Part shown: one piece after another, positions 1 through 62,399 of the stretch | How positions within the stretch are numbered: position 1 is the stretch's first letter | How the letters are laid out: every line of letters begins with the position of its first letter | Assembly: GCA_022573895.1 (NCBI GenBank) | Contig: JACZTB010000007.1 | Coordinates: 1 to 62,399 of the forward strand | Reading direction: 5' to 3' | From: Nitrososphaerota archaeon | GTDB taxonomy: Archaea > Thermoproteota > Nitrososphaeria > Nitrososphaerales > Nitrosopumilaceae | DNA length: 62,399 nt | The notes under the pieces: model-generated | Told to the model about the DNA's origin: nothing | Database searches by the model: none | Seen by the model: only the letters and a program-made list of their open reading frames with translations | Made by a program: the position numbers and the translations under genes

Positions 1-658
1 TTTTGAGTAGTTTGGGATGAGATGACTTTGGGCTCCTTGCCAGAGTACGTAGATACTGTTTGCGAAGTTTTTGATCAAGTGGAATTATTTTTTCTGCAAT
101 TCGTACTGCCTTTGAAATATTTGGAATAATTTGATATAGTCTAGTAGCATCATCTCGTGAGAGTTCTTTTGGAACATACTGCTTTAATCTATCGGGTACT
201 GCTGCAAACCCAAGATATTTTTTGAGGGTTCGAGAAGATATCCCAAGGGATTGAGCTGCCTTTGCCTTTCCAACTGATTCAGTCAAAAACACACATGCCG
301 CGGTCATATCCTTTATGTTCAACTTGTTTCTGTGTAGGTTCTCAACTACTGATGCTGCCTTTGCATCCTCTAAACCATACCTTGTACTTTGAGTAAGTAA
401 TAGTACTGGAATCTTTTTTGCACCCAGTCTTTTGAGTGCTAAAAGTCTTCTCTGACCAGACATCAAAAGATACGAGTTTTTTGATTCCTTTTGGGCCATT
501 GGCGGGTTTTGAAGTCCCTCGTTTTTGATGGATTTTGCTAGTTCTGCAATACCTTCTCTGTCAAGTTTTCTTGCCTGTGCATCCTTCCATATTTTGATCT
601 GTTTTATTGGGATTTCTCTTAGATGGTATGATATTGGTGAATTGTAACGTTTTACCAC
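1..658 (-). CDS. ParB-like nuclease-domain protein (C-terminus cut by window edge)
   Basis: Reading the minus strand from a GTG at 658 gives 219 open codons that run off the window edge. The product looks like a ParB/Spo0J-family N-terminal domain: the GQRR box is at residues 68-71 in an SGQRR context, an ENLHR motif at 106-110 matches the ENLxR box, and residues 130-150 look like a helix-turn-helix (AAQSLGISSRTLKKYLG). An in-frame TAA three codons upstream leaves this GTG as the likely start. ParB-family proteins bind DNA and usually hydrolyse CTP; in archaea many are orphans without ParA, and no parA is visible here. The role (segregation or transcription) is not decided by the sequence. 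Confidence 0.8.
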   Translation of the reverse strand, partial: MVKRYNSPISYHLREIPIKQIKIWKDAQARKLDREGIAELAKSIKNEGLQNPPMAQKESKNSYLLMSGQRRLLALKRLGAKKIPVLLLTQSTRYGLEDAKAASVVENLHRNKLNIKDMTAACVFLTESVGKAKAAQSLGISSRTLKKYLGFAAVPDRLKQYVPKELSRDDATRLYQIIPNISKAVRIAEKIIPLDQKLRKQYLRTLARSPKSSHPKLLK

Positions 659-937
659 GTCACTTTAAGTAATTGATTTTTGTTAAAAAGATTTAGTGAT
701 GAGTAATTGACAAATAATCAAAAAAGATTTTTGTTAATTTCATTTTGCTTTGGATCTCCTGCTAGAACGCAATCTGACACTGCAACAGGGACAAGTGAAT
801 TTGTCTGTCTCTAAAAATCTTCCACAGTATGAACACCATTTCTGGCCTGTAGAGTATCTGCTAGTTCCAAGATCCGATTTGTATAGTATGCATATGCTGT
901 TACATTGTGTCACAGATGTACAGAAATTCAGTTTTAT

Positions 938-1132
938 TTATGGGTTTGATTCTTCTTTAGCTGGTTCTGGTGTTGATTCTTCTTTAGCTGGTTCTGGTGT
1001 TGATTCTTCTTTAGCTGGTTCTGGTGTTGATTCTTCTTTAGCTGGTTCTGGTGTTGATTCTTCTTTAGCTGGTTCTGGTGTTGATTCTAGTTTTTCCTTT
1101 TTCTTTTTGCAGAATAAGTCAAAGAATCTCAT
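938..1132 (-). CDS. Pro/Glu-repeat miniprotein with Phe/Lys-rich N-terminus
   Basis: A 64-residue ORF begins with MRFFDLFCKKKKEKLE and continues as five exact nine-residue units STPEPAKEE. The N-terminus is hydrophobic then very basic, which could touch a membrane or nucleic acid, while the rest is acidic, proline-rich and surely disordered. An in-frame TAG lies shortly upstream of the ATG, so the ORF cannot be much longer. The opposite strand also has a long ORF through the same repeats; I prefer the minus-strand frame because its composition (PEP plus KEE) resembles Pro/Glu tails elsewhere in this window. No family is recognised and expression is unproven. Confidence 0.5.
   Translation of the reverse strand: MRFFDLFCKKKKEKLESTPEPAKEESTPEPAKEESTPEPAKEESTPEPAKEESTPEPAKEESNP
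948..1082. repeat. Five tandem copies of a 27-bp unit
   Basis: Unit starts fall at 948, 975, 1002, 1029 and 1056, followed by a 6-base partial sixth copy at 1083. The copies look identical, so the array is recent or kept uniform by slippage or conversion. It encodes the STPEPAKEE units of the minus-strand miniprotein. Confidence 0.95.
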
Positions 1133-1664
1133 CAGTATTTGTTCGTCATCCTACTATAATATAATCTTCTTGATGAAATTATTGATAGAAAAGATACAGA
1201 AAGCACAGAGATGTATACGCCTATCAGAAAAAAGAGTTCATTTCTTGCAAGACTATTTTCCATAGTCAAAGTCACACCACAATCACTGATAAAGTTCTGA
1301 TTTAAAGTAAAAGACTATAACAATATTTTAGGACTAATCTTTGGATTTGAACTAATATAATTCCCCTTCTAGAGAATTTTACAATAGAATTTACCTATTA
1401 GTTCAATGCTGCAAACGAGTCCCAGAAAAGCGCCTACAGAGGAACAGGTCTTATTGGATTTGCATATATTTTATTAAAAATAAGTACAAAGGTATGAACT
1501 TCTAGTGCAGTTCCACAGTTAGCAGAGTGTCAAATTATTAGTTCAAAACTCATCTTACTCTAACTTCAAAAGTGGATTTTTGGATCAATCATACACTAAA
1601 TATGCAAACAATTGGAAAATGATTTATTTCCACTGCTAAATTATCCAAATTTTACAAAACTAAT
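1133..1664. other. Intergenic stretch without a supported gene
   Basis: About 530 bases with stops in all frames. A short plus-strand stretch around 1401-1491 reads as a membrane-like peptide (GLIGFAYILLKI) directly after a stop, without a start codon; it may be decayed coding sequence. No RNA gene or clear promoter is seen. Confidence 0.5.
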
Positions 1665-2027
1665 CTACTGGTTTGTTGAATCATCATAGCCATCCTTATC
1701 AAAATTCTCTTCATTATTTTCTGAAGGTGGTTCTTCTAATGGTTTTTTCTGTTCTGGAATTATATCTGGGATCAAATCTGCAAGCCTACTTTTATGTTCC
1801 TCAGTAGATAAAAGAGTAAGAGTAGAGTTAATGTTACTAATTTTTCTGATTTGATCAGAAATTATATGGGCAAGTTGGGATTGACTATCAGATTCAATTC
1901 TTGCAACAATATCATAGACTCCATATGTTCCTTGAGAATCAACCACATTTTCTATTTTGTGTAATTGTTCTAGTACTTCTGGCTCTTTTCCAGGTTCACA
2001 ATTAATTAAAACAAAAGTTTTAAACAT
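1665..2027 (-). CDS. Stand-alone RAM (Lrp/AsnC ligand-binding) domain protein with acidic tail
   Basis: Residues 1-80 form the beta-alpha-beta-beta-alpha-beta fold of Lrp/AsnC effector domains, with the typical QGTYGVYDIVARIES and INSTLTLL segments; there is no helix-turn-helix. Such single-domain RAM/SAM proteins form ring-shaped oligomers and bind amino acids or other small ligands, and may act alone or co-assemble with full Lrp proteins. Residues 81-120 are an added acidic, proline-containing tail (EEPPSENNEENF) not seen in the paralogue at 4313-4552. It is the first of three RAM-containing proteins in this window. The ligand is unknown. Confidence 0.85.
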   Translation of the reverse strand: MFKTFVLINCEPGKEPEVLEQLHKIENVVDSQGTYGVYDIVARIESDSQSQLAHIISDQIRKISNINSTLTLLSTEEHKSRLADLIPDIIPEQKKPLEEPPSENNEENFDKDGYDDSTNQ

Positions 2028-2140
2028 AATATTAGTACCAAGTCATCAAATTTCTCTTTTGTGATTAGATTAGGCCAAAAAAAGTCTAAAATCATATAAT
2101 TATTGAGACTAAGAGATGGTGTTGTGAAATCATGGGTTGT

Positions 2141-2329
2141 TCATATTATGTTTTGAACACGCCCAATTTTTCCATTCTCTAATTCAACTTTAATTCCATG
2201 AGGATGAAAGTTGCTTAAAGTAAAAATTCTCTTAACTATTCCTTTAGTTAATTTCCCTATGCGTTGATCTTGTTTTTGTACTATCTGAACAGTTATTCCA
2301 ATGTTGATTTTATCTCTTGTAGCGTTCAA
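2141..2329 (-). CDS. YwbE family protein
   Basis: The 62-residue product matches the small YwbE (DUF2196) family over its whole length: G-x-x-V-x-IVQKQDQRIGKLTKG near the N-terminus and HPHGIKVELENGKIGRVQ near the C-terminus. The family is widespread in bacteria and archaea as a small KOW/SH3-like barrel; its function is unknown. It lies 16 bases downstream of the CFI-box protein gene on the same strand and may share its transcript. Confidence 0.9.
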   Translation of the reverse strand: MNATRDKINIGITVQIVQKQDQRIGKLTKGIVKRIFTLSNFHPHGIKVELENGKIGRVQNII

Positions 2330-2345
2330 TGATGATTGATGATTT

Positions 2346-3134
2346 CTATATCTTATTTTTCTTCCTTATTCCAACAATCACAAAAGCCGGAATTCCAACA
2401 TACATTCCAATGTTTAGTAAAATCAAGCTAATTCCATATCCTAAAACTTCTGTTTCTGAATCTATATCAACATAATTCAAGATAGATAGTGAACTAATCA
2501 TTGGAGTAATTGCAAGCTTCACCATTTCTTTGAAAACAGGATTTTCTCGTTCATAATCAGATATTACAGGACTAAATGAGTAGTAGAAATCATTGAATAA
2601 ATTAATGAATGAAGTTCCTGATTCTGTTTGGAGTAGTATGTTATCTCGAAGCTCTCTTAGTTGCTGAACTTGTGGTGCAAGTTCTGAGCCATATGTTGCA
2701 GTTGCAATTAGGCAACCGCCACCATTACCACTGTCTTGAATACATAAACCATCTTTGAGTGAAAAGCCATCAGGACATGTTATTGACGCACATATTCCAT
2801 TAACAGGTTCAGTTCCACGACCACATTTTAGTTGCTCAATAACTGGCTCTGGCTCAGGTTCTGGAATTAGTTCTGGAGTAGGTTCTGGCTCAGGTTCTGG
2901 AGTAGTCTCTGGAATTAGTTCTGGAATTAATTCTGGAGTAGTCTCTGGAATTAGTTCTGGAATTAGTTCTGGAGTAGGTTCTGGCTCAGGTTCTGGAGTA
3001 GTCTCTGGAATTAGTTGAAAAGTTTGTTCTAGAATTAGTTCCACTGGTTCTTCAGAATACACACTTTGGCTTGAAGCAAATCCAATAACAAAAATTAACA
3101 AAATGGATGTGAGAGAGAGAATCTTAATTCGCAT
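2346..3134 (-). CDS. Secreted or membrane-anchored CFI-box protein with Pro/Glu repeats
   Basis: The 262-residue protein has an N-terminal signal peptide (residues 1-25), a degenerate P-E-L-I-P-E-T-T-P repeat region (about 40-100), a four-Cys module (CGRG...CASITC...C, about 103-132), the CFI-box signature [20 protein letters not shown] (about 142-161) and a C-terminal hydrophobic segment ending in RKKNKI. The CFI-box-CTERM module is common on thaumarchaeal surface proteins, where signal plus C-terminal helix suggest cell-envelope anchoring. The repeats probably form an extended spacer between anchor and surface module. Function is unknown. Confidence 0.85.
2842..3015. repeat. Degenerate repeat tract encoding Pro/Glu spacer
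   Basis: Alternating units related to ggttctggagtag and tctggaattagttctgg build the [11 protein letters not shown] segment of the CFI-box protein. The units are nested (6, 12 and longer periods), which is typical of slippage-prone coding repeats and may vary in copy number between strains. Confidence 0.85.
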
Positions 3135-3285
3135 TCAACTAATATCACGAAACTCTAAGATAAATTAAACTATATTTTTATCATAATCAAGATTTTATTA
3201 AATCATAAATTTTGGCTAGAAATTCAGCCTTTTATCCAATTTGAGTCACAATTTCATTGGATTAGGCTTGCCTCAATCTAAATGA

Positions 3286-3393
3286 CTAATCAGCACAGGA
3301 AATGCTGTTGCATCAGCAACAATTGATCAACTACTAGACCTCAAAGATATAACAAAAAAAATGCTAATGCAAAAATACCATTTGATAGTTTAA
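3286..3393 (+). pseudogene. Possible remnant of an Alba-like gene
   Basis: Directly after a TGA the frame reads LISTGNAVASATIDQLLDLK and ends at a TAA at 3391-3393. The STGNAVASATID stretch resembles the conserved beta-alpha core of Alba-superfamily proteins (A-x-G-x-A-x-x-x-A-x-D). No start codon or N-terminal half is found in frame, so if real this is a decayed fragment. The match is short and may be chance. Confidence 0.25.
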
Positions 3394-3407
3394 CTAGAAA
3401 ATCAGTT

Positions 3408-3515
3408 CTAAGATGTAGAGTTTTGTTTGAGATCTCTATCTCTTTTACAAATAGCACAATACTCTTCTTTTGAATAGCTATTAATCGGAGTTAAACAATC
3501 ATGGCAATATTTCAT
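3408..3515 (-). CDS. Putative 35-residue zinc-ribbon microprotein
   Basis: An ATG at 3515 opens a 35-codon frame with two CxxC pairs (KYCHDC at residues 3-7 and EYCAIC at 18-23) spaced as in a zinc ribbon, followed by a basic helix (KRDRDLK). Spacing and composition fit a zinc-binding microprotein. There is no recognised family. Other Cys-pair microproteins lie at 4073-4177, 9255-9362 and 34809-34952. Confidence 0.5.
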   Translation of the reverse strand: MKYCHDCLTPINSYSKEEYCAICKRDRDLKQNSTS

Positions 3516-3647
3516 GATTTTAGGAATTGATCTTAGTATATTAAGAATTTCCAAGATTAAACATTTGATGTGAACTGTTAACTGTAATTATTAGTGAATT
3601 TTTCTTTATCTTAACCATAGAAAAGTGAGTGTGGTGTATTATTTTCA

Positions 3648-3758
3648 ATGGCAAAAAGAACAAAAGCTCAACGTAGTGCTTCTGCAAAAAAAGCTGTTCT
3701 TACTAGAAAAAGAAACGCAGCTGCAAAAAAAGGTTCTAAAAGTAAAAAGAAACGTTAG
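3648..3758 (+). CDS. Lys/Ala-rich basic 36-residue protein
   Basis: The ATG at 3648 opens MAKRTKAQRSASAKKAVLTR followed by KRNAAAKKGSKSKKKR. Of 36 residues 16 are Lys or Arg and 9 are Ala, like a histone tail or small ribosomal protein; it should bind nucleic acid. A longer frame starts at 3625 but its residues look random, so I prefer this one. A TATA-like stretch (tttatctta) lies about 40 bases upstream. No family is recognised; a small chromatin or ribosome-associated protein is a guess. Confidence 0.6.
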   Translation: MAKRTKAQRSASAKKAVLTRKRNAAAKKGSKSKKKR

Positions 3759-3815
3759 AATCTATTTTCCTTTTTTAATCAAATTAATTCAATACTCCTT
3801 TAGAAAAAAATTTCA

Positions 3816-4028
3816 TTACTCCTCCATAAAATATTGTATTTTTCCAGAACCAGCACAAGACTTTCTGCCAAATTGATGTGGTAACATTCTAACCTTGTAA
3901 TCAATCCAAACATCAATTCCTTCCTGTCCAGAATCGTCACTGTGTCTCTCGCTAGAAATTACAGTTGCGTTCTTTTCAGACTTGCAATACTTACAGACAA
4001 CTCTCACTTTCATTGCAAGTTCCACCAT
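3816..4028 (-). CDS. Small Cys-containing conserved-looking protein
   Basis: About 70 residues. The N-terminal segment MKVRVVCKYCKSEKNATVI carries one CxxC pair, and the C-terminal part has a single Cys in a SCAGSGK context, reminiscent of a metal-binding loop. The start could be the ATG at 4028 or the ATG at 4013 that begins MKVRVV; a TATA-like ctataatt lies about 20 bases before 4028. Acidic middle, no signal peptide, no membrane helix. The family is not recognised. Confidence 0.55.
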   Translation of the reverse strand: MVELAMKVRVVCKYCKSEKNATVISSERHSDDSGQEGIDVWIDYKVRMLPHQFGRKSCAGSGKIQYFMEE

Positions 4029-4072
4029 CAACTATTGAATTATAGTTTTCAGACAAGATTATGGCATCGGTT

Positions 4073-4177
4073 TTATGCCTGAGTCCAGCCTCCGCATGAC
4101 CTACAAATCATCATCCCATCTTCATCTTCATAACTTTCTGAGCCTGGAGGACATTCACATTTTAGAATTTCATCCAT
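4073..4177 (-). CDS. Putative 34-residue zinc-binding microprotein
   Basis: ATG at 4177, TAA at 4073-4075. The product has CEC at residues 7-9 and CRSC at 25-28 separated by an acidic stretch (ESYEDEDGMM), then GGWTQA. Two Cys pairs spaced by 15 residues fit one zinc site. It sits between two other short Cys-containing genes. The small size limits certainty, but the ordered Cys spacing argues against chance. Confidence 0.5.
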   Translation of the reverse strand: MDEILKCECPPGSESYEDEDGMMICRSCGGWTQA

Positions 4178-4283
4178 AACATACAAGTGTATTTGTAATA
4201 TTTGAATGAAAATTTTTAAATCTAAAAATATGTTTGTTTTTTTAATTAATAATTAAATAATTTAAAATATTTTTTAGAGTTTG

Positions 4284-4291
4284 CTTAAATA
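4284..4291 (+). promoter_or_regulatory. TATA-like box for the RAM gene
   Basis: The cttaaata element is centred about 25 bases before the ATG at 4313, the distance expected for an archaeal leaderless transcript. Confidence 0.55.
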
Positions 4292-4312
4292 TTTTTTTAA
4301 CGTATTAGTTTC

Positions 4313-4552
4313 ATGGAAACTGCTTATGTTTTACTTAATTGTGATCTTGGTTATGAAGAGACGGTAATCGAAGACCTAAAGCATATAGATTCAGTAAGCG
4401 AAGTTTCTGGAACATATGGCGCATATGACATTATTGTAAAGGTAGAGAATTCAGAGAGAGACAAACTTAGAGAAATCATTATGTGGAACATCAGAAAACT
4501 TGAACACATACGTTCAACTCTTACCTTGATGAGAATTCAGGGACAAAATTAA
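4313..4552 (+). CDS. Stand-alone RAM (Lrp/AsnC ligand-binding) domain protein
   Basis: The 79 residues are a complete RAM domain without DNA-binding part: strand METAYVLLNCD, the signature SGTYGAYDIIVKVEN, and a last strand RSTLTLM. Effector domains of this kind bind small ligands and assemble into dimers and rings. It is a paralogue of the protein at 1665-2027 but lacks its acidic tail. The preceding TATA-like box suggests a leaderless single-gene transcript. Confidence 0.9.
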   Translation: METAYVLLNCDLGYEETVIEDLKHIDSVSEVSGTYGAYDIIVKVENSERDKLREIIMWNIRKLEHIRSTLTLMRIQGQN

Positions 4553-4618
4553 GAGCAATTATGAATCTTTTCTTCACAAAGTAATTATACTATATTCTGA
4601 GAGTGAGCTTAACAATAA

Positions 4619-4696
4619 ATGACAATAATTTACATCCCAATACGTCCAAGTAGACGAAACGATGAACTAGACGAAAAGGACAGCACAAACGAATAA
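4619..4696 (+). CDS. Possible 25-residue ORF
   Basis: ATG at 4619 to TAA at 4694-4696 gives MTIIYIPIRPSRRNDELDEK plus a short acidic tail. The hydrophobic start and charged end look more protein-like than chance, but there is no motif, and nothing decides that it is translated. Confidence 0.25.
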   Translation: MTIIYIPIRPSRRNDELDEKDSTNE

Positions 4697-4793
4697 TTAA
4701 CTAGCTAACGATGCAGTTTTTAACAATTTGATCTCACTAAATTGTATTACAAATTTAATGATCCAGTTTACAAATTTTAATGTCAATTTAGTA

Positions 4794-4851
4794 GCATGCC
4801 GTACAAATGCCATGCTCCTCTCAAGTATGTTGCATACTTGTACGGTTTTTT
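4794..4851 (+). ncRNA. Structured intergenic element with two competing hairpins and a T-tract
   Basis: Two perfect 8-bp stems overlap: an outer one (CCGTACAA at 4799-4806 with TTGTACGG at 4838-4845) and an inner one (CAAGTATG at 4822-4829 with CATACTTG at 4833-4840, loop TTG). They share bases 4838-4840, so both cannot be complete at once. A third 5-bp stem (GCATG 4794-4798 with CATGC 4811-4815) would also compete with the outer stem. Six T follow at 4846-4851. This could be a terminator, a small RNA end or a switch. Strand is inferred from the T-tract. Confidence 0.4.
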
Positions 4852-4991
4852 AGTTTAATTCTAGAATTAAGCTAATCTAAAAAAGCTAAAAATTAAATTT
4901 TCTATATAAACAAAAGTGGCGAGTGTTTAACTGATCTGACAAAACTCGATGGGAGCATTCCACATTACGTAGAAAATTTCAAAATTGTTTC

Positions 4992-4999
4992 TTTAAATA
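4992..4999 (+). promoter_or_regulatory. TATA-like box for the PLD-like gene
   Basis: The tttaaata element lies about 24 bases before the TTG start at 5019 and supports that start and a leaderless message. Confidence 0.5.
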
Positions 5000-5018
5000 A
5001 CAAAATTATAGTTGATTA

Positions 5019-5681
5019 TTGTTGGGTCTAAGAGAAATTGAACTCAAAGAAGAATATAGGTCAGACAGAGATGACATTGTATCAGAATTTTTCTTTCCTT
5101 GCCTAAGTAATTGTATAGAATATGATAGATGTGTTGACTTGTTGTCAATTCATACGTTAGCCACAATATCTATGGTATTTGATAATTTTGCTACGGGTAA
5201 GGCAAAATTAAGAATGGTCACAGGCCATAGATTTAGAACATCAGACCTTAATCTATTTACAAAACTCTTTTCTGAAAAATACACTAAATCGTTTAAAGGA
5301 AAACTAATCAAAGACACCAAAATTCAAAAACTTCAAAACATTGTTGACGATGGACAAATAGAGCTAAAGATTGCAATACCAAATTCAGAACAAGTGGCAG
5401 GTTCATTCTCAGAGAGAATTGGAATATTCAGAGATGAACATGATCAAGTAGTTGCATTTACTGGAACTTCTAGTGAATCATTCTCCACTCAAACAAGAGA
5501 TTTTGAATCTGTAGATGTTTTTACATCATGGAATGATAAATCAAGAGTTGAAAGAAAGGTGAAAGATTTTGAGGACCTGTGGGAGAATAAGACAAAATAT
5601 GTACAAGTTTATGATTTTATGTATGCAGAAAAAAACAATCTTTTAAAATACTCAACCGAGTGGGTAACACAAAATTATTAA
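5019..5681 (+). CDS. Orphan PLD-like domain related to helicase-associated PLD modules
   Basis: The 220-residue protein resembles the phospholipase-D-like module found at the N-terminus of some SNF2/DEAD helicases and restriction-linked proteins. The diagnostic run is about 131-190: ERIGIFRDEHDQVVAFTGTSSES, then DVFTSW, then FEDLWEN (compare IGIFxDxxGxxVAFTGSxNET...DVFxSW...F..LW.N). No helicase follows; the next gene on the other strand is the splicing endonuclease. At the catalytic HxK position it has S131 and R133, so phosphodiesterase activity is doubtful. TTG start is supported by the TATA-like box. It may be a nucleic-acid-binding remnant of a defence or repair gene. Confidence 0.65.
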   Translation: MLGLREIELKEEYRSDRDDIVSEFFFPCLSNCIEYDRCVDLLSIHTLATISMVFDNFATGKAKLRMVTGHRFRTSDLNLFTKLFSEKYTKSFKGKLIKDTKIQKLQNIVDDGQIELKIAIPNSEQVAGSFSERIGIFRDEHDQVVAFTGTSSESFSTQTRDFESVDVFTSWNDKSRVERKVKDFEDLWENKTKYVQVYDFMYAEKNNLLKYSTEWVTQNY

Positions 5682-6241
5682 AGCTGAAATGACTTATCTA
5701 ATCTAGCTTTGTTTTCATAGAAATTCATTCTATTAATTTTATAGTAAATAATCTCACCACGACGTTCAATGACTGCAATAATTGGTTCTTTTCCCATCTG
5801 AGTAATCTCTTCAATTTTTTTCTGTAGATTTCCCATCTTTACTTGTTGTCCTTCATTAAGACCGAAGATTAGAAATTTTGCTCCCTTTTCCCCAAAGTGT
5901 CCTCTTTCATAAACTCTAAAGTCAAAACCAAAACCAAATCCATCCTTTACAACATAACCACGATTTCGAAGATCTCGATATATCAAAAATTTAGTTAGAA
6001 TTTCAGGATTTGTTTTTTGACAAAGATTCATAAAAAAGTTAAAATCAATCTGTTTTTTTCCTTTCTTTAGAATTAGTTTTTTTGCGTACAGTAAATAAAG
6101 AGTCTCAAATTGTTTTAGGAGTAATTTTTCTTTTTCGACCTCACCAAATCCCTTTTGTTCAAGTTCATGAATCATTTTCTTATCATAGATGTAAGTTTGG
6201 CTTGAAATCATCTCACCCTTGACCAAAGGAGTTTCTTCCAT
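5678..6241 (-). CDS. endA: tRNA-splicing endonuclease family subunit
   Basis: Residues 85-175 form the C-terminal EndA nuclease fold: FLIYRDLRNRGYVVKDG, then FDFRVYERG, AKFLIF, and a final AVIERRGEIIYYKI. The enzyme cuts bulge-helix-bulge motifs to remove tRNA introns. Tyr111 (RVY) and Lys141 fit two of the three catalytic residues; where a His is expected before AKFLIF there is Gly120, with H115 the only nearby His. This may be the structural subunit of a heterotetramer. I use the ATG at 6241 rather than 6277 because a TATA-like cttatat lies about 33 bases before it. It meets the PLD-like gene tail to tail with a 4-base overlap. Confidence 0.85.
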   Translation of the reverse strand: MEETPLVKGEMISSQTYIYDKKMIHELEQKGFGEVEKEKLLLKQFETLYLLYAKKLILKKGKKQIDFNFFMNLCQKTNPEILTKFLIYRDLRNRGYVVKDGFGFGFDFRVYERGHFGEKGAKFLIFGLNEGQQVKMGNLQKKIEEITQMGKEPIIAVIERRGEIIYYKINRMNFYENKARLDKSFQL

Positions 6242-6340
6242 GATGAAGAGAAAGCCAAATGATTTCCATATAAGCATTGGAAACCTCGAATAAATGTTGG
6301 TTAATCGTTAAAATATGGGCATTCTGAATTTTAGGATGTC

Positions 6341-6850
6341 ATGCATGGTGCTAATTACAAAAGAGGGAACGGACAAGCTTATACCAGAAAGGAGTACATC
6401 AAAGGTAAACCACAGATAAAAATTGCAAAATTTCAAGGTGGTAAAAGAGGAACATATCAGTATCGTGTTCAATTAAGTCTCAATGAAAAAATACAGATCA
6501 GACACATGGCAATTGAATCAACCAGATTGGCAGCAAACAAGACATTAGAGAAAACAACTGGCGAAACAGGTTATTATTCAAGACTTAGAATTTATCCGCA
6601 CATTCTTCTAAGAGAAAACAAACAGATAGCAACTGCTGGTGCAGACAGAATTTCGGAAGGAATGAGAAGATCATGGGGTAAAGCCACAAGTTTAGCTGCA
6701 AGAGTCGTACAAGGTCAATGCATAATGGAACTGTACGTTAATGGAAATGATCATTTAGAGGCAGCAAAGAAAGCACTCAAAGGAGCATGTGTAAAATTGC
6801 CAGGCACCCCATCAATCACAGTGCTGGAATGGAACAAGCCATCACCATAA
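6341..6850 (+). CDS. rpl10e: 50S ribosomal protein L10e (uL16)
   Basis: The 169-residue product has the archaeal L10e start MHGANYKRGNGQAYTRKEYI, the RLRIYPHILLRENKQIATAG loop near the tRNA acceptor arm and the GADRISEGMRRSWGKA segment. uL16 sits near the peptidyl-transferase centre and is needed for late large-subunit assembly. Length is usual for the family. The gene stands alone; its last 9 bases overlap the end of the convergent gene at 6842-7105. Confidence 0.97.
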   Translation: MHGANYKRGNGQAYTRKEYIKGKPQIKIAKFQGGKRGTYQYRVQLSLNEKIQIRHMAIESTRLAANKTLEKTTGETGYYSRLRIYPHILLRENKQIATAGADRISEGMRRSWGKATSLAARVVQGQCIMELYVNGNDHLEAAKKALKGACVKLPGTPSITVLEWNKPSP

Positions 6851-7105
6851 ATTTTCTAAAGTAGATTTCTTAGTTTTAATAAATTCTAAAAATTCTTCAA
6901 ATTCTTCTATAGTAGGTTCTCGATTAAGAATTCTTTTAGATTGATAATAAAAGGAGTTGTAAATTCTACCAACTATAACACCTAAAGCAAATGATTTTGA
7001 ATCGTCAATGCTTGAAAGAAATTGAATCAATTGTTTGATTTCATCCTTGTTTGAAATTGTATCTTGAATTTTTTGTTCTATTTTTTTCAGTAGAATTTCA
7101 TCCAT
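6842..7105 (-). CDS. Hypothetical helical protein, 87 residues
   Basis: No family recognised. The product is Lys/Glu-rich and mostly helical (MDEILLKKIEQKIQDTI at the start; EPTIEEFEEFLEFIKTKKST near the end), with a short Gly/Val-rich piece (FALGVIVGRIYNSFYY) in the middle that could pack against a membrane or partner. No Cys. It is convergent with L10e. Composition and an ATG start make a real gene likely. Confidence 0.65.
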   Translation of the reverse strand: MDEILLKKIEQKIQDTISNKDEIKQLIQFLSSIDDSKSFALGVIVGRIYNSFYYQSKRILNREPTIEEFEEFLEFIKTKKSTLENLW

Positions 7106-7168
7106 AATGTATCTTGTTTGAAATAGTTAAAAACAGTTTAATATCCAAATTCAGCCTCTAGGATTGTT

Positions 7169-7242
7169 GCAGTTATAGTACAGTTTGGTTAATATTCTAG
7201 CTTGCCAAGTTAGTGACCCGGGTTCAAATCCCGGTAACTGCA
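7169..7242 (+). tRNA. tRNA-Gly (GCC)
   Basis: A cloverleaf can be folded: acceptor GCAGTTA (7169-7175) with TAACTGC (7235-7241), anticodon stem CTAGC/GTTAG enclosing loop TTGCCAA with anticodon GCC at 7204-7206, T-arm CCGGG-TTCAAAT-CCCGG, discriminator A and an encoded CCA at 7243-7245. No intron. A TATA-like tttaatat lies about 28 bases upstream. Confidence 0.93.
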
Positions 7243-7246
7243 CCAT

Positions 7247-7678
7247 TTATTTTTGATTTCCTGGCTTTAATCCATTATGAATAATTTCCAGTGCATCATG
7301 AGCTTTTTCTGGACGAGGTAATTGAATCATAAACACATTATCTTCTCCGTAATGAGAATGTGGTGAAGAGAGTGCAAGCATTGATGTTTTTGCAAGAGAT
7401 TCAAAAAATGAAAGATTAGTTTTTGCATTGACTAGAAATTTTTCAACAATGTTTCCTTGTGAAAATATTAAAACAACTTCAACAAAAACATTTCCTAGTC
7501 CATCTTGCAGAATATTTAGATCAGTATTAATCGATAAAGATTGTCCAGCAACTTTTGAGAGCATTTCATCATATTTTTTCTCTTGAATTACAATACAGGG
7601 GGTTTCCTTGCCATCAAAATCAAAAGTGGTAATTCCATCATGGACTTGGTCTAACAGTTTCTTTAACTCATCAGACAT
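7247..7678 (-). CDS. Hypothetical protein coupled to cation antiporter
   Basis: The 143-residue soluble protein is not assigned to a family. It has a mixed alpha/beta look, with GKETPCIVIQEKKYDEML early and a C-terminal HYGEDNVFMIQLPRPEKA. No signal, membrane helix or metal motif. Its start overlaps the end of the antiporter gene by 8 bases, so the two are probably translated together; a cytosolic accessory or regulatory role for the transporter is an inference from this coupling. It ends 2 bases from the encoded CCA of tRNA-Gly. Confidence 0.7.
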   Translation of the reverse strand: MSDELKKLLDQVHDGITTFDFDGKETPCIVIQEKKYDEMLSKVAGQSLSINTDLNILQDGLGNVFVEVVLIFSQGNIVEKFLVNAKTNLSFFESLAKTSMLALSSPHSHYGEDNVFMIQLPRPEKAHDALEIIHNGLKPGNQK

Positions 7679-8999
7679 CTTCTTTCTTTTCTATTGCAGG
7701 AATTATTTTGTCGCCAGCTTTCATCAAAAAGGGAGTAATAATTGCTGTAATTATAGAAATCATACCTATCAAAGGGAACAAGAAGGAACTAACTGCTCCC
7801 ATATCTACTCCAACCTTTACAATTATAATTGAGAATTCACCTCTGGGTGCAGCTAAAGTAGATGCAGAACGAAGTGATTTACTTAGTCTTTGTCTAAATA
7901 TGAGATTTCCAATCAGATTACTTCCAAACTTCATGCCAATAGTAACTGCAATTAAAACAATAGCTACAAAAATGTAATTTTCAATCTGGGAAACATCCAT
8001 CAGTGCGCCAACGGAGATAAAGAATATAGCCACAAACATATCTTTAATTGGGCTTGAAAGAATTTTTGCTACTTCCGATGATTTTGATTCAGCAACAAGT
8101 ACTCCTGCCAAAAATGCCCCAATTGCTACAGATAATCCTACAATGTTTGCAAATAAGGCATATCCAAAACAGAGACCAAGAACACTAAGTAACAAAATTT
8201 CACGATGTTCCGCGGCTGCAACTCTATCAATTAGTGGAGGAATCACACGGGTTCCAATAGTAAATGTTCCAACAATAAGAATGATTGCAACTACCACTAC
8301 TGCAATAACTGATTCTATAGATACAGTTCCAACTAAGGCAATTGACTGTAATGAAGAAATTAGAATGACTGCAATTATATCTTCAACAATTAAAATACCT
8401 AGAATAAGTATAGAAGATTCTTTTTTGATTCTTCCCGTCTCCTCTAAAAGCTTAACAATAATTGCGGTACTTGATATTGATAACGCCGCTGCAATAAACA
8501 ATGCGTCCATGAATTGCATTCCAAGCACACTAGCAGTGTAAAATATGACACCTAATGTTGAAAATAATCCTATAGTTCCAACTCCAACTGCTACACGGCC
8601 AATACTTTTGATTTTTGAATATGGAAATTCAATACCTATTACAAAAAGAAGTAAGATAACACCAATTTCAGCAAAAAGATTTAATGCCGTGATATCAGAT
8701 AAAATTCCTACACCTACTAAACCATCAGCAGAAGGACCCCCATCAGGTAAAATCCATGCCCAAAATGGTGAGAGTGGGCCAATCAACATTCCTGCAAATA
8801 GATAACCAATGATCAAAGGTTGTTTTATTTTAAAAAAAGCAAGTGTAACTACAGCGCCAATTATCATGATAAAAGCTAAATCAGTAACAAAACTCGTGTG
8901 AGGAAGCTCAGGAGTAAGCTGTTCAATGAAACTGGTAACAGTATTGTTAAGAGTGCTTTGAATTCCACTTGTGTCTAATTGAAGTGGAAGATATTGCAT
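7671..8999 (-). CDS. Cation:proton antiporter, CPA2 (Kef/NapA-like) family
   Basis: About 442 residues with some 12 hydrophobic helices and family features: FKIKQPLIIGYLFAGMLIGP in the first helices, NLFAEIGVILLLFVIGIEF, GAFLAGVLVAES and ISVGALMDVS. CPA2 transporters exchange Na+ or K+ for H+ across the membrane. There is no C-terminal TrkA-N/RCK domain; the overlapping downstream gene at 7247-7678 may supply a soluble part. I choose the ATG at 8999 over TTG 9017 since a tttaaac box lies about 27 bases before it. A short N-terminal extension precedes the first helix. Confidence 0.93.
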   Translation of the reverse strand: MQYLPLQLDTSGIQSTLNNTVTSFIEQLTPELPHTSFVTDLAFIMIIGAVVTLAFFKIKQPLIIGYLFAGMLIGPLSPFWAWILPDGGPSADGLVGVGILSDITALNLFAEIGVILLLFVIGIEFPYSKIKSIGRVAVGVGTIGLFSTLGVIFYTASVLGMQFMDALFIAAALSISSTAIIVKLLEETGRIKKESSILILGILIVEDIIAVILISSLQSIALVGTVSIESVIAVVVVAIILIVGTFTIGTRVIPPLIDRVAAAEHREILLLSVLGLCFGYALFANIVGLSVAIGAFLAGVLVAESKSSEVAKILSSPIKDMFVAIFFISVGALMDVSQIENYIFVAIVLIAVTIGMKFGSNLIGNLIFRQRLSKSLRSASTLAAPRGEFSIIIVKVGVDMGAVSSFLFPLIGMISIITAIITPFLMKAGDKIIPAIEKKEDV

Positions 9000-9229
9000 T
9001 ATATTATTTTTAACCAAATTTGTTTAAAAATGATCACAGATTAAAAATTTAGAAATTAAAATAGAGAAATTAAAATTGAAAGCAGGCTCGATGATTATAT
9101 CTGACCTCTTATTTCCAAGTCAATCATAATCCAAATGCAGTGATGATTAGGTCAACTGAATCAAATGTAGAGATATGACCTGGGGTATCTGACTGCATAA
9201 TTGGTTACGTTGTAATTACCTGACTATTA

Positions 9230-9254
9230 ATAGTACGGTACCATACCGTACTAT
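9230..9254. promoter_or_regulatory. 11-bp palindrome, candidate operator
   Basis: Perfect arms ATAGTACGGTA (9230-9240) and TACCGTACTAT (9244-9254) flank CCA. The right arm ends one base before the ATG of the Cys miniprotein at 9255, and a TATA-like ctattaata overlaps its left edge. This position between TATA box and start is where an archaeal repressor would block transcription. Confidence 0.55.
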
Positions 9255-9362
9255 ATGATTCAATGTGAATTTTGTACAAGAGGGTTTATTGAAACAATAA
9301 ATGGTTTGGCCGAAAAGACCTTCCATGAATTACTTCATGAGCCACAAGTTGTAAACAAGTAA
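9255..9362 (+). CDS. Small CxxC protein behind a palindrome
   Basis: ATG at 9255, TAA at 9360-9362, 35 residues. It starts MIQCEFCTRGFIETINGLAE and continues with a helix KTFHELLHEP. The CEFC pair plus two downstream His (H24, H28, spacing HELLH) could complete a four-ligand zinc site, a compact CCHH arrangement. The gene directly follows a perfect palindrome, so it is likely regulated. No family is recognised. Confidence 0.6.
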   Translation: MIQCEFCTRGFIETINGLAEKTFHELLHEPQVVNK

Positions 9363-9422
9363 CTCTTTACATTTTTTATTTTAGACCTAACTTTTTTATC
9401 ATCAAATTTTTAATTTAATCAT

Positions 9423-10817
9423 ATGACTAAAAAGACTGTAAAGAGAAAAACAGCTAAAGTAGCAAGTCAAACAAGAAAAATTACAAAAAGAGAGCCAAGT
9501 CCATCTGTATTACTTAAAAATGTTGCATCATTTTCGAATTCTAACAAAGCATTACAAAAAGAGATCAAAGTAATGTCAAAAATTTTTGGTGAAAACCAAA
9601 AAGTCCTAGTATCAATGAAAGGAATGATAGATTCACTAACATCGACATTAGAACATATTCAAAAACAATCAAAACAAATCAACATTATAGAAGCAGATAC
9701 ACAAAAACTATACGCAGGATTAAATCAAGTAAGGACACAATCTAATCTAGTCAATAAGATCAATAACCAAACTGCTAAATTGCAAGGAGAGATAAACAGA
9801 ATTTCTGATTTCCAAAAAACATCAAAGTCAGTATCTCAACAAGTAAAAGACAGCATAGATTCAATTAAAAATAATTCTCAAATGATTATCAAAATTGCTC
9901 AGAGAATTGATGATGTAAGAGATGAGCTTAGGAAAGTTTCTGGAAAAGCAGACTCATTTTCAGAGATTAGTTCTGAAATAGGTAAACTAAAAAACAGCAT
10001 AGAAGAGATTTCAGGAAAAACTGGAGAAACAGAGACAGGAACTCAAATTGTTGAAAGTCTTAAACAAGAACTTGGAAAAATTGTTGAAGGAACAGCATTT
10101 ACTTCAAATCTTAATGCTGAATTAGAGGCAATTAAGATCACAATTGATGCAATATCTTCTAAAGCCTCAAAAATTGATTCGTTAGGAGGCATAATTGATG
10201 GCCTGAAACAACAGTTTGACACTATAGCATTAAAGACAAATTCTGTAGAGGGTTTAAGCTTAGAATCTATCAAAGAACTTGAAGGTAAAATTAATAGTAT
10301 TGAACAAAAAATGGCTTCAGTTTCAGACATTGTAAAAAGACAGGATGCATCAACTGCAGAATTTCATAAAAAATCTGAAAAATTATTTGAAGAGATGCAA
10401 GATGTCAAAAATGTTACAAGCAAGGCATCAAGTAATTCATCACAAGAGATGATGGCGTTGTTAAAGCTTTCAGAATATCAATCAAGTATTAGAATGAATG
10501 CAGAATCAAAGTATGGAGATTCAAAAGATCTTGAAAAGATGGCGTCTCAGACTGCAAATATTGTTAATCTGTTTGATAGAATTTCAATAGAATTAGGTGA
10601 AAAGATTCCACTTCCTTATGAAGTAAGACAATGGGCAATAAGTAAAATTTTTGATTGTGCTGACAAGTGGGAGATTCGATTTAGTGATGTTTATTCAATT
10701 TTAACAAATGCAATTGGGAGAGACATGTTCAAAGAAGCAGTAAGAATTCAGCAAGTAAGAGACATTTATGGAATTAGAGCAGTAGATGAAATTAGAAATG
10801 ATCTAAATATTTCTTAA
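9423..10817 (+). CDS. Long coiled-coil protein
   Basis: The 464-residue protein has a basic Thr/Lys N-terminus (MTKKTVKRKTAKVASQTRK), then about 300 residues of heptad-like helix with many Ser/Asn/Ile and no Cys or Trp (for example INRISDFQKTSKSVSQQVKD), and a compact C-terminal domain from about 370 (IPLPYEVRQWAISKIFDCAD, IRFSDVYSILTNAIGR). No Walker motifs, so it is not an SMC ATPase. No signal or membrane helix is visible. It converges on the glycosyltransferase gene with a 4-base overlap. It could be a cytoskeletal or chromosome-organising scaffold; nothing in sequence proves that. Confidence 0.8.
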   Translation: MTKKTVKRKTAKVASQTRKITKREPSPSVLLKNVASFSNSNKALQKEIKVMSKIFGENQKVLVSMKGMIDSLTSTLEHIQKQSKQINIIEADTQKLYAGLNQVRTQSNLVNKINNQTAKLQGEINRISDFQKTSKSVSQQVKDSIDSIKNNSQMIIKIAQRIDDVRDELRKVSGKADSFSEISSEIGKLKNSIEEISGKTGETETGTQIVESLKQELGKIVEGTAFTSNLNAELEAIKITIDAISSKASKIDSLGGIIDGLKQQFDTIALKTNSVEGLSLESIKELEGKINSIEQKMASVSDIVKRQDASTAEFHKKSEKLFEEMQDVKNVTSKASSNSSQEMMALLKLSEYQSSIRMNAESKYGDSKDLEKMASQTANIVNLFDRISIELGEKIPLPYEVRQWAISKIFDCADKWEIRFSDVYSILTNAIGRDMFKEAVRIQQVRDIYGIRAVDEIRNDLNIS

Positions 10818-12886
10818 ACTCCTAGTTCATCAGCTTCTTTAAATTGTTCTTTCTTTCTTTTTAATGCAGTAAAGATTGCCAAAATTGCAACAACCCAAAT
10901 TACACTATACAGTACGTTTGGAGCACTAACATACATGTATGGAGTTGCATCCATAATGTTGATCCTTAACTGTAAAGCCCTATCACTAACATCTATCATT
11001 CCTGTATGAAATGCAGAGCTATCCTTTGGAACAGCTGAGATTTTCTCAACTCCGGTAAGCATAAAGTTCACATCATTTTGTATTCTAAGGAAGTTTGTAG
11101 AGTCTGTAGGAAATAGCCAAACTGGATTTTTGGCAATAACTTCTCCATTTGTATTGGTTGTTTCAAGCAGATTTGGATTTTCCATAACAATATTCAAATC
11201 TTCTTGAATTGCCACCAAATGGGCACGAATTGCAACAGGATCAGACGAACCAATAATTCCATCAAGATGTCCCCTCATCCTATCAAGAGGATAAATGTCA
11301 GTATTGTACCCACTGATTGCCATGTATCCTCCAAAAAGAATAATTCCAATTATTCCAACAATAGAAAGTTTGTAAACAATTTTTGCCATTTTCTCGTTCT
11401 TGGTCATTACATGATTATCACTTGATTTATTTCTTTTAAATCGCGTATGAGATATGCTCATGTAAGCAATATAAAAAAATCCAACAGTTTGCAATCCAAT
11501 AATTGGTACAAATATAGGATTGTTTGAAAATATCGAAACAAAGATTGCCATTATTCCATATACTCCAAAAAATATCTCTAAAAGAGTAGTTTGAGAAAAA
11601 GGTAGATTGTATGCCTTGTCTCGCCAATCATCATCTTTTGTTATGATTCCATATTTTGGAGTTCTAAGAAATTCATTTTTCTTTCCAAGTACTGCATCAA
11701 ATACTGCAACAGTATTATTTACTGACAGTCCAGCATTGTAGATTAACAATGCTGGCAGTATCTTTGCTTTTGACTTCCATGACTTGTGATACATACCCTG
11801 CATAATCACGAGGTATGCACCTGGCCCCATTACAAGATATACTGCAATTGTTATGACAGGAAGAAAACTAACCACATAAAGATTAATCTGTCCTGCTAAC
11901 AAAATTGGCAATGTCAAAAATTGTATCAGCATTAATGGAAAAACAATATGACGAGTCAGTTGGATGAATGCTTGAATCTTTGCTTCAACTGCAACTTTTC
12001 GTTTAATGGTAATATCAAAAAGTAGTTTTATTGCACATTGAATAGAGCCTTTTGCCCAACGGAATTGTTGTCTTTTAGCTGCATTCATCTGAGCAGGAAG
12101 TTCTGCATCAACTACAATGTCAGGTAAGAATATACATTTCCATCCTTTCATTTGTGCTCTGTAACTCAGATCAAGGTCTTCAACTAGTGTAGCAGTATGC
12201 CAACCTCCAGCATCTTCAATACATTCACGTTTCCAAATTCCAGCAGTGCCATTAAAATTCATGAATAGGTGAGAATTGCTTTTTGCTTTTTGTTCGATAA
12301 GAAAATGAAAGTCAAGAGCAAGTGCCTGTGCTTGAGTAATTGTAGAATAATTTTCATTTACATGTCCCCAACGGCATTGAATAAGGCCAATGTTTGATTT
12401 TGCAAAGTAGGGAATTGCTCGTTTGAGAAACCATGTTGGAGGAATAAAGTCAGCATCAAATATGGCAACAAATTCGGAATCTGTTGTCTGCATAGCGTGT
12501 TTTAGAGCGCCTGCTTTGTATCCATCTCTTGTTCCACGTCTTACATGTTCAATTAGGAATCCCTGTTTTCTGTAATCATTAACCACATTTCTAACTAATT
12601 CAACAGTTTCATCATCAGAATCATCTAACACCATAATCCTCATTTGCTCTTTTGGATAATCCATGCTACATACTGCATCTACAAGTCTCTTTGCAACATA
12701 CTTTTCGTTGTATATTGGAAGTTGAATTGTAATTGATGGAGTTCCTAGATCAACAGTAGGCAAAACATCTTTTCTTTTTCGAGAAAGAAATGCCAGATAG
12801 TAAAAATTACAAGTATATGCAATAATTATGATAGCTGATATAATAAACAAATCAAAAATAATTTGGGTGAAAGGATTGATTGCCAT
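10814..12886 (-). CDS. Membrane glycosyltransferase family 2, cellulose-synthase-like
   Basis: The 690-residue protein has an N-terminal helix, a GT2 domain and C-terminal helices. Catalytic motifs are DDSDDE (about 90), DADF (about 142), VEDLDLSYR (about 235) and QQFRW (about 273), the D,D,D,QxxRW set of processive BcsA-like enzymes. It should polymerise or transfer a sugar from a nucleotide sugar at the inner face and perhaps extrude the product. Four to six membrane spans follow; about 150 residues between the last two are probably outside. No PilZ domain or partner subunit adjoins. Product could be exopolysaccharide or surface glycan. Confidence 0.9.
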   Translation of the reverse strand: MAINPFTQIIFDLFIISAIIIIAYTCNFYYLAFLSRKRKDVLPTVDLGTPSITIQLPIYNEKYVAKRLVDAVCSMDYPKEQMRIMVLDDSDDETVELVRNVVNDYRKQGFLIEHVRRGTRDGYKAGALKHAMQTTDSEFVAIFDADFIPPTWFLKRAIPYFAKSNIGLIQCRWGHVNENYSTITQAQALALDFHFLIEQKAKSNSHLFMNFNGTAGIWKRECIEDAGGWHTATLVEDLDLSYRAQMKGWKCIFLPDIVVDAELPAQMNAAKRQQFRWAKGSIQCAIKLLFDITIKRKVAVEAKIQAFIQLTRHIVFPLMLIQFLTLPILLAGQINLYVVSFLPVITIAVYLVMGPGAYLVIMQGMYHKSWKSKAKILPALLIYNAGLSVNNTVAVFDAVLGKKNEFLRTPKYGIITKDDDWRDKAYNLPFSQTTLLEIFFGVYGIMAIFVSIFSNNPIFVPIIGLQTVGFFYIAYMSISHTRFKRNKSSDNHVMTKNEKMAKIVYKLSIVGIIGIILFGGYMAISGYNTDIYPLDRMRGHLDGIIGSSDPVAIRAHLVAIQEDLNIVMENPNLLETTNTNGEVIAKNPVWLFPTDSTNFLRIQNDVNFMLTGVEKISAVPKDSSAFHTGMIDVSDRALQLRINIMDATPYMYVSAPNVLYSVIWVVAILAIFTALKRKKEQFKEADELGV

Positions 12887-12940
12887 ATCCCTAATTTCTC
12901 AGAATCGTGTTTCGCTATTTATACCTGCAAAAAATTGAAA

Positions 12941-13888
12941 CTATTTTATCACATAGATCTTAACTGCTTGGGGTGGACAAACACCTTCACATGCAATACA
13001 AAATATACAATCGGGTTCTTTATTCATTAATGGTTTCTTGTCTGATGCGGGATTTCCAGGAGTGTCAAACCACTCGTAAACATCTACTGGACATGCCTCA
13101 ATACATGCACCATCTGCAATACAGATATCATAATCTACTGAAACAAATTCTCCCCAAACTCCCATAATTCCATTGTTTGTACCTCTTCGTCCCCAAGTTT
13201 TGATAGTATATCCATCTACGTCATATCCTGCAGATGATTTCATTTTTGATTTGTATTCAACATCAATTGGACCAGGTTTAGCACCATCTGGAATTTCAAT
13301 TTCTCCTTCATCTTCTTCACCTTCTTCATCTATTGCTTCAATAGCTTTGGCTTTTGCACCAAGGACAATTTTTGCCAAAGGAGTAAGTTCTTCTAGTTTT
13401 TGAATGGCAACAATTTCAGAGATCTTTTCTTTTTTTACATAGTAAGAAATCATTTTGTCGGCCAAGATAGTATTACGTAAAATGGTATCAATCACCATTT
13501 TTGCATAATGATCTGCTTTCTTTCTGTAATCTTGAACCCAATTTGGGTCACCAAACTTTTCAATTGGGAAAATTTGATAGATGATATCAACTACTTCTCC
13601 GGTAACAATTTCAACTGTAATAGATAAATTAACTTGCTCGTATCCTTTTGCATCTGGATCTTGCATGTTTTGTTCTTTCCAGCGATATGTTGCATAAATT
13701 CTGTCAGCATACATATCCATTTCAAATGTCTTTTTGAGACCATCGTGAATTGATTTTATTTCTGCTGGATCATCAAGTTTAATCGGTAGTCTATAAAGTC
13801 CAATTTTGTATCCATGTAATGGATAAATACCACGTTTTGCGGTTGCGGCTTCCATTGTCCAAACTCGATCTTGTAATAGTAATGACAT
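12941..13888 (-). CDS. Ferredoxin-domain protein with ~200-residue N-terminal extension
   Basis: The last ~80 residues are a dicluster ferredoxin close to the Sulfolobus type: CIADGACIEACP, then DVYEWFDTPGNPASDKKP, then CIFCIACEGVCP. The Asp in the first motif replaces a Cys, as in ferredoxins with a [3Fe-4S] plus [4Fe-4S] pair. Residues 1-200 are not recognised; they contain several aromatic positions, and an acidic linker (DEEGEEDEGEIEIP) precedes the ferredoxin part. It is the last gene of a run with a rhodanese and a single-Cys protein. It may pass electrons to a sulfur or other partner held by the N-terminal part. Confidence 0.88.
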   Translation of the reverse strand: MSLLLQDRVWTMEAATAKRGIYPLHGYKIGLYRLPIKLDDPAEIKSIHDGLKKTFEMDMYADRIYATYRWKEQNMQDPDAKGYEQVNLSITVEIVTGEVVDIIYQIFPIEKFGDPNWVQDYRKKADHYAKMVIDTILRNTILADKMISYYVKKEKISEIVAIQKLEELTPLAKIVLGAKAKAIEAIDEEGEEDEGEIEIPDGAKPGPIDVEYKSKMKSSAGYDVDGYTIKTWGRRGTNNGIMGVWGEFVSVDYDICIADGACIEACPVDVYEWFDTPGNPASDKKPLMNKEPDCIFCIACEGVCPPQAVKIYVIK

Positions 13889-13925
13889 CTAACTTTTTTA
13901 GTTCAAATTAAGTTAAAAACGTTTA

Positions 13926-14237
13926 TCAGTCATCATCGTCTGGGCACGTAAGTTCTCGAAGTTCTGTGTATTTTTTTTCCATTGCTTCAGCATGCACCAT
14001 TACCTGTGATAAATCATAAAAATTCTTGGAAAAATACCATCTAATAGGAACCCAATGTCCAATTCCGTCCATATCATGAATCATTCCCTTATCAGCTTTT
14101 ACGTTTAATTTTTCATCTATAGATGTCTCTTGTATAGCAAGTCCTCTCTTGGTTTTGTCTTCCATGATAAAATCTGTGTCACCATCTTTGATAAAATAGA
14201 AAGAACCATTCTTGAGAATAGGAAGGTCTAGAAGCAA
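13926..14237 (-). CDS. Hypothetical single-Cys protein between rhodanese and ferredoxin
   Basis: The 103-residue product begins at TTG 14237, one base after the rhodanese stop, so translation is probably coupled. No family is recognised. It has a beta-rich start (PILKNGSFYFIKDGDTDFIM), an aromatic middle (IGHWVPIRWYFSKNFYDLS) and one cysteine only, C98, six residues from the end in the flexible acidic tail CPDDDD. A lone tail Cys is what a persulfide carrier would need, as in DsrC-type proteins; here that is inference from position. It is followed by the ferredoxin fusion gene 37 bases on. Confidence 0.75.
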   Translation of the reverse strand: MLLDLPILKNGSFYFIKDGDTDFIMEDKTKRGLAIQETSIDEKLNVKADKGMIHDMDGIGHWVPIRWYFSKNFYDLSQVMVHAEAMEKKYTELRELTCPDDDD

Positions 14238-14238
14238 T

Positions 14239-15084
14239 TTATTTTTCCACAGGATTTCCTATCATGTTACCCCATTCAGTCCAAGAACCATCATAGTTTC
14301 GAACCATTGGATATCCTAGCAGATATTTTAGAACAAACCAACTATGTGATGATCTTTCTCCAATTCTACAATAACATATTACATCTTTGTCGGGAGTAAC
14401 ACCTTTTGGCTCATAATTTTGTTTTAATTCTTCAACTGCTTTGAATGTTCCATCAGCATCATTAACTGCAGTTGCCCATGGAATGTTGTTTGCGCCAGGA
14501 ATATGTCCACCTCTTTGTGCATGCTCCATTGGGTATTCTGGAGGAGCGGTAATTTCACCAGAAAATTCAGCAGGTGATCTTACATCAACCATGACAGTAT
14601 CTTCTCTTCCTAATGCTCTGTTGACATCATACAGATAAGCACGTAATCCTTCATCTGGAGGTTGTGCGGTATATGTTGTGGATGTAATTTGTGGTTCATC
14701 AGTAGTGTAATCTTTGTTTTCTAATTCCCATTTTTTTCTGCCACCATTCATAATCTTTAGATTTTCATGTCCATAGTATTTGAAAACCCAGAAAACAAAT
14801 GCTGCAAACCAATTATTGAAGTCACCATAAAGAATTACTTCAGTGTCTGAAGTGATTCCATTTTTTGACATTAATGCTTCAAATTGTTTTTTGTTAATGA
14901 TATCTCTTGTTACTGGATCATTAATGTCACGTTTCCACCAGATGAGGCTGGAACCATTAATGTGACCTTTTTGATATCCGTTTACCGGATCATAATCAAC
15001 TTCTACTAATTTCCTATTTTCATTAGGGAGATTTTGGGATACCCAATTAGTATCTACTAAAACTTCGGGATGTGCATAACTCAT
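14239..15084 (-). CDS. Thiosulfate/3-mercaptopyruvate sulfurtransferase (two-domain rhodanese)
   Basis: Two rhodanese domains in 281 residues. The N-terminal one carries D88 (LYGDFNNW) at the active-loop position and is non-catalytic; the C-terminal one has the loop CRIGERS with Cys239 as persulfide acceptor, plus GHIPGANNIPW. CRIGERS loops are typical of thiosulfate sulfurtransferases; the enzyme moves a sulfane sulfur to cyanide or thiol acceptors. It heads a three-gene run with the single-Cys protein and ferredoxin fusion. No signal peptide, so cytosolic. A second rhodanese lies at 16443-17201. Confidence 0.93.
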   Translation of the reverse strand: MSYAHPEVLVDTNWVSQNLPNENRKLVEVDYDPVNGYQKGHINGSSLIWWKRDINDPVTRDIINKKQFEALMSKNGITSDTEVILYGDFNNWFAAFVFWVFKYYGHENLKIMNGGRKKWELENKDYTTDEPQITSTTYTAQPPDEGLRAYLYDVNRALGREDTVMVDVRSPAEFSGEITAPPEYPMEHAQRGGHIPGANNIPWATAVNDADGTFKAVEELKQNYEPKGVTPDKDVICYCRIGERSSHSWFVLKYLLGYPMVRNYDGSWTEWGNMIGNPVEK

Positions 15085-15143
15085 AATTTGTATGGTTTTC
15101 TTTTCATACTTAATTGTTTTTACAAAGCATAAAAAATATCATT

Positions 15144-15151
15144 TTTAAGTA
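15144..15151 (+). promoter_or_regulatory. TATA-like box for nadK
   Basis: The tttaagta element is centred about 25 bases before the GTG at 15173 and supports that start on a leaderless message. Confidence 0.55.
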
Positions 15152-15172
15152 AACAGTATTCAGAAGAACTGC

Positions 15173-15988
15173 GTGAAACTTCAAAAAGTTGCAGTAGTAA
15201 GTAAGGTTGGTTCGAAAGATTCAGAGCAAGCCGCAAAAGGTATTGTAAAAAAGCTTTTGGCAAAAAAAATCACAGTATATACAATTTCACCGATTGAAGT
15301 AAAAGGAGCAAAAAAAATTGATATGTTAGAGGAATTAAAAAAGGTGAAACTAGACCTTGTAATCACTCTTGGCGGAGATGGGACAACTCTTCGAGTTTTT
15401 AGAAACTTAGAGAATGAAACACCAATTCTAACAATTAATGTAGGTGGAAATAGAGGAATTTTATCAGAGATAACAATTGAAGAATTTGATGAAACAATAA
15501 ATCAAATTTTAAAAAATAAATTCTTCTTAGACAAAAGAACAAGAGTAGTTGCATCTTGTGAAGGAAAAGAATTTCCGCCAGCATTAAATGAGATTTACAT
15601 TAATAGAACAAATTTTACTAAAACTGCAGAAATTAAAATAAAATTTCAAAATGACACCGTAAAACAAAAAATGGATGGAGTGATTATTGCAACACCCAGT
15701 GGATCTACGGGTCACTCTTTTTCATTAGGAGGACCGATTTTGCATGAAAGTTTAGATGTTTTAATTATCACCCCTGTTGCACCGGTATACAGATTAGCAT
15801 CAATCGTAGTTCCAGATGAAAAGATTGAGATTACATGTTCTCATGATTGTAACATTGTGATGGATGCTCAAGTGGTCAAATCTGCCGGGTATGGAGAATC
15901 AATAATTATTAAGAAATACAAAAAAGCAGCGGTCTTTGTAAGATTAAAAAAACGAGGACTAAGACAAATGAGCAAACTTGGATTTTAG
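15173..15988 (+). CDS. nadK: NAD kinase
   Basis: The 271-residue protein has the NAD/polyphosphate kinase signature GGDGTTLR at residues 67-74, the NE(I) motif in ALNEIYINR, and TPSGSTGHSFSLGGPIL for nucleotide binding. It phosphorylates NAD(H) to NADP(H) using ATP or polyphosphate. Start is GTG, matched by the upstream TATA-like box. Its last 11 bases overlap the NOB1 gene, suggesting a two-gene operon. Confidence 0.95.
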   Translation: MKLQKVAVVSKVGSKDSEQAAKGIVKKLLAKKITVYTISPIEVKGAKKIDMLEELKKVKLDLVITLGGDGTTLRVFRNLENETPILTINVGGNRGILSEITIEEFDETINQILKNKFFLDKRTRVVASCEGKEFPPALNEIYINRTNFTKTAEIKIKFQNDTVKQKMDGVIIATPSGSTGHSFSLGGPILHESLDVLIITPVAPVYRLASIVVPDEKIEITCSHDCNIVMDAQVVKSAGYGESIIIKKYKKAAVFVRLKKRGLRQMSKLGF

Positions 15989-16457
15989 AATTTTAGATGC
16001 CAGTGCATTTTATGCAGGAGTTCCATTTAGATCATCTGATGATTATTACACCACATCTCTTGCTTACGATGAAATCAAACATATAAAGAAAAATCAAGAT
16101 GTTCTTGGAACTTTGCTTGAAACTAACAGACTAAAAATTAGAGAGCCAAATAAAGAATCAACAGAGACTGCAATAAAGGCAGCAAAAGATACGGGAGATT
16201 TTCCACAATTATCAAAACAAGATATTTCAATCATTGCATTATGCATTGAAATGAATGGTGAAATAATTAGTGATGATTTTGCAATTTCAAATGTAGTAAA
16301 GAATCTAGGTTTGAAAATATCACCAATTATGACTCAAGGAATAAAAGATGTTGGGAAATGGATTCACTATTGTCCAGGATGTAGAACTAATCATACCAAT
16401 AAAAAAGAGTGTCCGATGTGTGGAACGCCATTAAAAAGAAAATTACTCAAGAGGTAA
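15978..16457 (+). CDS. nob1: NOB1-like rRNA-processing endonuclease (PIN domain plus zinc ribbon)
   Basis: The 159 residues comprise a PIN domain with acidic residues at LDASAF (D7), DISIIAL and SDDFAI, and a C-terminal zinc ribbon CPGCRT...CPMCGTPLKRK. NOB1 makes the cut that forms the 3' end of 16S rRNA late in small-subunit assembly. TTG start inside the end of nadK. The C-terminal 15 bases overlap the convergent rhodanese gene. Confidence 0.92.
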   Translation: MDFRILDASAFYAGVPFRSSDDYYTTSLAYDEIKHIKKNQDVLGTLLETNRLKIREPNKESTETAIKAAKDTGDFPQLSKQDISIIALCIEMNGEIISDDFAISNVVKNLGLKISPIMTQGIKDVGKWIHYCPGCRTNHTNKKECPMCGTPLKRKLLKR

Positions 16458-17201
16458 TTGCTTTCCGTGCCATTCAACAAATGAACCGTCATAGAGTTTT
16501 ACTTTATCAAATCCCGCTATATTCAATTGTAAAAACAGACTTGATGCTCGATGACCATGCATACAATAACAAACGATCTCTTTATCTTTTGAAATTTGAT
16601 TTTGTAAAAACAATGCCTCTAGGGATTTCTTGTCACGAAACAGTTTTCCGTTATAACCAATTCCTTCTGTAAAAGGAATTAGTTTTGAGTTTGGCAGATG
16701 ACCACCAATAAATTCTTGAAGACTTCGAGCATCTAAAATTTGAAAATTATTCAAATTATCTTTCAAGAAATCAGATTCGATTCTGATTTCAGAATTTATT
16801 TTAGGAGAAAATTTAGTTGGTTCATAAGAAGACATTTGGCGAGTTAGCTTAAAACCATGTTTTTGCAGTTCAGATGCGTTTGCATCAAGCAAGAAAGTTT
16901 TCTCATGTCCAAAATACATTAGTGTCCAAGCAATTCTTGCAGTAGACGGATCCATAGAATCTCCAATTAAAACAACGGTTTTGTTTCCATCTATCCCCAG
17001 ATTATTAAAGAGTTCAATAATTTTTTTTTGTTCGATTACAAGATTGGAACCATATTGATCAAAACGAACTACTTGTTCAATAGAGAGAGATTGTGATTGT
17101 GCAAGATGTCCATAAAGGAACATTGTTTTTGGACGTGTATCCAAAATTACAAGATTTGGATCAGATTGATGTTCTTTAAGCCAACTAGTTGATACTAACA
17201 C
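16443..17201 (-). CDS. Second two-domain rhodanese-like sulfurtransferase
   Basis: The 252-residue product has two rhodanese domains. N-terminal: LVILDTRPKTMFLYGHLAQS, with no active Cys (GDSMD). C-terminal: LDARSLQEFIGGHLPNS and the active loop CMHGHRAS. The loop differs from the CRIGERS loop of the protein at 14239-15084, so acceptor or donor preference likely differs. It is tail to tail with NOB1, overlapping by 15 bases, and lies 34 bases after the XPF gene on the same strand. Confidence 0.9.
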   Translation of the reverse strand: MLVSTSWLKEHQSDPNLVILDTRPKTMFLYGHLAQSQSLSIEQVVRFDQYGSNLVIEQKKIIELFNNLGIDGNKTVVLIGDSMDPSTARIAWTLMYFGHEKTFLLDANASELQKHGFKLTRQMSSYEPTKFSPKINSEIRIESDFLKDNLNNFQILDARSLQEFIGGHLPNSKLIPFTEGIGYNGKLFRDKKSLEALFLQNQISKDKEIVCYCMHGHRASSLFLQLNIAGFDKVKLYDGSFVEWHGKQLPLE

Positions 17202-17235
17202 AAAAAATTCAGATTTGTCAATTTATTTAATTGTA

Positions 17236-17922
17236 TCACGTATCATGCAAAGTTTTTTGGTTAGACTTTTTGAGAAATGTACTTTTAGATTCTAACATCT
17301 TTTTGATTTTCTTTGCGCGTGCTTCTCCTAGTCCTTCAACTTTTGCTAGCTCAGGGGTTGTCGCAGTAAAAACTTTGAAGGGAGTTCCAAATTTCTCGAG
17401 CATTCTAACTGCAAATTTTTCTCCTATTCCGGGTAAACTACAAAGTACAGAAAGTTGTTGCCTTTGTAAATCAGAAGATTTTTTGATTTTCTTCAGATAA
17501 GGACCCTTTGGTGCATCTTTTCTGGAACATAATGACACCAATAATTTAGCTGTATGAGCTGCGTTAGGAGTAGGAATTATTGGAATTTTAAAATCAAGAA
17601 CAACAGTAGAAATAGCTCCATAAAATATCAGTGGATTATCAGCGATTTCTTCAATTTCATCAACATTTCCTTCTATCAATACAATAGGATATTGAAAATG
17701 TTTTTTGAGTCGGGAGCACTGATCAAAAAGTCTTCCATCAAAAATAGATGACATTAGATCACGAATACTCTTTCTCTCGACAACGGTTTCTGGTGCAACA
17801 ATGTAATCACCTATTGGAAGTGTTTTCATCTCAATGTTCAAGCCAACTGACTTTAGAAGCTCAGGAATTCCACTTTTTCGCTCTCTTTCATCTACAATAA
17901 TTCGAAGATTTTCTAAATTCAT
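17236..17922 (-). CDS. XPF/ERCC4-type structure-specific nuclease
   Basis: The 228-residue protein is the short archaeal XPF form: ERCC4 nuclease domain with G38-D39, ERKSIRD at 49-55 (the GDxnERKxxxD metal site) and an N-terminal VDERER, followed by two helix-hairpin-helix motifs (SLPGIGEKFAVRMLEKFG at about 160 and VEGLGEARAKKIKKML at about 194). No helicase domain, as in crenarchaeal XPF. It cleaves flaps and branched DNA near the junction in repair and replication restart, generally with PCNA. A clear PIP box is not evident at the C-terminus. Confidence 0.93.
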   Translation of the reverse strand: MNLENLRIIVDERERKSGIPELLKSVGLNIEMKTLPIGDYIVAPETVVERKSIRDLMSSIFDGRLFDQCSRLKKHFQYPIVLIEGNVDEIEEIADNPLIFYGAISTVVLDFKIPIIPTPNAAHTAKLLVSLCSRKDAPKGPYLKKIKKSSDLQRQQLSVLCSLPGIGEKFAVRMLEKFGTPFKVFTATTPELAKVEGLGEARAKKIKKMLESKSTFLKKSNQKTLHDT

Positions 17923-17975
17923 CCATAATAATTGTAAAGATTTGTTAATATCTTATTTGAAATCTGCGTTAGAGA

Positions 17976-18365
17976 TTACTTTCTAGGATTATTTTCTGCG
18001 GGGGGAGAATTTGTGGAACCACTCTTCGTCGTTGCAGTAATTTTTGATTCTTGTTCTTTTAGAGATTCTTTGACACGGATTTCTTGCTTTTCAAGAACTA
18101 TCACACGCGTTTTTGCCATCTCTTGTTTTTCTTCTAATTCATCAATCAATTCTTGTTTTGTTGATTTGATCAAGATAGTACCAGTATGTTTGAATACAGC
18201 ATCACCATCTGCTATTTTCTTTAATTCTTCTAGAGCTTTTTCTGTTTCTGCTTTTTCCATTTCAAGATGTTGTTTTTGAGTCATGATTGATTGGAGATTT
18301 TGTTGAGATTGTTGTAACTTCATTAGTTGTTCTTGAAGCCATGGAGGCATTTGTTTAGTAGACAT
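17976..18365 (-). CDS. pfdB: Prefoldin subunit beta
   Basis: The 129 residues form two long helices joined by the beta-hairpin KIADGDAVFKHTGTILIKST, the pattern of beta-type prefoldin. The protein assembles with the alpha subunit (encoded at 47421-47846) into a jellyfish-shaped hexamer that hands unfolded protein to the thermosome. The C-terminal TTKSGSTNSPPAENNPRK is a short disordered extension. Confidence 0.93.
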   Translation of the reverse strand: MSTKQMPPWLQEQLMKLQQSQQNLQSIMTQKQHLEMEKAETEKALEELKKIADGDAVFKHTGTILIKSTKQELIDELEEKQEMAKTRVIVLEKQEIRVKESLKEQESKITATTKSGSTNSPPAENNPRK

Positions 18366-18465
18366 AATTAATCAAAAATTTTATTTCGTTATATCTTTAG
18401 CTAATACCAAAAAAGTCTCCTTAAATCGATTTTAGGCGTGTAAATATATGAAAATGGTTTAGAAA

Positions 18466-18549
18466 TTAATCGTCAGTAGCAAGATCATCTAAAAGTTTAG
18501 AGTATTTCTCAATAAGTTCATCAGTGATTTTCTCATGTTCTGGACTCAT
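18466..18549 (-). CDS. Possible 27-residue ORF coupled to the Fic/Doc gene
   Basis: The ATG at 18549 overlaps the TGA of the Fic/Doc gene in an ATGA arrangement, and the frame runs to TAA at 18466-18468. The peptide is acidic and helical (MSPEHEKITDELIEKYSKLL then DDLATDD). A 4-base stop/start overlap is typical of coupled partners. Fic antitoxins can be short helices; here SPEHEK only partly fits the [S/T]xxxE[G/N] inhibitor motif, the last residue being Lys. An antitoxin role is a guess. Confidence 0.45.
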   Translation of the reverse strand: MSPEHEKITDELIEKYSKLLDDLATDD

Positions 18550-18992
18550 AATGATCTTACTCTTTCTGAAGTATATAAAATTAGTTGTTCCATAATATTT
18601 GGCTCAAGGTCACGGGCATGTTTCTTGATCTCACTTAACATACCTCTTAATTCTAAATTTTCATCATCTATATCAATCTCTAATTCATATCCATTATCAC
18701 GGAGAAATGTCCCTGCTCCAATGATCGAAGTTCTCCTATTGCCATCAAGGAATGCTTGAACCCAAGGAATCATAGATATTATGCACGCTGCTTTTTCAAT
18801 CAAGTCTTGTTCTCTATTTCCAGAAGTACCATAACAGCTTACTTTTGGGAATACACGAGCAAGATTTTTAGGAATAGTACCAATGTATACTTTCTTACCA
18901 GTTCTTCTGCGATGTCTTTTGAGAATTTTTACATTAGTTTCAATTAGAAATTGATTATCAATTTTCATTACAATCTCATTATTTGATGTCAT
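18546..18992 (-). CDS. Fic/Doc-like protein with non-canonical motif
   Basis: In 148 residues the Fic/Doc core is recognised by QAFLDGNRRTSIIGAGTFLR (79-98) followed by DNGYELEI, matching the Doc motif HxFxDxNKRT...NGYEL. Canonical proteins have His at the first motif position; this one has Q79 (codon CAA). That His is the general base for AMPylation or phosphorylation, so activity is uncertain. A very basic N-terminal segment (ILKRHRRRTGKKVYIG) might bind RNA or DNA. It ends overlapping a 27-residue ORF. Possible start also at the second Met (residue 9). Confidence 0.75.
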   Translation of the reverse strand: MTSNNEIVMKIDNQFLIETNVKILKRHRRRTGKKVYIGTIPKNLARVFPKVSCYGTSGNREQDLIEKAACIISMIPWVQAFLDGNRRTSIIGAGTFLRDNGYELEIDIDDENLELRGMLSEIKKHARDLEPNIMEQLILYTSERVRSL

Positions 18993-19045
18993 GTGGTATT
19001 TTCCTTAGATGATGAGATTTAAGGATTGAAAGAATATCGTTATTT

Positions 19046-19157
19046 ACTTAAGGATACTTTTTGTTATTCGCTGTATCTTTTACTACCAAAAAAATATGCC
19101 TAAAGATTTTCTAGGTACAAACTTAAGGATACATTTTCGTGAATCATTATATCTTTA
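19046..19157. repeat. Two imperfect copies of a ~38-bp element
   Basis: Copies at 19046-19083 and 19121-19157 both begin acttaaggatac and end tatctttta/tatcttta followed by c, with the middle diverged. On the minus strand each reads as taaagatat-like A/T-rich promoter sequence followed by atccttaagt. A related stretch lies before pfdB around 18385-18426. The second copy runs into the 3' end of pcc1. Confidence 0.5.
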
Positions 19158-19392
19158 CCGATTCAATTGAATCATAACTGACTTGAATTAGTCTAAGTGT
19201 GGAATTGAGATTTGCTCTCAAGTGTGGTAAATGTTTAGACTCAACTGAAATGCTTATCTTCTCATTGAATTTTATCTCAGTCTTAACAGGATTTTCTGGA
19301 TAAAATTCGTTGTCAGTATTTACAGAATCAAAAATTGCCTTTGTTTTGTCTTTTGCATCAACTGTGATAATTGCACTATAGCTTAATGTCAT
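19147..19392 (-). CDS. pcc1: KEOPS complex subunit Pcc1
   Basis: The 81-residue protein carries the Pcc1 pattern: alternating strands at the start (LSYSAIITVDAKD) and the C-terminal helix LRANLNSTLRLIQVSYDS. Pcc1 dimerises in KEOPS, which with Kae1 makes t6A37 on ANN-decoding tRNAs. Its ATG lies inside the end of rpl37ae (17-base overlap), so it is in the exosome/ribosome operon here. Other KEOPS genes are not in this window. Confidence 0.88.
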   Translation of the reverse strand: MTLSYSAIITVDAKDKTKAIFDSVNTDNEFYPENPVKTEIKFNEKISISVESKHLPHLRANLNSTLRLIQVSYDSIESVKI

Positions 19393-19588
19393 ATGCTGTT
19401 CCAGCTACTTTAAAACTGCATTTTTTACAAGACCAAATTCCCACAGCGTCTCTGCCAAATGTCTTTGAGCCGCATTCAGGACAAGCTCTCTTTTTTTTTA
19501 ATTGAAAATGGATTTTTGTATACTGCTTTCTAAGCTTAATTCCATATCTTGCACCTAATCCTTTAAGAGATTTTTTTGCTTTTGCCAT
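19376..19588 (-). CDS. rpl37ae: 50S ribosomal protein L37Ae (eL43)
   Basis: Seventy residues with the basic start MAKAKKSLKGLGARYGIKLRK and a zinc ribbon CPECGSKTFGRDAVGIWSCKKC. Length and the four-Cys ribbon match archaeal L37Ae. It follows rrp42 directly (one base between) and overlaps pcc1, an arrangement also common in other archaea. Confidence 0.97.
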   Translation of the reverse strand: MAKAKKSLKGLGARYGIKLRKQYTKIHFQLKKKRACPECGSKTFGRDAVGIWSCKKCSFKVAGTAYDIKL

Positions 19589-19589
19589 T

Positions 19590-20408
19590 TTATCTACTTC
19601 CCTGTTGAGCTTCTTTTAATTTTTCTCTTATTTTTGCACCTACTCTGACAGAAATTTCTCCACACTGAACTACTTCTTCTTGTGTAAATCCATCATTTCC
19701 ACCTTTTTGTAAAGCACAAATATTTCCATCAGAATTAGTAGTAATTGTAATTCTTGCATCCATACTATCCCATTCATCGCCATTTGGATCAACAATAATG
19801 TGATTTCCAATCTTTCCCATAGTTACAGATACAGGAATTGTTGTAGTTGGTAATGGAATTTCTTCACCATTAACAATTGTTGGTTTATCATCAACCATGG
19901 TCCATTTTGGGGTTGTTGATGTAAGTAATGCAGCAGTAGCAGCATAAGAACATGCATCAAAGAGATTTCCATCATAATCAATAACTACTATATCAGAAAA
20001 TACACCAACAACTGATTTGCCTTTCTCAATAACTAATTGTGACAAATCAATCATATGACTTTCTCTAATTCCCCTATCAACAACTCTTGCCAATTCAATA
20101 ACATGTGGTTGTGGTGGCCCAGTTTCAACACTAGGATGTGAAAGTGGTAAAAGTTCAGCAGTACAAATGAAGATACCTTTGTCACCCATATCTGGAAAAG
20201 GTCTGTCCGGTTGAATTTTTACTCCACATAAAACTTCGGTATCGCCAAGTCGTACTTTTGCCGAACCGTTTGCTTTAGGAACTGCATTAGTTTCAATGGA
20301 TATTTCCCTCGGTTCATCTAGTGCTCGTCCATCTACTCTTTTTTCTTGATCTAATAATTCAAGGATTTGTGTTTTTTTTAATTCATCAATAACAGAGTGT
20401 GATGCCAT
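19590..20408 (-). CDS. rrp42: Exosome complex protein Rrp42
   Basis: The 272-residue RNase PH-fold subunit has VDGRALDEPREI, VLCGVKIQPDRPFPD and DPNGDEWDSMDARITIT. Rrp42 is the non-catalytic half of the archaeal hexameric ring and helps bind RNA for phosphorolysis by Rrp41. The gene begins two bases after rrp41 ends. Confidence 0.96.
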   Translation of the reverse strand: MASHSVIDELKKTQILELLDQEKRVDGRALDEPREISIETNAVPKANGSAKVRLGDTEVLCGVKIQPDRPFPDMGDKGIFICTAELLPLSHPSVETGPPQPHVIELARVVDRGIRESHMIDLSQLVIEKGKSVVGVFSDIVVIDYDGNLFDACSYAATAALLTSTTPKWTMVDDKPTIVNGEEIPLPTTTIPVSVTMGKIGNHIIVDPNGDEWDSMDARITITTNSDGNICALQKGGNDGFTQEEVVQCGEISVRVGAKIREKLKEAQQGSR

Positions 20409-20410
20409 TT

Positions 20411-21145
20411 CTAATCGCTTCCATTTCCAAAGTATTTGTCAGTGAGTGCTTTCTTTTGTAATTCATAAACAATTTTACAGCCATTGACTCCAACTTCTAC
20501 ACATTTCTTGTATTCCTCAGGAGTGAGGATACCATCCAACTGCAATAACGTAATTTTTTTAAGATTTGGCATGTAACCAATTGGCATGTCGGCTTGACCT
20601 GCTTGGTCCTCTTCATTGTTAACATCAAGAACTATAGTATCTGCTACTTTACCTGAAGCACATGCTGCAACCATATCCCTCATTGGGATTCCAGCATCTG
20701 CTAATGCTACAGAAGCTGCAGAAAGTGCTGCACATCTACTACCACCGTCTGCTTGAAAGACTTCGATAAATACATCAACTGCTGTTCTTGGAAATTTTTC
20801 TAATATTACTGCAGGCTCTAGTGCCTCTTTGATTACTTTGGAAATTTCAATCTCTCTTCTTGAAGGTGCGGGGTTTTTTCTTTCACTAACTGAGAATGGC
20901 TCCATATGATATCTAACTCGTAAAATTCCTGTATCAGTATCGGACATGTGTTTTGGATGAACATCTCTTGGACCAAAAATACCAACTAGTATTTTATTAT
21001 CACCAAATTCAATGTAAGCTGAGCCATCCGCATTTTTTAAAACGCCAGCTTTTATCATAATTTTTCTTGTTTCGTCGATTTTTCTTCCGTCACAACGAAT
21101 TCCATTTTCGTCCAATAGGACCATTGTTGCATCTCTTCCACCCAT
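20411..21145 (-). CDS. rrp41: Exosome complex exonuclease Rrp41
   Basis: The 244-residue catalytic RNase PH subunit: IRCDGRKIDETRKI, VGIFGPRDVHPKHM, RREIEISKVIKEALEPAVIL, FQADGGSRCAALSAAS and EEDQAGQADMPIGY, which holds the metal-binding acidic residues. It degrades RNA 3' to 5' with phosphate. Possible starts are ATG at 21145 (overlapping rrp4's stop by one base) or the internal Met of MVLLDENG. Confidence 0.97.
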   Translation of the reverse strand: MGGRDATMVLLDENGIRCDGRKIDETRKIMIKAGVLKNADGSAYIEFGDNKILVGIFGPRDVHPKHMSDTDTGILRVRYHMEPFSVSERKNPAPSRREIEISKVIKEALEPAVILEKFPRTAVDVFIEVFQADGGSRCAALSAASVALADAGIPMRDMVAACASGKVADTIVLDVNNEEDQAGQADMPIGYMPNLKKITLLQLDGILTPEEYKKCVEVGVNGCKIVYELQKKALTDKYFGNGSD

Positions 21146-21825
21146 TATGATTCACTTTCTGATTCTAACATTTCTTTAACTTGATCAGTCAAATTAGCAA
21201 TATGTGCTTTCTCATCGACCATTTGAATGGCTTTTTTAGCCTTTAATAATCCCTCTGTGGATTCGCATGAAACCACTACCCAGCCATTTTGACCAATTGT
21301 AATTGCCGCATTAGTAGCAATTTCTATGGTCTGGATCATTGTACCTCTTTTTCCAATTAGGCGTGGAACCTTACTTGGAGAGATTTGTACCAAAGCTCCA
21401 GAGTCGATTTTACCTAAATCTCTATCAGAAATTGTTAGAAGGGGATCTCTTGTTCTATCAAAATTAGCAATTCTTGCAGCAACAAGATCTCCTGTTTTTA
21501 GTTTTGAAGTAAGTTCATCAGCATGAGCAGAAAAGTCTCGTCCAAAGACATCCTGTGCGGGTAAGAATCCAACATAACATGAATTGATATCTAATTCCCA
21601 TGATAATGATGTGTGAGAAAGGACTTTGGCGATAACAAGATCGTTGATTTTTGGAATATATTTTCCAGTCAAGGGAATTACTCTAACAGAATCATCATAA
21701 ATTTCTGAAATTCCAATAGATGTAGAAATTATTTTATTTCCTTCAAGTAAAACATTTTGTTCAGGTCTAAAAGGTCCTGTAGTTACAAGGTCACCAGGAA
21801 TTACGTACTTTCTTTTATTATCCAT
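21145..21825 (-). CDS. rrp4: Exosome cap subunit Rrp4
   Basis: The 226-residue protein shows the N-terminal domain (KYVIPGDLV), an S1 domain around 65-140 (INDLVIAKVLSHTSLSWELD) and a KH domain with PRLIGKRGTMIQTIE at about 168-182. Rrp4 forms part of the trimeric cap that feeds RNA to the Rrp41/42 ring. Its stop and start overlap neighbouring genes by one base each. The other cap protein, Csl4, is not in this window. Confidence 0.95.
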   Translation of the reverse strand: MDNKRKYVIPGDLVTTGPFRPEQNVLLEGNKIISTSIGISEIYDDSVRVIPLTGKYIPKINDLVIAKVLSHTSLSWELDINSCYVGFLPAQDVFGRDFSAHADELTSKLKTGDLVAARIANFDRTRDPLLTISDRDLGKIDSGALVQISPSKVPRLIGKRGTMIQTIEIATNAAITIGQNGWVVVSCESTEGLLKAKKAIQMVDEKAHIANLTDQVKEMLESESES

Positions 21826-22511
21826 TATTTAATTACCTCAACTGAAGCAGAACCCTTGGTTATAGAACCCAATCTATCAATCACGTTTGGCCTTGCTCCA
21901 GCAGGTATTTCTAGTATTGCTTTTAGAGAACCGTTATTTTGCCATTCTTGTTTTTTTAGAGTACCAACTGATTTGAGAACAGAGTATGATTGAGATGCAT
22001 ATTGCGCAGGAATTATAATTTCCAATTGTAGATTCTCAGATTTTAGGGCAATGATTGAACGCAATTTTTCAACAATATCTTGTACCTGTTCATCTACACC
22101 TTTTTGAGAATCTATTGAAACTCTGGCATCTTTCATAGCTTGTTCAATTCTTAATGGGGGATGAGGTAAGTGAGTTTTAGGATCTACGTAGGTCTTGGCA
22201 ATAAACTCAACAATCTGTTTTTTCTTTTCATCAATCATTTTTCGTCTTTGGTCAGTTGTAAGATTCAGATCACCTTTCTGAAGAATTATCTGAGCAATTT
22301 CAGCCTGGTCTTCAGTTTTGAAAGCCTTGAGTAATTTTTCATTTCCAGGCTTTGTGCCTTTTCCTGAGTCAGTGTAAATTTCATCTGACACCAAAACCGC
22401 AGAAAGATCCTTTTTCTTGCCTAATTTGTAATCCAGTGCGGGGTCAGGCTTTACTAAAATCTCAAATTTTTCGCCCTCAAAAGAATATCTTACCACTGTA
22501 ACATCGACCAT
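21825..22511 (-). CDS. Ribosome maturation protein SBDS
   Basis: The 228-residue protein has the SBDS domain order: N-terminal FYSH domain (VVRYSFEGEKFEILVKPDPA; DQRRKMIDEKKKQIVEFIAK at its end), then helical and ferredoxin-like C-terminal parts. SBDS releases the anti-association factor aIF6 with elongation-factor help during 50S maturation. It heads the run SBDS-rrp4-rrp41-rrp42-rpl37ae-pcc1, the conserved archaeal exosome superoperon. The divergent rpoD gene begins 87 bases away. Confidence 0.95.
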   Translation of the reverse strand: MVDVTVVRYSFEGEKFEILVKPDPALDYKLGKKKDLSAVLVSDEIYTDSGKGTKPGNEKLLKAFKTEDQAEIAQIILQKGDLNLTTDQRRKMIDEKKKQIVEFIAKTYVDPKTHLPHPPLRIEQAMKDARVSIDSQKGVDEQVQDIVEKLRSIIALKSENLQLEIIIPAQYASQSYSVLKSVGTLKKQEWQNNGSLKAILEIPAGARPNVIDRLGSITKGSASVEVIK

Positions 22512-22598
22512 TTCTAAAACATGTAGGATAATTTGGTATTTATCTATACGTAGAACAAGCTAGATTTTTATGAGGACTTTAAAGATTTTCTTCAAGAT

Positions 22599-23237
22599 TT
22601 GTCATCCTTAGAAATAATCAGTAAAGATAAGCAAAAAATATCTGTAAAGCTAAAAGGCATTCCCATACAGTACGCAAATGCACTTAGACGTATCTGTCTA
22701 AATGGCGTTCCAATCTTTGCAATTGACACAATAGACATTATAGAAAATTCTTCTGTATTGCCAGATGAAGGTTTGGCACATAGATTAGGGCTAATTCCAA
22801 TAACTACTGATTTGTCCAGATTTAATGAACCATCCAAATGTGATTGTAACAGTGAATCTGGTTGTTCAAACTGCAAAGTCATGCTAGTTTTAGACACAGG
22901 GAAATCAGATGTGACAAGAACTGTCCTTTCAAACGAGTTATCCTCTGAAGATGATTCAATAAAACCAACTTCAGATAAAATCTCAATTGTTCAACTAGCC
23001 CCAGGTCAAAGAGTCAAAATAGAATGTTACGCAAGACTGGGACGCGGAACAAATCATGCCAAATGGAACTCGGCAAATATTTCAACTCTTGTTGAGACAG
23101 ACAAAAAAGATGAAATTATTCTCACTGTAGAATCAACTGGTGCTCTTAGTCCAGAGCAAATTATTCTTGCAGGGGTAGACGAAGTGAGTAACAGATTAGG
23201 CGAATTCAAAGATATGATTAGTCAAATCAAAGAATAA
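22599..23237 (+). CDS. rpoD: DNA-directed RNA polymerase subunit D
   Basis: The 212 residues match the alpha/Rpb3-like subunit: IPIQYANALRRICLNGVPIF dimer helix, DEGLAHRLGLIP, and ALSPEQIILAGVDEVSNRL at the C-terminus. C81, C83, C89 and C92 form an Rpb3-like zinc loop. At 212 residues it is shorter than D subunits carrying the separate Fe-S domain, which appears missing. TTG start is supported by a ttttta TATA-like box about 30 bases upstream; an ATG nearby is out of frame. It leads the L18e-L13-S9 operon. Confidence 0.96.
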   Translation: MSSLEIISKDKQKISVKLKGIPIQYANALRRICLNGVPIFAIDTIDIIENSSVLPDEGLAHRLGLIPITTDLSRFNEPSKCDCNSESGCSNCKVMLVLDTGKSDVTRTVLSNELSSEDDSIKPTSDKISIVQLAPGQRVKIECYARLGRGTNHAKWNSANISTLVETDKKDEIILTVESTGALSPEQIILAGVDEVSNRLGEFKDMISQIKE

Positions 23238-23280
23238 ACTAGCATAGACATTATATTTGGGTTTTAAACGCATTATTCAC

Positions 23281-23628
23281 ATGACTAATCAACTGGTTAT
23301 ACGCATGGCCAAAGATCTAAAGAAAGCATCAATCAAAAATAATGCTCCGATTTGGGCAAAATTGGCAGAATATGCACTAAAGCCATCTATCGCAAGAAGA
23401 GATATCAACTTGAAGAGAATTGGTCAACTAACAAAAGAAAACGATACGGTAGTCTGTCCAGGAAAAGTTCTTGCAACAGGGAACGTTCCTCACAAAATTA
23501 CATTATGTTCATTTTCAATTTCAAATTCTGCGGCAAATAAAATCATTGATAACGGTGGAAAACTAATTAGTTTTTCAGATCTGATTAAACAGAATCCTAC
23601 AGGAAAAGGAGTACTACTACTTGGCTAG
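23281..23628 (+). CDS. rpl18e: 50S ribosomal protein L18e (eL18)
   Basis: From the ATG at 23281 the product has 115 residues: MTNQLVIRMAKDLKKAS, VVCPGKVLATGNVPHKIT and NPTGKGVLLLG at the end, all typical of L18e. A TTG 24 bases upstream would add MGFKRIIH, which is not like the family; a ttatat box about 30 bases before the ATG favours the shorter form. Overlaps rpl13 by 8 bases. Confidence 0.94.
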   Translation: MTNQLVIRMAKDLKKASIKNNAPIWAKLAEYALKPSIARRDINLKRIGQLTKENDTVVCPGKVLATGNVPHKITLCSFSISNSAANKIIDNGGKLISFSDLIKQNPTGKGVLLLG

Positions 23629-24085
23629 TCAAGAAACAGTTGTCAGAACTGATAGACCAATAGTAGTTGATACAACAAATCATATTGCTGGCAGATTGTC
23701 ATCACATGTTGCAAAATTATTACTTGAAGGAAACAGAGTTTCGCTTGTAAATTGTGAGAAAATCATGTTAAGCGGAACTAGAGCAAACATTATCAAAGAA
23801 TATAGAGAGTTTTTGGAAATTAACAGTGTTATTAATCCAAAGCACGGACCTGTCCATTATAGAAGACCAGATACAATAATTGCAAAAATGATTCGTGGGA
23901 TGCTACCATATGAAAAAAAACCATCAGGTATTGAAGCATACAAAAGACTTCGAAGTTACATTGGTTCTCCAAAAGAATTAAAATCATTTAAAAAAATTCA
24001 ATTCGAAAAAGCAAAAATTAAAAAATCTATATCAAATTATACTACGATGGCAGAATTATGCAGGGTAATAGGGTGGACTGAATGA
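23621..24085 (+). CDS. rpl13: 50S ribosomal protein L13 (uL13)
   Basis: The 154 residues include VVDTTNHIAGRLSSHVAKLL, the KHGPVHYRRPDTIIAKMIRG segment and ML-PYEKKPSGIEAYKRLRSY, conserved in archaeal L13. TTG start within the end of rpl18e. Its stop overlaps the rps9 start by 4 bases. Confidence 0.96.
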   Translation: MASQETVVRTDRPIVVDTTNHIAGRLSSHVAKLLLEGNRVSLVNCEKIMLSGTRANIIKEYREFLEINSVINPKHGPVHYRRPDTIIAKMIRGMLPYEKKPSGIEAYKRLRSYIGSPKELKSFKKIQFEKAKIKKSISNYTTMAELCRVIGWTE

Positions 24086-24531
24086 CAACTCCAAAAACTG
24101 AAATTTATTTTGCAACTAGAAAAACATCTAGTGCACATGTATACATTACAAAAGGACAAGGTAAAGTTAGAATTAACAATGTTCCAGTTGAAATGATTCC
24201 ACAAGAAACTGCCCGCGAAGCAATTTTAGCACCATTAGAAATCACAGGTAATTTGAGAGAGAAAATAGATATTTCTGTTAGAGTAAGAGGAGGAGGTTTT
24301 ATGGGACAGGCAGGCGCTATTGCAACTGCAATATCAAGAGCGCTTACAGGATGGACAAAATCTAAAAAAGAACCAAAGGAGCATCCATTCCCAAAATCTA
24401 CTAGAGAAGACCTCCGAAAACGAATCACAGAATTTGATAAATATCTAATAAGCGGAGATGCCAGACAAAAAGAACCAAAGAAATTTGGCGGACCTGGTGC
24501 AAGAAGAAGAAAACAAAAATCATACCGTTAG
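24082..24531 (+). CDS. rps9: 30S ribosomal protein S9 (uS9)
   Basis: The 149-residue product shows FATRKTSSAHVYITKGQGKV near the start, GGGFMGQAGAIATAISRAL in the middle and the basic C-terminal tail GGPGARRRKQKSYR that reaches the P-site tRNA. In many archaea rpoN and rpoK follow; here a nucleotidyltransferase gene follows after 3 bases instead. Confidence 0.97.
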   Translation: MTTPKTEIYFATRKTSSAHVYITKGQGKVRINNVPVEMIPQETAREAILAPLEITGNLREKIDISVRVRGGGFMGQAGAIATAISRALTGWTKSKKEPKEHPFPKSTREDLRKRITEFDKYLISGDARQKEPKKFGGPGARRRKQKSYR

Positions 24532-24534
24532 GCT

Positions 24535-25254
24535 GTGAAGGCTATAATTTTAGCAGGTGGCAAAGGAACTAGAGGCAAACCATACACAGAATATTTTCCA
24601 AAAGCGATGATTCCTATTAATGGTAAGCCATTAATTGATTATGTTGTAAAATATCTAAAATCATTCAGTTTTGTAAAAGAGATCATTATAATTTCAGATT
24701 TTAATGGATTAGGAGGACAAATCAAAAACTATTTTGGAAATCAAAAAAACATCACTTTTGTTCAAGATTCACAAAGTGGTACAGGAGGAGACCTGTTGCA
24801 TATTGAAAAAAAACTCAAAGATGAATCAGTATTTTTGTTATGGTTTGCAGATAACTTGTGTGCAATAGATCTGAAAAAGATGAAAGAATTTTTCAGAGAG
24901 AAAAATAGTTCTGCATGTATTGCAATTAGAACAAAAAGGAGAGAAGAAACAGGATTTGCAATTGTGGAAGACGGAATTATAAAAGAATTCAAAGAAAAAC
25001 CAGTTATGAAATTGCAGTTGTCTGAATGTTTGGGTATCTACATGCTTGGAAAAGATATCATTAAACAAATCAAGGTAAAACAAAAACAAAATGAGATCAA
25101 TCTTTCATATGATATTTTACAGCAGCTATCAAAAGAAGGAAAAATTAGTGCTTACGACATTGGAGACAAGGAGTGGATTGATGTAGAATCGCCTATAGTT
25201 CTAGAAAGAAATGAAAAAATGGTAAAAAAGATCATAAAACAGATGGGACTTTAG
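24535..25254 (+). CDS. Nucleotidyltransferase (sugar-1-phosphate NTP transferase family)
   Basis: The 239-residue protein has the NTP-transferase signature MKAIILAGGKGTRGKPYTEY with FPKAMIPINGKPLIDYVV, LWFADNLCAID for metal binding and EFKEKPV. It should make an NDP-sugar from NTP and sugar-1-phosphate; substrates cannot be read from sequence. GTG start. It is the last gene of the rpoD-L18e-L13-S9 run, and its end overlaps leuD (convergent) by 23 bases. The family also contains GlmU-like and mannose-1-phosphate enzymes. Confidence 0.9.
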   Translation: MKAIILAGGKGTRGKPYTEYFPKAMIPINGKPLIDYVVKYLKSFSFVKEIIIISDFNGLGGQIKNYFGNQKNITFVQDSQSGTGGDLLHIEKKLKDESVFLLWFADNLCAIDLKKMKEFFREKNSSACIAIRTKRREETGFAIVEDGIIKEFKEKPVMKLQLSECLGIYMLGKDIIKQIKVKQKQNEINLSYDILQQLSKEGKISAYDIGDKEWIDVESPIVLERNEKMVKKIIKQMGL

Positions 25255-25819
25255 ACTTTCTTTCAAATTCAGATATTTTATCTTCAAATTGTAAAGTTTG
25301 TGTAATGTCATCCAAACCTTCTAAGAGAATTTTTTTCTTGTAAGGATCTATCTCAAAGGATATCTCTTCGGAACAAGTTTTTATGATTTGTGTTTCCAGA
25401 TCTACTTCAATTTTATCTAGTTCTTGTTGTTGTAGTTTCTCAACTATTTTTGGGTCTAAAGAAATTGGTAAAATTCCATTTTTCAAGCAGTTGCTAAAGA
25501 AAATATCTGCAAAAGAAGGTGCAATGATTACAGAAAAACCATAGTCTAGAAGTGCCCAAACTGCATGTTCTCTGCTAGAACCACATCCAAAATTATCTCC
25601 AGTTACCAGAATGTTAGAATTATCATATTTGGAATCATTTAAGACAAAATCAGATTTAATTTTCTCTTTTTCATCATATCGCCAATTATAGAACAAAAAT
25701 TTGCCAAATCCAGTTTTTTTAACTAATTTCAAGAATTGTTTTGGAACAATTTGATCAGTATCCACATTTACCTTATCAAGTGGAGTGATGATGCTCTTTA
25801 CTTTTTTGAAAGGTTCCAT
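25232..25819 (-). CDS. leuD: 3-isopropylmalate dehydratase small subunit (bacterial type)
   Basis: The 195-residue swivel-domain protein has [40 protein letters not shown] and FADIFFSNCLKNGILPI, typical of bacterial LeuD, including the long C-terminal region. With LeuC it isomerises 2- to 3-isopropylmalate in leucine synthesis. It follows leuC by one base. Confidence 0.93.
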   Translation of the reverse strand: MEPFKKVKSIITPLDKVNVDTDQIVPKQFLKLVKKTGFGKFLFYNWRYDEKEKIKSDFVLNDSKYDNSNILVTGDNFGCGSSREHAVWALLDYGFSVIIAPSFADIFFSNCLKNGILPISLDPKIVEKLQQQELDKIEVDLETQIIKTCSEEISFEIDPYKKKILLEGLDDITQTLQFEDKISEFERKSKVPSVL

Positions 25820-25820
25820 T

Positions 25821-27236
25821 CTAACTCAAACCCAATTCTCTGACATCTACAAAGTGTCCTTTAATTGCAGCAGCTGCTGCCATCACAGGGCTTACTAAAT
25901 GAGTTCTTCCGCCAGTTCCCTGTCTACCTTCAAAATTCCTGTTTGATGTGCTAGCACATCTTTCACCAGGAGACAAGATATCAGGATTCATTCCAAGACA
26001 CATACTACATCCAGATTCTCTCCATTCAAAATTAGCATTAATGAAAATTTTATCAAGACCAAGTTCTTCAGCTTGTTTTTTTACCATCTGAGAACCAGGA
26101 ACAACCATTGCTCGTACGTTTGGTGAAATTTTTTGTTCTTTGATTACTTTGGATGCTTCAATGAGATCTTCTAATCTTGCATTTGTGCATGAGCCAATAA
26201 ACACTCTATCAATTTTGATATCCATGATTGGAGTTCCAGGTTCAAGATCCATATACTCAAGTGCTTTTTCAGCACCTTTCTTTTGATTAGGATCACCTTT
26301 GGAAAATTCATCAGGAGATGGAATTGATTCAGTTACATCGCAAGTCATTCCCGGATTTGTACCCCAACTGACTTGAGGTGCAATGTCATTAATATTCAAA
26401 GTAAACTGTTTTTCAAATTTTGCGTCACTATCTGTTTTTAGATATTCTTTCCAGTAATCAACAAGAGATTCATAGTTTTTTGGGGTGTATTGTCTGCCTC
26501 TAAGATAATCAAAAGTCGTCTCATCAGGTTCAATCAAACCTGCACGTGCTCCAGATTCAATGGACATATTACAAATGGTCATTCTCTGCTCCATAGAAAG
26601 ATCAGTGATACCTTGACCACGATATTCAACTACAGTGCCAGTACCCCCTCCAGTTCCAATATTTTTGATTATTGAAAGTACTATATCCTTGGCAGTAACT
26701 GCATGAGGATTCTTTCTTTTTCCCTCTACTCTAATTTCAAATGATTTTGGTTTTTCTAACCATAAAGTTTGGGATGTTAAAACATGTTCAACCTCACTAG
26801 TTCCGATTCCAAGAGCTAATGCTCCAAAAGCCCCATGAGTTGACGTATGACTATCACCACAAACAATTGTAGTGCCAGGTAGGGTAATTCCTAATTCAGG
26901 GCCAATAACATGAACAATTCCCTGATTAGGACTGTTAATGTCAAATAATTTAATTCCAAAATCTTTACAGTTTTTTTCCAAAGTTTGGATTTGGACAGCT
27001 GAGGTTTGATCTAGTATGGGAAGGGACCTGTCATTTGTTGGGACATTATGATCCATTGTAGCAATAGTTAGATTAGGTCTTCGAACTTTTCTTTTATTCA
27101 TACGTAATCCATCAAAGGCTTGAGGGGATGTTACTTCATGTATAAGATGTCTATCAATATAGATTAGAGAAGGACCATTCTGTTTTCCAATAACAATATG
27201 AGATTCCCATATTTTTTCAAAAAGAGTTTTTCCCAT
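25821..27236 (-). CDS. leuC: 3-isopropylmalate dehydratase large subunit (bacterial type)
   Basis: From ATG 27236 the product begins [13 protein letters not shown], as in bacterial LeuC (about 471 residues). [20 protein letters not shown] and the cluster Cys set ([22 protein letters not shown]) bind the [4Fe-4S] centre. An upstream start at 27281 would add residues unlike the family. The gene begins one base after the small-subunit gene at 27238-27729, so four dehydratase genes form one run. Confidence 0.95.
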
Positions 27237-27237
27237 T

Positions 27238-27729
27238 TTAATCCTGGTCTGGTTTGTACTTGAAGATACCACCTGCAGCAATTATCTTTCCAATAATTTC
27301 CGAAAAGGGTTTCATTTTGTATGTCTGATTTTTGGTGATATTTTTAATTTCGTTGGTAGATAGGGTAATATCTATTTCATCACCTTCTGAAATTCCGTTA
27401 TATGCATCTTCATCAATTTCAATTGGTAACAAAAACGCACCATCAACTGCATTTCGATAAAAAATCCTTGCAAAAGATAATGCAAGTATAGCCTTTATTC
27501 CAGAATGAGACAAAGCAATAGGAGCATGTTCACGAGATGAACCACATCCAAAATTTCTGCCAGACAAAATAAAATCACCTTCTTTTACCTTAGAGTGAAA
27601 ATCAGGATCCAATCCCTCCATGGCGTGAGTGGCAAGTTCAGCATAATCATGTATTTTCAGATATTGACCTGGAATAATTACGTCAGTATCAATATTATCT
27701 TGTGCGTATTTTATGATATTACCTTTCAT
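27238..27729 (-). CDS. Archaeal-type aconitase-family small subunit (isopropylmalate or homoaconitate)
   Basis: The 163-residue swivel-domain protein is the short archaeal form: [39 protein letters not shown] and [19 protein letters not shown]. The YL-KI loop after Q-G-Y is the substrate-choosing loop in this family; YLRT is known for homoaconitase and YLVY for isopropylmalate isomerase, and YLKI fits neither exactly. It overlaps the large-subunit gene by 4 bases. Since a separate bacterial-type LeuCD pair follows, this pair may serve lysine synthesis by the aminoadipate route. Confidence 0.85.
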
Positions 27730-28997
27730 TTCAAATCCCTCGGATCAGTAATTTTTCCAGTAACTGCTGAGGCTGCTGCGACTAGTGGAGAAGCAAGATA
27801 TGTTTGTGATTCGATATGACCCATTCTGCCAGGGAAGTTTCGATTTGTAGTACTTATACAGATTTCATCTTTTGCCAAGACGCCCATATGCGCACCACAA
27901 CACGCTCCACAGGTTGGAGGTCCAATTGTTGCACCAGCGTCCAAGAAAATTTTCAAAAGGCCATTTTCCATTGCACGTTGATAAATTGAAATTGCTGCAG
28001 GTAAAATTTCAGTTCTAATCTTTACTTTTCTTCCTTTGAGAATTTTTGCTACTGCTACTAAATCTTCGTATTTTGCACCGGTACAAGATCCAATGTATGA
28101 TTTATCCAATTCAACAGAGGGAGCTTCTCTTACAACTGAAATATTATCAGGAGAAAATGGTTTTGCAACAATAGGTTCCATCTCTGAACTTTCATATTCA
28201 AATACTTTGGCGTATTCTGCATCATCGTCACCATGTACCGAATTTACATTTGTGGCGCCTCTACTAGTAAGATAATCAATCACTTTTTGATCTGGTTCTA
28301 CAATTCCATTCTTTGCGCCTGCTTCGGTGGTCATATTACATAGTGTTAGTCTACTTTGTACCGACATTTCATCAACTCCACTTCCACCAAACTGCATGGT
28401 TCTATATGCGCCACCATCAGTTCCTATATCCCCAATTATTTTTAGAATCAAATCTTTGGCCATTACGTGATCTGGTAATTTTCCATTTATCTTAAAGTAA
28501 TAAGTTTCTGGAACCTTAAACCAAATCCTTCCGTTCAATAAGACATAAGCAATATCAGTATGTCCTAATCCACAAGCAAATGCACCTAAAGCACCAGTTG
28601 TGTTAGTGTGAGAATCCCCACCAACATAAACATCGCCGGGCATTACCAAAGCTTCTTCATGAGACAATGTATGACAAATACCGTATTGTCCCATACCATA
28701 TTTGAAGTGTTTTTCAATTCCATATTTTTTTGTAAAGTTTGATAATTTTACAATGTTTTCTGCTGAAACTTTTTCTGCAGAAGGAACAAAGTGATCTTCA
28801 GCTACCCAAACTTTTGCAGGATCCCATAATTTATCAACTGAAATTCCTTGATTTTGTAGTTTCTCAAAGACCTTGATGACGCCGGGTCCTGAGACATCAT
28901 GAATCATTACTTTGTCAACATTAGCAAAAACAACATCATCAGGAGAAACTTGTGGTTTTCCAGATGCACGTGCAAGAATCTTCTCAACAATATTCAT
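27726..28997 (-). CDS. Archaeal-type aconitase-family large subunit (isopropylmalate or homoaconitate)
   Basis: About 423 residues of archaeal LeuC/HacA type: MNIVEKILARASGKPQVSPD, YVGGDSHTNTTGALGAFACG, cluster Cys at SCTGAKYEDL and CGACCGAHMG. It pairs with the small subunit at 27238-27729. The GTG at 29003 is an alternative start; ATG 28997 gives the usual N-terminus. It is the first gene of the four-gene dehydratase run; the divergent cofE gene starts 74 bases upstream, so the two likely share a promoter region. Confidence 0.88.
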   Translation of the reverse strand: MNIVEKILARASGKPQVSPDDVVFANVDKVMIHDVSGPGVIKVFEKLQNQGISVDKLWDPAKVWVAEDHFVPSAEKVSAENIVKLSNFTKKYGIEKHFKYGMGQYGICHTLSHEEALVMPGDVYVGGDSHTNTTGALGAFACGLGHTDIAYVLLNGRIWFKVPETYYFKINGKLPDHVMAKDLILKIIGDIGTDGGAYRTMQFGGSGVDEMSVQSRLTLCNMTTEAGAKNGIVEPDQKVIDYLTSRGATNVNSVHGDDDAEYAKVFEYESSEMEPIVAKPFSPDNISVVREAPSVELDKSYIGSCTGAKYEDLVAVAKILKGRKVKIRTEILPAAISIYQRAMENGLLKIFLDAGATIGPPTCGACCGAHMGVLAKDEICISTTNRNFPGRMGHIESQTYLASPLVAAASAVTGKITDPRDLK

Positions 28998-29070
28998 AAA
29001 CACAAAAGCTTGTTCTACAGATTAAAAGCTTTTCAGAACAATAAAAAAGAAAAGGAGTGCTTAGAATATT

Positions 29071-29847
29071 ATGCAACTAACTGTTTTACCACTTTTAGCA
29101 GAGAGAATGGAAGAAAAATTTGATGTTTTTAAGGTCTTATTTGAAACATTAGAAAAAAACAATACAAAATTGCAAGATGGAGATGTTTTAGTAATTTCAA
29201 CAAAATATATCTCAAATTCTCAGGGAAGAATTATTGAACTACAAAAAATTAGAATCTCAGATGAAGGTTCAGAAATTTCAAAAAAGTTTCAGTTAAAACC
29301 TGAAATTGCTGAAATTATAATCAGAGAGTCTGATAAAATTTTTGGTGGCATCAGTGGATTTGTAATTACGTCAGCAGATAGTATAATGGCACCAAATGCG
29401 GGGATTGACAAATCTAATGCAAAAAAAGGAAGAGTAATTCTATATCCAACAAATCCATTTCTTATTGCAGAGCAGATTCACAGAAAAATTTTCTTGAAAT
29501 TATTCATTCATGTAGGAATAATTCTAGTAGATAGTAGACTAATGCCAGGAAGAATTGGAACATCAGGAGTTGCAATTGCATGTGCTGGGATTGAACCAGT
29601 TTTAGATATGAGGGCAAAAAAAGATCTTGACGGCAATCCATTAAAAGTAACATTTCAGGCAGTAGTTGATAATCTTGCAACAATTGCAAATCACAAGATG
29701 GGTGAAGGTGCGGAGTCAAAACCATTTGCCATAGTTAGAAATTCAGGTGCAAAACTTACGGATAGAAAAATAAGCCATTCAGAGATGGCAATATCTCCGG
29801 ATCAATGTGTTTACGTTAGAGGATTATCAAACCCTGTAAAGATCTAG
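29071..29847 (+). CDS. cofE: Coenzyme F420-0:L-glutamate ligase family protein
   Basis: The 258-residue protein shows CofE features: VISTKYISNSQGR, PNAGIDKSNAKKGRVILYP and a C-terminal GAKLTDRKIS. CofE adds glutamates to F420-0 with GTP. F420 is known in thaumarchaea, so the call is natural, but substrate is taken from the family and some CofE-like proteins differ. No other F420 gene adjoins. ATG start, divergent from the dehydratase run. Confidence 0.85.
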   Translation: MQLTVLPLLAERMEEKFDVFKVLFETLEKNNTKLQDGDVLVISTKYISNSQGRIIELQKIRISDEGSEISKKFQLKPEIAEIIIRESDKIFGGISGFVITSADSIMAPNAGIDKSNAKKGRVILYPTNPFLIAEQIHRKIFLKLFIHVGIILVDSRLMPGRIGTSGVAIACAGIEPVLDMRAKKDLDGNPLKVTFQAVVDNLATIANHKMGEGAESKPFAIVRNSGAKLTDRKISHSEMAISPDQCVYVRGLSNPVKI

Positions 29848-29896
29848 AATTCTAGTTTATTCTGTTTTAAATAGAGGTATTTTGATGTACTGAATA

Positions 29897-30451
29897 ATGG
29901 AATACCTTACTACATATCCTAAGACAATTTCATTTCTTGATGGATTAAAACACAAGATTAATGTTGATAGTAAAGATGGAGTTGAGCAACTTCACATTGT
30001 GGTAAAGAAGAGTTTTGAAGAATTGATGAAAATTTTTACAGAAGAAGGATTCACCAAAGTAAAATTTGAGCACAAACAACCAGAACAAATTGGAAATGGA
30101 CTTAATCTAAAGTTAAAAAAACCATGGGAGATGCACATTAGAATGGTTGATCTCAAAAAAGGATTAATTGGAATTCATGCAGAAGTAGAGGTTTCAAGAG
30201 ACTATCTTCAACATCTATTCTCTCAGAGAACTCCAGTTGTTTATGAAGTAGAAGAGATTCTAAAAAAATATCATGTAGAGTATGACATTTGGTACGACAA
30301 AATAAAGAAAAATGTTCATGTAATTTTAGATAACTATAAAGTTAAACTTGAAACTCCAAGCATTCCAGTATTTGCATGGAAACCAATGTTATTTGTAATT
30401 GGAACAGTTGCTGCTTTTTATGGTTGGAAGTACTTCAACACAATCTGGTAG
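29897..30451 (+). CDS. Hypothetical tail-anchored protein
   Basis: The 184 residues begin soluble (MEYLTTYPKTISFLDGLKHK; long alpha/beta region with HIRMVDLKKGLIGIHAEVEV) and end with one hydrophobic helix (PMLFVIGTVAAFYGWKYF), so the bulk should face the cytosol with a C-terminal anchor. Family not recognised. It lies 49 bases after cofE on the same strand and may be cotranscribed. Confidence 0.7.
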   Translation: MEYLTTYPKTISFLDGLKHKINVDSKDGVEQLHIVVKKSFEELMKIFTEEGFTKVKFEHKQPEQIGNGLNLKLKKPWEMHIRMVDLKKGLIGIHAEVEVSRDYLQHLFSQRTPVVYEVEEILKKYHVEYDIWYDKIKKNVHVILDNYKVKLETPSIPVFAWKPMLFVIGTVAAFYGWKYFNTIW

Positions 30452-30452
30452 T

Positions 30453-30785
30453 TTAAACTCCCAGAGTTTCAGCCTTGGTTAATTCTAAAAATACCTTATC
30501 TCCAACTGAAAGACCCATGTCTTTGTATTCGTGCATTTCAAGTTTTAATTGAGTAATACTTCCTTGCATTCCCATACCGCCCCCCATGCCACCAGAAATC
30601 ATCTTGTTTAGATCCTTCATCATGTCGTTCATGTTTGTAAATCCCATGACCTTGGGGCTTCCAAGAGAAGGTTGTGGGTTTTGAGATGCTTCTTTAAGGT
30701 CTTTAATTGAGGACAATGAGACTAGTACATATGGTGCCCCATCAGGTGCTGAATCAATACTTTTGACTACAAATTCTTTCTTCAT
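30453..30785 (-). CDS. Hypothetical protein with Gly/Met-rich loop
   Basis: The 110-residue protein has a beta-strand start (KEFVVKSIDSAPDGAPYVLV), a Met/Gly-rich stretch ISGGMGGGMGMQG at about 63-75 and a C-terminal SVGDKVFLELTKAE that looks like a barrel strand. Family unknown. The Met/Gly loop might touch metal or RNA; there is no Cys or His set to support that. Convergent with the tail-anchored gene, one base apart. Confidence 0.65.
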   Translation of the reverse strand: MKKEFVVKSIDSAPDGAPYVLVSLSSIKDLKEASQNPQPSLGSPKVMGFTNMNDMMKDLNKMISGGMGGGMGMQGSITQLKLEMHEYKDMGLSVGDKVFLELTKAETLGV

Positions 30786-30887
30786 CTATGAAATGATTAA
30801 TTCATGCCATATAATTTTAATTTTAAGGTGAATTTGACCCAATTTCACTGGGTTTGAAGATTTAATTACAATTTTTAGGATTTTAGA

Positions 30888-31424
30888 TTGTTGCCAGAAA
30901 ATTTAAAAACAACATTACGGTATTACGGAATTTCACCATGGGAAATTGAAGTCCTGTATGGATTTCTAAACTCTCACTTTACTGTCATTCAAGATGAAAT
31001 TGAACCAGACGATAAGGATTTTGTGAGTTTCTTAGAAATTGAAATTCCTCTTACATTTAATGAAGCATTTTTCCAATGGTTTGATTTCAGACGCTGGGAA
31101 AAAGTCAAATCAATTATCAAAGAGATGAAGCGAAGGAGAGGTAGTGGTAATGCTATAAAAATTAAAATCAACTTTTCTGGAAATCCAAGAATTATTTTTA
31201 TTATTGATGCTGCAGACAGACAATGGTTCAATAATGCTGTGGAGAAAATTGATTTTGTTTTAGAGTTATTGCCGTATCATCTGGATCCTAAAAAACTACC
31301 ATTAGGAATTTTAGAAATTATGTACAAGTATGATTCAAAATCAATTAGGTGGCGACTCGACACAGCATCATCTGAAAATAAGAAATATGCTTTCAAAGAA
31401 GATTCCTGGAAACAAATTACTTGA
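30888..31424 (+). CDS. Hypothetical protein, 178 residues
   Basis: TTG start. The protein has acidic and aromatic N-terminal half (YYGISPWEIEVLYGFLNSHF), a basic stretch SIIKEMKRRRGSGNAIKIK at about 86-103, and FIIDAADRQWFNNAVEKIDF. No family recognised, no Cys, no signal. The strand-rich RIIFIIDAADRQWF piece suggests an alpha/beta fold. Its 3' end overlaps the next, convergent gene by 8 bases. Confidence 0.65.
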   Translation: MLPENLKTTLRYYGISPWEIEVLYGFLNSHFTVIQDEIEPDDKDFVSFLEIEIPLTFNEAFFQWFDFRRWEKVKSIIKEMKRRRGSGNAIKIKINFSGNPRIIFIIDAADRQWFNNAVEKIDFVLELLPYHLDPKKLPLGILEIMYKYDSKSIRWRLDTASSENKKYAFKEDSWKQIT

Positions 31425-31857
31425 GATCTTTTTGTAACGGTTCTAATAATTTGTGGAGTTCTTTGTATTTTGATTCTATAAATTCCAAAGCAGCAGCTAA
31501 TCTCTTTGATTTTCCATACTTGTAACGAATAAGTTCACGATGATGCCAATATGTTTTGTTTTCATCAACTAAGATAGTTGTAAAATAATCTGTTCCTTTC
31601 AAATTATCAGGTAGTTGTGTATCATATGGAAATAACATATCTACAATAAACCACTCATCTCCATCAGGATAATCAGAACCAGTTTCTACATCAAAAAACA
31701 CATGAAGTAAATCGGACTGCATTAAACCGTCATCATTTATAGAAGGATGTTTTATAGGTGATTTTTTGAAATCTAGATTGATTAATTCGGGTTGAAAGAA
31801 ACCCTTGATAATTGATCTTCGAAATATTTTATTTGCGTCAATAATGTTCAATAGCAC
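31417..31857 (-). CDS. Hypothetical protein, 146 residues
   Basis: Family not recognised. The sequence is soluble, with an acidic mid part (HVFFDVETGSDYPDGDEWFI) and a basic helical end (IRYKYGKSKRLAAALEFIES). No motif I can name. ATG start; same strand as the oxidoreductase genes downstream but 43 bases or more removed from them on the upstream side of its own stop. Confidence 0.6.
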   Translation of the reverse strand: MLLNIIDANKIFRRSIIKGFFQPELINLDFKKSPIKHPSINDDGLMQSDLLHVFFDVETGSDYPDGDEWFIVDMLFPYDTQLPDNLKGTDYFTTILVDENKTYWHHRELIRYKYGKSKRLAAALEFIESKYKELHKLLEPLQKDLK

Positions 31858-31899
31858 AATTATCTACAAACTAGTCTTTAACTTGTTAGGTACCTAGCT

Positions 31900-32862
31900 C
31901 TAAACTTCTAAAGAATCAAGAATTTTTGAAACATCTGTTATAGGTAACCCGTTTTCTGAAATCTTTTGCTTGGCAGGAGGGTTTTCAAGGTAATTTGGAA
32001 TTTGATCTTTCAGACGAACATCATATGACGAAATGAGTTCGTTTTGATAAAATATGCCTATGGGTATCTTAGTTCCCCACTCTAAAGATTTTATCAAGGC
32101 TTGTGATAGTTTTTCATTAACTTCAACTGCGTCATCATAATGCACAAAAGGATCAAATTTAGTATCCTCAAGTTTGTAAATTCTTGAATGTCTTTCCATT
32201 GATTCTTGGGCCAAATCTACACCAGCATACCAATCTCTCGTATTGATATCATTGTAAGTAGGACATGGTTGTAAAACATCAAGAAATGCTAGACCTTTGT
32301 GTTTCACAGCTTTGATTATCAAATCTTTAAGATGTCGGACATCATAAGAGTAACCTCGAGCAACAAATGTAAAACCACTTGCTACAGCCAAACCAATTGG
32401 GTTGACATCAAAATTTGTATTTGGGGAAGGCAATGATTTTGTTTGTTCTCCAAGTTTTAGAGTAGGAGATGCTTGGCCCTTTGTTAACCCATAAACACCA
32501 TTATCAAAAATTATGTAAGTCATGTCAACATTTCGTCTTCCAGCTGCAACAAAATGACCAGCTCCTATTCCTAGTCCATCACCATCTCCACCAACTGCAA
32601 CTACGGTCATCTCAGGATTTGCAAGTTTTCCACCTTGAGCAAAAGTAAGAACTCGACCGTGCAAAGTATGAATTCCGTATGTGTTGATAAAGTGAGAAGT
32701 TTTTCCAGAACAACCAATTCCCGAAAAAATTGTTGCCTTGTCTCGTTCTATTCCCATTTCTGCTAATGCCATCTGTAATGCATTTACTATTCCAAAATCC
32801 CCACAGCCAGGACACCAGTCATTATGTACATCAGTTTTGTAGTCAGCAAGTTTAAGCGCCAT
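31900..32862 (-). CDS. 2-oxoacid:ferredoxin oxidoreductase, beta subunit
   Basis: The 320-residue TPP-binding subunit has [53 protein letters not shown] (TPP/Mg site) and [16 protein letters not shown]. With the alpha subunit it oxidises pyruvate or 2-oxoglutarate to the acyl-CoA, reducing ferredoxin. No ferredoxin domain is fused, as in the two-subunit crenarchaeal enzymes. Overlaps the alpha gene by 11 bases. Confidence 0.95.
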
Positions 32863-34759
32863 GACTTAAAACCTCCCTCTTGTCAGCTTTGTTTTCAACA
32901 ATTTTCTTTAGTGAATCATAAATTTCTGTGCTAGTCATTCCCCGTCCTGAATATTTTAGTATAGAATAATTAATATCTCTTAGGACATTTTGTTTAAAGA
33001 CTTGGCCTAATTGCCCTGAATGATTTGCTTCAATGTCGATTATTATTTCTGTATCCTGGAGAAGGGATTTGACAAGATCAGTTGGAAAAGGATGAATTAG
33101 TTTAATTTGAATAAATCCTATATCAATTCCTTCTTTCTTTAGCATAGAGATAGCATCCAAGATAGGGCCTTTGGTCGAACCCCAAGAAATTATAGTATGT
33201 TTATGTACACCAAAAGAAATTACTTGTTCCTCATCAGGAATTCTTTTTAATGCCAAATCTAGTCTAGACATTCTTTTGTCCATCATCTTAATTCGTTCTA
33301 CAGGATCTTCAGAGATATGACCATATTCATCAGATTCATCTCCTGTATTCCAAAAAATACCGTTATCTAATCCAAGTCTAGATCTAGGGGAAATACCATC
33401 ATCAGTAAAGGCAAATCGTTTGTATTCACCCTCAACTTTGTCTAGTAGTTTACCTCTATCAATTGTAATCTTGTTTGGATCAAATCTTTTGCATGTAACA
33501 ACAGAACTTGACAGGAATTTATCCATCATATGAATAACAGGGATTTGAAAAACATCTGCATAGTTGAAACATCTTCCTGTATCATAGAAACTTTCTTCAA
33601 TATCTCCTGAAGCATATACAATCTTTGGAAAGTCGCCAGCACCTGCATGAATTGCAAAAAGAAGATCATCTTGTCCATGTCTTGTTGGAAGACCTGTTGA
33701 TGGTCCACTTCTTTGATACAAAGTAATCACAATAGGGACTTCATTAATTCCAGCCCACCCAATTGCCTCAGTCATTAATGCAAAACCTGGACCAGAAGTT
33801 GATGTTGAGGAACGTGTGCCTGTTAATGAAGCACCAATCATCATTCCCATTGCAGAAATTTCATCTTCAGTTTGAATTACAGCTGTAGAACCAGGTCTGT
33901 TATTTTGAACTTGTAAGATTTGATGTGATTCCAAGTAGTCACTTTCATCAGAAGCTGGAGTGATTGGATAATATGATTGAAATCTACATCCAGAAACCAT
34001 TTTTCCAATTGAAGTTCCATAATGGCCTTGAACAAGAATTGTGTGAGGTTGTTTTATAGTTCCAGTTAAAGTATGATCAAAGTTTTCAAATTTAGAAGCA
34101 TAATTGTAAGAGTATTTTGCTGCTTGTTTGTTTATTTCTGCAATTTGAGGTTTTTTTGAAAATATTGTATCAATTGAATGAAATAAAGAATCAGAAGGCA
34201 TCTTGATTAATCCCAAAGATAATGAGACACCAATTACATTATACATTCTGATTAGACTACGTAGTTTTGGATTATCAGTCTCTTGAGCAAGATTTTCTAG
34301 AATTTTCTTAAAAGAGACAGGATAAAGATTGACACCTTTCTCTTTTACAAGCTCAAGAACTCCACCTATAGTAAATGGTTTATTTTTTGATTCTAGATAT
34401 TTGTGTAATCTTTCTTTGAATGTAGAATCAAGTGAACGAACTCCTTCGGTATCAACATCTTCTAATTCAGAATCATAGATGATTCCACCACTAGGTAAAA
34501 CCTCTTCAAAATGACGAAAAATGGTTTCAGCATCAAATGATGCCATTAATGTTACATCATTAACATTAGAACGAATTTTCTGATCAGATACTCTTACTGT
34601 AAAGTAACTGTGTTCACCTTTGATATTTGAATAAAATTCTCTTTTACCAAATATTTGATATCCCATTTCTGCACAAACTTTGGAGAAGATATTTGCTCCA
34701 GATTCAACGCCACTTCCTTGAGGACCTCCAATTAGCCAAGTAAAATCAACTGAACTCAT
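32852..34759 (-). CDS. 2-oxoacid:ferredoxin oxidoreductase, fused gamma-alpha subunit
   Basis: The 635-residue protein has the gamma domain first (about 1-190: [20 protein letters not shown]) and the alpha pyrimidine-binding domain next ([14 protein letters not shown] at about 263, then [16 protein letters not shown]). The YPITP loop is typical of the broad-specificity 2-oxoacid enzymes of Sulfolobus and relatives. In thaumarchaea the enzyme provides oxidative or reductive steps next to the 3-hydroxypropionate/4-hydroxybutyrate cycle; the real substrate is not readable. Confidence 0.95.
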
Positions 34760-34808
34760 AAAAGGCCACCTTTGTTTGGAATGAAAATAATCTGTTTTAT
34801 CAATTTAA

Positions 34809-34952
34809 TCAACCGCCAGTTGCTGCATCAAACAATGCACATTCACATTTATCACGTTCACCACAATAAGGACAGACACAAACACACTTTTCAATAGAAT
34901 TTCCACATTCTACACAAATAGCAAACTCTTCTTCTTTAACATCAGAAGACAT
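34809..34952 (-). CDS. Cys-rich 47-residue microprotein (multiple zinc sites)
   Basis: ATG at 34952, TGA at 34809-34811. Nine of 47 residues are Cys in ordered pairs: CVEC (13-16), CVCVCPYC (23-30), CEC (36-38). This resembles a duplicated or nested zinc-ribbon. The ordering of pairs and acidic start (MSSDVKEEEF) support a real gene. It lies between the oxidoreductase alpha gene and the divergent dehydrogenase. No family is recognised. Confidence 0.65.
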   Translation of the reverse strand: MSSDVKEEEFAICVECGNSIEKCVCVCPYCGERDKCECALFDAATGG

Positions 34953-35003
34953 ACAGAATTTACAAGGAAATCGTATAAATGGTTTGGTATGAATTTGGAA
35001 TTA

Positions 35004-35972
35004 ATGAAAAAGAAAGTGTTTCTAACAAGAACACTACATGATTTTGCATTAAAGGAATTAAAAAAAAGATATCAGATAGAAGTTCATTCTGGAAAAATTC
35101 CCATCCCTCAAACTAAGCTACGATCAAAAATTAAAGAGATAGATGGACTGATCTGTTTTCCATATGATAAAATCAATAAGCAAGTAATAGACTTGGCTAA
35201 GAATCTCAAAGTGATTAGTACCTATAGCGTTGGTTTTGATCATATAGATACTAAATACGCTAAAAAAAAGAAAATTCGTGTTGGGTATACTCCTGAAGTA
35301 CTTACAGATGCAACTGCAGATCTTACATTCTCATTATTACTGGACATATTAAGAAGAGTATCAGAGGGAGACAGAATTATTCGAGATGGGAAATGGAAAG
35401 TAATCTACGGAGCATACGATTATGTAGGATTAGATCTTCAAGGTAAAACTCTTGGTATTTTAGGTCTAGGTAGAATAGGGAGAACTCTTGCCAAAAGGGC
35501 AAAGGCATTCGATATGAAATTAATATATCATAACAGGAAACGTGTTTCTGAGACTAGAGAAAAAATATTGGGAGTAAAATATGTCTCATTTGAAAAACTA
35601 ATCACTCAAAGCGACATCATTTCAATTCATGTGCCACACACAAAAGAAACAGATCATATGTTTGATCTGAAAATTTTTAGAAAAATGAAAAAATCAGCAT
35701 TTGTGATTAATACATCAAGAGGTAAGATAGTTAATGAAAAAGATCTTGTAACGGCATTAAAGAAAAAAATGATTGCAGGTGCAGGACTGGATGTCTTTGA
35801 AACAGAACCGATTAGTAAAAAACATCCATTTATAAAATTACAAAATGTTGTACTTGCACCACATATAGGAAGTTCGTCAAAAGAGACTAGAACTAAAATG
35901 GCAGAAATTACTATGAAAAATCTTAATCTTGGAATGAATGGAAAAAAACCGATCTACTCAGTTGGGTATTGA
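35004..35972 (+). CDS. D-isomer-specific 2-hydroxyacid dehydrogenase
   Basis: About 322 residues: MKKKVFLTRT start, Rossmann motif LGILGLGRIGRTLAKRAKAF at about 148-167, then FVINTSRGKIVN with the catalytic Arg, a Glu in GLDVFETEP and the catalytic His in LAPHIGSSSKETR. It probably reduces glyoxylate, hydroxypyruvate or a related 2-oxoacid with NAD(P)H. I take ATG 35004 since a tataaat box at 34974-34980 is 27 bases before it; ATG 34989 would lie too near. Confidence 0.92.
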   Translation: MKKKVFLTRTLHDFALKELKKRYQIEVHSGKIPIPQTKLRSKIKEIDGLICFPYDKINKQVIDLAKNLKVISTYSVGFDHIDTKYAKKKKIRVGYTPEVLTDATADLTFSLLLDILRRVSEGDRIIRDGKWKVIYGAYDYVGLDLQGKTLGILGLGRIGRTLAKRAKAFDMKLIYHNRKRVSETREKILGVKYVSFEKLITQSDIISIHVPHTKETDHMFDLKIFRKMKKSAFVINTSRGKIVNEKDLVTALKKKMIAGAGLDVFETEPISKKHPFIKLQNVVLAPHIGSSSKETRTKMAEITMKNLNLGMNGKKPIYSVGY

Positions 35973-36040
35973 TTTTCACGCTTAGATTGGAATCAAAAAA
36001 ATGTGCAGTTTTTATATCTAAATTTTAAAATAGTATCAGA

Positions 36041-36130
36041 TTGAAAAAATTCAAACATACAAACGAAGAATTAGAATTAGCTAAATTACAATCTGAAAAA
36101 GCGAAAAAGGAAAAAGAATCTGAACAATAA
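36041..36130 (+). CDS. Possible 29-residue charged ORF
   Basis: TTG at 36041 to TAA at 36128-36130 gives a Lys/Glu-rich helix (KKFKHTNEELELAKLQSEKA and KKEKESEQ). A TATA-like ttttaaaat lies about 20 bases upstream, and a hairpin plus T-tract terminator follows 10 bases after the stop, which supports a short transcript. Function unknown. Confidence 0.4.
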   Translation: MKKFKHTNEELELAKLQSEKAKKEKESEQ

Positions 36131-36140
36131 TATTTTTTCT

Positions 36141-36169
36141 CCTTGTCTTTTTCAGACAAGGTTTTTTTT
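36141..36169 (+). terminator. Hairpin terminator with T-tract
   Basis: CCTTGTCT (36141-36148) and AGACAAGG (36154-36161) pair perfectly around ttttc and are followed by eight T. It ends the transcript of the 29-residue ORF or of the dehydrogenase, and slightly overlaps the 3' end of the convergent gene at 36168. Confidence 0.65.
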
Positions 36170-36545
36170 AAAAATTAATTTTAGAAGAATATTTTTGGTT
36201 TAGTTCGTCATAGACTTTTTTTCTTTCAGAAATTAGTGTTTTAGACTCGTCGTACATTTTTGTAAAAAATGCCGCTAAAACACGCTCCCCATCTTTGTTA
36301 AAGAATCTTACACTAAAACTAGTACGTTCTGGCTTTTTTTCCTGTACAAATTCTGCGGATTTTATCAATTCTGAATTAATATGCATGTGTGCAGGACCAT
36401 CATTATCACCAATAGTAATCCATTTTTCTTTTTGTCTAATACTAAGAGAATTGCTTCTAACCTCACTAACTGCACCGTCATTTCTAATGATAAGCAGGAT
36501 ATCATCAATTTTGACTATATCAGATAATAACTCTAAAAGCAACAA
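36168..36545 (-). CDS. HutX/ChuX-like domain protein
   Basis: The 125 residues resemble one repeat of the HutX/ChuX/HugX heme-utilisation fold: GPAHMHINSELIKSAEFVQE, then RTSFSVRFFNKDGERVLAAF and a C-terminal charged helix ISERKKVYDELNQKY (compare the family's AFVxRPF...AFVxFLNxDGxxxFKVFVGRD). Family members bind or degrade heme or carry it in the cytosol. Heme handling would be plausible but is not shown by the sequence. Single domain, no signal peptide. Confidence 0.55.
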   Translation of the reverse strand: MLLLELLSDIVKIDDILLIIRNDGAVSEVRSNSLSIRQKEKWITIGDNDGPAHMHINSELIKSAEFVQEKKPERTSFSVRFFNKDGERVLAAFFTKMYDESKTLISERKKVYDELNQKYSSKINF

Positions 36546-36581
36546 GTATCCTTAAAATTAAAATTATTTCAATTTTTAGTA

Positions 36582-36851
36582 TTATTTTATATCAATTTGA
36601 ACAAAATCATCTACATCTGCATGAATACAGTCAGTTCCTACTACTTTGAGAGACGAAAAGTTAATTTTACCATTATGAATTTTTCCGTCATTTTGAAGAA
36701 TTTCGATTTTGCCAGAAACAATTTGTTTATGTTTTTCACAGGTCACTCCTACCATGTATTCGTCTTTCCCGTCAATAATTGATACAACAAATTCAGGTGG
36801 ATTAACACATTGTTTTCCCTCTTGCAATACGGAACACCTATCAGGAAGCAT
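36582..36851 (-). CDS. Hypothetical Cys-containing protein, 89 residues
   Basis: No family recognised. Cys at residues 6, 15 and 38, plus His 41 (DRCSVL, KQCVNPPE, VTCEKH), could make one metal site, as in small treble-clef-like folds; a further Cys lies in GTDCIHADVDDF near the C-terminus. Otherwise beta-rich (EFVVSIIDGKDEYMVGVTCE). It is on the minus strand upstream of the HutX-like gene and 36 bases from its start. Confidence 0.65.
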   Translation of the reverse strand: MLPDRCSVLQEGKQCVNPPEFVVSIIDGKDEYMVGVTCEKHKQIVSGKIEILQNDGKIHNGKINFSSLKVVGTDCIHADVDDFVQIDIK

Positions 36852-36911
36852 AATCGGATTTCAATTGTTATAGGATATTAAGCTTGATTAGAAGAGATTC
36901 AGATTTGAAAA

Positions 36912-38207
36912 TTAGAAAAGACTGATAATTTCTTCAAAATTCCAAAAAGAATCTTTTGGTTTTTGAGAATAATCTAAGAATCCTTTGTCTTGTAATTTTT
37001 TTATAATATATGCAGAGTATGCGGGAGCGCCAGTAGCTCCTGGAGAATTATAATTAACAATATGGAATGAGTTTTCGCCGACAAGCTCCAAAATATCTTT
37101 AACAAATTCCCCTTTGGTAGAAATAACAGGTGTTCTTATTCCGGCTGTGCCGCGCTTGGTGAAATATTCAGGTTGAACTTTTGGAATAAATTGTTGGACG
37201 CGATGAACCATTGCAGTTTTGGAAACAGAACTAAGAAATTCTTTAGAAAGCATTGATAGAAAACTACGGTTTGTAAGAAGACGCTTAACGTTTCCTCCAA
37301 ATATTTCACGAATTTTAGAAACTGCTTCATTTAATTCACCTGTATATCCTTCATAAGTTTCAGGAGTTAGCACAGGCACTGCATTTGGTCCAATCTCAGT
37401 TGTTCCATTAGATCTTTTAATCCAATGAGGATCTAAAAATGGGAATTCAGAAAATCTTGCTACAGTGTAAATATTTGTTTTAACTAAATCTGCACATTGT
37501 TGATCAGATATCCAATATTCTCCTCTAAAATGAAGATCATCGTATTCTTTTGCAAGATTACATTTTTTAGCAATATCTAGAGAGTTGCCACCAGAACAAT
37601 TTATCATAAATTTTGCAGTTAAATTAGAATTATCAGAGAAAGTAAGTTGTACGTTTGAGTGATCGTTAGAATCTAGTACTTGTTTATTAAACAAAAATTT
37701 TGTTCCATTTTTTTCAGATACTTTTTGTAACTCTTTGGTAAAAATTCCATAATCTGTAGAAACATCTCTTGAGCAATAAAGGCCAGAATATGCATGCAAA
37801 TTTGATTCCTTTTTTAGTAGATCCTTTGAATCAAGTAATTCAACTTGATTATCAGGAATTCCATTTTTTGCAGACCACTTCATGTATTTCTCCAAAGTTT
37901 TATGTTGTTGTTCATCTAAGGCTACTTCAATTGTTCCAACTTCAAACCACGGCAGAGATTTTTTCTTTGCAAAAACTTCCCATAAATCATGAGAAACTAA
38001 TGATGAAACTGCAGATGTTTTTCTTTTTTTAGGATCTAGGTAAAATGGAGAATGAACCACACCTGTATTTCTACTACTGGTATGCTTTGCAACATCATTT
38101 TCTTTTTCAATTACACAGATCTTAAGATCATAAAGTGTAGATAACCAATATGAAATAGTTGTGCCTAAAATTCCTGCACCAATTATAGCAATATCATATT
38201 CCTTCAA
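36912..38207 (-). CDS. FAD-dependent oxidoreductase, L-2-hydroxyglutarate dehydrogenase-like
   Basis: The 431-residue protein has the FAD-binding start YDIAIIGAGILGTTISYWLS, SSRNTGVVHSPFYLDPKKRK and C-terminal NYNSPGATGAPAYSAYII, the LhgO pattern in the DAO family. LhgO oxidises L-2-hydroxyglutarate to 2-oxoglutarate, a metabolite-repair reaction. Related DAO enzymes act on other hydroxyacids or amines, so substrate is tentative. The gene is monocistronic, between a Cys-containing hypothetical and tRNA-Ser. Confidence 0.82.
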   Translation of the reverse strand: MKEYDIAIIGAGILGTTISYWLSTLYDLKICVIEKENDVAKHTSSRNTGVVHSPFYLDPKKRKTSAVSSLVSHDLWEVFAKKKSLPWFEVGTIEVALDEQQHKTLEKYMKWSAKNGIPDNQVELLDSKDLLKKESNLHAYSGLYCSRDVSTDYGIFTKELQKVSEKNGTKFLFNKQVLDSNDHSNVQLTFSDNSNLTAKFMINCSGGNSLDIAKKCNLAKEYDDLHFRGEYWISDQQCADLVKTNIYTVARFSEFPFLDPHWIKRSNGTTEIGPNAVPVLTPETYEGYTGELNEAVSKIREIFGGNVKRLLTNRSFLSMLSKEFLSSVSKTAMVHRVQQFIPKVQPEYFTKRGTAGIRTPVISTKGEFVKDILELVGENSFHIVNYNSPGATGAPAYSAYIIKKLQDKGFLDYSQKPKDSFWNFEEIISLF

Positions 38208-38250
38208 TGATGAATGAAAGGATTCTTGTCATTAATTGATTTTGAAATGG

Positions 38251-38348
38251 CGCCGGGAGGGAGATTTGAACTCCCGTTCCCTTGCGAGAACGCGCTTTAT
38301 GGTAAATTATTTCCAGGCGCGCGCCCTACCAAGCTAGGCGACCCCGGC
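38251..38348 (-). tRNA. tRNA-Ser (GGA) with a short intron
   Basis: Acceptor arms GCCGGGG (38342-38348) and TCCCGGC pair, D-stem GCCT/GGGC, anticodon stem CGCGC/GCGCG, a long variable arm (TTCTC-GCAA-GGGAA, type II) and T-arm GGGAG/CTCCC are clear. The anticodon loop holds 21 bases; removing about 14 (38297-38310) after position 37 leaves CTGGAAA with anticodon GGA. Discriminator G and an encoded CCA (38248-38250) follow. Confidence 0.9.
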
Positions 38349-38415
38349 ACAAGTCTCACGACAAAATTATTCGGTAAGATTTGATTATATATTGTGTTAC
38401 TTGGAAATTGAAAAA

Positions 38416-38922
38416 CTATTTCCAAATTGTAACGGTGATTGATCTCTCCACCTGATTTCCTTGTTTGTCTATTCCTTTTGTAGATATTTTGTAAATACCC
38501 TCCAAGATGACATTACCGTCATTTTTTATTTGATCCCATGAAAATTTTATTTCTCCGCCCGGTTCTAGATGAGAGATCATTTGTGCGGCAACTGGTGAAT
38601 ACATCAATATTCCAGATAGTCCAGTAATTCTAAGACCATATGAAGCATCAGAAAAAATCAATGGAATAGTTCCAGAATTTACAATTCGAATTTGTATCTC
38701 TTCACCTTTTTTAAAATCAAATTTTTCAGTGACTACGGAAATTGAAGGTCCTTCAACAAAAACTAGTTGGTTTGTATTTTTTATATCAAACAGATAAACA
38801 CCAAATGCAAGTCCAGAAATCAAACCAATGCCAATAAAGATTACAAGACTTTTTGGTAACAATTCTTTTAAAATAATTTCTTGATTTTTTAATCCTTTGG
38901 AGAAGTTGGTTTTCTTCTCCAT
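38416..38922 (-). CDS. Hypothetical membrane-anchored beta-sandwich protein
   Basis: The 168-residue protein has one N-terminal helix (SLVIFIGIGLISGLAFGVYL, about 25-44) and an outside-facing domain rich in strands (VTEKFDFKKGEEIQIRIVNS, GIYKISTKGIDKQGNQVERS), like an Ig or CARDB-type fold. It is the last gene of the spc-operon run; its start overlaps cbf5 by 34 bases. Family not assigned. Confidence 0.7.
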   Translation of the reverse strand: MEKKTNFSKGLKNQEIILKELLPKSLVIFIGIGLISGLAFGVYLFDIKNTNQLVFVEGPSISVVTEKFDFKKGEEIQIRIVNSGTIPLIFSDASYGLRITGLSGILMYSPVAAQMISHLEPGGEIKFSWDQIKNDGNVILEGIYKISTKGIDKQGNQVERSITVTIWK

Positions 38923-39890
38923 TTTTTTGGATATGTGTTTGGAGCCATAATGATTCTCCTTGTTTCAAATGCATATCCCTTAGTAGCATCACGAATCTCT
39001 TCTTCAGACATTGTTGACTCTGCTAAAGCGACAGCCTCTCCTTTTTGTGTATAAATTGCAACAATATCTCCTTTTTTGAGATTTGGGGAAATTTGTAAAA
39101 TGCCAGGGATTGCCAGTTGTGCACCGTGACACATTGCATCTACTGCAGAATCGCGAATTACTACTGACTTTAACTCACTTAATGCATATTCAACAGGCTT
39201 GATCATTTTCATTAATTTGCTATCATCTTTTTTCTCTTCCCAAAATGCAAATGCATTTGCAAGCTCGTGAAGAGTTACTAAACCATCAGTCTCACGAAAT
39301 TGATTTACTCGTGTTCGTCTAAGCTCAATCATTGTAGCACCAGGTCCAAGAATTTCTCCTAAATCATAGTATAATTTTCTAATATAGGTTCCAGATTCGC
39401 ACAAAATTCTGGTTAAGAGTAATCGTTCTTTTTGTTCTAACACTTCAAATTCATAGATAGTTCTTGTTCTAGTTTGTCTTACAACAGCTGAACGTTGGGG
39501 GGGTTTTTGAAAAATTTCTCCTCTAAACAAATCAATTGTTTCATCAAGTTTTTCTTTAGAGGGAAGGGAATGAACTCGTCCTAATGCGTGGTATTCTTTT
39601 GGACCATAAAGTAAAACTCCCAATGCCTTGGTAGCTTCACCAAGTCCTAAAGGTAAAACTCCTGAAACTTGAGGATCAAGTGTTCCACTGTGACCAATCT
39701 TTGGTAGTTTTAAAATGCGTTTGGTCCAAGCCACAGTTTCATGACTTGTAGGACCTGGGGGTTTGTCCAATAAAATAATTCCATAATTTAGTAATTGTTC
39801 AATTGTTCTTTTATCATAATATGTTCCATAAGCATTATCTGTGATATCCTGATCAATTTCAATTAGATTTTCAAGTTGTTTAAGGGTCAT
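38889..39890 (-). CDS. Cbf5 (TruB-family) tRNA/rRNA pseudouridine synthase
   Basis: The 333 residues comprise a TruB-type catalytic domain with GHSGTLDPQVSGVLPLGLGE (catalytic Asp), the KPPGPTSHETVAWTKRIL start, and a C-terminal PUA domain (LAIPGILQISPNLKKGDIVA). Cbf5 is the catalytic subunit of H/ACA ribonucleoproteins and also modifies tRNA U55 with Nop10. Overlaps cmk by 4 bases. Confidence 0.96.
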   Translation of the reverse strand: MTLKQLENLIEIDQDITDNAYGTYYDKRTIEQLLNYGIILLDKPPGPTSHETVAWTKRILKLPKIGHSGTLDPQVSGVLPLGLGEATKALGVLLYGPKEYHALGRVHSLPSKEKLDETIDLFRGEIFQKPPQRSAVVRQTRTRTIYEFEVLEQKERLLLTRILCESGTYIRKLYYDLGEILGPGATMIELRRTRVNQFRETDGLVTLHELANAFAFWEEKKDDSKLMKMIKPVEYALSELKSVVIRDSAVDAMCHGAQLAIPGILQISPNLKKGDIVAIYTQKGEAVALAESTMSEEEIRDATKGYAFETRRIIMAPNTYPKKWRRKPTSPKD

Positions 39891-40447
39891 AGTAATTTTC
39901 TCACGGTTTCTTTTGCGATATCTATTACTTGCTGAGCTGTAAGATTATCTGTATTAATTACTAAATCAAATACAGATGTATCATCACCAAAATCAAAGTT
40001 GTATAATTTTTTGTACAATGCTTTATTCTTATCGAATCGTTCTTTTGTAATTTCATAAGCCTCTTCAGGGGTCATATTGTCTCTAGATTGCATTCTCTTA
40101 GTGCTACTTGTATGAGAACCCGCTAACCAAATTTTGATGCCATCTTTGATTAACCACGGTAAAGTATAACTTGTGATTACCATTCCACCCTGATTGAAGA
40201 GTCCAGTTAATTTTTTATCTAGTTTTTTGTCAAATTCAGTATTTTGCTCACGTTGGTTGAGAAACTTCATTCCATCATCTGTATCCCACCAATCATCGCC
40301 ATCAGAATCAAAACCTTGTTCTTTGGCCATTTCCTTTAGTACATCTCCTCCGCTAAGATATTGTAATTGAAATTCTTCTGCTAAACCTTTAGCAACAGTT
40401 GTTTTGCCTACTGCTGGAGGACCAGAAATAACAATGGATTTTGTCAA
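39887..40447 (-). CDS. cmk: Cytidylate kinase
   Basis: The 186-residue P-loop kinase (GPPAVGKTTVAKGL at residues 8-21) follows the archaeal Cmk pattern, including LIKDGIKIWLAGSHTSSTKR and DLVINTDNLT. It phosphorylates CMP/dCMP with ATP. It sits between EMC3-like and cbf5 genes as in many archaeal ribosomal-protein operons, with 4-base overlaps on both sides. Confidence 0.94.
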   Translation of the reverse strand: MTKSIVISGPPAVGKTTVAKGLAEEFQLQYLSGGDVLKEMAKEQGFDSDGDDWWDTDDGMKFLNQREQNTEFDKKLDKKLTGLFNQGGMVITSYTLPWLIKDGIKIWLAGSHTSSTKRMQSRDNMTPEEAYEITKERFDKNKALYKKLYNFDFGDDTSVFDLVINTDNLTAQQVIDIAKETVRKLL

Positions 40448-41052
40448 GTACCCATTGTTGTTTTTGTTAGTCTCATAATCATTCCACTAAAAGCAATAGA
40501 GGAGAGGAAATACCACGCCCAAAGATACAATGCATTTTCTTTGCCAAAACAAATATGTTCTGGATCTGCTGCTTGTACTGCAGTACATGTTAATGTAAAG
40601 AAATCTCCTGGAATTACATTTAGTGGAATTGGAGACATAGCTACAGTATAAGAGAATAGTTGTGGCAATACAAGATAAAATATTAAGATTAAAGGTACAA
40701 AAGTAATCATCATAGGTTTCATATTCATCTGCATCATTTCCATTGACATTTTGTTCATGTATGAAGATTTTTTGTTTAGTTCAGATATTTTTGCTTGATC
40801 TTTAGCTCGCATGGCTTTCATTCTTTCTTTTTGAAATGCACGTGTTTCCTTCATAATGCGTTTTAGCTTTGTTTGATCAACCATCTTCTTTCTAACTCCA
40901 GCGTTGAATAGATTAAGCACAATTCCAAATCCAGATACCACAAACATTGAAAGAATCAATCCTTGGATTATTGGATCATCACTTCCTAACATCATTCTAC
41001 CTTCTTGACCAAGGGAATCATGAATGAAAAGTAGAATAAAGTTAAAATCCAT
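40444..41052 (-). CDS. EMC3/TMCO1-family membrane insertase (DUF106)
   Basis: The 202 residues have three membrane helices and a cytosolic coiled-coil (MKETRAFQKERMKAMRAKDQ, about 65-85) after the first helix, with a Met-rich stretch (NKMSMEMMQMNMKPMMITFV) leading into helix two. This is the Ylp1/EMC3-like Oxa1-superfamily insertase next to secY in archaea; it inserts membrane proteins with short outer segments. Confidence 0.9.
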   Translation of the reverse strand: MDFNFILLFIHDSLGQEGRMMLGSDDPIIQGLILSMFVVSGFGIVLNLFNAGVRKKMVDQTKLKRIMKETRAFQKERMKAMRAKDQAKISELNKKSSYMNKMSMEMMQMNMKPMMITFVPLILIFYLVLPQLFSYTVAMSPIPLNVIPGDFFTLTCTAVQAADPEHICFGKENALYLWAWYFLSSIAFSGMIMRLTKTTMGT

Positions 41053-41055
41053 TTT

Positions 41056-41634
41056 TTATACTCCTATTGCATTAATTATTTTGTCTGTTGTTTCATCAAT
41101 CTTTCCTTCACGATTAAGAACGTGTTTAACTGGAGAACCAGTAATTATTGAACACGCGGAAATCATGCCTGATTGAATATCTAATTCTTTTTTAATGTTA
41201 GCAATAGTGATTTTGTCTCTATTTCTGGAATCATCTTTCATTCTTCTATTGTAGATTTCTTCTGGCTTTGCCGTAACAGAAACAAAGTTTGTTGGTTTGA
41301 TAATTTTTAAAACATTTTCTGGCAAGCCGGGATAATAGCCTCCTGGAGAATTGATAAATGTATGAGTGTCAATAATTATAATTTGTTCAGTTTGTGCAGC
41401 TATTCTTTCTGCAACTAGTCTTTGAAGTTCTTGTTGCTTAGTTACTGGCAATTTTTTAAGTTCATCTCTATCTTTAAGACCATTTTTCTGGGCAATTTCA
41501 AACATTAAAGTTCCAAAACTGATCACAAGGACACTTTTATGACGTTTTTTTATGATTTCGACCATTTTGGATAATAGAGTGGTTTTTCCTACACCTGGTA
41601 TTCCTACCATCACAATTTTCTTATTTTCTACCAA
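41056..41634 (-). CDS. adkA: Archaeal adenylate kinase
   Basis: From TTG 41634 the product is about 192 residues starting (M)VENKKIVMVGIPGVGKTTLL with the P-loop, then FGTLMFEIAQKNGLKDRDEL and IIDTHTFINSPGGYYPGLP, typical of archaeal AdkA. It keeps AMP, ADP and ATP in balance. The upstream frame to 41667 would add twelve residues inside secY and place the P-loop unusually far in. It overlaps secY by 14 bases. Confidence 0.93.
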   Translation of the reverse strand: MVENKKIVMVGIPGVGKTTLLSKMVEIIKKRHKSVLVISFGTLMFEIAQKNGLKDRDELKKLPVTKQQELQRLVAERIAAQTEQIIIIDTHTFINSPGGYYPGLPENVLKIIKPTNFVSVTAKPEEIYNRRMKDDSRNRDKITIANIKKELDIQSGMISACSIITGSPVKHVLNREGKIDETTDKIINAIGV

Positions 41635-43051
41635 GTAAAGCACCCAAACGCGGCATAACGACTTCAACTCGTTCTCTAACCAACTGTGTATAATAGTTTA
41701 TGAGAATATCTACCATAAGTAAAATTCCAATTCCAGAGCCAAATACACCAAGAACATCAGACACTCCCGCCAAGAGACCTAAAATCATGGAACCAAGAAG
41801 GGTAACTGATGGAATGTACTTGTTTAGTAATGCTTCAACTGGTTTGTTGGATCTTCTAAATCCAGGAATTTGAACATCTGCATCAAGTAAATTCTGAGCT
41901 GCACTCTTTGGAGACAAGCCTCCAAGCTCTACCCATAATTTTCCGAATACAACAACAATTCCAATCATAAATAGAATATATCCTACTGCACGCATAGGAT
42001 CTAAAGCTGCAACATCTAAACCTCGTGGAGGAGTGATGTAATAGATTATTCCACCTATAGGAGTATTAGGGCTTGTTGGATCAAACTGCGCTATAAAATT
42101 CATAAAGAAATTATTGTTACGCGGGTTCATATTTGACCACAGCATTTGGAACATGAAAACAGCGTTTGCAGTAAGTGCAGATGCTAAGATTACTGGAATG
42201 TTAGAGACATACATCAATTTTATAGGATAAACAGCAGAGAAGCCTCTGTATTTTGTAGAGACAATTGGAATTTCAATTTTCATGCCCTGTGTAAATACAA
42301 GTATTAACAATATTCCTGCAGTAAGACACAGTCCAAAGATACTCGGGAGTTGATTTGCACGGAACAAAATGTTTGAAACATCACCATTCATGATAGATTG
42401 GCCTATGTATGGAATGATGCCAATCATTCCTCCATCACCCGCAGGCAACGGGCTAAACAGACTCCAAAGAATCTGTTGGGCAACACCGGCCATAATGAAT
42501 AAACTGATTCCACTGCCAAGACCCCAACCCTTTTGGATTAATTCGTCTAAGAACATAATAATTATCGACGCTGCCATCAGCTGACCAATCAACACATACA
42601 TAATGTATGGCTCAGCAACTCCAGGACCATAAACTGCTATAGCATAAACAATAGATTCAGCTACGATTACAATGTATGTAACCAATTTAGTAGCTGTTTG
42701 AAATATTCCTCTTTCTTCTGGTTTTTTGAAATCAAATTTGAGAATTTCTGAACCTCTCAATAATTGCATCAAGAGTCCAGCTGTAACTATCGGTCCAATT
42801 CCTAATTCAACTAGTGTGCCTTGTTGTGATGCAAAAATAACTCTAGCAAATGCTAGAAAGTCAAACTCGGGTGTTGTGACTCCAAATAATGGGGTTTGAC
42901 CCATTATCATATAGATTAGTAATATGACTCCACACCATAACAATTTTTTTTGAAGAGAAACCTTCTTTTTTGGTTTTGGTACTTGAGGAAGATACGGTTC
43001 TACTTTAGAAACGGTTTTTCTGACAAAATTGGTTATGCTACCTTCAGCCAT
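41621..43051 (-). CDS. secY: Preprotein translocase subunit SecY
   Basis: About 476 residues with ten membrane helices. Plug and pore regions and GLGSGISLFIMAGVAQQI, NAVFMFQMLWSN and GFRRSNKPVEALLNKYIPS are typical of archaeal SecY/Sec61 alpha. Start at ATG 43051 gives MAEGSITNFVRK; the longer frame to 43075 runs into L15. SecE is at 54363-54542. It lies between L15 and adkA in the standard spc order. Confidence 0.97.
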   Translation of the reverse strand: MAEGSITNFVRKTVSKVEPYLPQVPKPKKKVSLQKKLLWCGVILLIYMIMGQTPLFGVTTPEFDFLAFARVIFASQQGTLVELGIGPIVTAGLLMQLLRGSEILKFDFKKPEERGIFQTATKLVTYIVIVAESIVYAIAVYGPGVAEPYIMYVLIGQLMAASIIIMFLDELIQKGWGLGSGISLFIMAGVAQQILWSLFSPLPAGDGGMIGIIPYIGQSIMNGDVSNILFRANQLPSIFGLCLTAGILLILVFTQGMKIEIPIVSTKYRGFSAVYPIKLMYVSNIPVILASALTANAVFMFQMLWSNMNPRNNNFFMNFIAQFDPTSPNTPIGGIIYYITPPRGLDVAALDPMRAVGYILFMIGIVVVFGKLWVELGGLSPKSAAQNLLDADVQIPGFRRSNKPVEALLNKYIPSVTLLGSMILGLLAGVSDVLGVFGSGIGILLMVDILINYYTQLVRERVEVVMPRLGALLGRK

Positions 43052-43469
43052 TCTTAGATAACACTTCTCCCCCAACGGCTTTTAATTTCTCTTCTGCAGA
43101 TGCTGTAAATTGTTGTACTTTGACGGAATATGCGTTAGTTAGTTTTCCGCCACCAAGGAGCTTTTCGTATCCAGCACTTTGTAGGTCTACGATTTTCTTT
43201 CCTCCTTCTTCTTTACCGAATTTAGCGAACAAGTCATCTAGATCTCTGACACTAGTCCATTTCTTTGTAATATTTGGGTGAGGTGGTTTAGTTGAATCAT
43301 GGCCAAAATGATCTGGATCGTATTTTAACATAGAACTGAAGTGATGTTTCATCATACCGCTAACTCCAAAACCACCCCTATGACCACTTGAACGATGTTG
43401 AGCTACTTGTCCCCATCCCATATGTCGTCCGCCTCTAAGTCTTCTAGTCTTTTTTAATCTTGTTGCCAT
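43044..43469 (-). CDS. rpl15: 50S ribosomal protein L15 (uL15)
   Basis: The 141 residues include MATRLKKTRRLRGGRHMGWG, HRSSGHRGGFGVSGMMKHHF and VVDLQSAGYEKLLGGGKLTN-like C-terminal region (here IVDLQSAGYEKLLGGGKL). Typical archaeal uL15. Overlaps secY by 8 bases and follows L30 by one base. Confidence 0.97.
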   Translation of the reverse strand: MATRLKKTRRLRGGRHMGWGQVAQHRSSGHRGGFGVSGMMKHHFSSMLKYDPDHFGHDSTKPPHPNITKKWTSVRDLDDLFAKFGKEEGGKKIVDLQSAGYEKLLGGGKLTNAYSVKVQQFTASAEEKLKAVGGEVLSKNG

Positions 43470-43470
43470 G

Positions 43471-43938
43471 TTATATCATATTCCTAACTAAATCACCAAG
43501 TTCTTTGTTTTGTCCGAGAACACCTTTCTGTCCATATAGTTTCTTAGTGCTTCTCTTGAATCCATGTCTTGGAGGGGCTAAAGCAAACCATGGTTTTAGA
43601 GGTTTTAATTTAGATAAAGTAGCTTTGCCTTCAGCCAAAGCTATGGCCAATTCATCAGAACTTGCAAAACCAAGTTTTTTTAGATCATCAGCAGTAATTT
43701 TTTTATAACCAGATTTTCTTGCTTTCTTCTCAATCAGTTCTTTTGCTAAAGCAGTGTCAAGTTCAACCCAAGATACATAGTGCTGTACTTTTTTTAACAT
43801 TCCCAAAGTGTTATCTTTAGCAGGCAAAATTGTTGCACGATATTTTTTATCTAATTTTAACAAAGTCATAGTGGTTGTTGCCCAATATGGACAATCGGCT
43901 TGACCTTTAATTCTAACAACAAGATATGCATTTACCAT
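43471..43938 (-). CDS. rpl30: 50S ribosomal protein L30 (uL30)
   Basis: The 155-residue archaeal long L30: YLVVRIKGQADCPYWATTTM near the start, a central GFASSDELAIALAEGKATLS and the C-terminal KPWFALAPPRHGFKRSTKKL. It lies between S5 and L15. Confidence 0.96.
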   Translation of the reverse strand: MVNAYLVVRIKGQADCPYWATTTMTLLKLDKKYRATILPAKDNTLGMLKKVQHYVSWVELDTALAKELIEKKARKSGYKKITADDLKKLGFASSDELAIALAEGKATLSKLKPLKPWFALAPPRHGFKRSTKKLYGQKGVLGQNKELGDLVRNMI

Positions 43939-43944
43939 TTTTCA

Positions 43945-44679
43945 TCAACCCTGACTAAATGTTTGTCTAAGACAATCCAATATGGCTTTTGAAGTTGAAT
44001 TCATTGTAGGAGTAGAGCCTTTTGCAGTAGTCCATGCATCTTTAAGGCCTGCTAATTCCAATAATCGTTTAATTTTACCGCCAGCAACAAGACCTAATCC
44101 ACGAGGTGCTGGAATAATTTCAATCCTAACACTTCCGCCCTTTCCTCTAACCTTGAATGGGACAGAATGTTTTTGATCACATCTACATTCCCAACTACCA
44201 CATCCTAATTTGATTGGACTGACATTCAGAAAAGCTTGACTTGTTGCTTTCTCGATAGCAATTCTCATCTGTTTAGATTTTCCTTGACCTATTCCCAAGT
44301 AACCATTTTCATTTCCAGCTGCAACAATTGCTCTGAATCTAGTAGATTGACCATTTGCGGTCATTTTTTGAATAATTCCTACATCAACAACTTCACTTTT
44401 TAAATCTGGAAGTAGTTTCTTGATAATTCCTGCTTCTTGAATTCTTAATCCTGATTCAATTATTTCTTCAAGAGATGAAATTTCTCCTGATGCAACTTTC
44501 TTTCCTAAGACAGTTTTTGGAATCCAAACCTCTTCTACAGGTTCTCTTCTTGGTCTTCTAGGACGATCATTGGTCCCTTTAATTCCTCCTGGTGGACCTC
44601 GTCCGTATACAGGTGGACCTCGTCCTCGTGGATCTCTAGATTGTCCTTGTGGACCTTTAGATTGGGTTGCTTGACTCAT
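43945..44679 (-). CDS. rps5: 30S ribosomal protein S5 (uS5) with RG-rich N-terminal extension
   Basis: The 244-residue protein has the usual uS5 core from about 50 on (EVWIPKTVLGKKVASGEISS, GNENGYLGIGQGKSKQMRIA, RGKGGSVRIEIIPAPRGLGL). The first 45 residues are unusual: Gly/Pro/Arg-rich with RGRGPPVYGRGPPGG and a cluster RPRRPRREP. A disordered RGG-like tail on the small-subunit surface near mRNA entry is implied. Core and operon place leave no doubt about identity. Confidence 0.96.
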   Translation of the reverse strand: MSQATQSKGPQGQSRDPRGRGPPVYGRGPPGGIKGTNDRPRRPRREPVEEVWIPKTVLGKKVASGEISSLEEIIESGLRIQEAGIIKKLLPDLKSEVVDVGIIQKMTANGQSTRFRAIVAAGNENGYLGIGQGKSKQMRIAIEKATSQAFLNVSPIKLGCGSWECRCDQKHSVPFKVRGKGGSVRIEIIPAPRGLGLVAGGKIKRLLELAGLKDAWTTAKGSTPTMNSTSKAILDCLRQTFSQG

Positions 44680-44681
44680 TT

Positions 44682-45164
44682 CTATTTAATCTCACTATCA
44701 ATTGTAGATTTTATTTTTGGAATATCGTTTTTAACAGTTAGATGTTCCCCGTTGATTCTATCATCAGATGGAAATGTTTCTTTGTCAGCTGGTACTTGAA
44801 TACCAGCATCAATGACTCCTTTTAGAGCTGCTGCCATTCTTTGTGTATATCTTCTAGTTCCAGTATAAAGAATAGCATCATTTGCACCTTTACCAAGTGC
44901 TTTCTTACCAGCCAAGTATCCTGTAAGATATGCTGCAGGTACACTCTTTCTAGATCCTTTCCATCCTTTTTCAAGTAGATATCTAGAATGTGCAGATGCA
45001 ACAACCGTATCACCAGTCATGCCAGGCTTAAGAATTTGAACTAGAGTATTTTCATTAGTAATATTTACAGTAATAAAATCGCGTTTGCCCATCAACATTG
45101 TTCCACGTTTTTTATAATTGGTCTTTTCCTCTCTAAGTCTTCTCAATATTTTTGAATAGGCCAT
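44682..45164 (-). CDS. rpl18: 50S ribosomal protein L18 (uL18)
   Basis: The 160 residues show YSKILRRLREEKTNYKKRGT, HSRYLLEKGWKGSRKSVPAA and YLTGYLAGKKALGKGANDAI of archaeal uL18, the 5S-rRNA-binding protein. First ribosomal gene of the spc end present here; the rest of the operon is not in this window, and argF lies upstream instead. Confidence 0.96.
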   Translation of the reverse strand: MAYSKILRRLREEKTNYKKRGTMLMGKRDFITVNITNENTLVQILKPGMTGDTVVASAHSRYLLEKGWKGSRKSVPAAYLTGYLAGKKALGKGANDAILYTGTRRYTQRMAAALKGVIDAGIQVPADKETFPSDDRINGEHLTVKNDIPKIKSTIDSEIK

Positions 45165-45200
45165 CTATAGAAACCGATTTTGAATCTTCTCTTATATACG

Positions 45201-46115
45201 TTAAGCGCTAATGAGAGCAACAAGTAATGCCTTTTGAGTATGGAGACGATTTTCTGCTTCATCCCAAATAACAGACTGATGGCCATCAATTACTGATGAT
45301 GTTACTTCTTGTTCCCTCTTAGCAGGAAGACAATGCATAAAGATCGCATTTTTCTTTGCAGTGTTCATTAACTTAGAATTAACTTGATACTTTGGAAGAA
45401 ATTTTTTGATTCTTTTTGGATCACTGTTATGAATTGAATAATGAGTGTCAGTTACAACCACATCTGCATTTTTAGTTGCAATGAATGGGTCTGTAGTTAA
45501 TTCAATGTTAGTTGATCTCTTTGATTCTTTGACAACAGTTTTGTTGGGTTCAAATCCTTTAGGAGTTGCAATCGACATGTCAATTCCAGATAATGCAGCA
45601 CCATAAATCATAGAATTACATACATTATTTCCATCGCCTATCCAAGCAATCTTTAATCCTTTGAGTTTTCCCTTTTTCTCTTTGATTGTCATAAAATCTG
45701 CCAAAATTTGACAAGGATGAAAAGAATCAGATAGTCCATTTATTACAGGTACGCTTGCATGTTTAGACAATTTGTCTAGTAATTCGTGTTCGTAGACACG
45801 CGCCATTATACAATCAGTGTATAGTGAGAGAGTTTTTGCAGTGTCCTCAACAGATTCACCACGTGACAATTGCATGTCATTTGATGATAAATTTATGGCA
45901 TATCCACCTAATTGATACATTCCAATTTCAAAACTTACACGTGTTCTAGTAGATGGTTTTTGAAAAATCATCGTCAATGTTTTATTTTTCAAAATAGGCT
46001 TGTTTACACCTTTTTTGTGTTCTTTTTTTAGTTTGATTGAACAATCAATTAAATCTACAAATTCCTTTGGGGTTAATTCTGCTAAAGTGAGTAAATCTTT
46101 TGTTTTGAGTTTCAT
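45201..46115 (-). CDS. argF: Ornithine carbamoyltransferase
   Basis: The 304-residue protein has the carbamoyl-phosphate motif [11 protein letters not shown], the [14 protein letters not shown] segment, and the ornithine-loop [11 protein letters not shown], which distinguishes it from aspartate carbamoyltransferase. It makes citrulline for arginine synthesis. Overlaps ftsY by 4 bases, so it is cotranslated with a membrane-targeting gene. Confidence 0.96.
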
Positions 46116-47416
46116 TTCCTAGAGAATCCAAACATACCTCGTTTCTTTTTAAATTTTTCTTCTTTATCTTGTTTTTGTAATTCTTCTTTATCATCTTCAA
46201 TTTCATCATCAGCTTCTTCTTCAACTTTTGATTCATCAGGTTGAGGTCTATCATGTTTGATCCACTCACGAATTTTATTTCCTAGTTTGATTGCTACGTC
46301 ATCATTCTCAGGTGGAGGGACATCAAATAGATCTGAATAAGTTGCAATGTCATCATCACTAATTCCTTCAAACGGATCAGTAGAAGAAGATTCTGGTGTT
46401 GGTTCTGGTGTTGGTTCTGGTGTTGGTTGGGTTGTTGGTTGGGTTGTTGGTTCTGGTGTTGGTTCGGGTGTTGGTTCTGGTTCCTTTAGTTTCATCACAT
46501 CAACATCATCTAATGAGCCAAAAACAGTTTCTAGAAAAGTTTCCTTGTCAAATGGTTTTAGATCAGAATATTCTTGTCCAGTTCCAACATAAAGAATTGG
46601 TGTAGAAGTAACTTTCACAATTGACAAAGCTGCACCACCTTTTGCATCTGCATCACTTTTTGTCAAAATAGAAGCATGGAATTTTACACGATTAAAGAAT
46701 TCACGTGCTTGGTTAACAGTATCATTTCCAGCTAATGAATCACCTACAAAAATTGTCATATCAGGATTTACAACTTTGTTGATTTTTTCAATTTGCTCCA
46801 TCAAGTTTTTGCTTGTTTGCATTCTTCCTGCAGTATCAATTAACACACAATCTGTTTTGTGAGATTTGGCATACAATACAGCATCTCTAGCAACTGCAGC
46901 AGGATCTGAATTATAATTCTGCGCAACAAGTTTTAGATGAAGACGATTAGTATGTTCTCGTAATTGTTCAATTGCACCAGCTCTAAAAGTATCAGCTGCT
47001 GCAACAACAACAGAATATTTTGCTTGTTGTAACATATATGCAATTTTAGCTAAAGAAGTAGTTTTTCCAGTTCCATTAATTCCAACAAATAAAATCAAGA
47101 ATGGTTGTTCTTTTTTCTTTTTTTCATTAATTTTTTCAAACAGATCAATTTTTTCCACAGCATCAAATAATGCAGAGATACTTGAAATCAAACTATCTTT
47201 AACAAATTTTTCAATTTGATGCTTATCAATTTTTGAACCAATTAATTTTTCTTTTAGATCAGATTTAATTTCATCAACTACTTCAGTAGCTACGTCAGAT
47301 TCTAAAAGAGCTATTTCTAATTCAAAAAGAATATTTTCAATATCTTTTTCATTGAGTTCCTTTTCACCAAGACTTTTCGCTGCATTAGAAAATGCATCAC
47401 GAAGTTTATCAAACAT
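46112..47416 (-). CDS. ftsY: Signal recognition particle receptor FtsY with C-terminal Pro/Glu and charged extension
   Basis: Residues 1-305 form the NG domain: LFVGINGTGKTTSLAKIAYM with the G1 loop, AAADTFRAGAIEQLR, LIDTAGRMQTSKNLMEQIEK, DADAKGGAALSI and YVGTGQEYSDLKPFD. FtsY docks ribosome-SRP complexes at SecY. After the usual end come about 130 extra residues: repeats of P-E-P-T (about 308-335), a DDDIATYSDLFDV segment, an acidic run (EEEADDEIEDDKEE) and a basic end [12 protein letters not shown]. Bacterial FtsY has an acidic domain at the N-terminus; this tail is at the other end. Confidence 0.95.
   Translation of the reverse strand: MFDKLRDAFSNAAKSLGEKELNEKDIENILFELEIALLESDVATEVVDEIKSDLKEKLIGSKIDKHQIEKFVKDSLISSISALFDAVEKIDLFEKINEKKKKEQPFLILFVGINGTGKTTSLAKIAYMLQQAKYSVVVAAADTFRAGAIEQLREHTNRLHLKLVAQNYNSDPAAVARDAVLYAKSHKTDCVLIDTAGRMQTSKNLMEQIEKINKVVNPDMTIFVGDSLAGNDTVNQAREFFNRVKFHASILTKSDADAKGGAALSIVKVTSTPILYVGTGQEYSDLKPFDKETFLETVFGSLDDVDVMKLKEPEPTPEPTPEPTTQPTTQPTPEPTPEPTPESSSTDPFEGISDDDIATYSDLFDVPPPENDDVAIKLGNKIREWIKHDRPQPDESKVEEEADDEIEDDKEELQKQDKEEKFKKKRGMFGFSRK
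46394..46485. repeat. 12-bp repeats encoding P-E-P-T units of FtsY
   Basis: Units of ggttctggtgtt and the variant ggttgggttgtt are repeated about seven times and code for PTPE, TTQP and PEPT blocks on the minus strand. The DNA resembles the P/E repeats at 948-1082 and 2842-3015. Confidence 0.8.
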
Positions 47417-47420
47417 GTTT

Positions 47421-47846
47421 TTATCCCGATTTTGATTGTGATACAGTTTGCATTAATTGATTAATTTGTTCTCTTCCTTGTTCTAATCGTATTGCTGCGT
47501 CTTGTTTTTTTGCAGCATTATCTTGTAAAGCTACCTCAACTTCTTTAATATGTGCTTCAAGATAGTTTATAGCTGAAGCAAAGTCTTTTTCCACTGCAAC
47601 TCCTGCACCTATACTCAAAATGATCTTGCTTTTGGATGAAATTTTTGTAGGAACATATGTCCCCATTCCAATTGGAACAAGAGTTTCTGATTCAGGTTTT
47701 TGACTAAGAGATTTCATGGATTCAATTGCAGCAGTTGCCTCTCTTAAAACATTTAGAAAAGTTGCTTCTCTTTGAGATAAATCAGAAAAATATGTTTCAA
47801 GCATTTGCATTTGCTGCATTAATTGTTGTGTCTGTTCTTCACTCAT
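47421..47846 (-). CDS. pfdA: Prefoldin subunit alpha
   Basis: About 141 residues: long helices on both sides of a double hairpin (ETLVPIGMGTYVPTKISSKS, KIILSIGAGVAVEKDFASAI), characteristic of alpha-type prefoldin. It assembles with the beta subunit at 17976-18365. Start taken at the ATG 47846; a TTG nine bases upstream is an alternative. Followed by ftsY after four bases. Confidence 0.92.
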   Translation of the reverse strand: MSEEQTQQLMQQMQMLETYFSDLSQREATFLNVLREATAAIESMKSLSQKPESETLVPIGMGTYVPTKISSKSKIILSIGAGVAVEKDFASAINYLEAHIKEVEVALQDNAAKKQDAAIRLEQGREQINQLMQTVSQSKSG

Positions 47847-47931
47847 TTCCAACAAACCTTTCTCAGATGGTTATAAATTCATTCACAGGTAGAGCTAGAT
47901 GATAGATGATAAAAAAATAAAGATAAGAACT

Positions 47932-48552
47932 TTATTTTGCTTTTGAGAATCTATCTTGTACTTCGTCCCAGTTTACTACATTCCACCATGCTTCGATATA
48001 GACTGGTCTTTTGTTTTGATAGTTGAGATAGTACGCGTGTTCCCAAACATCACAGCCTAACAATGGTACTAATCCTTCAGTTCTTGGACTAGTCTGGTTT
48101 GGCATTGATTTGTATTCAACCTTTCCTGAAGAAGGATTGTATACCAACCATCCCCAACCACTACCTTGAATTACTGCTGTTGTGGATGAAAATTTCTCTT
48201 TGAAGTCAGAGAAGCTTCCAAAAGAATCTTTAATTGCATCAGCAATGGATCCTCCAGGCTCTCCACCTCCATTTGATTTCATATTGTTCCAAAATAACCT
48301 GTGGTTATCATAGCCACCACCATTGAAATTAATTGCGCCCCTTTTGTCCTCTGGTACTGATTTAATATCAGACAAGATATCAAGGATATCCTTTTCTTGA
48401 ATTTCAGCTGGACATGTTTCAAGAGCCGCATTTAGTTTGTCAGTGTATGTTTGATGATGTTTTGTATGGTGAATCTCCATTGTTCTTGCGTCAATGTGAG
48501 GTTCTAATGCATCATAAGCATAGGGCATTTCAGGAAGTGTATATTTTCCCAT
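47932..48552 (-). CDS. sod: Superoxide dismutase (Fe/Mn type)
   Basis: From ATG 48552 about 206 residues: YTLPEMPYAYDALEPHID, EIHHTKHHQTYTDKLNAAL (metal His), NHRLFWNNM (metal His), GSGWGWLVYN and GCDVWEHAYYLNYQNKRPVY (metal Asp and His). It removes superoxide, useful for an ammonia oxidiser. The GGHxNH motif reads GGYDNH here, a known type of second-sphere change. A TATA-like aataaatt overlies the upstream TTG, excluding it as a start. Cytosolic, no signal. Confidence 0.95.
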   Translation of the reverse strand: MGKYTLPEMPYAYDALEPHIDARTMEIHHTKHHQTYTDKLNAALETCPAEIQEKDILDILSDIKSVPEDKRGAINFNGGGYDNHRLFWNNMKSNGGGEPGGSIADAIKDSFGSFSDFKEKFSSTTAVIQGSGWGWLVYNPSSGKVEYKSMPNQTSPRTEGLVPLLGCDVWEHAYYLNYQNKRPVYIEAWWNVVNWDEVQDRFSKAK

Positions 48553-48630
48553 GAGTTCTTTAGAAGATTTATTCAATTTATTGGTTTAGAAAGCAATTCA
48601 TTTTTACTTGTAAAAATAGATAGAAAATTT

Positions 48631-50667
48631 GTGAAATTCTTAGTTTTTTCGTTATTGATAGTATTTTTGGCAGGTTTTATTTTGTTTCAATCTCTACTAT
48701 CTGAAAATGAAATTCAGACATATTTACAAAATAGTGTTCCATTTGTTGGAACAGAAATTTTAAGAATTGATGGAATTGACGGAACTGGAATTAAAGTTGC
48801 AGTGATTGATACAGGAGTAGATTTTAATCATCCAGATCTATTTGGATGGGGTCCCGATGGAAAAGTAATAGGCGGATACAATTTCATACATGAAGATGAG
48901 CCACCTCTGGATACAAATGGTCACGGTACTCAAGTTGCTGGAGTAATTGCAGCAGATGGTGAAATAGTTGGAATTGCACCCAAGGCAAAAATTCTTGCTT
49001 ACAAAGTTTCAGAAGATGGGGAAGGAGTATCATCAGAATTAATCATTAGAGCCATTGAGAAAGCAATTGAAGATGGAGCAGACATTATCAATATTAGTTT
49101 AGGAGTAAACAAAACAAATACCAAGATTGATCGTGCAATAAATAATGCATTAGAAAAAGAAATTTTTGTAGTAACTGCGGCTGGAAATGATGGTCCAGGA
49201 TTCAAAACAATTGGTAGTCCAGGTAGAAATTTTGGATCTGTTACAGTAGGTGCAACATACAATAATCTTACTTCAAGTTTAGTTGCAACATTAGAAGTAG
49301 ATGAAAAGCCATATACAGTAATTCCGATGGTAGGTTCTACAAAACTAGAAGAACCAATTATAGGAAAAATAATTTTTGGGGGTTTTGGAAAAATTGAGAA
49401 CTTGAAAGAAATTGATGTTAAAGATGCAATATTAATTGTTGAAAGGGGAAGTGATGTTGAAGGAGAATTATTGTATTTTTCTGTCAAGGAAAACAATGCT
49501 GCTAATGCAGGAGCAAAAGCTATGATTGTTTACAATAACAAATCTGGAATTTTTTTGGGTGAATTGATTCATGAATTTATGGAACCAGAATACAGACCAC
49601 AGATTCCAGTTGTATCCATTGATAGAAAAGAGGGAATTGAAATTAAAGAATCGATAAAAAATGGTAATGAAGCAAGGATGCATTTATTTTACAATCCAGA
49701 TTTTGTAGTACATTTTAGTTCTAGAGGACCAGTATCACCATTTTACATAAAACCAGATATTGTCGCTCCTGGTGCATATATCAATTCCACACAAAACAAT
49801 GGAGGATACAATTTTACTAGTGGAACAAGTTATGCAGCGCCGCATGTTTCTGGAGCAGCAGCATTATTACTTCAAAAAAACCCGGAACTTCATCATCATG
49901 AAATAAAGTCACTACTACTAACTACGGTTGAGCCTGTTTCAGATGCCTATGGACAAGAATTTTCGGTACATGAAGCAGGTGCTGGAAGATTGGACATAGG
50001 AAATGCTTATGGTGCAAAATTAATCATTATCCCGCCAAATTTTGTAGTTAGTGTATCATCAGATAATCTAATTGCTGAAAAACAATTTGAATTAAAATTG
50101 ATTGATGGGGATTTGGATAATTTTGATGTTAAATTTGAAGGACCAGAAGTCATAAAATTTTCATATCTTCTTGAAGACAATACTTTGCAAATTAAAATGA
50201 ACATGACTGAAGAAAATTTTGGAGATCATGAAGGAAAAATAATTATCAATCATTATGATACTCGATATGTGATTCCGTTTCTATTACATTATACACAAGG
50301 TTCAGTTTCTGTAAATCAACAAAATCAAAAACTTTTCTTTGATATTTATCATCCAGAAGAATGGAGTTTTGCAAAAATTTCAGTTACAAATAGTAAAGAT
50401 GGAAAAATAGACACTACAACTGCTACACCAAACATAAAGGCATCAATAGAAATCTATGAAAATGTAGAATATTGGATTGATGCCAAAATTAGAGTTAAAG
50501 GTAACACAACAAATGCATTTAACACAATTGAAATTAGTTCACTTCCAGAAAATGTCCATAGATTAAAAATTATTGACATTCCAGAAAAACAGATTGCAAT
50601 AATTGCAGGAATTGTAATAACAATAGGCATTATTGGATTAATTAAAAGAAAGGAATCTATTGAGTAG
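48631..50667 (+). CDS. Membrane-bound subtilisin-like serine protease with PA domain
   Basis: The 678-residue S8-family protein has catalytic D60 (VIDTGVD), H98 (NGHGTQVAG), the oxyanion Asn in AAGNDGPG and S399 (SGTSYAAPHVSGAA). A PA domain is inserted between about 225 and 350 (AANAGAKAMIVYNNKSGIFL). The C-terminus has a membrane helix (IAIIAGIVITIGIIGLI) and a basic end; the N-terminal helix is a signal or anchor. There is almost no prodomain. GTG start; convergent with pckA by 11 bases overlap. Likely trims surface proteins. Confidence 0.93.
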   Translation: MKFLVFSLLIVFLAGFILFQSLLSENEIQTYLQNSVPFVGTEILRIDGIDGTGIKVAVIDTGVDFNHPDLFGWGPDGKVIGGYNFIHEDEPPLDTNGHGTQVAGVIAADGEIVGIAPKAKILAYKVSEDGEGVSSELIIRAIEKAIEDGADIINISLGVNKTNTKIDRAINNALEKEIFVVTAAGNDGPGFKTIGSPGRNFGSVTVGATYNNLTSSLVATLEVDEKPYTVIPMVGSTKLEEPIIGKIIFGGFGKIENLKEIDVKDAILIVERGSDVEGELLYFSVKENNAANAGAKAMIVYNNKSGIFLGELIHEFMEPEYRPQIPVVSIDRKEGIEIKESIKNGNEARMHLFYNPDFVVHFSSRGPVSPFYIKPDIVAPGAYINSTQNNGGYNFTSGTSYAAPHVSGAAALLLQKNPELHHHEIKSLLLTTVEPVSDAYGQEFSVHEAGAGRLDIGNAYGAKLIIIPPNFVVSVSSDNLIAEKQFELKLIDGDLDNFDVKFEGPEVIKFSYLLEDNTLQIKMNMTEENFGDHEGKIIINHYDTRYVIPFLLHYTQGSVSVNQQNQKLFFDIYHPEEWSFAKISVTNSKDGKIDTTTATPNIKASIEIYENVEYWIDAKIRVKGNTTNAFNTIEISSLPENVHRLKIIDIPEKQIAIIAGIVITIGIIGLIKRKESIE

Positions 50668-52261
50668 GTTTAGGACCTGCATCAATTATTTCAGATGAGA
50701 CATTTTCAAATTTCTTAAAGTTTTCGACAAACATCTGAGCTAATTGTTTTGCGGAATAATCATACGAATTTTTGTTATCCCAAGTATTTTTTGGATCTAA
50801 AATTTCAGAAGGAACACCATCTACTTCAATCGGGACATCAAGATTGAATAAATCATCATGATTATATTTTACAATATCTAGTGCGCCTGAAAGAGCTGCA
50901 GTAACCATAGCACGGCTATATTTGATCTTGATTCTTTTTCCAATGCCATATGGACCACTAGACCAACCAGTGTTTACAAGATAAACTACAGTATTGTGTT
51001 GATTGATTTTCTCTCCGAGTAGTTTTGCATAAACTGATGCTGGTCTAGGCATAAATGGAGCCCCAAAACACTCAGAAAATACGGATTTTGGTTCTTTGAT
51101 TCCTCTTTCAGTTCCTGACAATTTACTGGTATAACCTGACATAAAGTGATACATGGCTCCTTCTTTTGTTAATCTAGAAACTGGAGGTAAAACTCCTAAT
51201 GCATCAGCAGTCAAAAATATAATCACTTTAGGATGTCCACCAACACTTGGAAATACTGCACCTGGAATGTAATCTAAAGGATATGCGACACGGGTATTTT
51301 CTGTTAAGCTGCTATCATCATAATTTGGCACATTATCATCAAGCACTACATTTTCTAAAACTGAACCTGGTTTGATTGCATTCCAGATTTCAGGTTCTGC
51401 TTCTTGGTTAAGATTTATACATTTTGCATAGCACCCACCTTCAAAGTTAAACGTGCCATTATCAGACCATCCATGCTCATCATCACCAATTAGTTTTCTA
51501 TTAGGATCTGCAGAAAGGCTAGTTTTTCCAGTACCAGACAATCCAAAGAATAGTGAAGTATCTCCTTTTTCTCCAATATTTGCAGAGCAATGCATTGGGA
51601 AAATTCCACGTTCTGGCAAAATAAAGTTCATTACACTAAACATTGATTTTTTCATTTCTCCAGCATATTGCGTACCCCCAATCAAGACAATTTTTCTTGT
51701 TAAATCAACAAGAATGAATACATTGGTTCGGGTTCCATCGATTTTCGGAACTGCTTCAAAGTCATTAATACACAATATAGTAAACTCAGGTTCGTGATTT
51801 TCTAATTCTTCATTTGTGGGTCGAATAAACAAGTTTCTTCCAAATAGATTTTGCCAAACACGATCATTAATCACTCTAATTGGCAAACAATTTTCTGGAT
51901 CAGCACCTACAAAACCATCAAAAATAAAAAGTTCCTTATTTTCAACAAAGTTCTTCATTTTTTCAAAAAGTTTCTCAAATTTATCACTTGGAAATTGATG
52001 ATTGATCTTTCCCCAATCAATTATATCACGAGTTTTGTCGTCATATACGATAAAGCGGTCATCAGGTGATCTACCGGTATATTTTCCAGTATTAACAGAA
52101 AGAGAACCTGTTGAATTTATGACACCTTCATTTTTTTCAACTGCGAGACGTGCCATCTCATCTACGCTAAGATTTCTGTGAACTTTGGAAGGATTAATTC
52201 CAAATGCAGTTAATTGCGATGAGAATTTGTCAGTTATAGCAGCACCTAGGATTTGAGTCAG
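50657..52261 (-). CDS. pckA: Phosphoenolpyruvate carboxykinase (ATP), CTG start proposed
   Basis: The core shows TGKYTGRSPDDRFIVYD, FFGLSGTGKTSLSADPNRKL (P-loop), IGDDEHGW and SGYTSKLSGTERG, all ATP-type PEPCK. It interconverts oxaloacetate and PEP for gluconeogenesis. The first ATG (52156) gives 499 residues, but 35 codons upstream remain open and read like the family's N-terminus (GINPSKVHRNLSVDEMARLA). No ATG, GTG or TTG is present in that extension before the stop; a CTG at 52261 lies seven bases after GGAGGTG. I therefore propose a CTG start and 534 residues. Confidence 0.93.
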   Translation of the reverse strand: MTQILGAAITDKFSSQLTAFGINPSKVHRNLSVDEMARLAVEKNEGVINSTGSLSVNTGKYTGRSPDDRFIVYDDKTRDIIDWGKINHQFPSDKFEKLFEKMKNFVENKELFIFDGFVGADPENCLPIRVINDRVWQNLFGRNLFIRPTNEELENHEPEFTILCINDFEAVPKIDGTRTNVFILVDLTRKIVLIGGTQYAGEMKKSMFSVMNFILPERGIFPMHCSANIGEKGDTSLFFGLSGTGKTSLSADPNRKLIGDDEHGWSDNGTFNFEGGCYAKCINLNQEAEPEIWNAIKPGSVLENVVLDDNVPNYDDSSLTENTRVAYPLDYIPGAVFPSVGGHPKVIIFLTADALGVLPPVSRLTKEGAMYHFMSGYTSKLSGTERGIKEPKSVFSECFGAPFMPRPASVYAKLLGEKINQHNTVVYLVNTGWSSGPYGIGKRIKIKYSRAMVTAALSGALDIVKYNHDDLFNLDVPIEVDGVPSEILDPKNTWDNKNSYDYSAKQLAQMFVENFKKFENVSSEIIDAGPKPTQ

Positions 52262-52268
52262 AGAATTA

Positions 52269-52275
52269 CACCTCC
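52269..52275 (-). promoter_or_regulatory. Strong Shine-Dalgarno before the proposed CTG start of pckA
   Basis: On the minus strand GGAGGTG is followed by seven bases and the CTG at 52261-52259. Such a full anti-16S match is rare in this window, where most starts look leaderless, and it decides the pckA start. Confidence 0.75.
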
Positions 52276-52410
52276 AAAAATTATTTTATCAATCTCAGAT
52301 TTGTTCATGAGATATTTCGATTCGCCTTGAATTTCCTTATTATCTCTTTCTTATCTGAAATTTTCTCTTGGCTAGGAACGTATTTATCTTAAAATTCAAG
52401 AGCCACTGTA

Positions 52411-52821
52411 ATGTCAATTAACAAAGATAAACTTGCAAAAAGACAGGAAATAAAAGGACATAATCCTGATTTTGTCAGACAAGAAAGTTGGCGTTATGTT
52501 AGACTTGAAACTAACTGGAGAAAACCAAAAGGAATTGATAATCATCAAAGAAAACAAAAGAGTAGGGGTCGTCCAGGTCTCGTTAAAGTTGGATATGGTG
52601 GACCTAAAGAGGCAAAAGGATTACATCCTTCAGGATATACAGATAATTTAGTTTACAATTTAAATGATTTAAAAAAATTAGATCCAAAAAAAGATGGTGT
52701 TAGATTTGGACATAGTGTTGGGACTAGAATGAGAAAAGAAATTGTTGTAAAAGCAATTGAAGGTAAATTCAAAATTTTTAATGCAAGAGTGAGTATAAGT
52801 GGTAGTAAATCTCAAAGCTAA
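52411..52821 (+). CDS. rpl15e: 50S ribosomal protein L15e (eL15)
   Basis: The 136 residues include KRQEIKGHNPDFVRQESWRY, KQKSRGRPGLVKVGYGGPKE and the C-terminal KEIVVKAIEGKFKIFNARVS. Length and order match archaeal eL15. A tatttatct box lies about 27 bases before the ATG. Overlaps rpl19e by 23 bases. Confidence 0.96.
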   Translation: MSINKDKLAKRQEIKGHNPDFVRQESWRYVRLETNWRKPKGIDNHQRKQKSRGRPGLVKVGYGGPKEAKGLHPSGYTDNLVYNLNDLKKLDPKKDGVRFGHSVGTRMRKEIVVKAIEGKFKIFNARVSISGSKSQS

Positions 52822-53254
52822 GAAAAGACTAGCATCTAGAGTTACGGGTGTTGGGATTCATAGAATAAAGTTTGACGCTGATCATCTTGATGATATTGCA
52901 GATGCAATTACAAGAGCAAATATTCGTAGTCTCATTACAGCAAATACAATCAGAATTAAATCATTTACAGGTACATCTAGAGGTAGAGCACGAAGAAAGA
53001 AAGCTCAAAAAAGCAAAAGAGGTACAACTCAAGGTTCAAAACATGGTAAGAAAGGAGCACGGGTAGGTAAGAAAGAAGTATACGTTGCTAAAGTTCGTTC
53101 ATTGAGACGATTGTTAAAAATTGCAAAAGACAGAAAAGATTTGACTAATCCAGAATTTTGGGCACTCTACAAAAAAGTTGGTGGAAATACGGTTAGAAAT
53201 AAAGCACATCTTAGAACTTTGATGGAAGAGATCAAGGTAGATAGAAAGAACTAG
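52799..53254 (+). CDS. rpl19e: 50S ribosomal protein L19e (eL19)
   Basis: The 151 residues begin (GTG) MVVNLKAKKRLASRVTGVG and include the R/K-rich RGRARRKKAQKSKRG stretch and RRLLKIAKDRKDLTNPEFW. Typical archaeal L19e. It ends overlapping the convergent MGMT gene by 4 bases. Confidence 0.95.
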   Translation: MVVNLKAKKRLASRVTGVGIHRIKFDADHLDDIADAITRANIRSLITANTIRIKSFTGTSRGRARRKKAQKSKRGTTQGSKHGKKGARVGKKEVYVAKVRSLRRLLKIAKDRKDLTNPEFWALYKKVGGNTVRNKAHLRTLMEEIKVDRKN

Positions 53255-53550
53255 AATCGATAAACCCTATTTTCCAAATCTATAATTTTACCATTTTTAA
53301 TTTGAATACCTTCATCATTTAGCAATCTTATTTTGATATGTTCTCCAAATGCATAACCGCCTATTTTTCCAGTAGACATTACAACTCTATGACATGGAAT
53401 GATCACAGGGTAAGGATTTTTGTTCATTATTTTTCCTACAATTCTCTGTCCATTTTTCAACCCAACAGCTTTCGCCAATTCACCATAAGTTGTAATTTGG
53501 CCTTTTGGAACCTCTAGTAATTTTTTGTAAATCTTTTGTTCAAGATTCAA
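53251..53550 (-). CDS. ogt: Methylated-DNA-protein-cysteine methyltransferase
   Basis: The 99-residue protein is the minimal C-terminal domain with the active-site IPCHRVV (Cys) and VPKGQITTYGELAKAVGLKN. It takes the methyl group from O6-methylguanine irreversibly. The N-terminal domain of longer family members is absent; small alkyltransferase-like homologues keep the Cys, so activity is expected. Overlaps dtdA by 4 bases. Confidence 0.92.
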   Translation of the reverse strand: MNLEQKIYKKLLEVPKGQITTYGELAKAVGLKNGQRIVGKIMNKNPYPVIIPCHRVVMSTGKIGGYAFGEHIKIRLLNDEGIQIKNGKIIDLENRVYRF

Positions 53551-54323
53551 AGTTTGATAACCTCAAGTTCTGTGGATTTAAGAAAATCAAGTACTTTTTG
53601 TTTATTGGAACCCAATCCATCCCAATCCAAAAGGGCAGTTTTTGCCATTCTATTTTGTGTAAGAATCTGAGAAAACATTTTTTCATCAAGACTGTCTAAT
53701 GCGTGTTTTGGAATTACGGTTCCAAGTGCATGTTTTCCTTCAAGTAATTCATTAGTAAATTTTGAAGGATAATGAGTTCCCCCAAAACAAATTGCAACAG
53801 GATTTTCTTTAATTGGTTGTGTAATTACTTGATGAACCAAAGTTGCTATTGAATTGCACAAGGATTTGTCATTCCACTGCTTTTCAGATGTACCTATTTC
53901 TATGAATATAGATGGTTTAGTCAGTGCGGTAGGCCCGTGGTGTGTTGCCTCAATAGTGATTTGGAATTCTGAAAATTGAGACTGATTTTTTTTCAAGGTT
54001 TGAAGATATGCTTTTTGGAGATGTGGATGAGGAACTGCAATTTGTCTTTCATTTCCGCCAAATTTTGCTTCAGAAAAATTACCAGTACAATGACAAGTCA
54101 GAGCTAGTACTCCTGATTCGGCAGCATGTTTTGAGAGAAATACAAATCCATCATAATCATATTTTTCTTGTAACCAATCAGCAAAAATGGTAGGGGTGGA
54201 GATTATTATCAAATCATAATATTTTCCACGGAAAATATCACTTTCTTGAATCATTTCTTTTGAAAGAAATTTTGCCATATTGTGACCCGCTGGATCATCT
54301 TGATACGCAACTAGTAGCTCCAT
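53547..54323 (-). CDS. dtdA: D-aminoacyl-tRNA deacylase (archaeal DtdA)
   Basis: The 258-residue protein is the archaeal/plant GEK1-type enzyme: YQDDPAGHNMAKFLSKEM at the N-terminus, VFLSKHAAESGVLALTCHCT, HPHLQKAYLQTLKKNQ, EATHHGPTALTKPSIFIEIG and CFGGTHYPSKFT with conserved His residues. It hydrolyses D-amino acids from tRNA. Cotranscribed with the MGMT gene. Divergent from secE. Confidence 0.95.
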   Translation of the reverse strand: MELLVAYQDDPAGHNMAKFLSKEMIQESDIFRGKYYDLIIISTPTIFADWLQEKYDYDGFVFLSKHAAESGVLALTCHCTGNFSEAKFGGNERQIAVPHPHLQKAYLQTLKKNQSQFSEFQITIEATHHGPTALTKPSIFIEIGTSEKQWNDKSLCNSIATLVHQVITQPIKENPVAICFGGTHYPSKFTNELLEGKHALGTVIPKHALDSLDEKMFSQILTQNRMAKTALLDWDGLGSNKQKVLDFLKSTELEVIKL

Positions 54324-54362
54324 GAGATAAGAGATATAAGGACACCTTATTAATTTCCAGCA

Positions 54363-54542
54363 ATGAATCTACACCCAGCGCAGACTGTGAGAAACATGAT
54401 CAATACTTTGAAAATCACAAAAAAACCAGATAGAGATGAGTATTCACAACATCTCAGATTGGTAATGTTTGGAATAGCAGGAGTTGGGACAATTGGGTTT
54501 ATTATTCAGTTTGTATTTTCGGTAATTACATTTGGTAGATAA
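54363..54542 (+). CDS. secE: Protein translocase subunit SecE (Sec61 gamma)
   Basis: A 59-residue ORF, ATG 54363 to TAA 54540-54542. It has the conserved cytosolic helix (TLKITKKPDRDEYSQHLRLV) with the KPxxxE pattern and one membrane helix (GIAGVGTIGFIIQFVFSVI), as in archaeal SecE. It clamps SecY (41621-43051). Two bases separate it from spt5, the usual secE-nusG order. Confidence 0.92.
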   Translation: MNLHPAQTVRNMINTLKITKKPDRDEYSQHLRLVMFGIAGVGTIGFIIQFVFSVITFGR

Positions 54543-54544
54543 AA

Positions 54545-55003
54545 TTGACAGAAGAAATAAAATCACATTTGTTTGCAATTAGGACCACTGGTGGACAAGA
54601 AAAAGTGGTAATGAGGTTATTAGAAGCTAAAGCAAATGCAAATAAAATTAACATTCAATCAGTTTTGCTGGTCGACAATCTAAAAGGCTATGTTGTAATT
54701 GAAGCAGTCAATCCAAGTGATGCATACATGGCAGTTGAGGGAATTAGACATATTCGTGGCCAATTAAGAGGAGAATTAGAATTCAAAGATATTGAGGGAT
54801 ATCTAATCAAGAAATCAACAGTTTCACAATTAGCAATTGATAACATAGTAGAAATCACAGGAGGTCCGTTCAAAGGAATGAAAGCAACAGTTACCAGAAT
54901 AGATGCTGATAAAGAAGAAGCAACAGTAGTTTTGTTAGATGCCTCATACCAATTACCAGTAACGGTAGATGCAAACTATCTGAAAATATCTAGTGAGACT
55001 TAG
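54545..55003 (+). CDS. spt5: Transcription elongation factor Spt5 (NusG-like)
   Basis: The 152 residues form an NGN domain (HLFAIRTTGGQEKVVMRLLE; EAVNPSDAYMAVEGIRHIRG) and a KOW domain (VEITGGPFKGMKATVTRID). Spt5 binds RNA polymerase with Spt4 to promote elongation. TTG start. It lies in the secE-spt5-L11 cluster. Confidence 0.95.
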   Translation: MTEEIKSHLFAIRTTGGQEKVVMRLLEAKANANKINIQSVLLVDNLKGYVVIEAVNPSDAYMAVEGIRHIRGQLRGELEFKDIEGYLIKKSTVSQLAIDNIVEITGGPFKGMKATVTRIDADKEEATVVLLDASYQLPVTVDANYLKISSET

Positions 55004-55038
55004 GAAGGATTAAATTTTTCGTATTGAGTGGATAAAAG

Positions 55039-55518
55039 ATGGGAGAACAAAAAGTATCAGCACTTGTAACTGGAGGAGAAGCATCTGCAGGTCCACCATT
55101 AGGCCCATCATTAGGTCCTCTAGGAGTCAACATTATGGAAGTCATAAAGGCAATTAACGATAAAACAAAAGACTTTGAGGGAATGAAAGTTCCAGTAACT
55201 GTTGTTGTTGATACCGATACAAAAAAATATGAAATTGAAATTGGTATTCCTTCAGCTGCAGGACTCATTATGAAAGAAGCAGGAATCAAAAAAGGTTCAG
55301 GGGCATCAGGTACTGAATGGGTAGGAGATGTCACAATGGATGGAATTATCAAAGTAGCAAATACAAAACTTGAGAAATCTTACACTTCTTCATTAAAATC
55401 TGTTGCAAAAACAATAGTTGGTACATGTATTCCATTAGGAGTAAAAATAGAAGGTAAGACTCCAAAAGAGATTACTGTCGAAATCAACGAAGGCAAGTGG
55501 GATGAAAAATTCCAATAA
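55039..55518 (+). CDS. rpl11: 50S ribosomal protein L11 (uL11)
   Basis: The 159 residues start MGEQKVSALVTGGEASAGPP with LGPSLGPLGVNIMEVIKAIN and end with the RNA-binding domain (KSVAKTIVGTCIPLGVKIEG). Typical archaeal L11, part of the GTPase-associated centre together with L10/P0 and L12. Confidence 0.97.
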   Translation: MGEQKVSALVTGGEASAGPPLGPSLGPLGVNIMEVIKAINDKTKDFEGMKVPVTVVVDTDTKKYEIEIGIPSAAGLIMKEAGIKKGSGASGTEWVGDVTMDGIIKVANTKLEKSYTSSLKSVAKTIVGTCIPLGVKIEGKTPKEITVEINEGKWDEKFQ

Positions 55519-55974
55519 TTATTGGATTAGATAAACTGGATCTTTATTGGTTTTTTGTAATTCTACAAAGGTTTCAGTATTTTGAATGCCATCTATTTTT
55601 CCAATTTTTTCAATTACCACAGTATGAAGGGCTTCAAGGTTCTTGGCATAAACTTGAATCAGTATGTCAAATCTACCAGTAATTTCTGAGATTGAGATAA
55701 CTTCTGAAATTTCCATGAATTTTTGGTGAATTGCATCCTTACACTTGGGATCTCGATTGATTCCAATGGTAGCTTTTACACCTATACCTAAGAGAGAGTC
55801 ATCTATTTCTACGGTGAATTTTTTGATCAGTTTTTTCTTCTGCAATCTTTTGATTCTGCTATAAAGCACAGAAGCATTGATCTCAAGTTTTTTTGATAAA
55901 ACAGGAACAGAGATAGAACCATCTTTGGATAATTCAAAAAGTAATTTCATATCAAGTTCATCGAATCTATGCAA
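55519..55974 (-). CDS. Lrp/AsnC family transcriptional regulator
   Basis: The 151 residues have an N-terminal winged helix-turn-helix (LDMKLLFELSKDGSISVPVL; KKLEINASVLYSRIKRLQKK) and a RAM domain (SISEITGRFDILIQVYAKNL). It is a complete DNA-binding Lrp regulator, unlike the two RAM-only proteins at 1665 and 4313. It sits between L11 and L1 on the other strand and interrupts the ribosomal run. Its promoter region and that of L1 are back to back (about 165 bases). Confidence 0.92.
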   Translation of the reverse strand: MHRFDELDMKLLFELSKDGSISVPVLSKKLEINASVLYSRIKRLQKKKLIKKFTVEIDDSLLGIGVKATIGINRDPKCKDAIHQKFMEISEVISISEITGRFDILIQVYAKNLEALHTVVIEKIGKIDGIQNTETFVELQKTNKDPVYLIQ

Positions 55975-56110
55975 CGTATTAGAAAATTGGGAAATTGATT
56001 TAATATATGTAGGTTTTAAGATAAATTTCCTTTGTAATTGCAGTTATTTTGTAGAAAAAGTGTAATTTTTTTAAATAAATGATAATTGGGAATTTTAATC
56101 TCTAAACGAT

Positions 56111-56118
56111 TTTAAGTA
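56111..56118 (+). promoter_or_regulatory. TATA-like box for rpl1
   Basis: The tttaagta element is centred about 27 bases before the ATG at 56141, supporting that start and a leaderless message. Confidence 0.55.
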
Positions 56119-56140
56119 GGCTTTTTTGAAATTGTTCGTA

Positions 56141-56803
56141 ATGATTACAGAGGTCCAGCTTACTGAGTTGGTTAAAAAAGTCAAGGCTGAAACTAAACAG
56201 AGGAAATTTACACAAGCCATAGAGTTGATCATCAACTTCAAAGATATTGATGTCAAGAAAGGATTTGCGCTCAACGAAGTGGTTCAACTCCCAAAGACAA
56301 ATTCTCCAGCAACTGTTTGTGTGATGGCTACAGGAGATATGAGCCTGAAAGCAAAAAAAGCAAACGCTGATGCAGTTATTGGAACAGAGGAATTAGAAAA
56401 ATTTGCAAACAACAAAAGAGAATCTCGAAAATTTATTAACAAATATGATTTCTTTTTGGCAGACACAAAAGTCATGCCACTTGTCGGAAAAACTTTGGGT
56501 CAGCTTTTAGGTCCTAGAGGAAAAATGCCAACACCAGTTCCATTTGATGCACCTATTGAATCATTTTTAGAAAGATTTAGATCATCAATCAAAGTTAGAA
56601 CAAGAGCATCTTCATCAATATCATGTAAAATTGGGGATGAATCCATGGAAGATTCAGACTTGGCAACTAATGCACACGCCGTTCTTAGTGCAATTGAAAA
56701 GAAATTGCCAAACGGGGAGAGAAATATCAAGAGAATAATGGTAAAAACTACAATGGGTAAACCAATAAAACAAGTACAAGAGGTTAAGAAGAAATTTGCA
56801 TGA
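56141..56803 (+). CDS. rpl1: 50S ribosomal protein L1 (uL1)
   Basis: About 220 residues: LTELVKKVKAETKQRKFTQA, FFLADTKVMPLVGKTLGQLL, LGPRGKMPTPVPF and IKRIMVKTTMGKPIKQVQE. L1 forms the mobile stalk. I use ATG 56141; the longer frame (56126) would start within the TATA spacing. Overlaps rplP0 by 8 bases. Confidence 0.95.
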   Translation: MITEVQLTELVKKVKAETKQRKFTQAIELIINFKDIDVKKGFALNEVVQLPKTNSPATVCVMATGDMSLKAKKANADAVIGTEELEKFANNKRESRKFINKYDFFLADTKVMPLVGKTLGQLLGPRGKMPTPVPFDAPIESFLERFRSSIKVRTRASSSISCKIGDESMEDSDLATNAHAVLSAIEKKLPNGERNIKRIMVKTTMGKPIKQVQEVKKKFA

Positions 56804-57662
56804 GAATAGAACATCTTATCCCAAAAGAAAAGCCCAGATGTATCAACAATTACAAGAGCTGCCAAAAAAATACAAAGTTCTAGCTCTAATCAAAATGTAC
56901 AAGGTGCGTTCTACACAAATATTACCTTTAAGAAAAATTCTCAAAGGTGACGTAGAAATTGTTAGTATAAAGGATAAAGTTGTAAAAAAAGCCCTGGAGA
57001 AAATTGATGTACCAGGAATTAAAGACATTATTGAAGAGCTTACAGGGCAATGTATGTTCATGTTCACCAACATGTCACCATTCAAGCTAAATGTCATTCT
57101 AGCCAAAAATAAAATCATGATGGTTGCAAGAGGAGGAGATATTGCAAGTATAGATATTGTAGTACCTGCAAAAAACACAGGAATTGCGCCAGGACCAATG
57201 CTTACGGAATTCAAAAACGCAGGAATTCCAACTAAAATTGACCAAGGAACAATTTGGATTGCAAAGGATACTACCCCGGTATTAAAAGGCGAAGTTATCA
57301 ATGAAAAATTAGCGGTAATTCTTGGAAAATTAGATATCAAGCCTATAGAGGCTGGAATTTCACTTTATGTAGCCCTAGAAGACGGCCTCAAGTACACTGA
57401 AGAAGAGATGATAATTGATGTTGAGAAGATCAGAGCAGAATTTTCACAAGCACATCAAGAAGCAGTTTCACTATCTGTTGAAGCAGCTTATGTCACGCCA
57501 GAGAACATTTCACAAATACTCAGTAAAGCAGCACAGTCTGCACGTTCTGTATCTATCGAATCAGGTTTTATGACTGATGAAACAAAAGAACAGGTGTTAC
57601 AAAAAGCAGATGCTCAAGCAAGAGCAGTTGCCGGAAAAGCAAAAGATTACACACCAGCCTAG
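56796..57662 (+). CDS. rplP0: 50S ribosomal protein L10 (P0, uL10)
   Basis: The 288-residue protein has the rRNA-binding domain (KYKVLALIKMYKVRSTQILP), the archaeal insertion (VVPAKNTGIAPGPMLTEFKN; GIPTKIDQGTIWIAKDTTPV) and a helical spine for L12 dimers. Unlike many archaeal P0 proteins it ends in GKAKDYTPA without the acidic MGLGALF-like tail. TTG start at the end of rpl1. L12 does not follow but lies inverted at 58361-58654. Confidence 0.94.
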   Translation: MHENRTSYPKRKAQMYQQLQELPKKYKVLALIKMYKVRSTQILPLRKILKGDVEIVSIKDKVVKKALEKIDVPGIKDIIEELTGQCMFMFTNMSPFKLNVILAKNKIMMVARGGDIASIDIVVPAKNTGIAPGPMLTEFKNAGIPTKIDQGTIWIAKDTTPVLKGEVINEKLAVILGKLDIKPIEAGISLYVALEDGLKYTEEEMIIDVEKIRAEFSQAHQEAVSLSVEAAYVTPENISQILSKAAQSARSVSIESGFMTDETKEQVLQKADAQARAVAGKAKDYTPA

Positions 57663-58291
57663 GTTTCACGAACTTTAGGAAGATTCCAGTTATACTTCAT
57701 TGCAAGTAATCTTATTCCAGTTGCTGCAATAATTCCAATGATTGATGCGACTTGCATATTCCCGCCGTAGAAAAGAATAGTGTAAAAGATTACAATACCA
57801 ATTAAACTTGCAACTGCATAGACTTCTTTAACAAAAACTATTGGAATCTCTCTGACAAAAACATCTCTGAGAATTCCGCCACCAATAGCAGTAATTACTC
57901 CTCCAAACAACATTGGAAGAAAGTCTAATCCAACTATTTGATATGCAATTGATGCTCCTATAATTGAAAAAACTCCCAATCCTATTGCATCAAAAATTAG
58001 CCAAACATTCATTCGTTTTTTAAAATATGAATAAAGGAAGAACATTACAAGTCCAGTAATTACAGTTATGGTAACATAGACAGGATCTGAAAAGGCTGTA
58101 GGAAACCGACCAAAAATTACATCTCGGGTAATTCCACCTGCTACTCCAACTACTGTTGCCAAAACAATGATTCCAAAAATATCAGCCTTGTGTGCAATTG
58201 CTTTTGATGCTCCAGTTACTGCAAAAGCTATTGTACCCAAATAATCAAGAATGCTGATGAATCCATCTATTGGAAAAGAGAAATCTACCAA
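57659..58291 (-). CDS. TRIC-like channel family protein (UPF0126)
   Basis: The 210-residue protein has seven hydrophobic helices in two repeats with the signature Gly-rich turns (ATVVGVAGGITRDVIFGRFP and GVITAIGGGILRDVFVREIP), as in the trimeric intracellular cation (TRIC) channels of bacteria and archaea. K+ permeation is known for relatives. It overlaps the end of rplP0 by 4 bases on the opposite strand and divides P0 from L12. Confidence 0.88.
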   Translation of the reverse strand: MVDFSFPIDGFISILDYLGTIAFAVTGASKAIAHKADIFGIIVLATVVGVAGGITRDVIFGRFPTAFSDPVYVTITVITGLVMFFLYSYFKKRMNVWLIFDAIGLGVFSIIGASIAYQIVGLDFLPMLFGGVITAIGGGILRDVFVREIPIVFVKEVYAVASLIGIVIFYTILFYGGNMQVASIIGIIAATGIRLLAMKYNWNLPKVRET

Positions 58292-58360
58292 TCAATACAG
58301 GGACAGTATTATTGGTAATTAAGATTAATAAAAATAAAGAACAAAATTGAAAAAAGTTAT

Positions 58361-58654
58361 CTAACCAAACAGAGAAGACAATCCTTCCATGGCTGCTTCT
58401 TCGGTTTTACCAGTATCTTTAGGTTTTTCCTCTTTCTTTGCTTCACCACTGGCTGCTGGTGCATCTGCTGCAACTGCTACAGGTGCGGCTTTGATTGCAT
58501 CATCAATATTTACATCGGCTAATGCTGCAACTAGTGCTTTAACTTGAGCTTCATTAACATCAGTACCAGATGCTTTTACAACTGAGCTGATGTTTGTCTC
58601 ATTAACTTCCTTTTTCAGCTTGTGAAGAAGTAAAGCAGCGTAAACATATTCCAT
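58361..58654 (-). CDS. rpl12: 50S ribosomal protein L12 (P1-like)
   Basis: The 97-residue archaeal L12: dimer helices ([20 protein letters not shown]), Ala-rich hinge ([20 protein letters not shown]) and acidic C-terminus ending [10 protein letters not shown], the factor-binding tail. It is on the minus strand and separated from rplP0 by the TRIC gene, whereas L1-P0-L12 is a common archaeal order. Confidence 0.97.
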
Positions 58655-58718
58655 TGTATCGAGATTTTCCTAGGGCATAATATAAAACTATGGAGAAATC
58701 ATGCCTGAAATTTGAAAA

Positions 58719-59228
58719 CTAGTTCAAGATTTTAAGACTTCGACAAACGGAATAAAGTGCTCTTTTCAGGTTTTTATCAACCAAACTCTCCATTCTATAT
58801 TTCAAAACTCGTTTTGCTTCATCTCTTTCTGAACCAAGAGGTAATGACAATACTTTGTTAAGAAATTCTGATAGAGATTCTCGAATCCAGCCATCCAGCA
58901 TTTGATACACCTGAGGAGGAATTATATCACATTTGTCTTTATCAAGATCAATTACATCAGCAAAATTTTCGTATTCAATTCTATACACTAAAGCTAGAAC
59001 AACATTATCAGGGGTAGGATACAATAGTATCTCTCGTGATCGTTCTCCTGTTTTTCCTTGTTCTATCTTATTTTTGAGGCCAACAGGATTGACTATTACG
59101 CCATTGATTCCTACTTTTCTGCCATCTATACCTGTTATTACACCAAAGATAAAGTCGTTATAATCGCCATTTTTTCTAGTAGAAAAAACATGAGCTCCTT
59201 CTTTTAAACTAAGTTTTTGTCCAAACAC
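58719..59228 (-). CDS. Hypothetical protein, 169 residues
   Basis: No family recognised. The N-terminal half looks like a small beta-barrel (GAHVFSTRKNGDYNDFIFGV, ITGIDGRKVGINGVIVNPVG), the C-terminal half is helical (LDGWIRESLSEFLNKVLSLP; SLVDKNLKRALYSVCRSLKI). No signal, metal motif or membrane helix. It lies upstream of rpl12 on the same strand and may share a message. Confidence 0.7.
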   Translation of the reverse strand: MFGQKLSLKEGAHVFSTRKNGDYNDFIFGVITGIDGRKVGINGVIVNPVGLKNKIEQGKTGERSREILLYPTPDNVVLALVYRIEYENFADVIDLDKDKCDIIPPQVYQMLDGWIRESLSEFLNKVLSLPLGSERDEAKRVLKYRMESLVDKNLKRALYSVCRSLKILN

Positions 59229-59286
59229 GAGTTAACTGAAATGTGTAGTGTATTTAATGTATTATTTATCAATACAAGTGAACAGT

Positions 59287-60489
59287 ATGAAAACCACAGT
59301 TACTTTTTCTATTCTAATTATTTTTGGAATGACAAGTATGGCTTTTGCAGAATCTTATCCTGACTTGGGAGTAAAAGTAGAGATAGTAGCTGAGAATCTT
59401 TCTATTCCATGGAGTATTGATTTTGCACCAGATGGCAGGATCTTCTTTTCTGAAAGAACAGGAACTCTGAATGTAATTGATAATTCAATACAAAAACAAA
59501 TCATGTCATTAAATGTAGGAGGTGGAGAGGGAGGAATGCTTGGAATAGCACTGGATCCTGACTTTGAATCAAATCACTACATCTACATCTACTATACTTA
59601 CAACGAATTTCTATCAACTAAGAATAAACTCGTGCGATTTGTAGAATCAAACAATGTTCTAACTGAAGACAAGATTCTACTTGAGAATATTCCAGGGGCA
59701 TCATACCATGATGGAGGCAGAATAAAGTTTGGGCCAGATGGCAAGTTGTATGTTACAACTGGCGATGCAGGAAATCCTAGTCTTTCACAAAGATTAGATT
59801 CTGTTTCAGGTAAAATTCTCAGGATAAATTCTGATGGAACAATACCTGATGATAATCCATGGGAAAATTCTCCTGTATATTCAATCGGACACAGAAACCC
59901 ACAGGGAATTGACTGGGATGAATCAGGAAATCTGGTTGCAACAGAACATGGTTCATCTGCACACGATGAAGTGAATGTAATAGAACCTGGAAAAAATTAT
60001 GGTTGGCCTGATGTAATTGGTGATGAAACAAAAGATGGTTTGACTAATCCAATATTGCATTCAGGTGATGATACTTGGGCTCCATCAGGTGCTGCGTTTT
60101 ATTATGGTGAAGAGATCCCACAATGGAATGGAAAATATTTTGTAGCTTCACTTAGAGGACAGCACCTACTCGTAATTGACTTTGATTCAGACTATAATGT
60201 AATTTCTCAGGAAAAGTTGTTCTGGGGAGAATTTGGAAGACTGAGAGATGTGGTGCAAGGACCTGATGGTTTGTACATCTTGACTAGTAATCAAGACGGA
60301 CGAGGTAATCCATTACCTAATGATGATAGAATTCTTCGAGTTACCTCACTTTATGACATTAATAATAGTCCTCAATGGATAAAAAATATCTCAAAATGGC
60401 TTATTGATGGATTGATTTCAGAAGAGGAATTACTCGATGCGTTTTCATATCTAAATCAAAAAGGAATATTGTTAAACAACAATTCTTAA
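59287..60489 (+). CDS. PQQ-dependent sugar dehydrogenase family protein (secreted)
   Basis: From ATG 59287 about 400 residues: signal peptide (FSILIIFGMTSMAFA, cleaved near residue 21), then a six-bladed propeller of the soluble glucose/aldose dehydrogenase type with NLSIPWSIDFAPDGRIFFSE, YHDGGRIKFGPDGKLYVTTG, GHRNPQGIDW and EHGSSAHDEVN. PQQ and Ca2+ binding follow from the family; AOA do not obviously make PQQ, so cofactor and substrate are open. Residues after about 370 are a helical tail (WIKNISKWLIDGLISEEELL) seen on exported thaumarchaeal proteins. A GTG at 59278 is an alternative start. Confidence 0.88.
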   Translation: MKTTVTFSILIIFGMTSMAFAESYPDLGVKVEIVAENLSIPWSIDFAPDGRIFFSERTGTLNVIDNSIQKQIMSLNVGGGEGGMLGIALDPDFESNHYIYIYYTYNEFLSTKNKLVRFVESNNVLTEDKILLENIPGASYHDGGRIKFGPDGKLYVTTGDAGNPSLSQRLDSVSGKILRINSDGTIPDDNPWENSPVYSIGHRNPQGIDWDESGNLVATEHGSSAHDEVNVIEPGKNYGWPDVIGDETKDGLTNPILHSGDDTWAPSGAAFYYGEEIPQWNGKYFVASLRGQHLLVIDFDSDYNVISQEKLFWGEFGRLRDVVQGPDGLYILTSNQDGRGNPLPNDDRILRVTSLYDINNSPQWIKNISKWLIDGLISEEELLDAFSYLNQKGILLNNNS

Positions 60490-60513
60490 TATTGGATTGG
60501 AGCATGCTCAACG

Positions 60514-62399
60514 TTGGATAAAAGAGAGATTCTAAAGGAGTTTTCATCAGATTCTGACAAATACTATAAGGTCAAGTTATTTGATGAGCAAGGCTTTGTT
60601 CGAAAGTCTTGCTCAAAGTGTGGTAGATTCTTTTGGACACTGGATTCTGGACGAGACTTTTGCCCGGAGGACGCAGATGATACGTATTCATTCATCGGAG
60701 ATCCGCCAACTGCAAAGCGATTTGATTATACAGAAGCATGGAAGCAAGTTGAAGAATTTTTTGTAAAAAACGGTCACACCTCAGTTAGTAGATATCCAGT
60801 TGTGTGTAGATGGCGTGATGATCTATACTTTACAATTGCATCAATCGTTGATTTTCAAAGAGTGATGGGCTCTAAAGTAGTCTTTGAGTTTCCTGCAAAT
60901 CCATTAATAGTTCCACAAACTTGTTTGCGTTTCAAAGATTTAGAAAATGTTGGAGTAACTGGCAGACACTTTTCTAGCTTTTGCATGATAGGGCAACACA
61001 GCATTCCAAATGAACCAGGTGGTTATTGGAAAGATGAATGTGTTGATTTGGACTATAGATTACTAACTGAGCAATTTGGAATAAAGAAAGAGGAAGTTGT
61101 CTTTGTTGAAGACGTATGGGAGGGCGGTGGTTCATTTGGATCATCACTAGAATATTTTGTTAAAGGACTGGAGCTTGGAAATGCGGTATTTACTGAATTT
61201 CAAGGGGAGTTAGGCAAGCATACCATTCTTGACCAGAAAATTATAGACATGGGTGCAGGTCTTGAGAGATTTGCGTGGATTACAATGGGTACTCCTACTG
61301 CATATGACTGCTGTTTTGGTCCAATAACTAATCATCTCATGCAAAAGATAGGAATTGAATCAGATTCAGAAATGCTAAGAAAATATTTCACAGCAATTTC
61401 AAAGAACCTTGAGATTTATGATGACTTGATAGATGTAAGGAAACATGCAGTGAATGATACGGGACTAACTGATGATCAAGTGAATAGAATTATCACACCG
61501 CTTGAAGGAATGTATCTTATTGTTGATCATCTTCGTACTTTGATCTTTGCAATAGCTGATGGTGCCCTACCAAGCAATGTTGGTGGTGGATACAATCTTC
61601 GAATAATGATTAGAAGAATTAGTGGAACAATGGATAGAATGAATCTCAAGCTAGACATTGATGAATTAGTAGATATGCATATTGACTATCTCAAAGATAC
61701 CTATCCGGAACTAGATGAGAAGAGACAAGACGTCAAGATTATTCTAAAGATAGAATCTCAGAGATATGTTGAATCCAAAGTCCATATGAAGAAGATTGCT
61801 GATAAGATGAGCCAGAGAGAGCGTGCACCTACAGTTGATGAGTTAATCACGTTGTACGAATCAGATGGGGTTACTCCAGAATATCTCAAAGAGATTAACG
61901 CAATTTCTGAAATTCCTTCGTCATTTTATGCAAAACTATCAGATCTGCACCAATCAGACAAGAAAAAGACTGCAGAGCAACTATCCATTGATGATCTTCC
62001 AGAGACAGAGATGTTATTTTATGCAGATGATCCAATGTCATTTGATGCCAAGGTTCTTCGAGTGATTGATGATTTGGTGGTATTAGATAGAACGTCATTT
62101 TATGCAAGAGGTGGAGGACAAGAACCAGACTATGGCACCATATCAGGCTCGAAAGTGGTTGATGTGAACAAACATGGCGGTGTAATTTTGCACAAGATTG
62201 ATGGAGAGATTCCAAAAGAAGGAGAGACAGTTTCTTGTATGGTTGATGAAACTCGTCGTTCCAACATTACAAAGAACCATACCAGTACACACATTCTAAA
62301 TTCATCAGCTAGAGGAGTATTGGGTTCATGGGTTTGGCAGCATTCTGCATTCAAGGATGTTGATCATGCTAGACTAGACATTACTCACCATTCATCACT
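60514..62399 (+). CDS. alaS: Alanyl-tRNA synthetase (C-terminus beyond window)
   Basis: The frame is open from the stop of the PQQ gene to the window end, 628 codons from a TTG at 60514. The N-terminus (DKREILKEFSSDSDKYYKVK, CSKCGRFFWTLDSGRDFCPED with a zinc-like Cys set, then FDYTEAWKQVEEFFVKNGHT), the aminoacylation core (GGGSFGSSLEYFVKGLELG, MGAGLERFAWITMG) and the editing motif KNHTSTHILNSSARGVLG (HxxxH) match archaeal AlaRS. It charges tRNA-Ala and clears Ser or Gly mischarging. No ATG precedes in frame, so TTG is the likely start. Confidence 0.94.
   Translation, partial: MDKREILKEFSSDSDKYYKVKLFDEQGFVRKSCSKCGRFFWTLDSGRDFCPEDADDTYSFIGDPPTAKRFDYTEAWKQVEEFFVKNGHTSVSRYPVVCRWRDDLYFTIASIVDFQRVMGSKVVFEFPANPLIVPQTCLRFKDLENVGVTGRHFSSFCMIGQHSIPNEPGGYWKDECVDLDYRLLTEQFGIKKEEVVFVEDVWEGGGSFGSSLEYFVKGLELGNAVFTEFQGELGKHTILDQKIIDMGAGLERFAWITMGTPTAYDCCFGPITNHLMQKIGIESDSEMLRKYFTAISKNLEIYDDLIDVRKHAVNDTGLTDDQVNRIITPLEGMYLIVDHLRTLIFAIADGALPSNVGGGYNLRIMIRRISGTMDRMNLKLDIDELVDMHIDYLKDTYPELDEKRQDVKIILKIESQRYVESKVHMKKIADKMSQRERAPTVDELITLYESDGVTPEYLKEINAISEIPSSFYAKLSDLHQSDKKKTAEQLSIDDLPETEMLFYADDPMSFDAKVLRVIDDLVVLDRTSFYARGGGQEPDYGTISGSKVVDVNKHGGVILHKIDGEIPKEGETVSCMVDETRRSNITKNHTSTHILNSSARGVLGSWVWQHSAFKDVDHARLDITHHSS

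Follow-up and report, generated by a model that had tools for sequence, protein, structure and literature searches.

A perfect palindrome that directly precedes a 35-codon gene in a Nitrososphaerota archaeon is best explained, with a probability that we put at roughly 0.7, as the operator of a small family-specific regulon, which an autoregulated winged-helix (wHTH) protein with a MarR/PadR fold would repress and which has the 35-aa miniprotein among its targets. The site is conserved, is fixed in its placement, is nearly restricted to the promoters described below and co-occurs with the wHTH gene. It lies in a contig (C83) of a 1.80-Mb genome, and this whole stretch of 62,399 nucleotides is here called the window; the features around the site are collected in Table 1.

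Table 1. Features at and around the palindrome (positions in the window; a dot stands for no strand)
Feature	Position	Strand	Remark
C/D box sRNA (probable)	9136-9196		upstream of the zinc-finger gene
Second conserved palindrome, GGTTACGTTGTAATTACC	9203..9220	.	ends 13 bp before the operator core
TATA-like box, TATTAATA	9225..9232	+	centre about 26 bp 5' of the ATG; overlaps the left arm
Perfect 11-bp inverted repeat, ATAGTACGGTA-CCA-TACCGTACTAT	9230..9254	.	arms 9230-9240 and 9244-9254
Operator core, TACGGTA-CCA-TACCGTA	9234-9250		inside the 9230..9254 repeat
Gene of the 35-aa C2H2-like zinc-finger miniprotein, putative operator target	9255..9362	+	
Gene of the 464-aa coiled-coil protein	9423..10817	+	60 bp downstream of the zinc-finger gene

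The initial annotation had described a perfect 11-bp palindrome whose arms flank CCA before an ATG and overlap a TATA-like box, and this description holds: the ATG at 9255 directly adjoins the end of the palindrome (9254), with zero bases between. In the window this is the sole perfect 11-bp inverted repeat with a loop of up to 10 nt, and TACSGTANNNTACSGTA with up to 2 mismatches is matched there twice (one match being the exact 9230-9254 site), compared to 0.03 matches expected from shuffles. Both 11-bp arms around any 3-bp loop, with up to 3 mismatches, occur at a single place in the genome, and the 17-bp core has two more exact sites there besides 9234-9250. The conserved part is this core, TACSGTA-N3-TACSGTA, composed of two 7-bp units whose centres lie 10 bp, or one helical turn, apart, a spacing expected for a winged-helix dimer bound in two successive major grooves. 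In a gap-free alignment of 80 zinc-finger loci at the ATG, the spacing of the TATA-like box, the two TACSGTA units and the ATG is fixed in nearly all, and the box itself shows T at -28 in 78/80 and A at -26 in 76/80 loci. The position of the box would fit a leaderless archaeal transcript, with the presumed start at the ATG, and the palindrome does lie, as the initial annotation had proposed, where a bound repressor would block initiation. A chance palindrome was ruled out by the conserved placement in 80 loci, the uniqueness and the shuffle expectation of 0.03, and a general core-promoter element was rejected because exact cores number 0-4 per genome.

An 11-bp perfect stem with a 3-nt loop could also function in the RNA, as a hairpin at the transcript's 5' end. 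The core frame is intact in 66 loci; comparing the central letters between their two units gives a pair in 44, G-T in 5 and no pairing in 17, and each unit is itself TACSGTA. Such variation suits two 7-bp DNA units, each symmetric in itself, better than a stem in RNA. Moreover, the radA and wHTH sites described below mostly end in ATG, so that a leaderless mRNA would not contain the hairpin. Given the lack of pairwise covariation in the central letters, and given where the site lies at radA and the wHTH gene, we reject the hairpin as very improbable; in its sequence, the 9230-9254 palindrome varies as a DNA operator would.

The 35-aa product carries the two motifs in which the initial annotation had recognised a single zinc site, CEFC and HELLH, as C4-EF-C7 and H24-ELL-H28. 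Among 42 homologues, M1, C4, C7, F11, G17 and H24 are invariant and H28 is conserved in at least 90%, and an AlphaFold2 model (pLDDT 86) shows a strand pair followed by a helix at 15-28, in line with the predicted one-zinc miniprotein; judging from sequence and model, the product probably binds one zinc. Compared with two solved chains, the model matched one (9nwt_C, Z 3.4, 2.1 Å, 28 residues), and the best match of the zinc-finger profile among solved structures is 7znf (E 0.009). The usual C2H2 spacing is C-x2-4-C-x12-H-x3-5-H, and the spacing here, C-x2-C-x16-H-x3-H, falls outside it; the miniprotein also stays below the gathering cut-off of the classical C2H2 models (PF00096 and relatives). 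Pfam zf-C2H2 matches 1 of the 42 homologues, with a best E of 0.12, and we call the miniprotein "C2H2-like" because the Pfam C2H2 models match weakly. Its sole own match in Pfam is Fer2_2 (E 0.006), below the cut-off; an Fe-S protein (Fer2_2 in 13/42 homologues) was considered and set aside, the match covering residues 2-22 and the model resembling a zinc finger. A spurious reading frame was likewise ruled out, by matches in 177/200 family genomes (E up to 1) and by variation biased to the third position: codon positions vary 7/3/30 among 29 genus sequences, whose pairwise comparisons together yield 3604 synonymous versus 441 nonsynonymous codon differences of a single base.

Within a class sample of 200 genomes, the miniprotein is confined to one archaeal family, presumably the Nitrosopumilaceae: its profile is positive in 109/116 family genomes, with two marginal matches in the 84 others. 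The division of this sample into 116 genomes inside and 84 outside the family was read from the relatives-first order of the wHTH and zinc-finger results, in which 68 and 69 of the genomes without a match, respectively, do not appear. Five divergent fingers, those of G001, G010, G023, G029 and G049, are part of the profile (A2), so that their profile E-values are circular; beyond their sequence, these fingers are supported by a downstream homologue of the coiled-coil protein (L077-L080) or by the upstream sRNA motif (L081). In a 42.6-kb viral contig (IMGVR_UViG_3300030061_002489, L317:544-1106), a homologue of the zinc finger was found (56% over 25 residues), which shares four bases with the end of a 150-aa ORF whose C-terminus looks wHTH-like by eye.

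The core is shared by a handful of other promoters. Among the family genomes with the zinc finger, 26 were hand-chosen with a view to completeness and spread; in these, exact cores make up 74 sites in 25 genomes, versus 2 for the reversed control. Conservation of palindrome and reading frame, which the initial annotation had put forward as a check on its proposal, is thus borne out for both, with the reading frame matched in 177/200 family genomes and the core common to 25/26. The exact sites belong to the zinc-finger gene (22), radA (19), the gene of the 115-aa wHTH protein (14) and a gene for a small CxxC protein (18), with 1 elsewhere (L121); each of the 52 sites not belonging to the zinc finger was inspected individually, L160 being the zinc-finger site of G058. 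The recombinase gene radA is hence under the common operator sequence in 19/26 genomes, plus the genome of the window, whose exact cores are that of the zinc-finger gene, that of radA and one flanked by trpE and a 62-aa CxxC protein gene, and which has a core with one mismatch at the wHTH start. Placement is again regular, the ATG beginning at the last base of the site in 15/19 radA and 12/14 wHTH loci; at the CxxC gene, the site precedes the ATG by 31-35 bp in most cases and a TATA-like box stands between the two, and trpE is found on the opposite side of this site in 14/18 loci. As to the identity of these genes, RadA matches its NCBIfam model at E 1e-148, TrpE matches TrpE-arch at E 3e-142, below that model's cut-off and with both Pfam domains above theirs, and the small CxxC/CxxH protein keeps C-x2-C and C-x2-H in 17/17 aligned sequences. 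PHROGs, searched at E 0.1 with the window, wHTH and CxxC proteins, gave no match.

In the later-scanned G010, G020, G034 and G037, exact sites stand at the same target genes, bar one in G037. This exact core (L311:285-301) lies three bases 5' of the GTG of a 448-aa Orc1/Cdc6-like ORF, with Cdc6_lid and Cdc6_C above cut-off. The core at L121:1561-1577, in G002, stands before a 43-aa ORF near a contig end, which has no Pfam match. Both genes are possible extra members of the regulon. Enrichment is limited to exact sites, and inexact ones are uninformative: with up to 2 mismatches, the genome of the window has 9 sites versus 30 for the reversed control, and with up to 1 mismatch the counts against control are 5 vs 4 in G019, 6 vs 5 in G034 and 9 vs 9 in G194. 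One-mismatch sites were therefore counted solely at known targets, and those at L086 (genome of the window) and in G194 (control 9 vs 9) were dropped as chance-level.

Among the recurrent targets, the 115-aa wHTH protein (C82:47448-47792 in the genome of the window) is our candidate for the reader of the operator. Its AlphaFold2 model (pLDDT 77) is a winged helix, in which residues 41-112 form the winged helix with a C-terminal helix (ten-residue blocks 41-110 with mean pLDDT 82-91), and the N-terminal 40 residues are modelled at low confidence. The fold matches MarR (3voe; Z 12.7, 1.4 Å, 74 aligned) and archaeal RosR of H. salinarum (6ez1; Z 12.6, 1.6 Å, 76 aligned), and it matches PadR structures as well. 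These repressors are thus its best fold matches, from which the wHTH protein differs by its extra N-terminal 40 residues, and an autoregulated dimer on a palindrome is the usual way in which repressors of MarR/PadR/RosR type work. In Pfam and NCBIfam, the wHTH protein gave sub-threshold matches alone (DUF4364, HTH_45, Sso10a and others), no MarR/PadR family being reached; its profile gave a best E of 0.11 against solved structures, and in viral contigs no wHTH homologue was confirmed.

The wHTH gene was found in 107/116 family genomes of the class sample, with five marginal matches in the 84 others, and carries the operator with at most 1 mismatch in 79/79 usable named loci (58 exact, 1 exact with N4 spacing, 20 with one mismatch), the named loci being the best 80 of 144, one of them cut at an edge. 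With the wHTH gene as the regulator profiled against operator presence, the core was sought in 38 genomes: each of the 30 that possess the gene has exact sites, at least 1 of them away from that gene, and 0/8 without it have any (Fisher p 2e-8, a value that overstates independence because the losses cluster in few lineages). These losses, of wHTH gene and operator, fall in genera g2, g15 and g11 and a few g1 genomes, several of them incomplete; with hand-chosen genomes and losses in few lineages, the scans are not independent tests. The zinc-finger site behaves alike. Among five genomes with the finger and no wHTH gene detected (L030, L077, L079, L080 and L081), it is degenerate in four, with 2, 3, 3 and 5 mismatches, versus 0 (63 loci) or 1 (12) in the other 75 zinc-finger loci, which include genomes of unchecked wHTH status. 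The intact operator at L030 alone belongs to G198 (90% complete), whose exact zinc-finger site is an exception to the co-occurrence, perhaps from an assembly gap.

The initial annotation had suggested that the miniprotein is autoregulated, and it is indeed conceivable that the palindrome is bound by the finger, which would thereby control the other targets as well as its own gene, given that its model is C2H2-like and its own promoter has the operator; the viral single-finger C2H2 protein AFV1p06 is described as binding DNA in the accessible part of the report (PMC3541406). However, the same operator stands at radA, the wHTH gene and the CxxC gene, and G020 (90% complete), in which no zinc finger was found, has retained the exact site at both radA and the wHTH gene; a finger candidate there (E 0.34) was treated as absent, with which the profile search agrees. 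Furthermore, the zinc-finger site has degenerated in four of the five genomes that have a finger and no detected wHTH gene, and one 35-aa finger seems small for a palindrome of 17-25 bp. Autoregulation by the miniprotein is consequently not upheld, and we regard this reading as quite improbable.

Alternatively, another transcription factor or a TFB/TBP variant might read the operator, the wHTH gene being a mere target that disappears together with the rest of the regulon. In favour of this, the wHTH gene does count among the targets, an identical profile would arise if targets were lost jointly, and G001, with no wHTH gene, retains a one-mismatch site 9 bp before radA. On the other side, the wHTH protein is the one of the four recurrent targets with the fold of a DNA-binding regulator, and four genomes without its gene retain the zinc finger with a decayed site, and we hold this alternative to be unlikely. 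A third variant accepts the wHTH protein as repressor and makes the zinc-finger (or CxxC) miniprotein an antirepressor or co-repressor under the same operator. In the class sample, wHTH gene and finger are both confined to the family, where they occur together in 105/116 genomes and are both missing in 5 (Fisher p 1.6e-5, subject to the same clustering of losses), and the viral finger homologue directly follows the 150-aa ORF with the wHTH-like C-terminus; however, of the 116 family genomes, 4 show a finger with no wHTH gene and 2 the reverse. Such feedback may occur, with a likelihood that we judge similarly low.

In the favoured reading, with the wHTH protein as autoregulated repressor and the miniprotein as a target, a dimer of the 115-aa protein would bind TACSGTA-N3-TACSGTA, its recognition helices spaced by one turn of the DNA. 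Sitting between the putative TATA box and the start of the zinc-finger, radA and wHTH genes, the dimer would keep RNA polymerase off, and on its own promoter it would limit its own synthesis. At the CxxC gene, where the site adjoins the upstream side of the TATA-like box, TFB/TBP would be blocked, or the site, lying upstream of the box, could serve activation instead. A signal that releases the wHTH protein would then cause RadA, the two tiny zinc-site proteins and more wHTH protein to be made together, along with TrpE in genomes with a divergent trpE. For the two zinc-site miniproteins, roles as effectors or in feedback are conceivable.

The zinc-finger promoter probably has an additional input. 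The second palindrome has the form GGTNAY-N6-RTNACC, which was found upstream in 62/80 zinc-finger loci and within 60 bp of 0/51 radA, wHTH and CxxC sites, and its columns are well kept (74/80 zinc-finger loci have G at -52, and as many have C at -36); in its own genome it occurs at 4 places versus 3 for the reversed control. It is a possible upstream activator site of the zinc-finger promoter. At L038, a block similar to this palindrome is repeated. Downstream, a homologue of the 464-aa gene follows on the same strand in 75/80 zinc-finger loci and possibly is co-transcribed with the zinc-finger gene; in Pfam its product gave weak coiled-coil matches alone. Further upstream, the probable C/D box sRNA comprises a C box GTGATGA (9140-9146), a D' box CTGA (9156-9159), the guide CCTGGGGTAT and a D box CTGA (9189-9192). 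The motif GGGGTATCTGA lies within 200 bp upstream in 47/80 zinc-finger loci, 46 of them with the C-D'-D order. Rfam, searched at 9000-9500, gave three sub-threshold matches alone, with sR14 among them for the sRNA, and as a target of the guide no exact GATACCCCAGGT was found elsewhere in the genome.

A short motif common to radA and a handful of other promoters has been described before in an archaeon. In Halobacterium NRC-1, the UV-B motif TTTCACTTTCA is common to radA1, top6B, vng17 and vng280 and was proposed as the site of a regulator in the DNA-damage response, according to the accessible part of the report, which names no regulator (PMC2556686). Like the operator here, it is shared by radA and few other promoters, but that motif is of another sequence, non-palindromic and upstream of the TATA box (PMC2556686), whereas the operator here is palindromic, lies over the presumed start and has other partner genes and a candidate regulator. 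The same source, as far as accessible, describes Sta1 of Sulfolobus solfataricus as an activator of sso0777, a radA paralogue (PMC2556686). Like the wHTH candidate, Sta1 is thus a DNA-binding regulator of an archaeal radA-family gene, and it differs in being an activator with a different site, the likeness being one of description alone. Sta1, too, is a winged-helix protein. A further archaeal DNA-damage promoter motif is A(N)TTTC of Sulfolobus, a UV motif which the available part of its source gives as non-palindromic, at -39 to -44 and in 214 genes (PMC5817253), in contrast to the few genes and the site at the start here. Tiny archaeal zinc-finger proteins are also known, in the accessible parts of their reports, from the Haloferax u-proteins (PMC6562870), Halobacterium Brz (PMC2253796) and AFV1p06 (PMC3541406); the 35-aa finger, likened to them by description alone, differs in its confinement to one archaeal family in the sample and in being tied to a common operator.

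What the circuit responds to may be approached from its targets. RadA, plus the Orc1/Cdc6-like gene of G037, point to DNA metabolism, and TrpE would, speculatively, fit photodamage, since tryptophan absorbs UV. Archaea are described, in the accessible part of the source, as being without a LexA-regulated SOS system (PMC1224876). As a tentative idea, which we consider rather doubtful, the circuit might be an independently evolved SOS-like response of the Nitrosopumilaceae to genotoxic or UV stress, where the wHTH repressor would co-control RadA, an Orc1/Cdc6-type protein in at least one genome, two miniproteins serving in feedback or as repair cofactors, and often tryptophan synthesis.

An autoregulated winged-helix repressor with a small regulon is a known kind of circuit, whereas the present regulon, with its operator and its restriction to one family, appears to be new; in the open-access literature, judged by titles and abstract openings, no description of operator or regulon in these organisms was recognised. 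To our knowledge, only a few transcription factors or regulons have been described in ammonia-oxidising archaea, a group of great importance for marine nitrification. For one whole family, an exact operator, its few targets and its likely regulator are now given, so that binding and induction are directly testable with short DNA and the 115-aa protein. The regulon also gives context to a 35-aa protein matched in 177/200 family genomes, and if radA is under a compact autoregulated circuit, this would matter for the control of recombination in archaea. If true, the SOS-like reading would concern archaea that are among the ocean's most abundant ammonia oxidisers.
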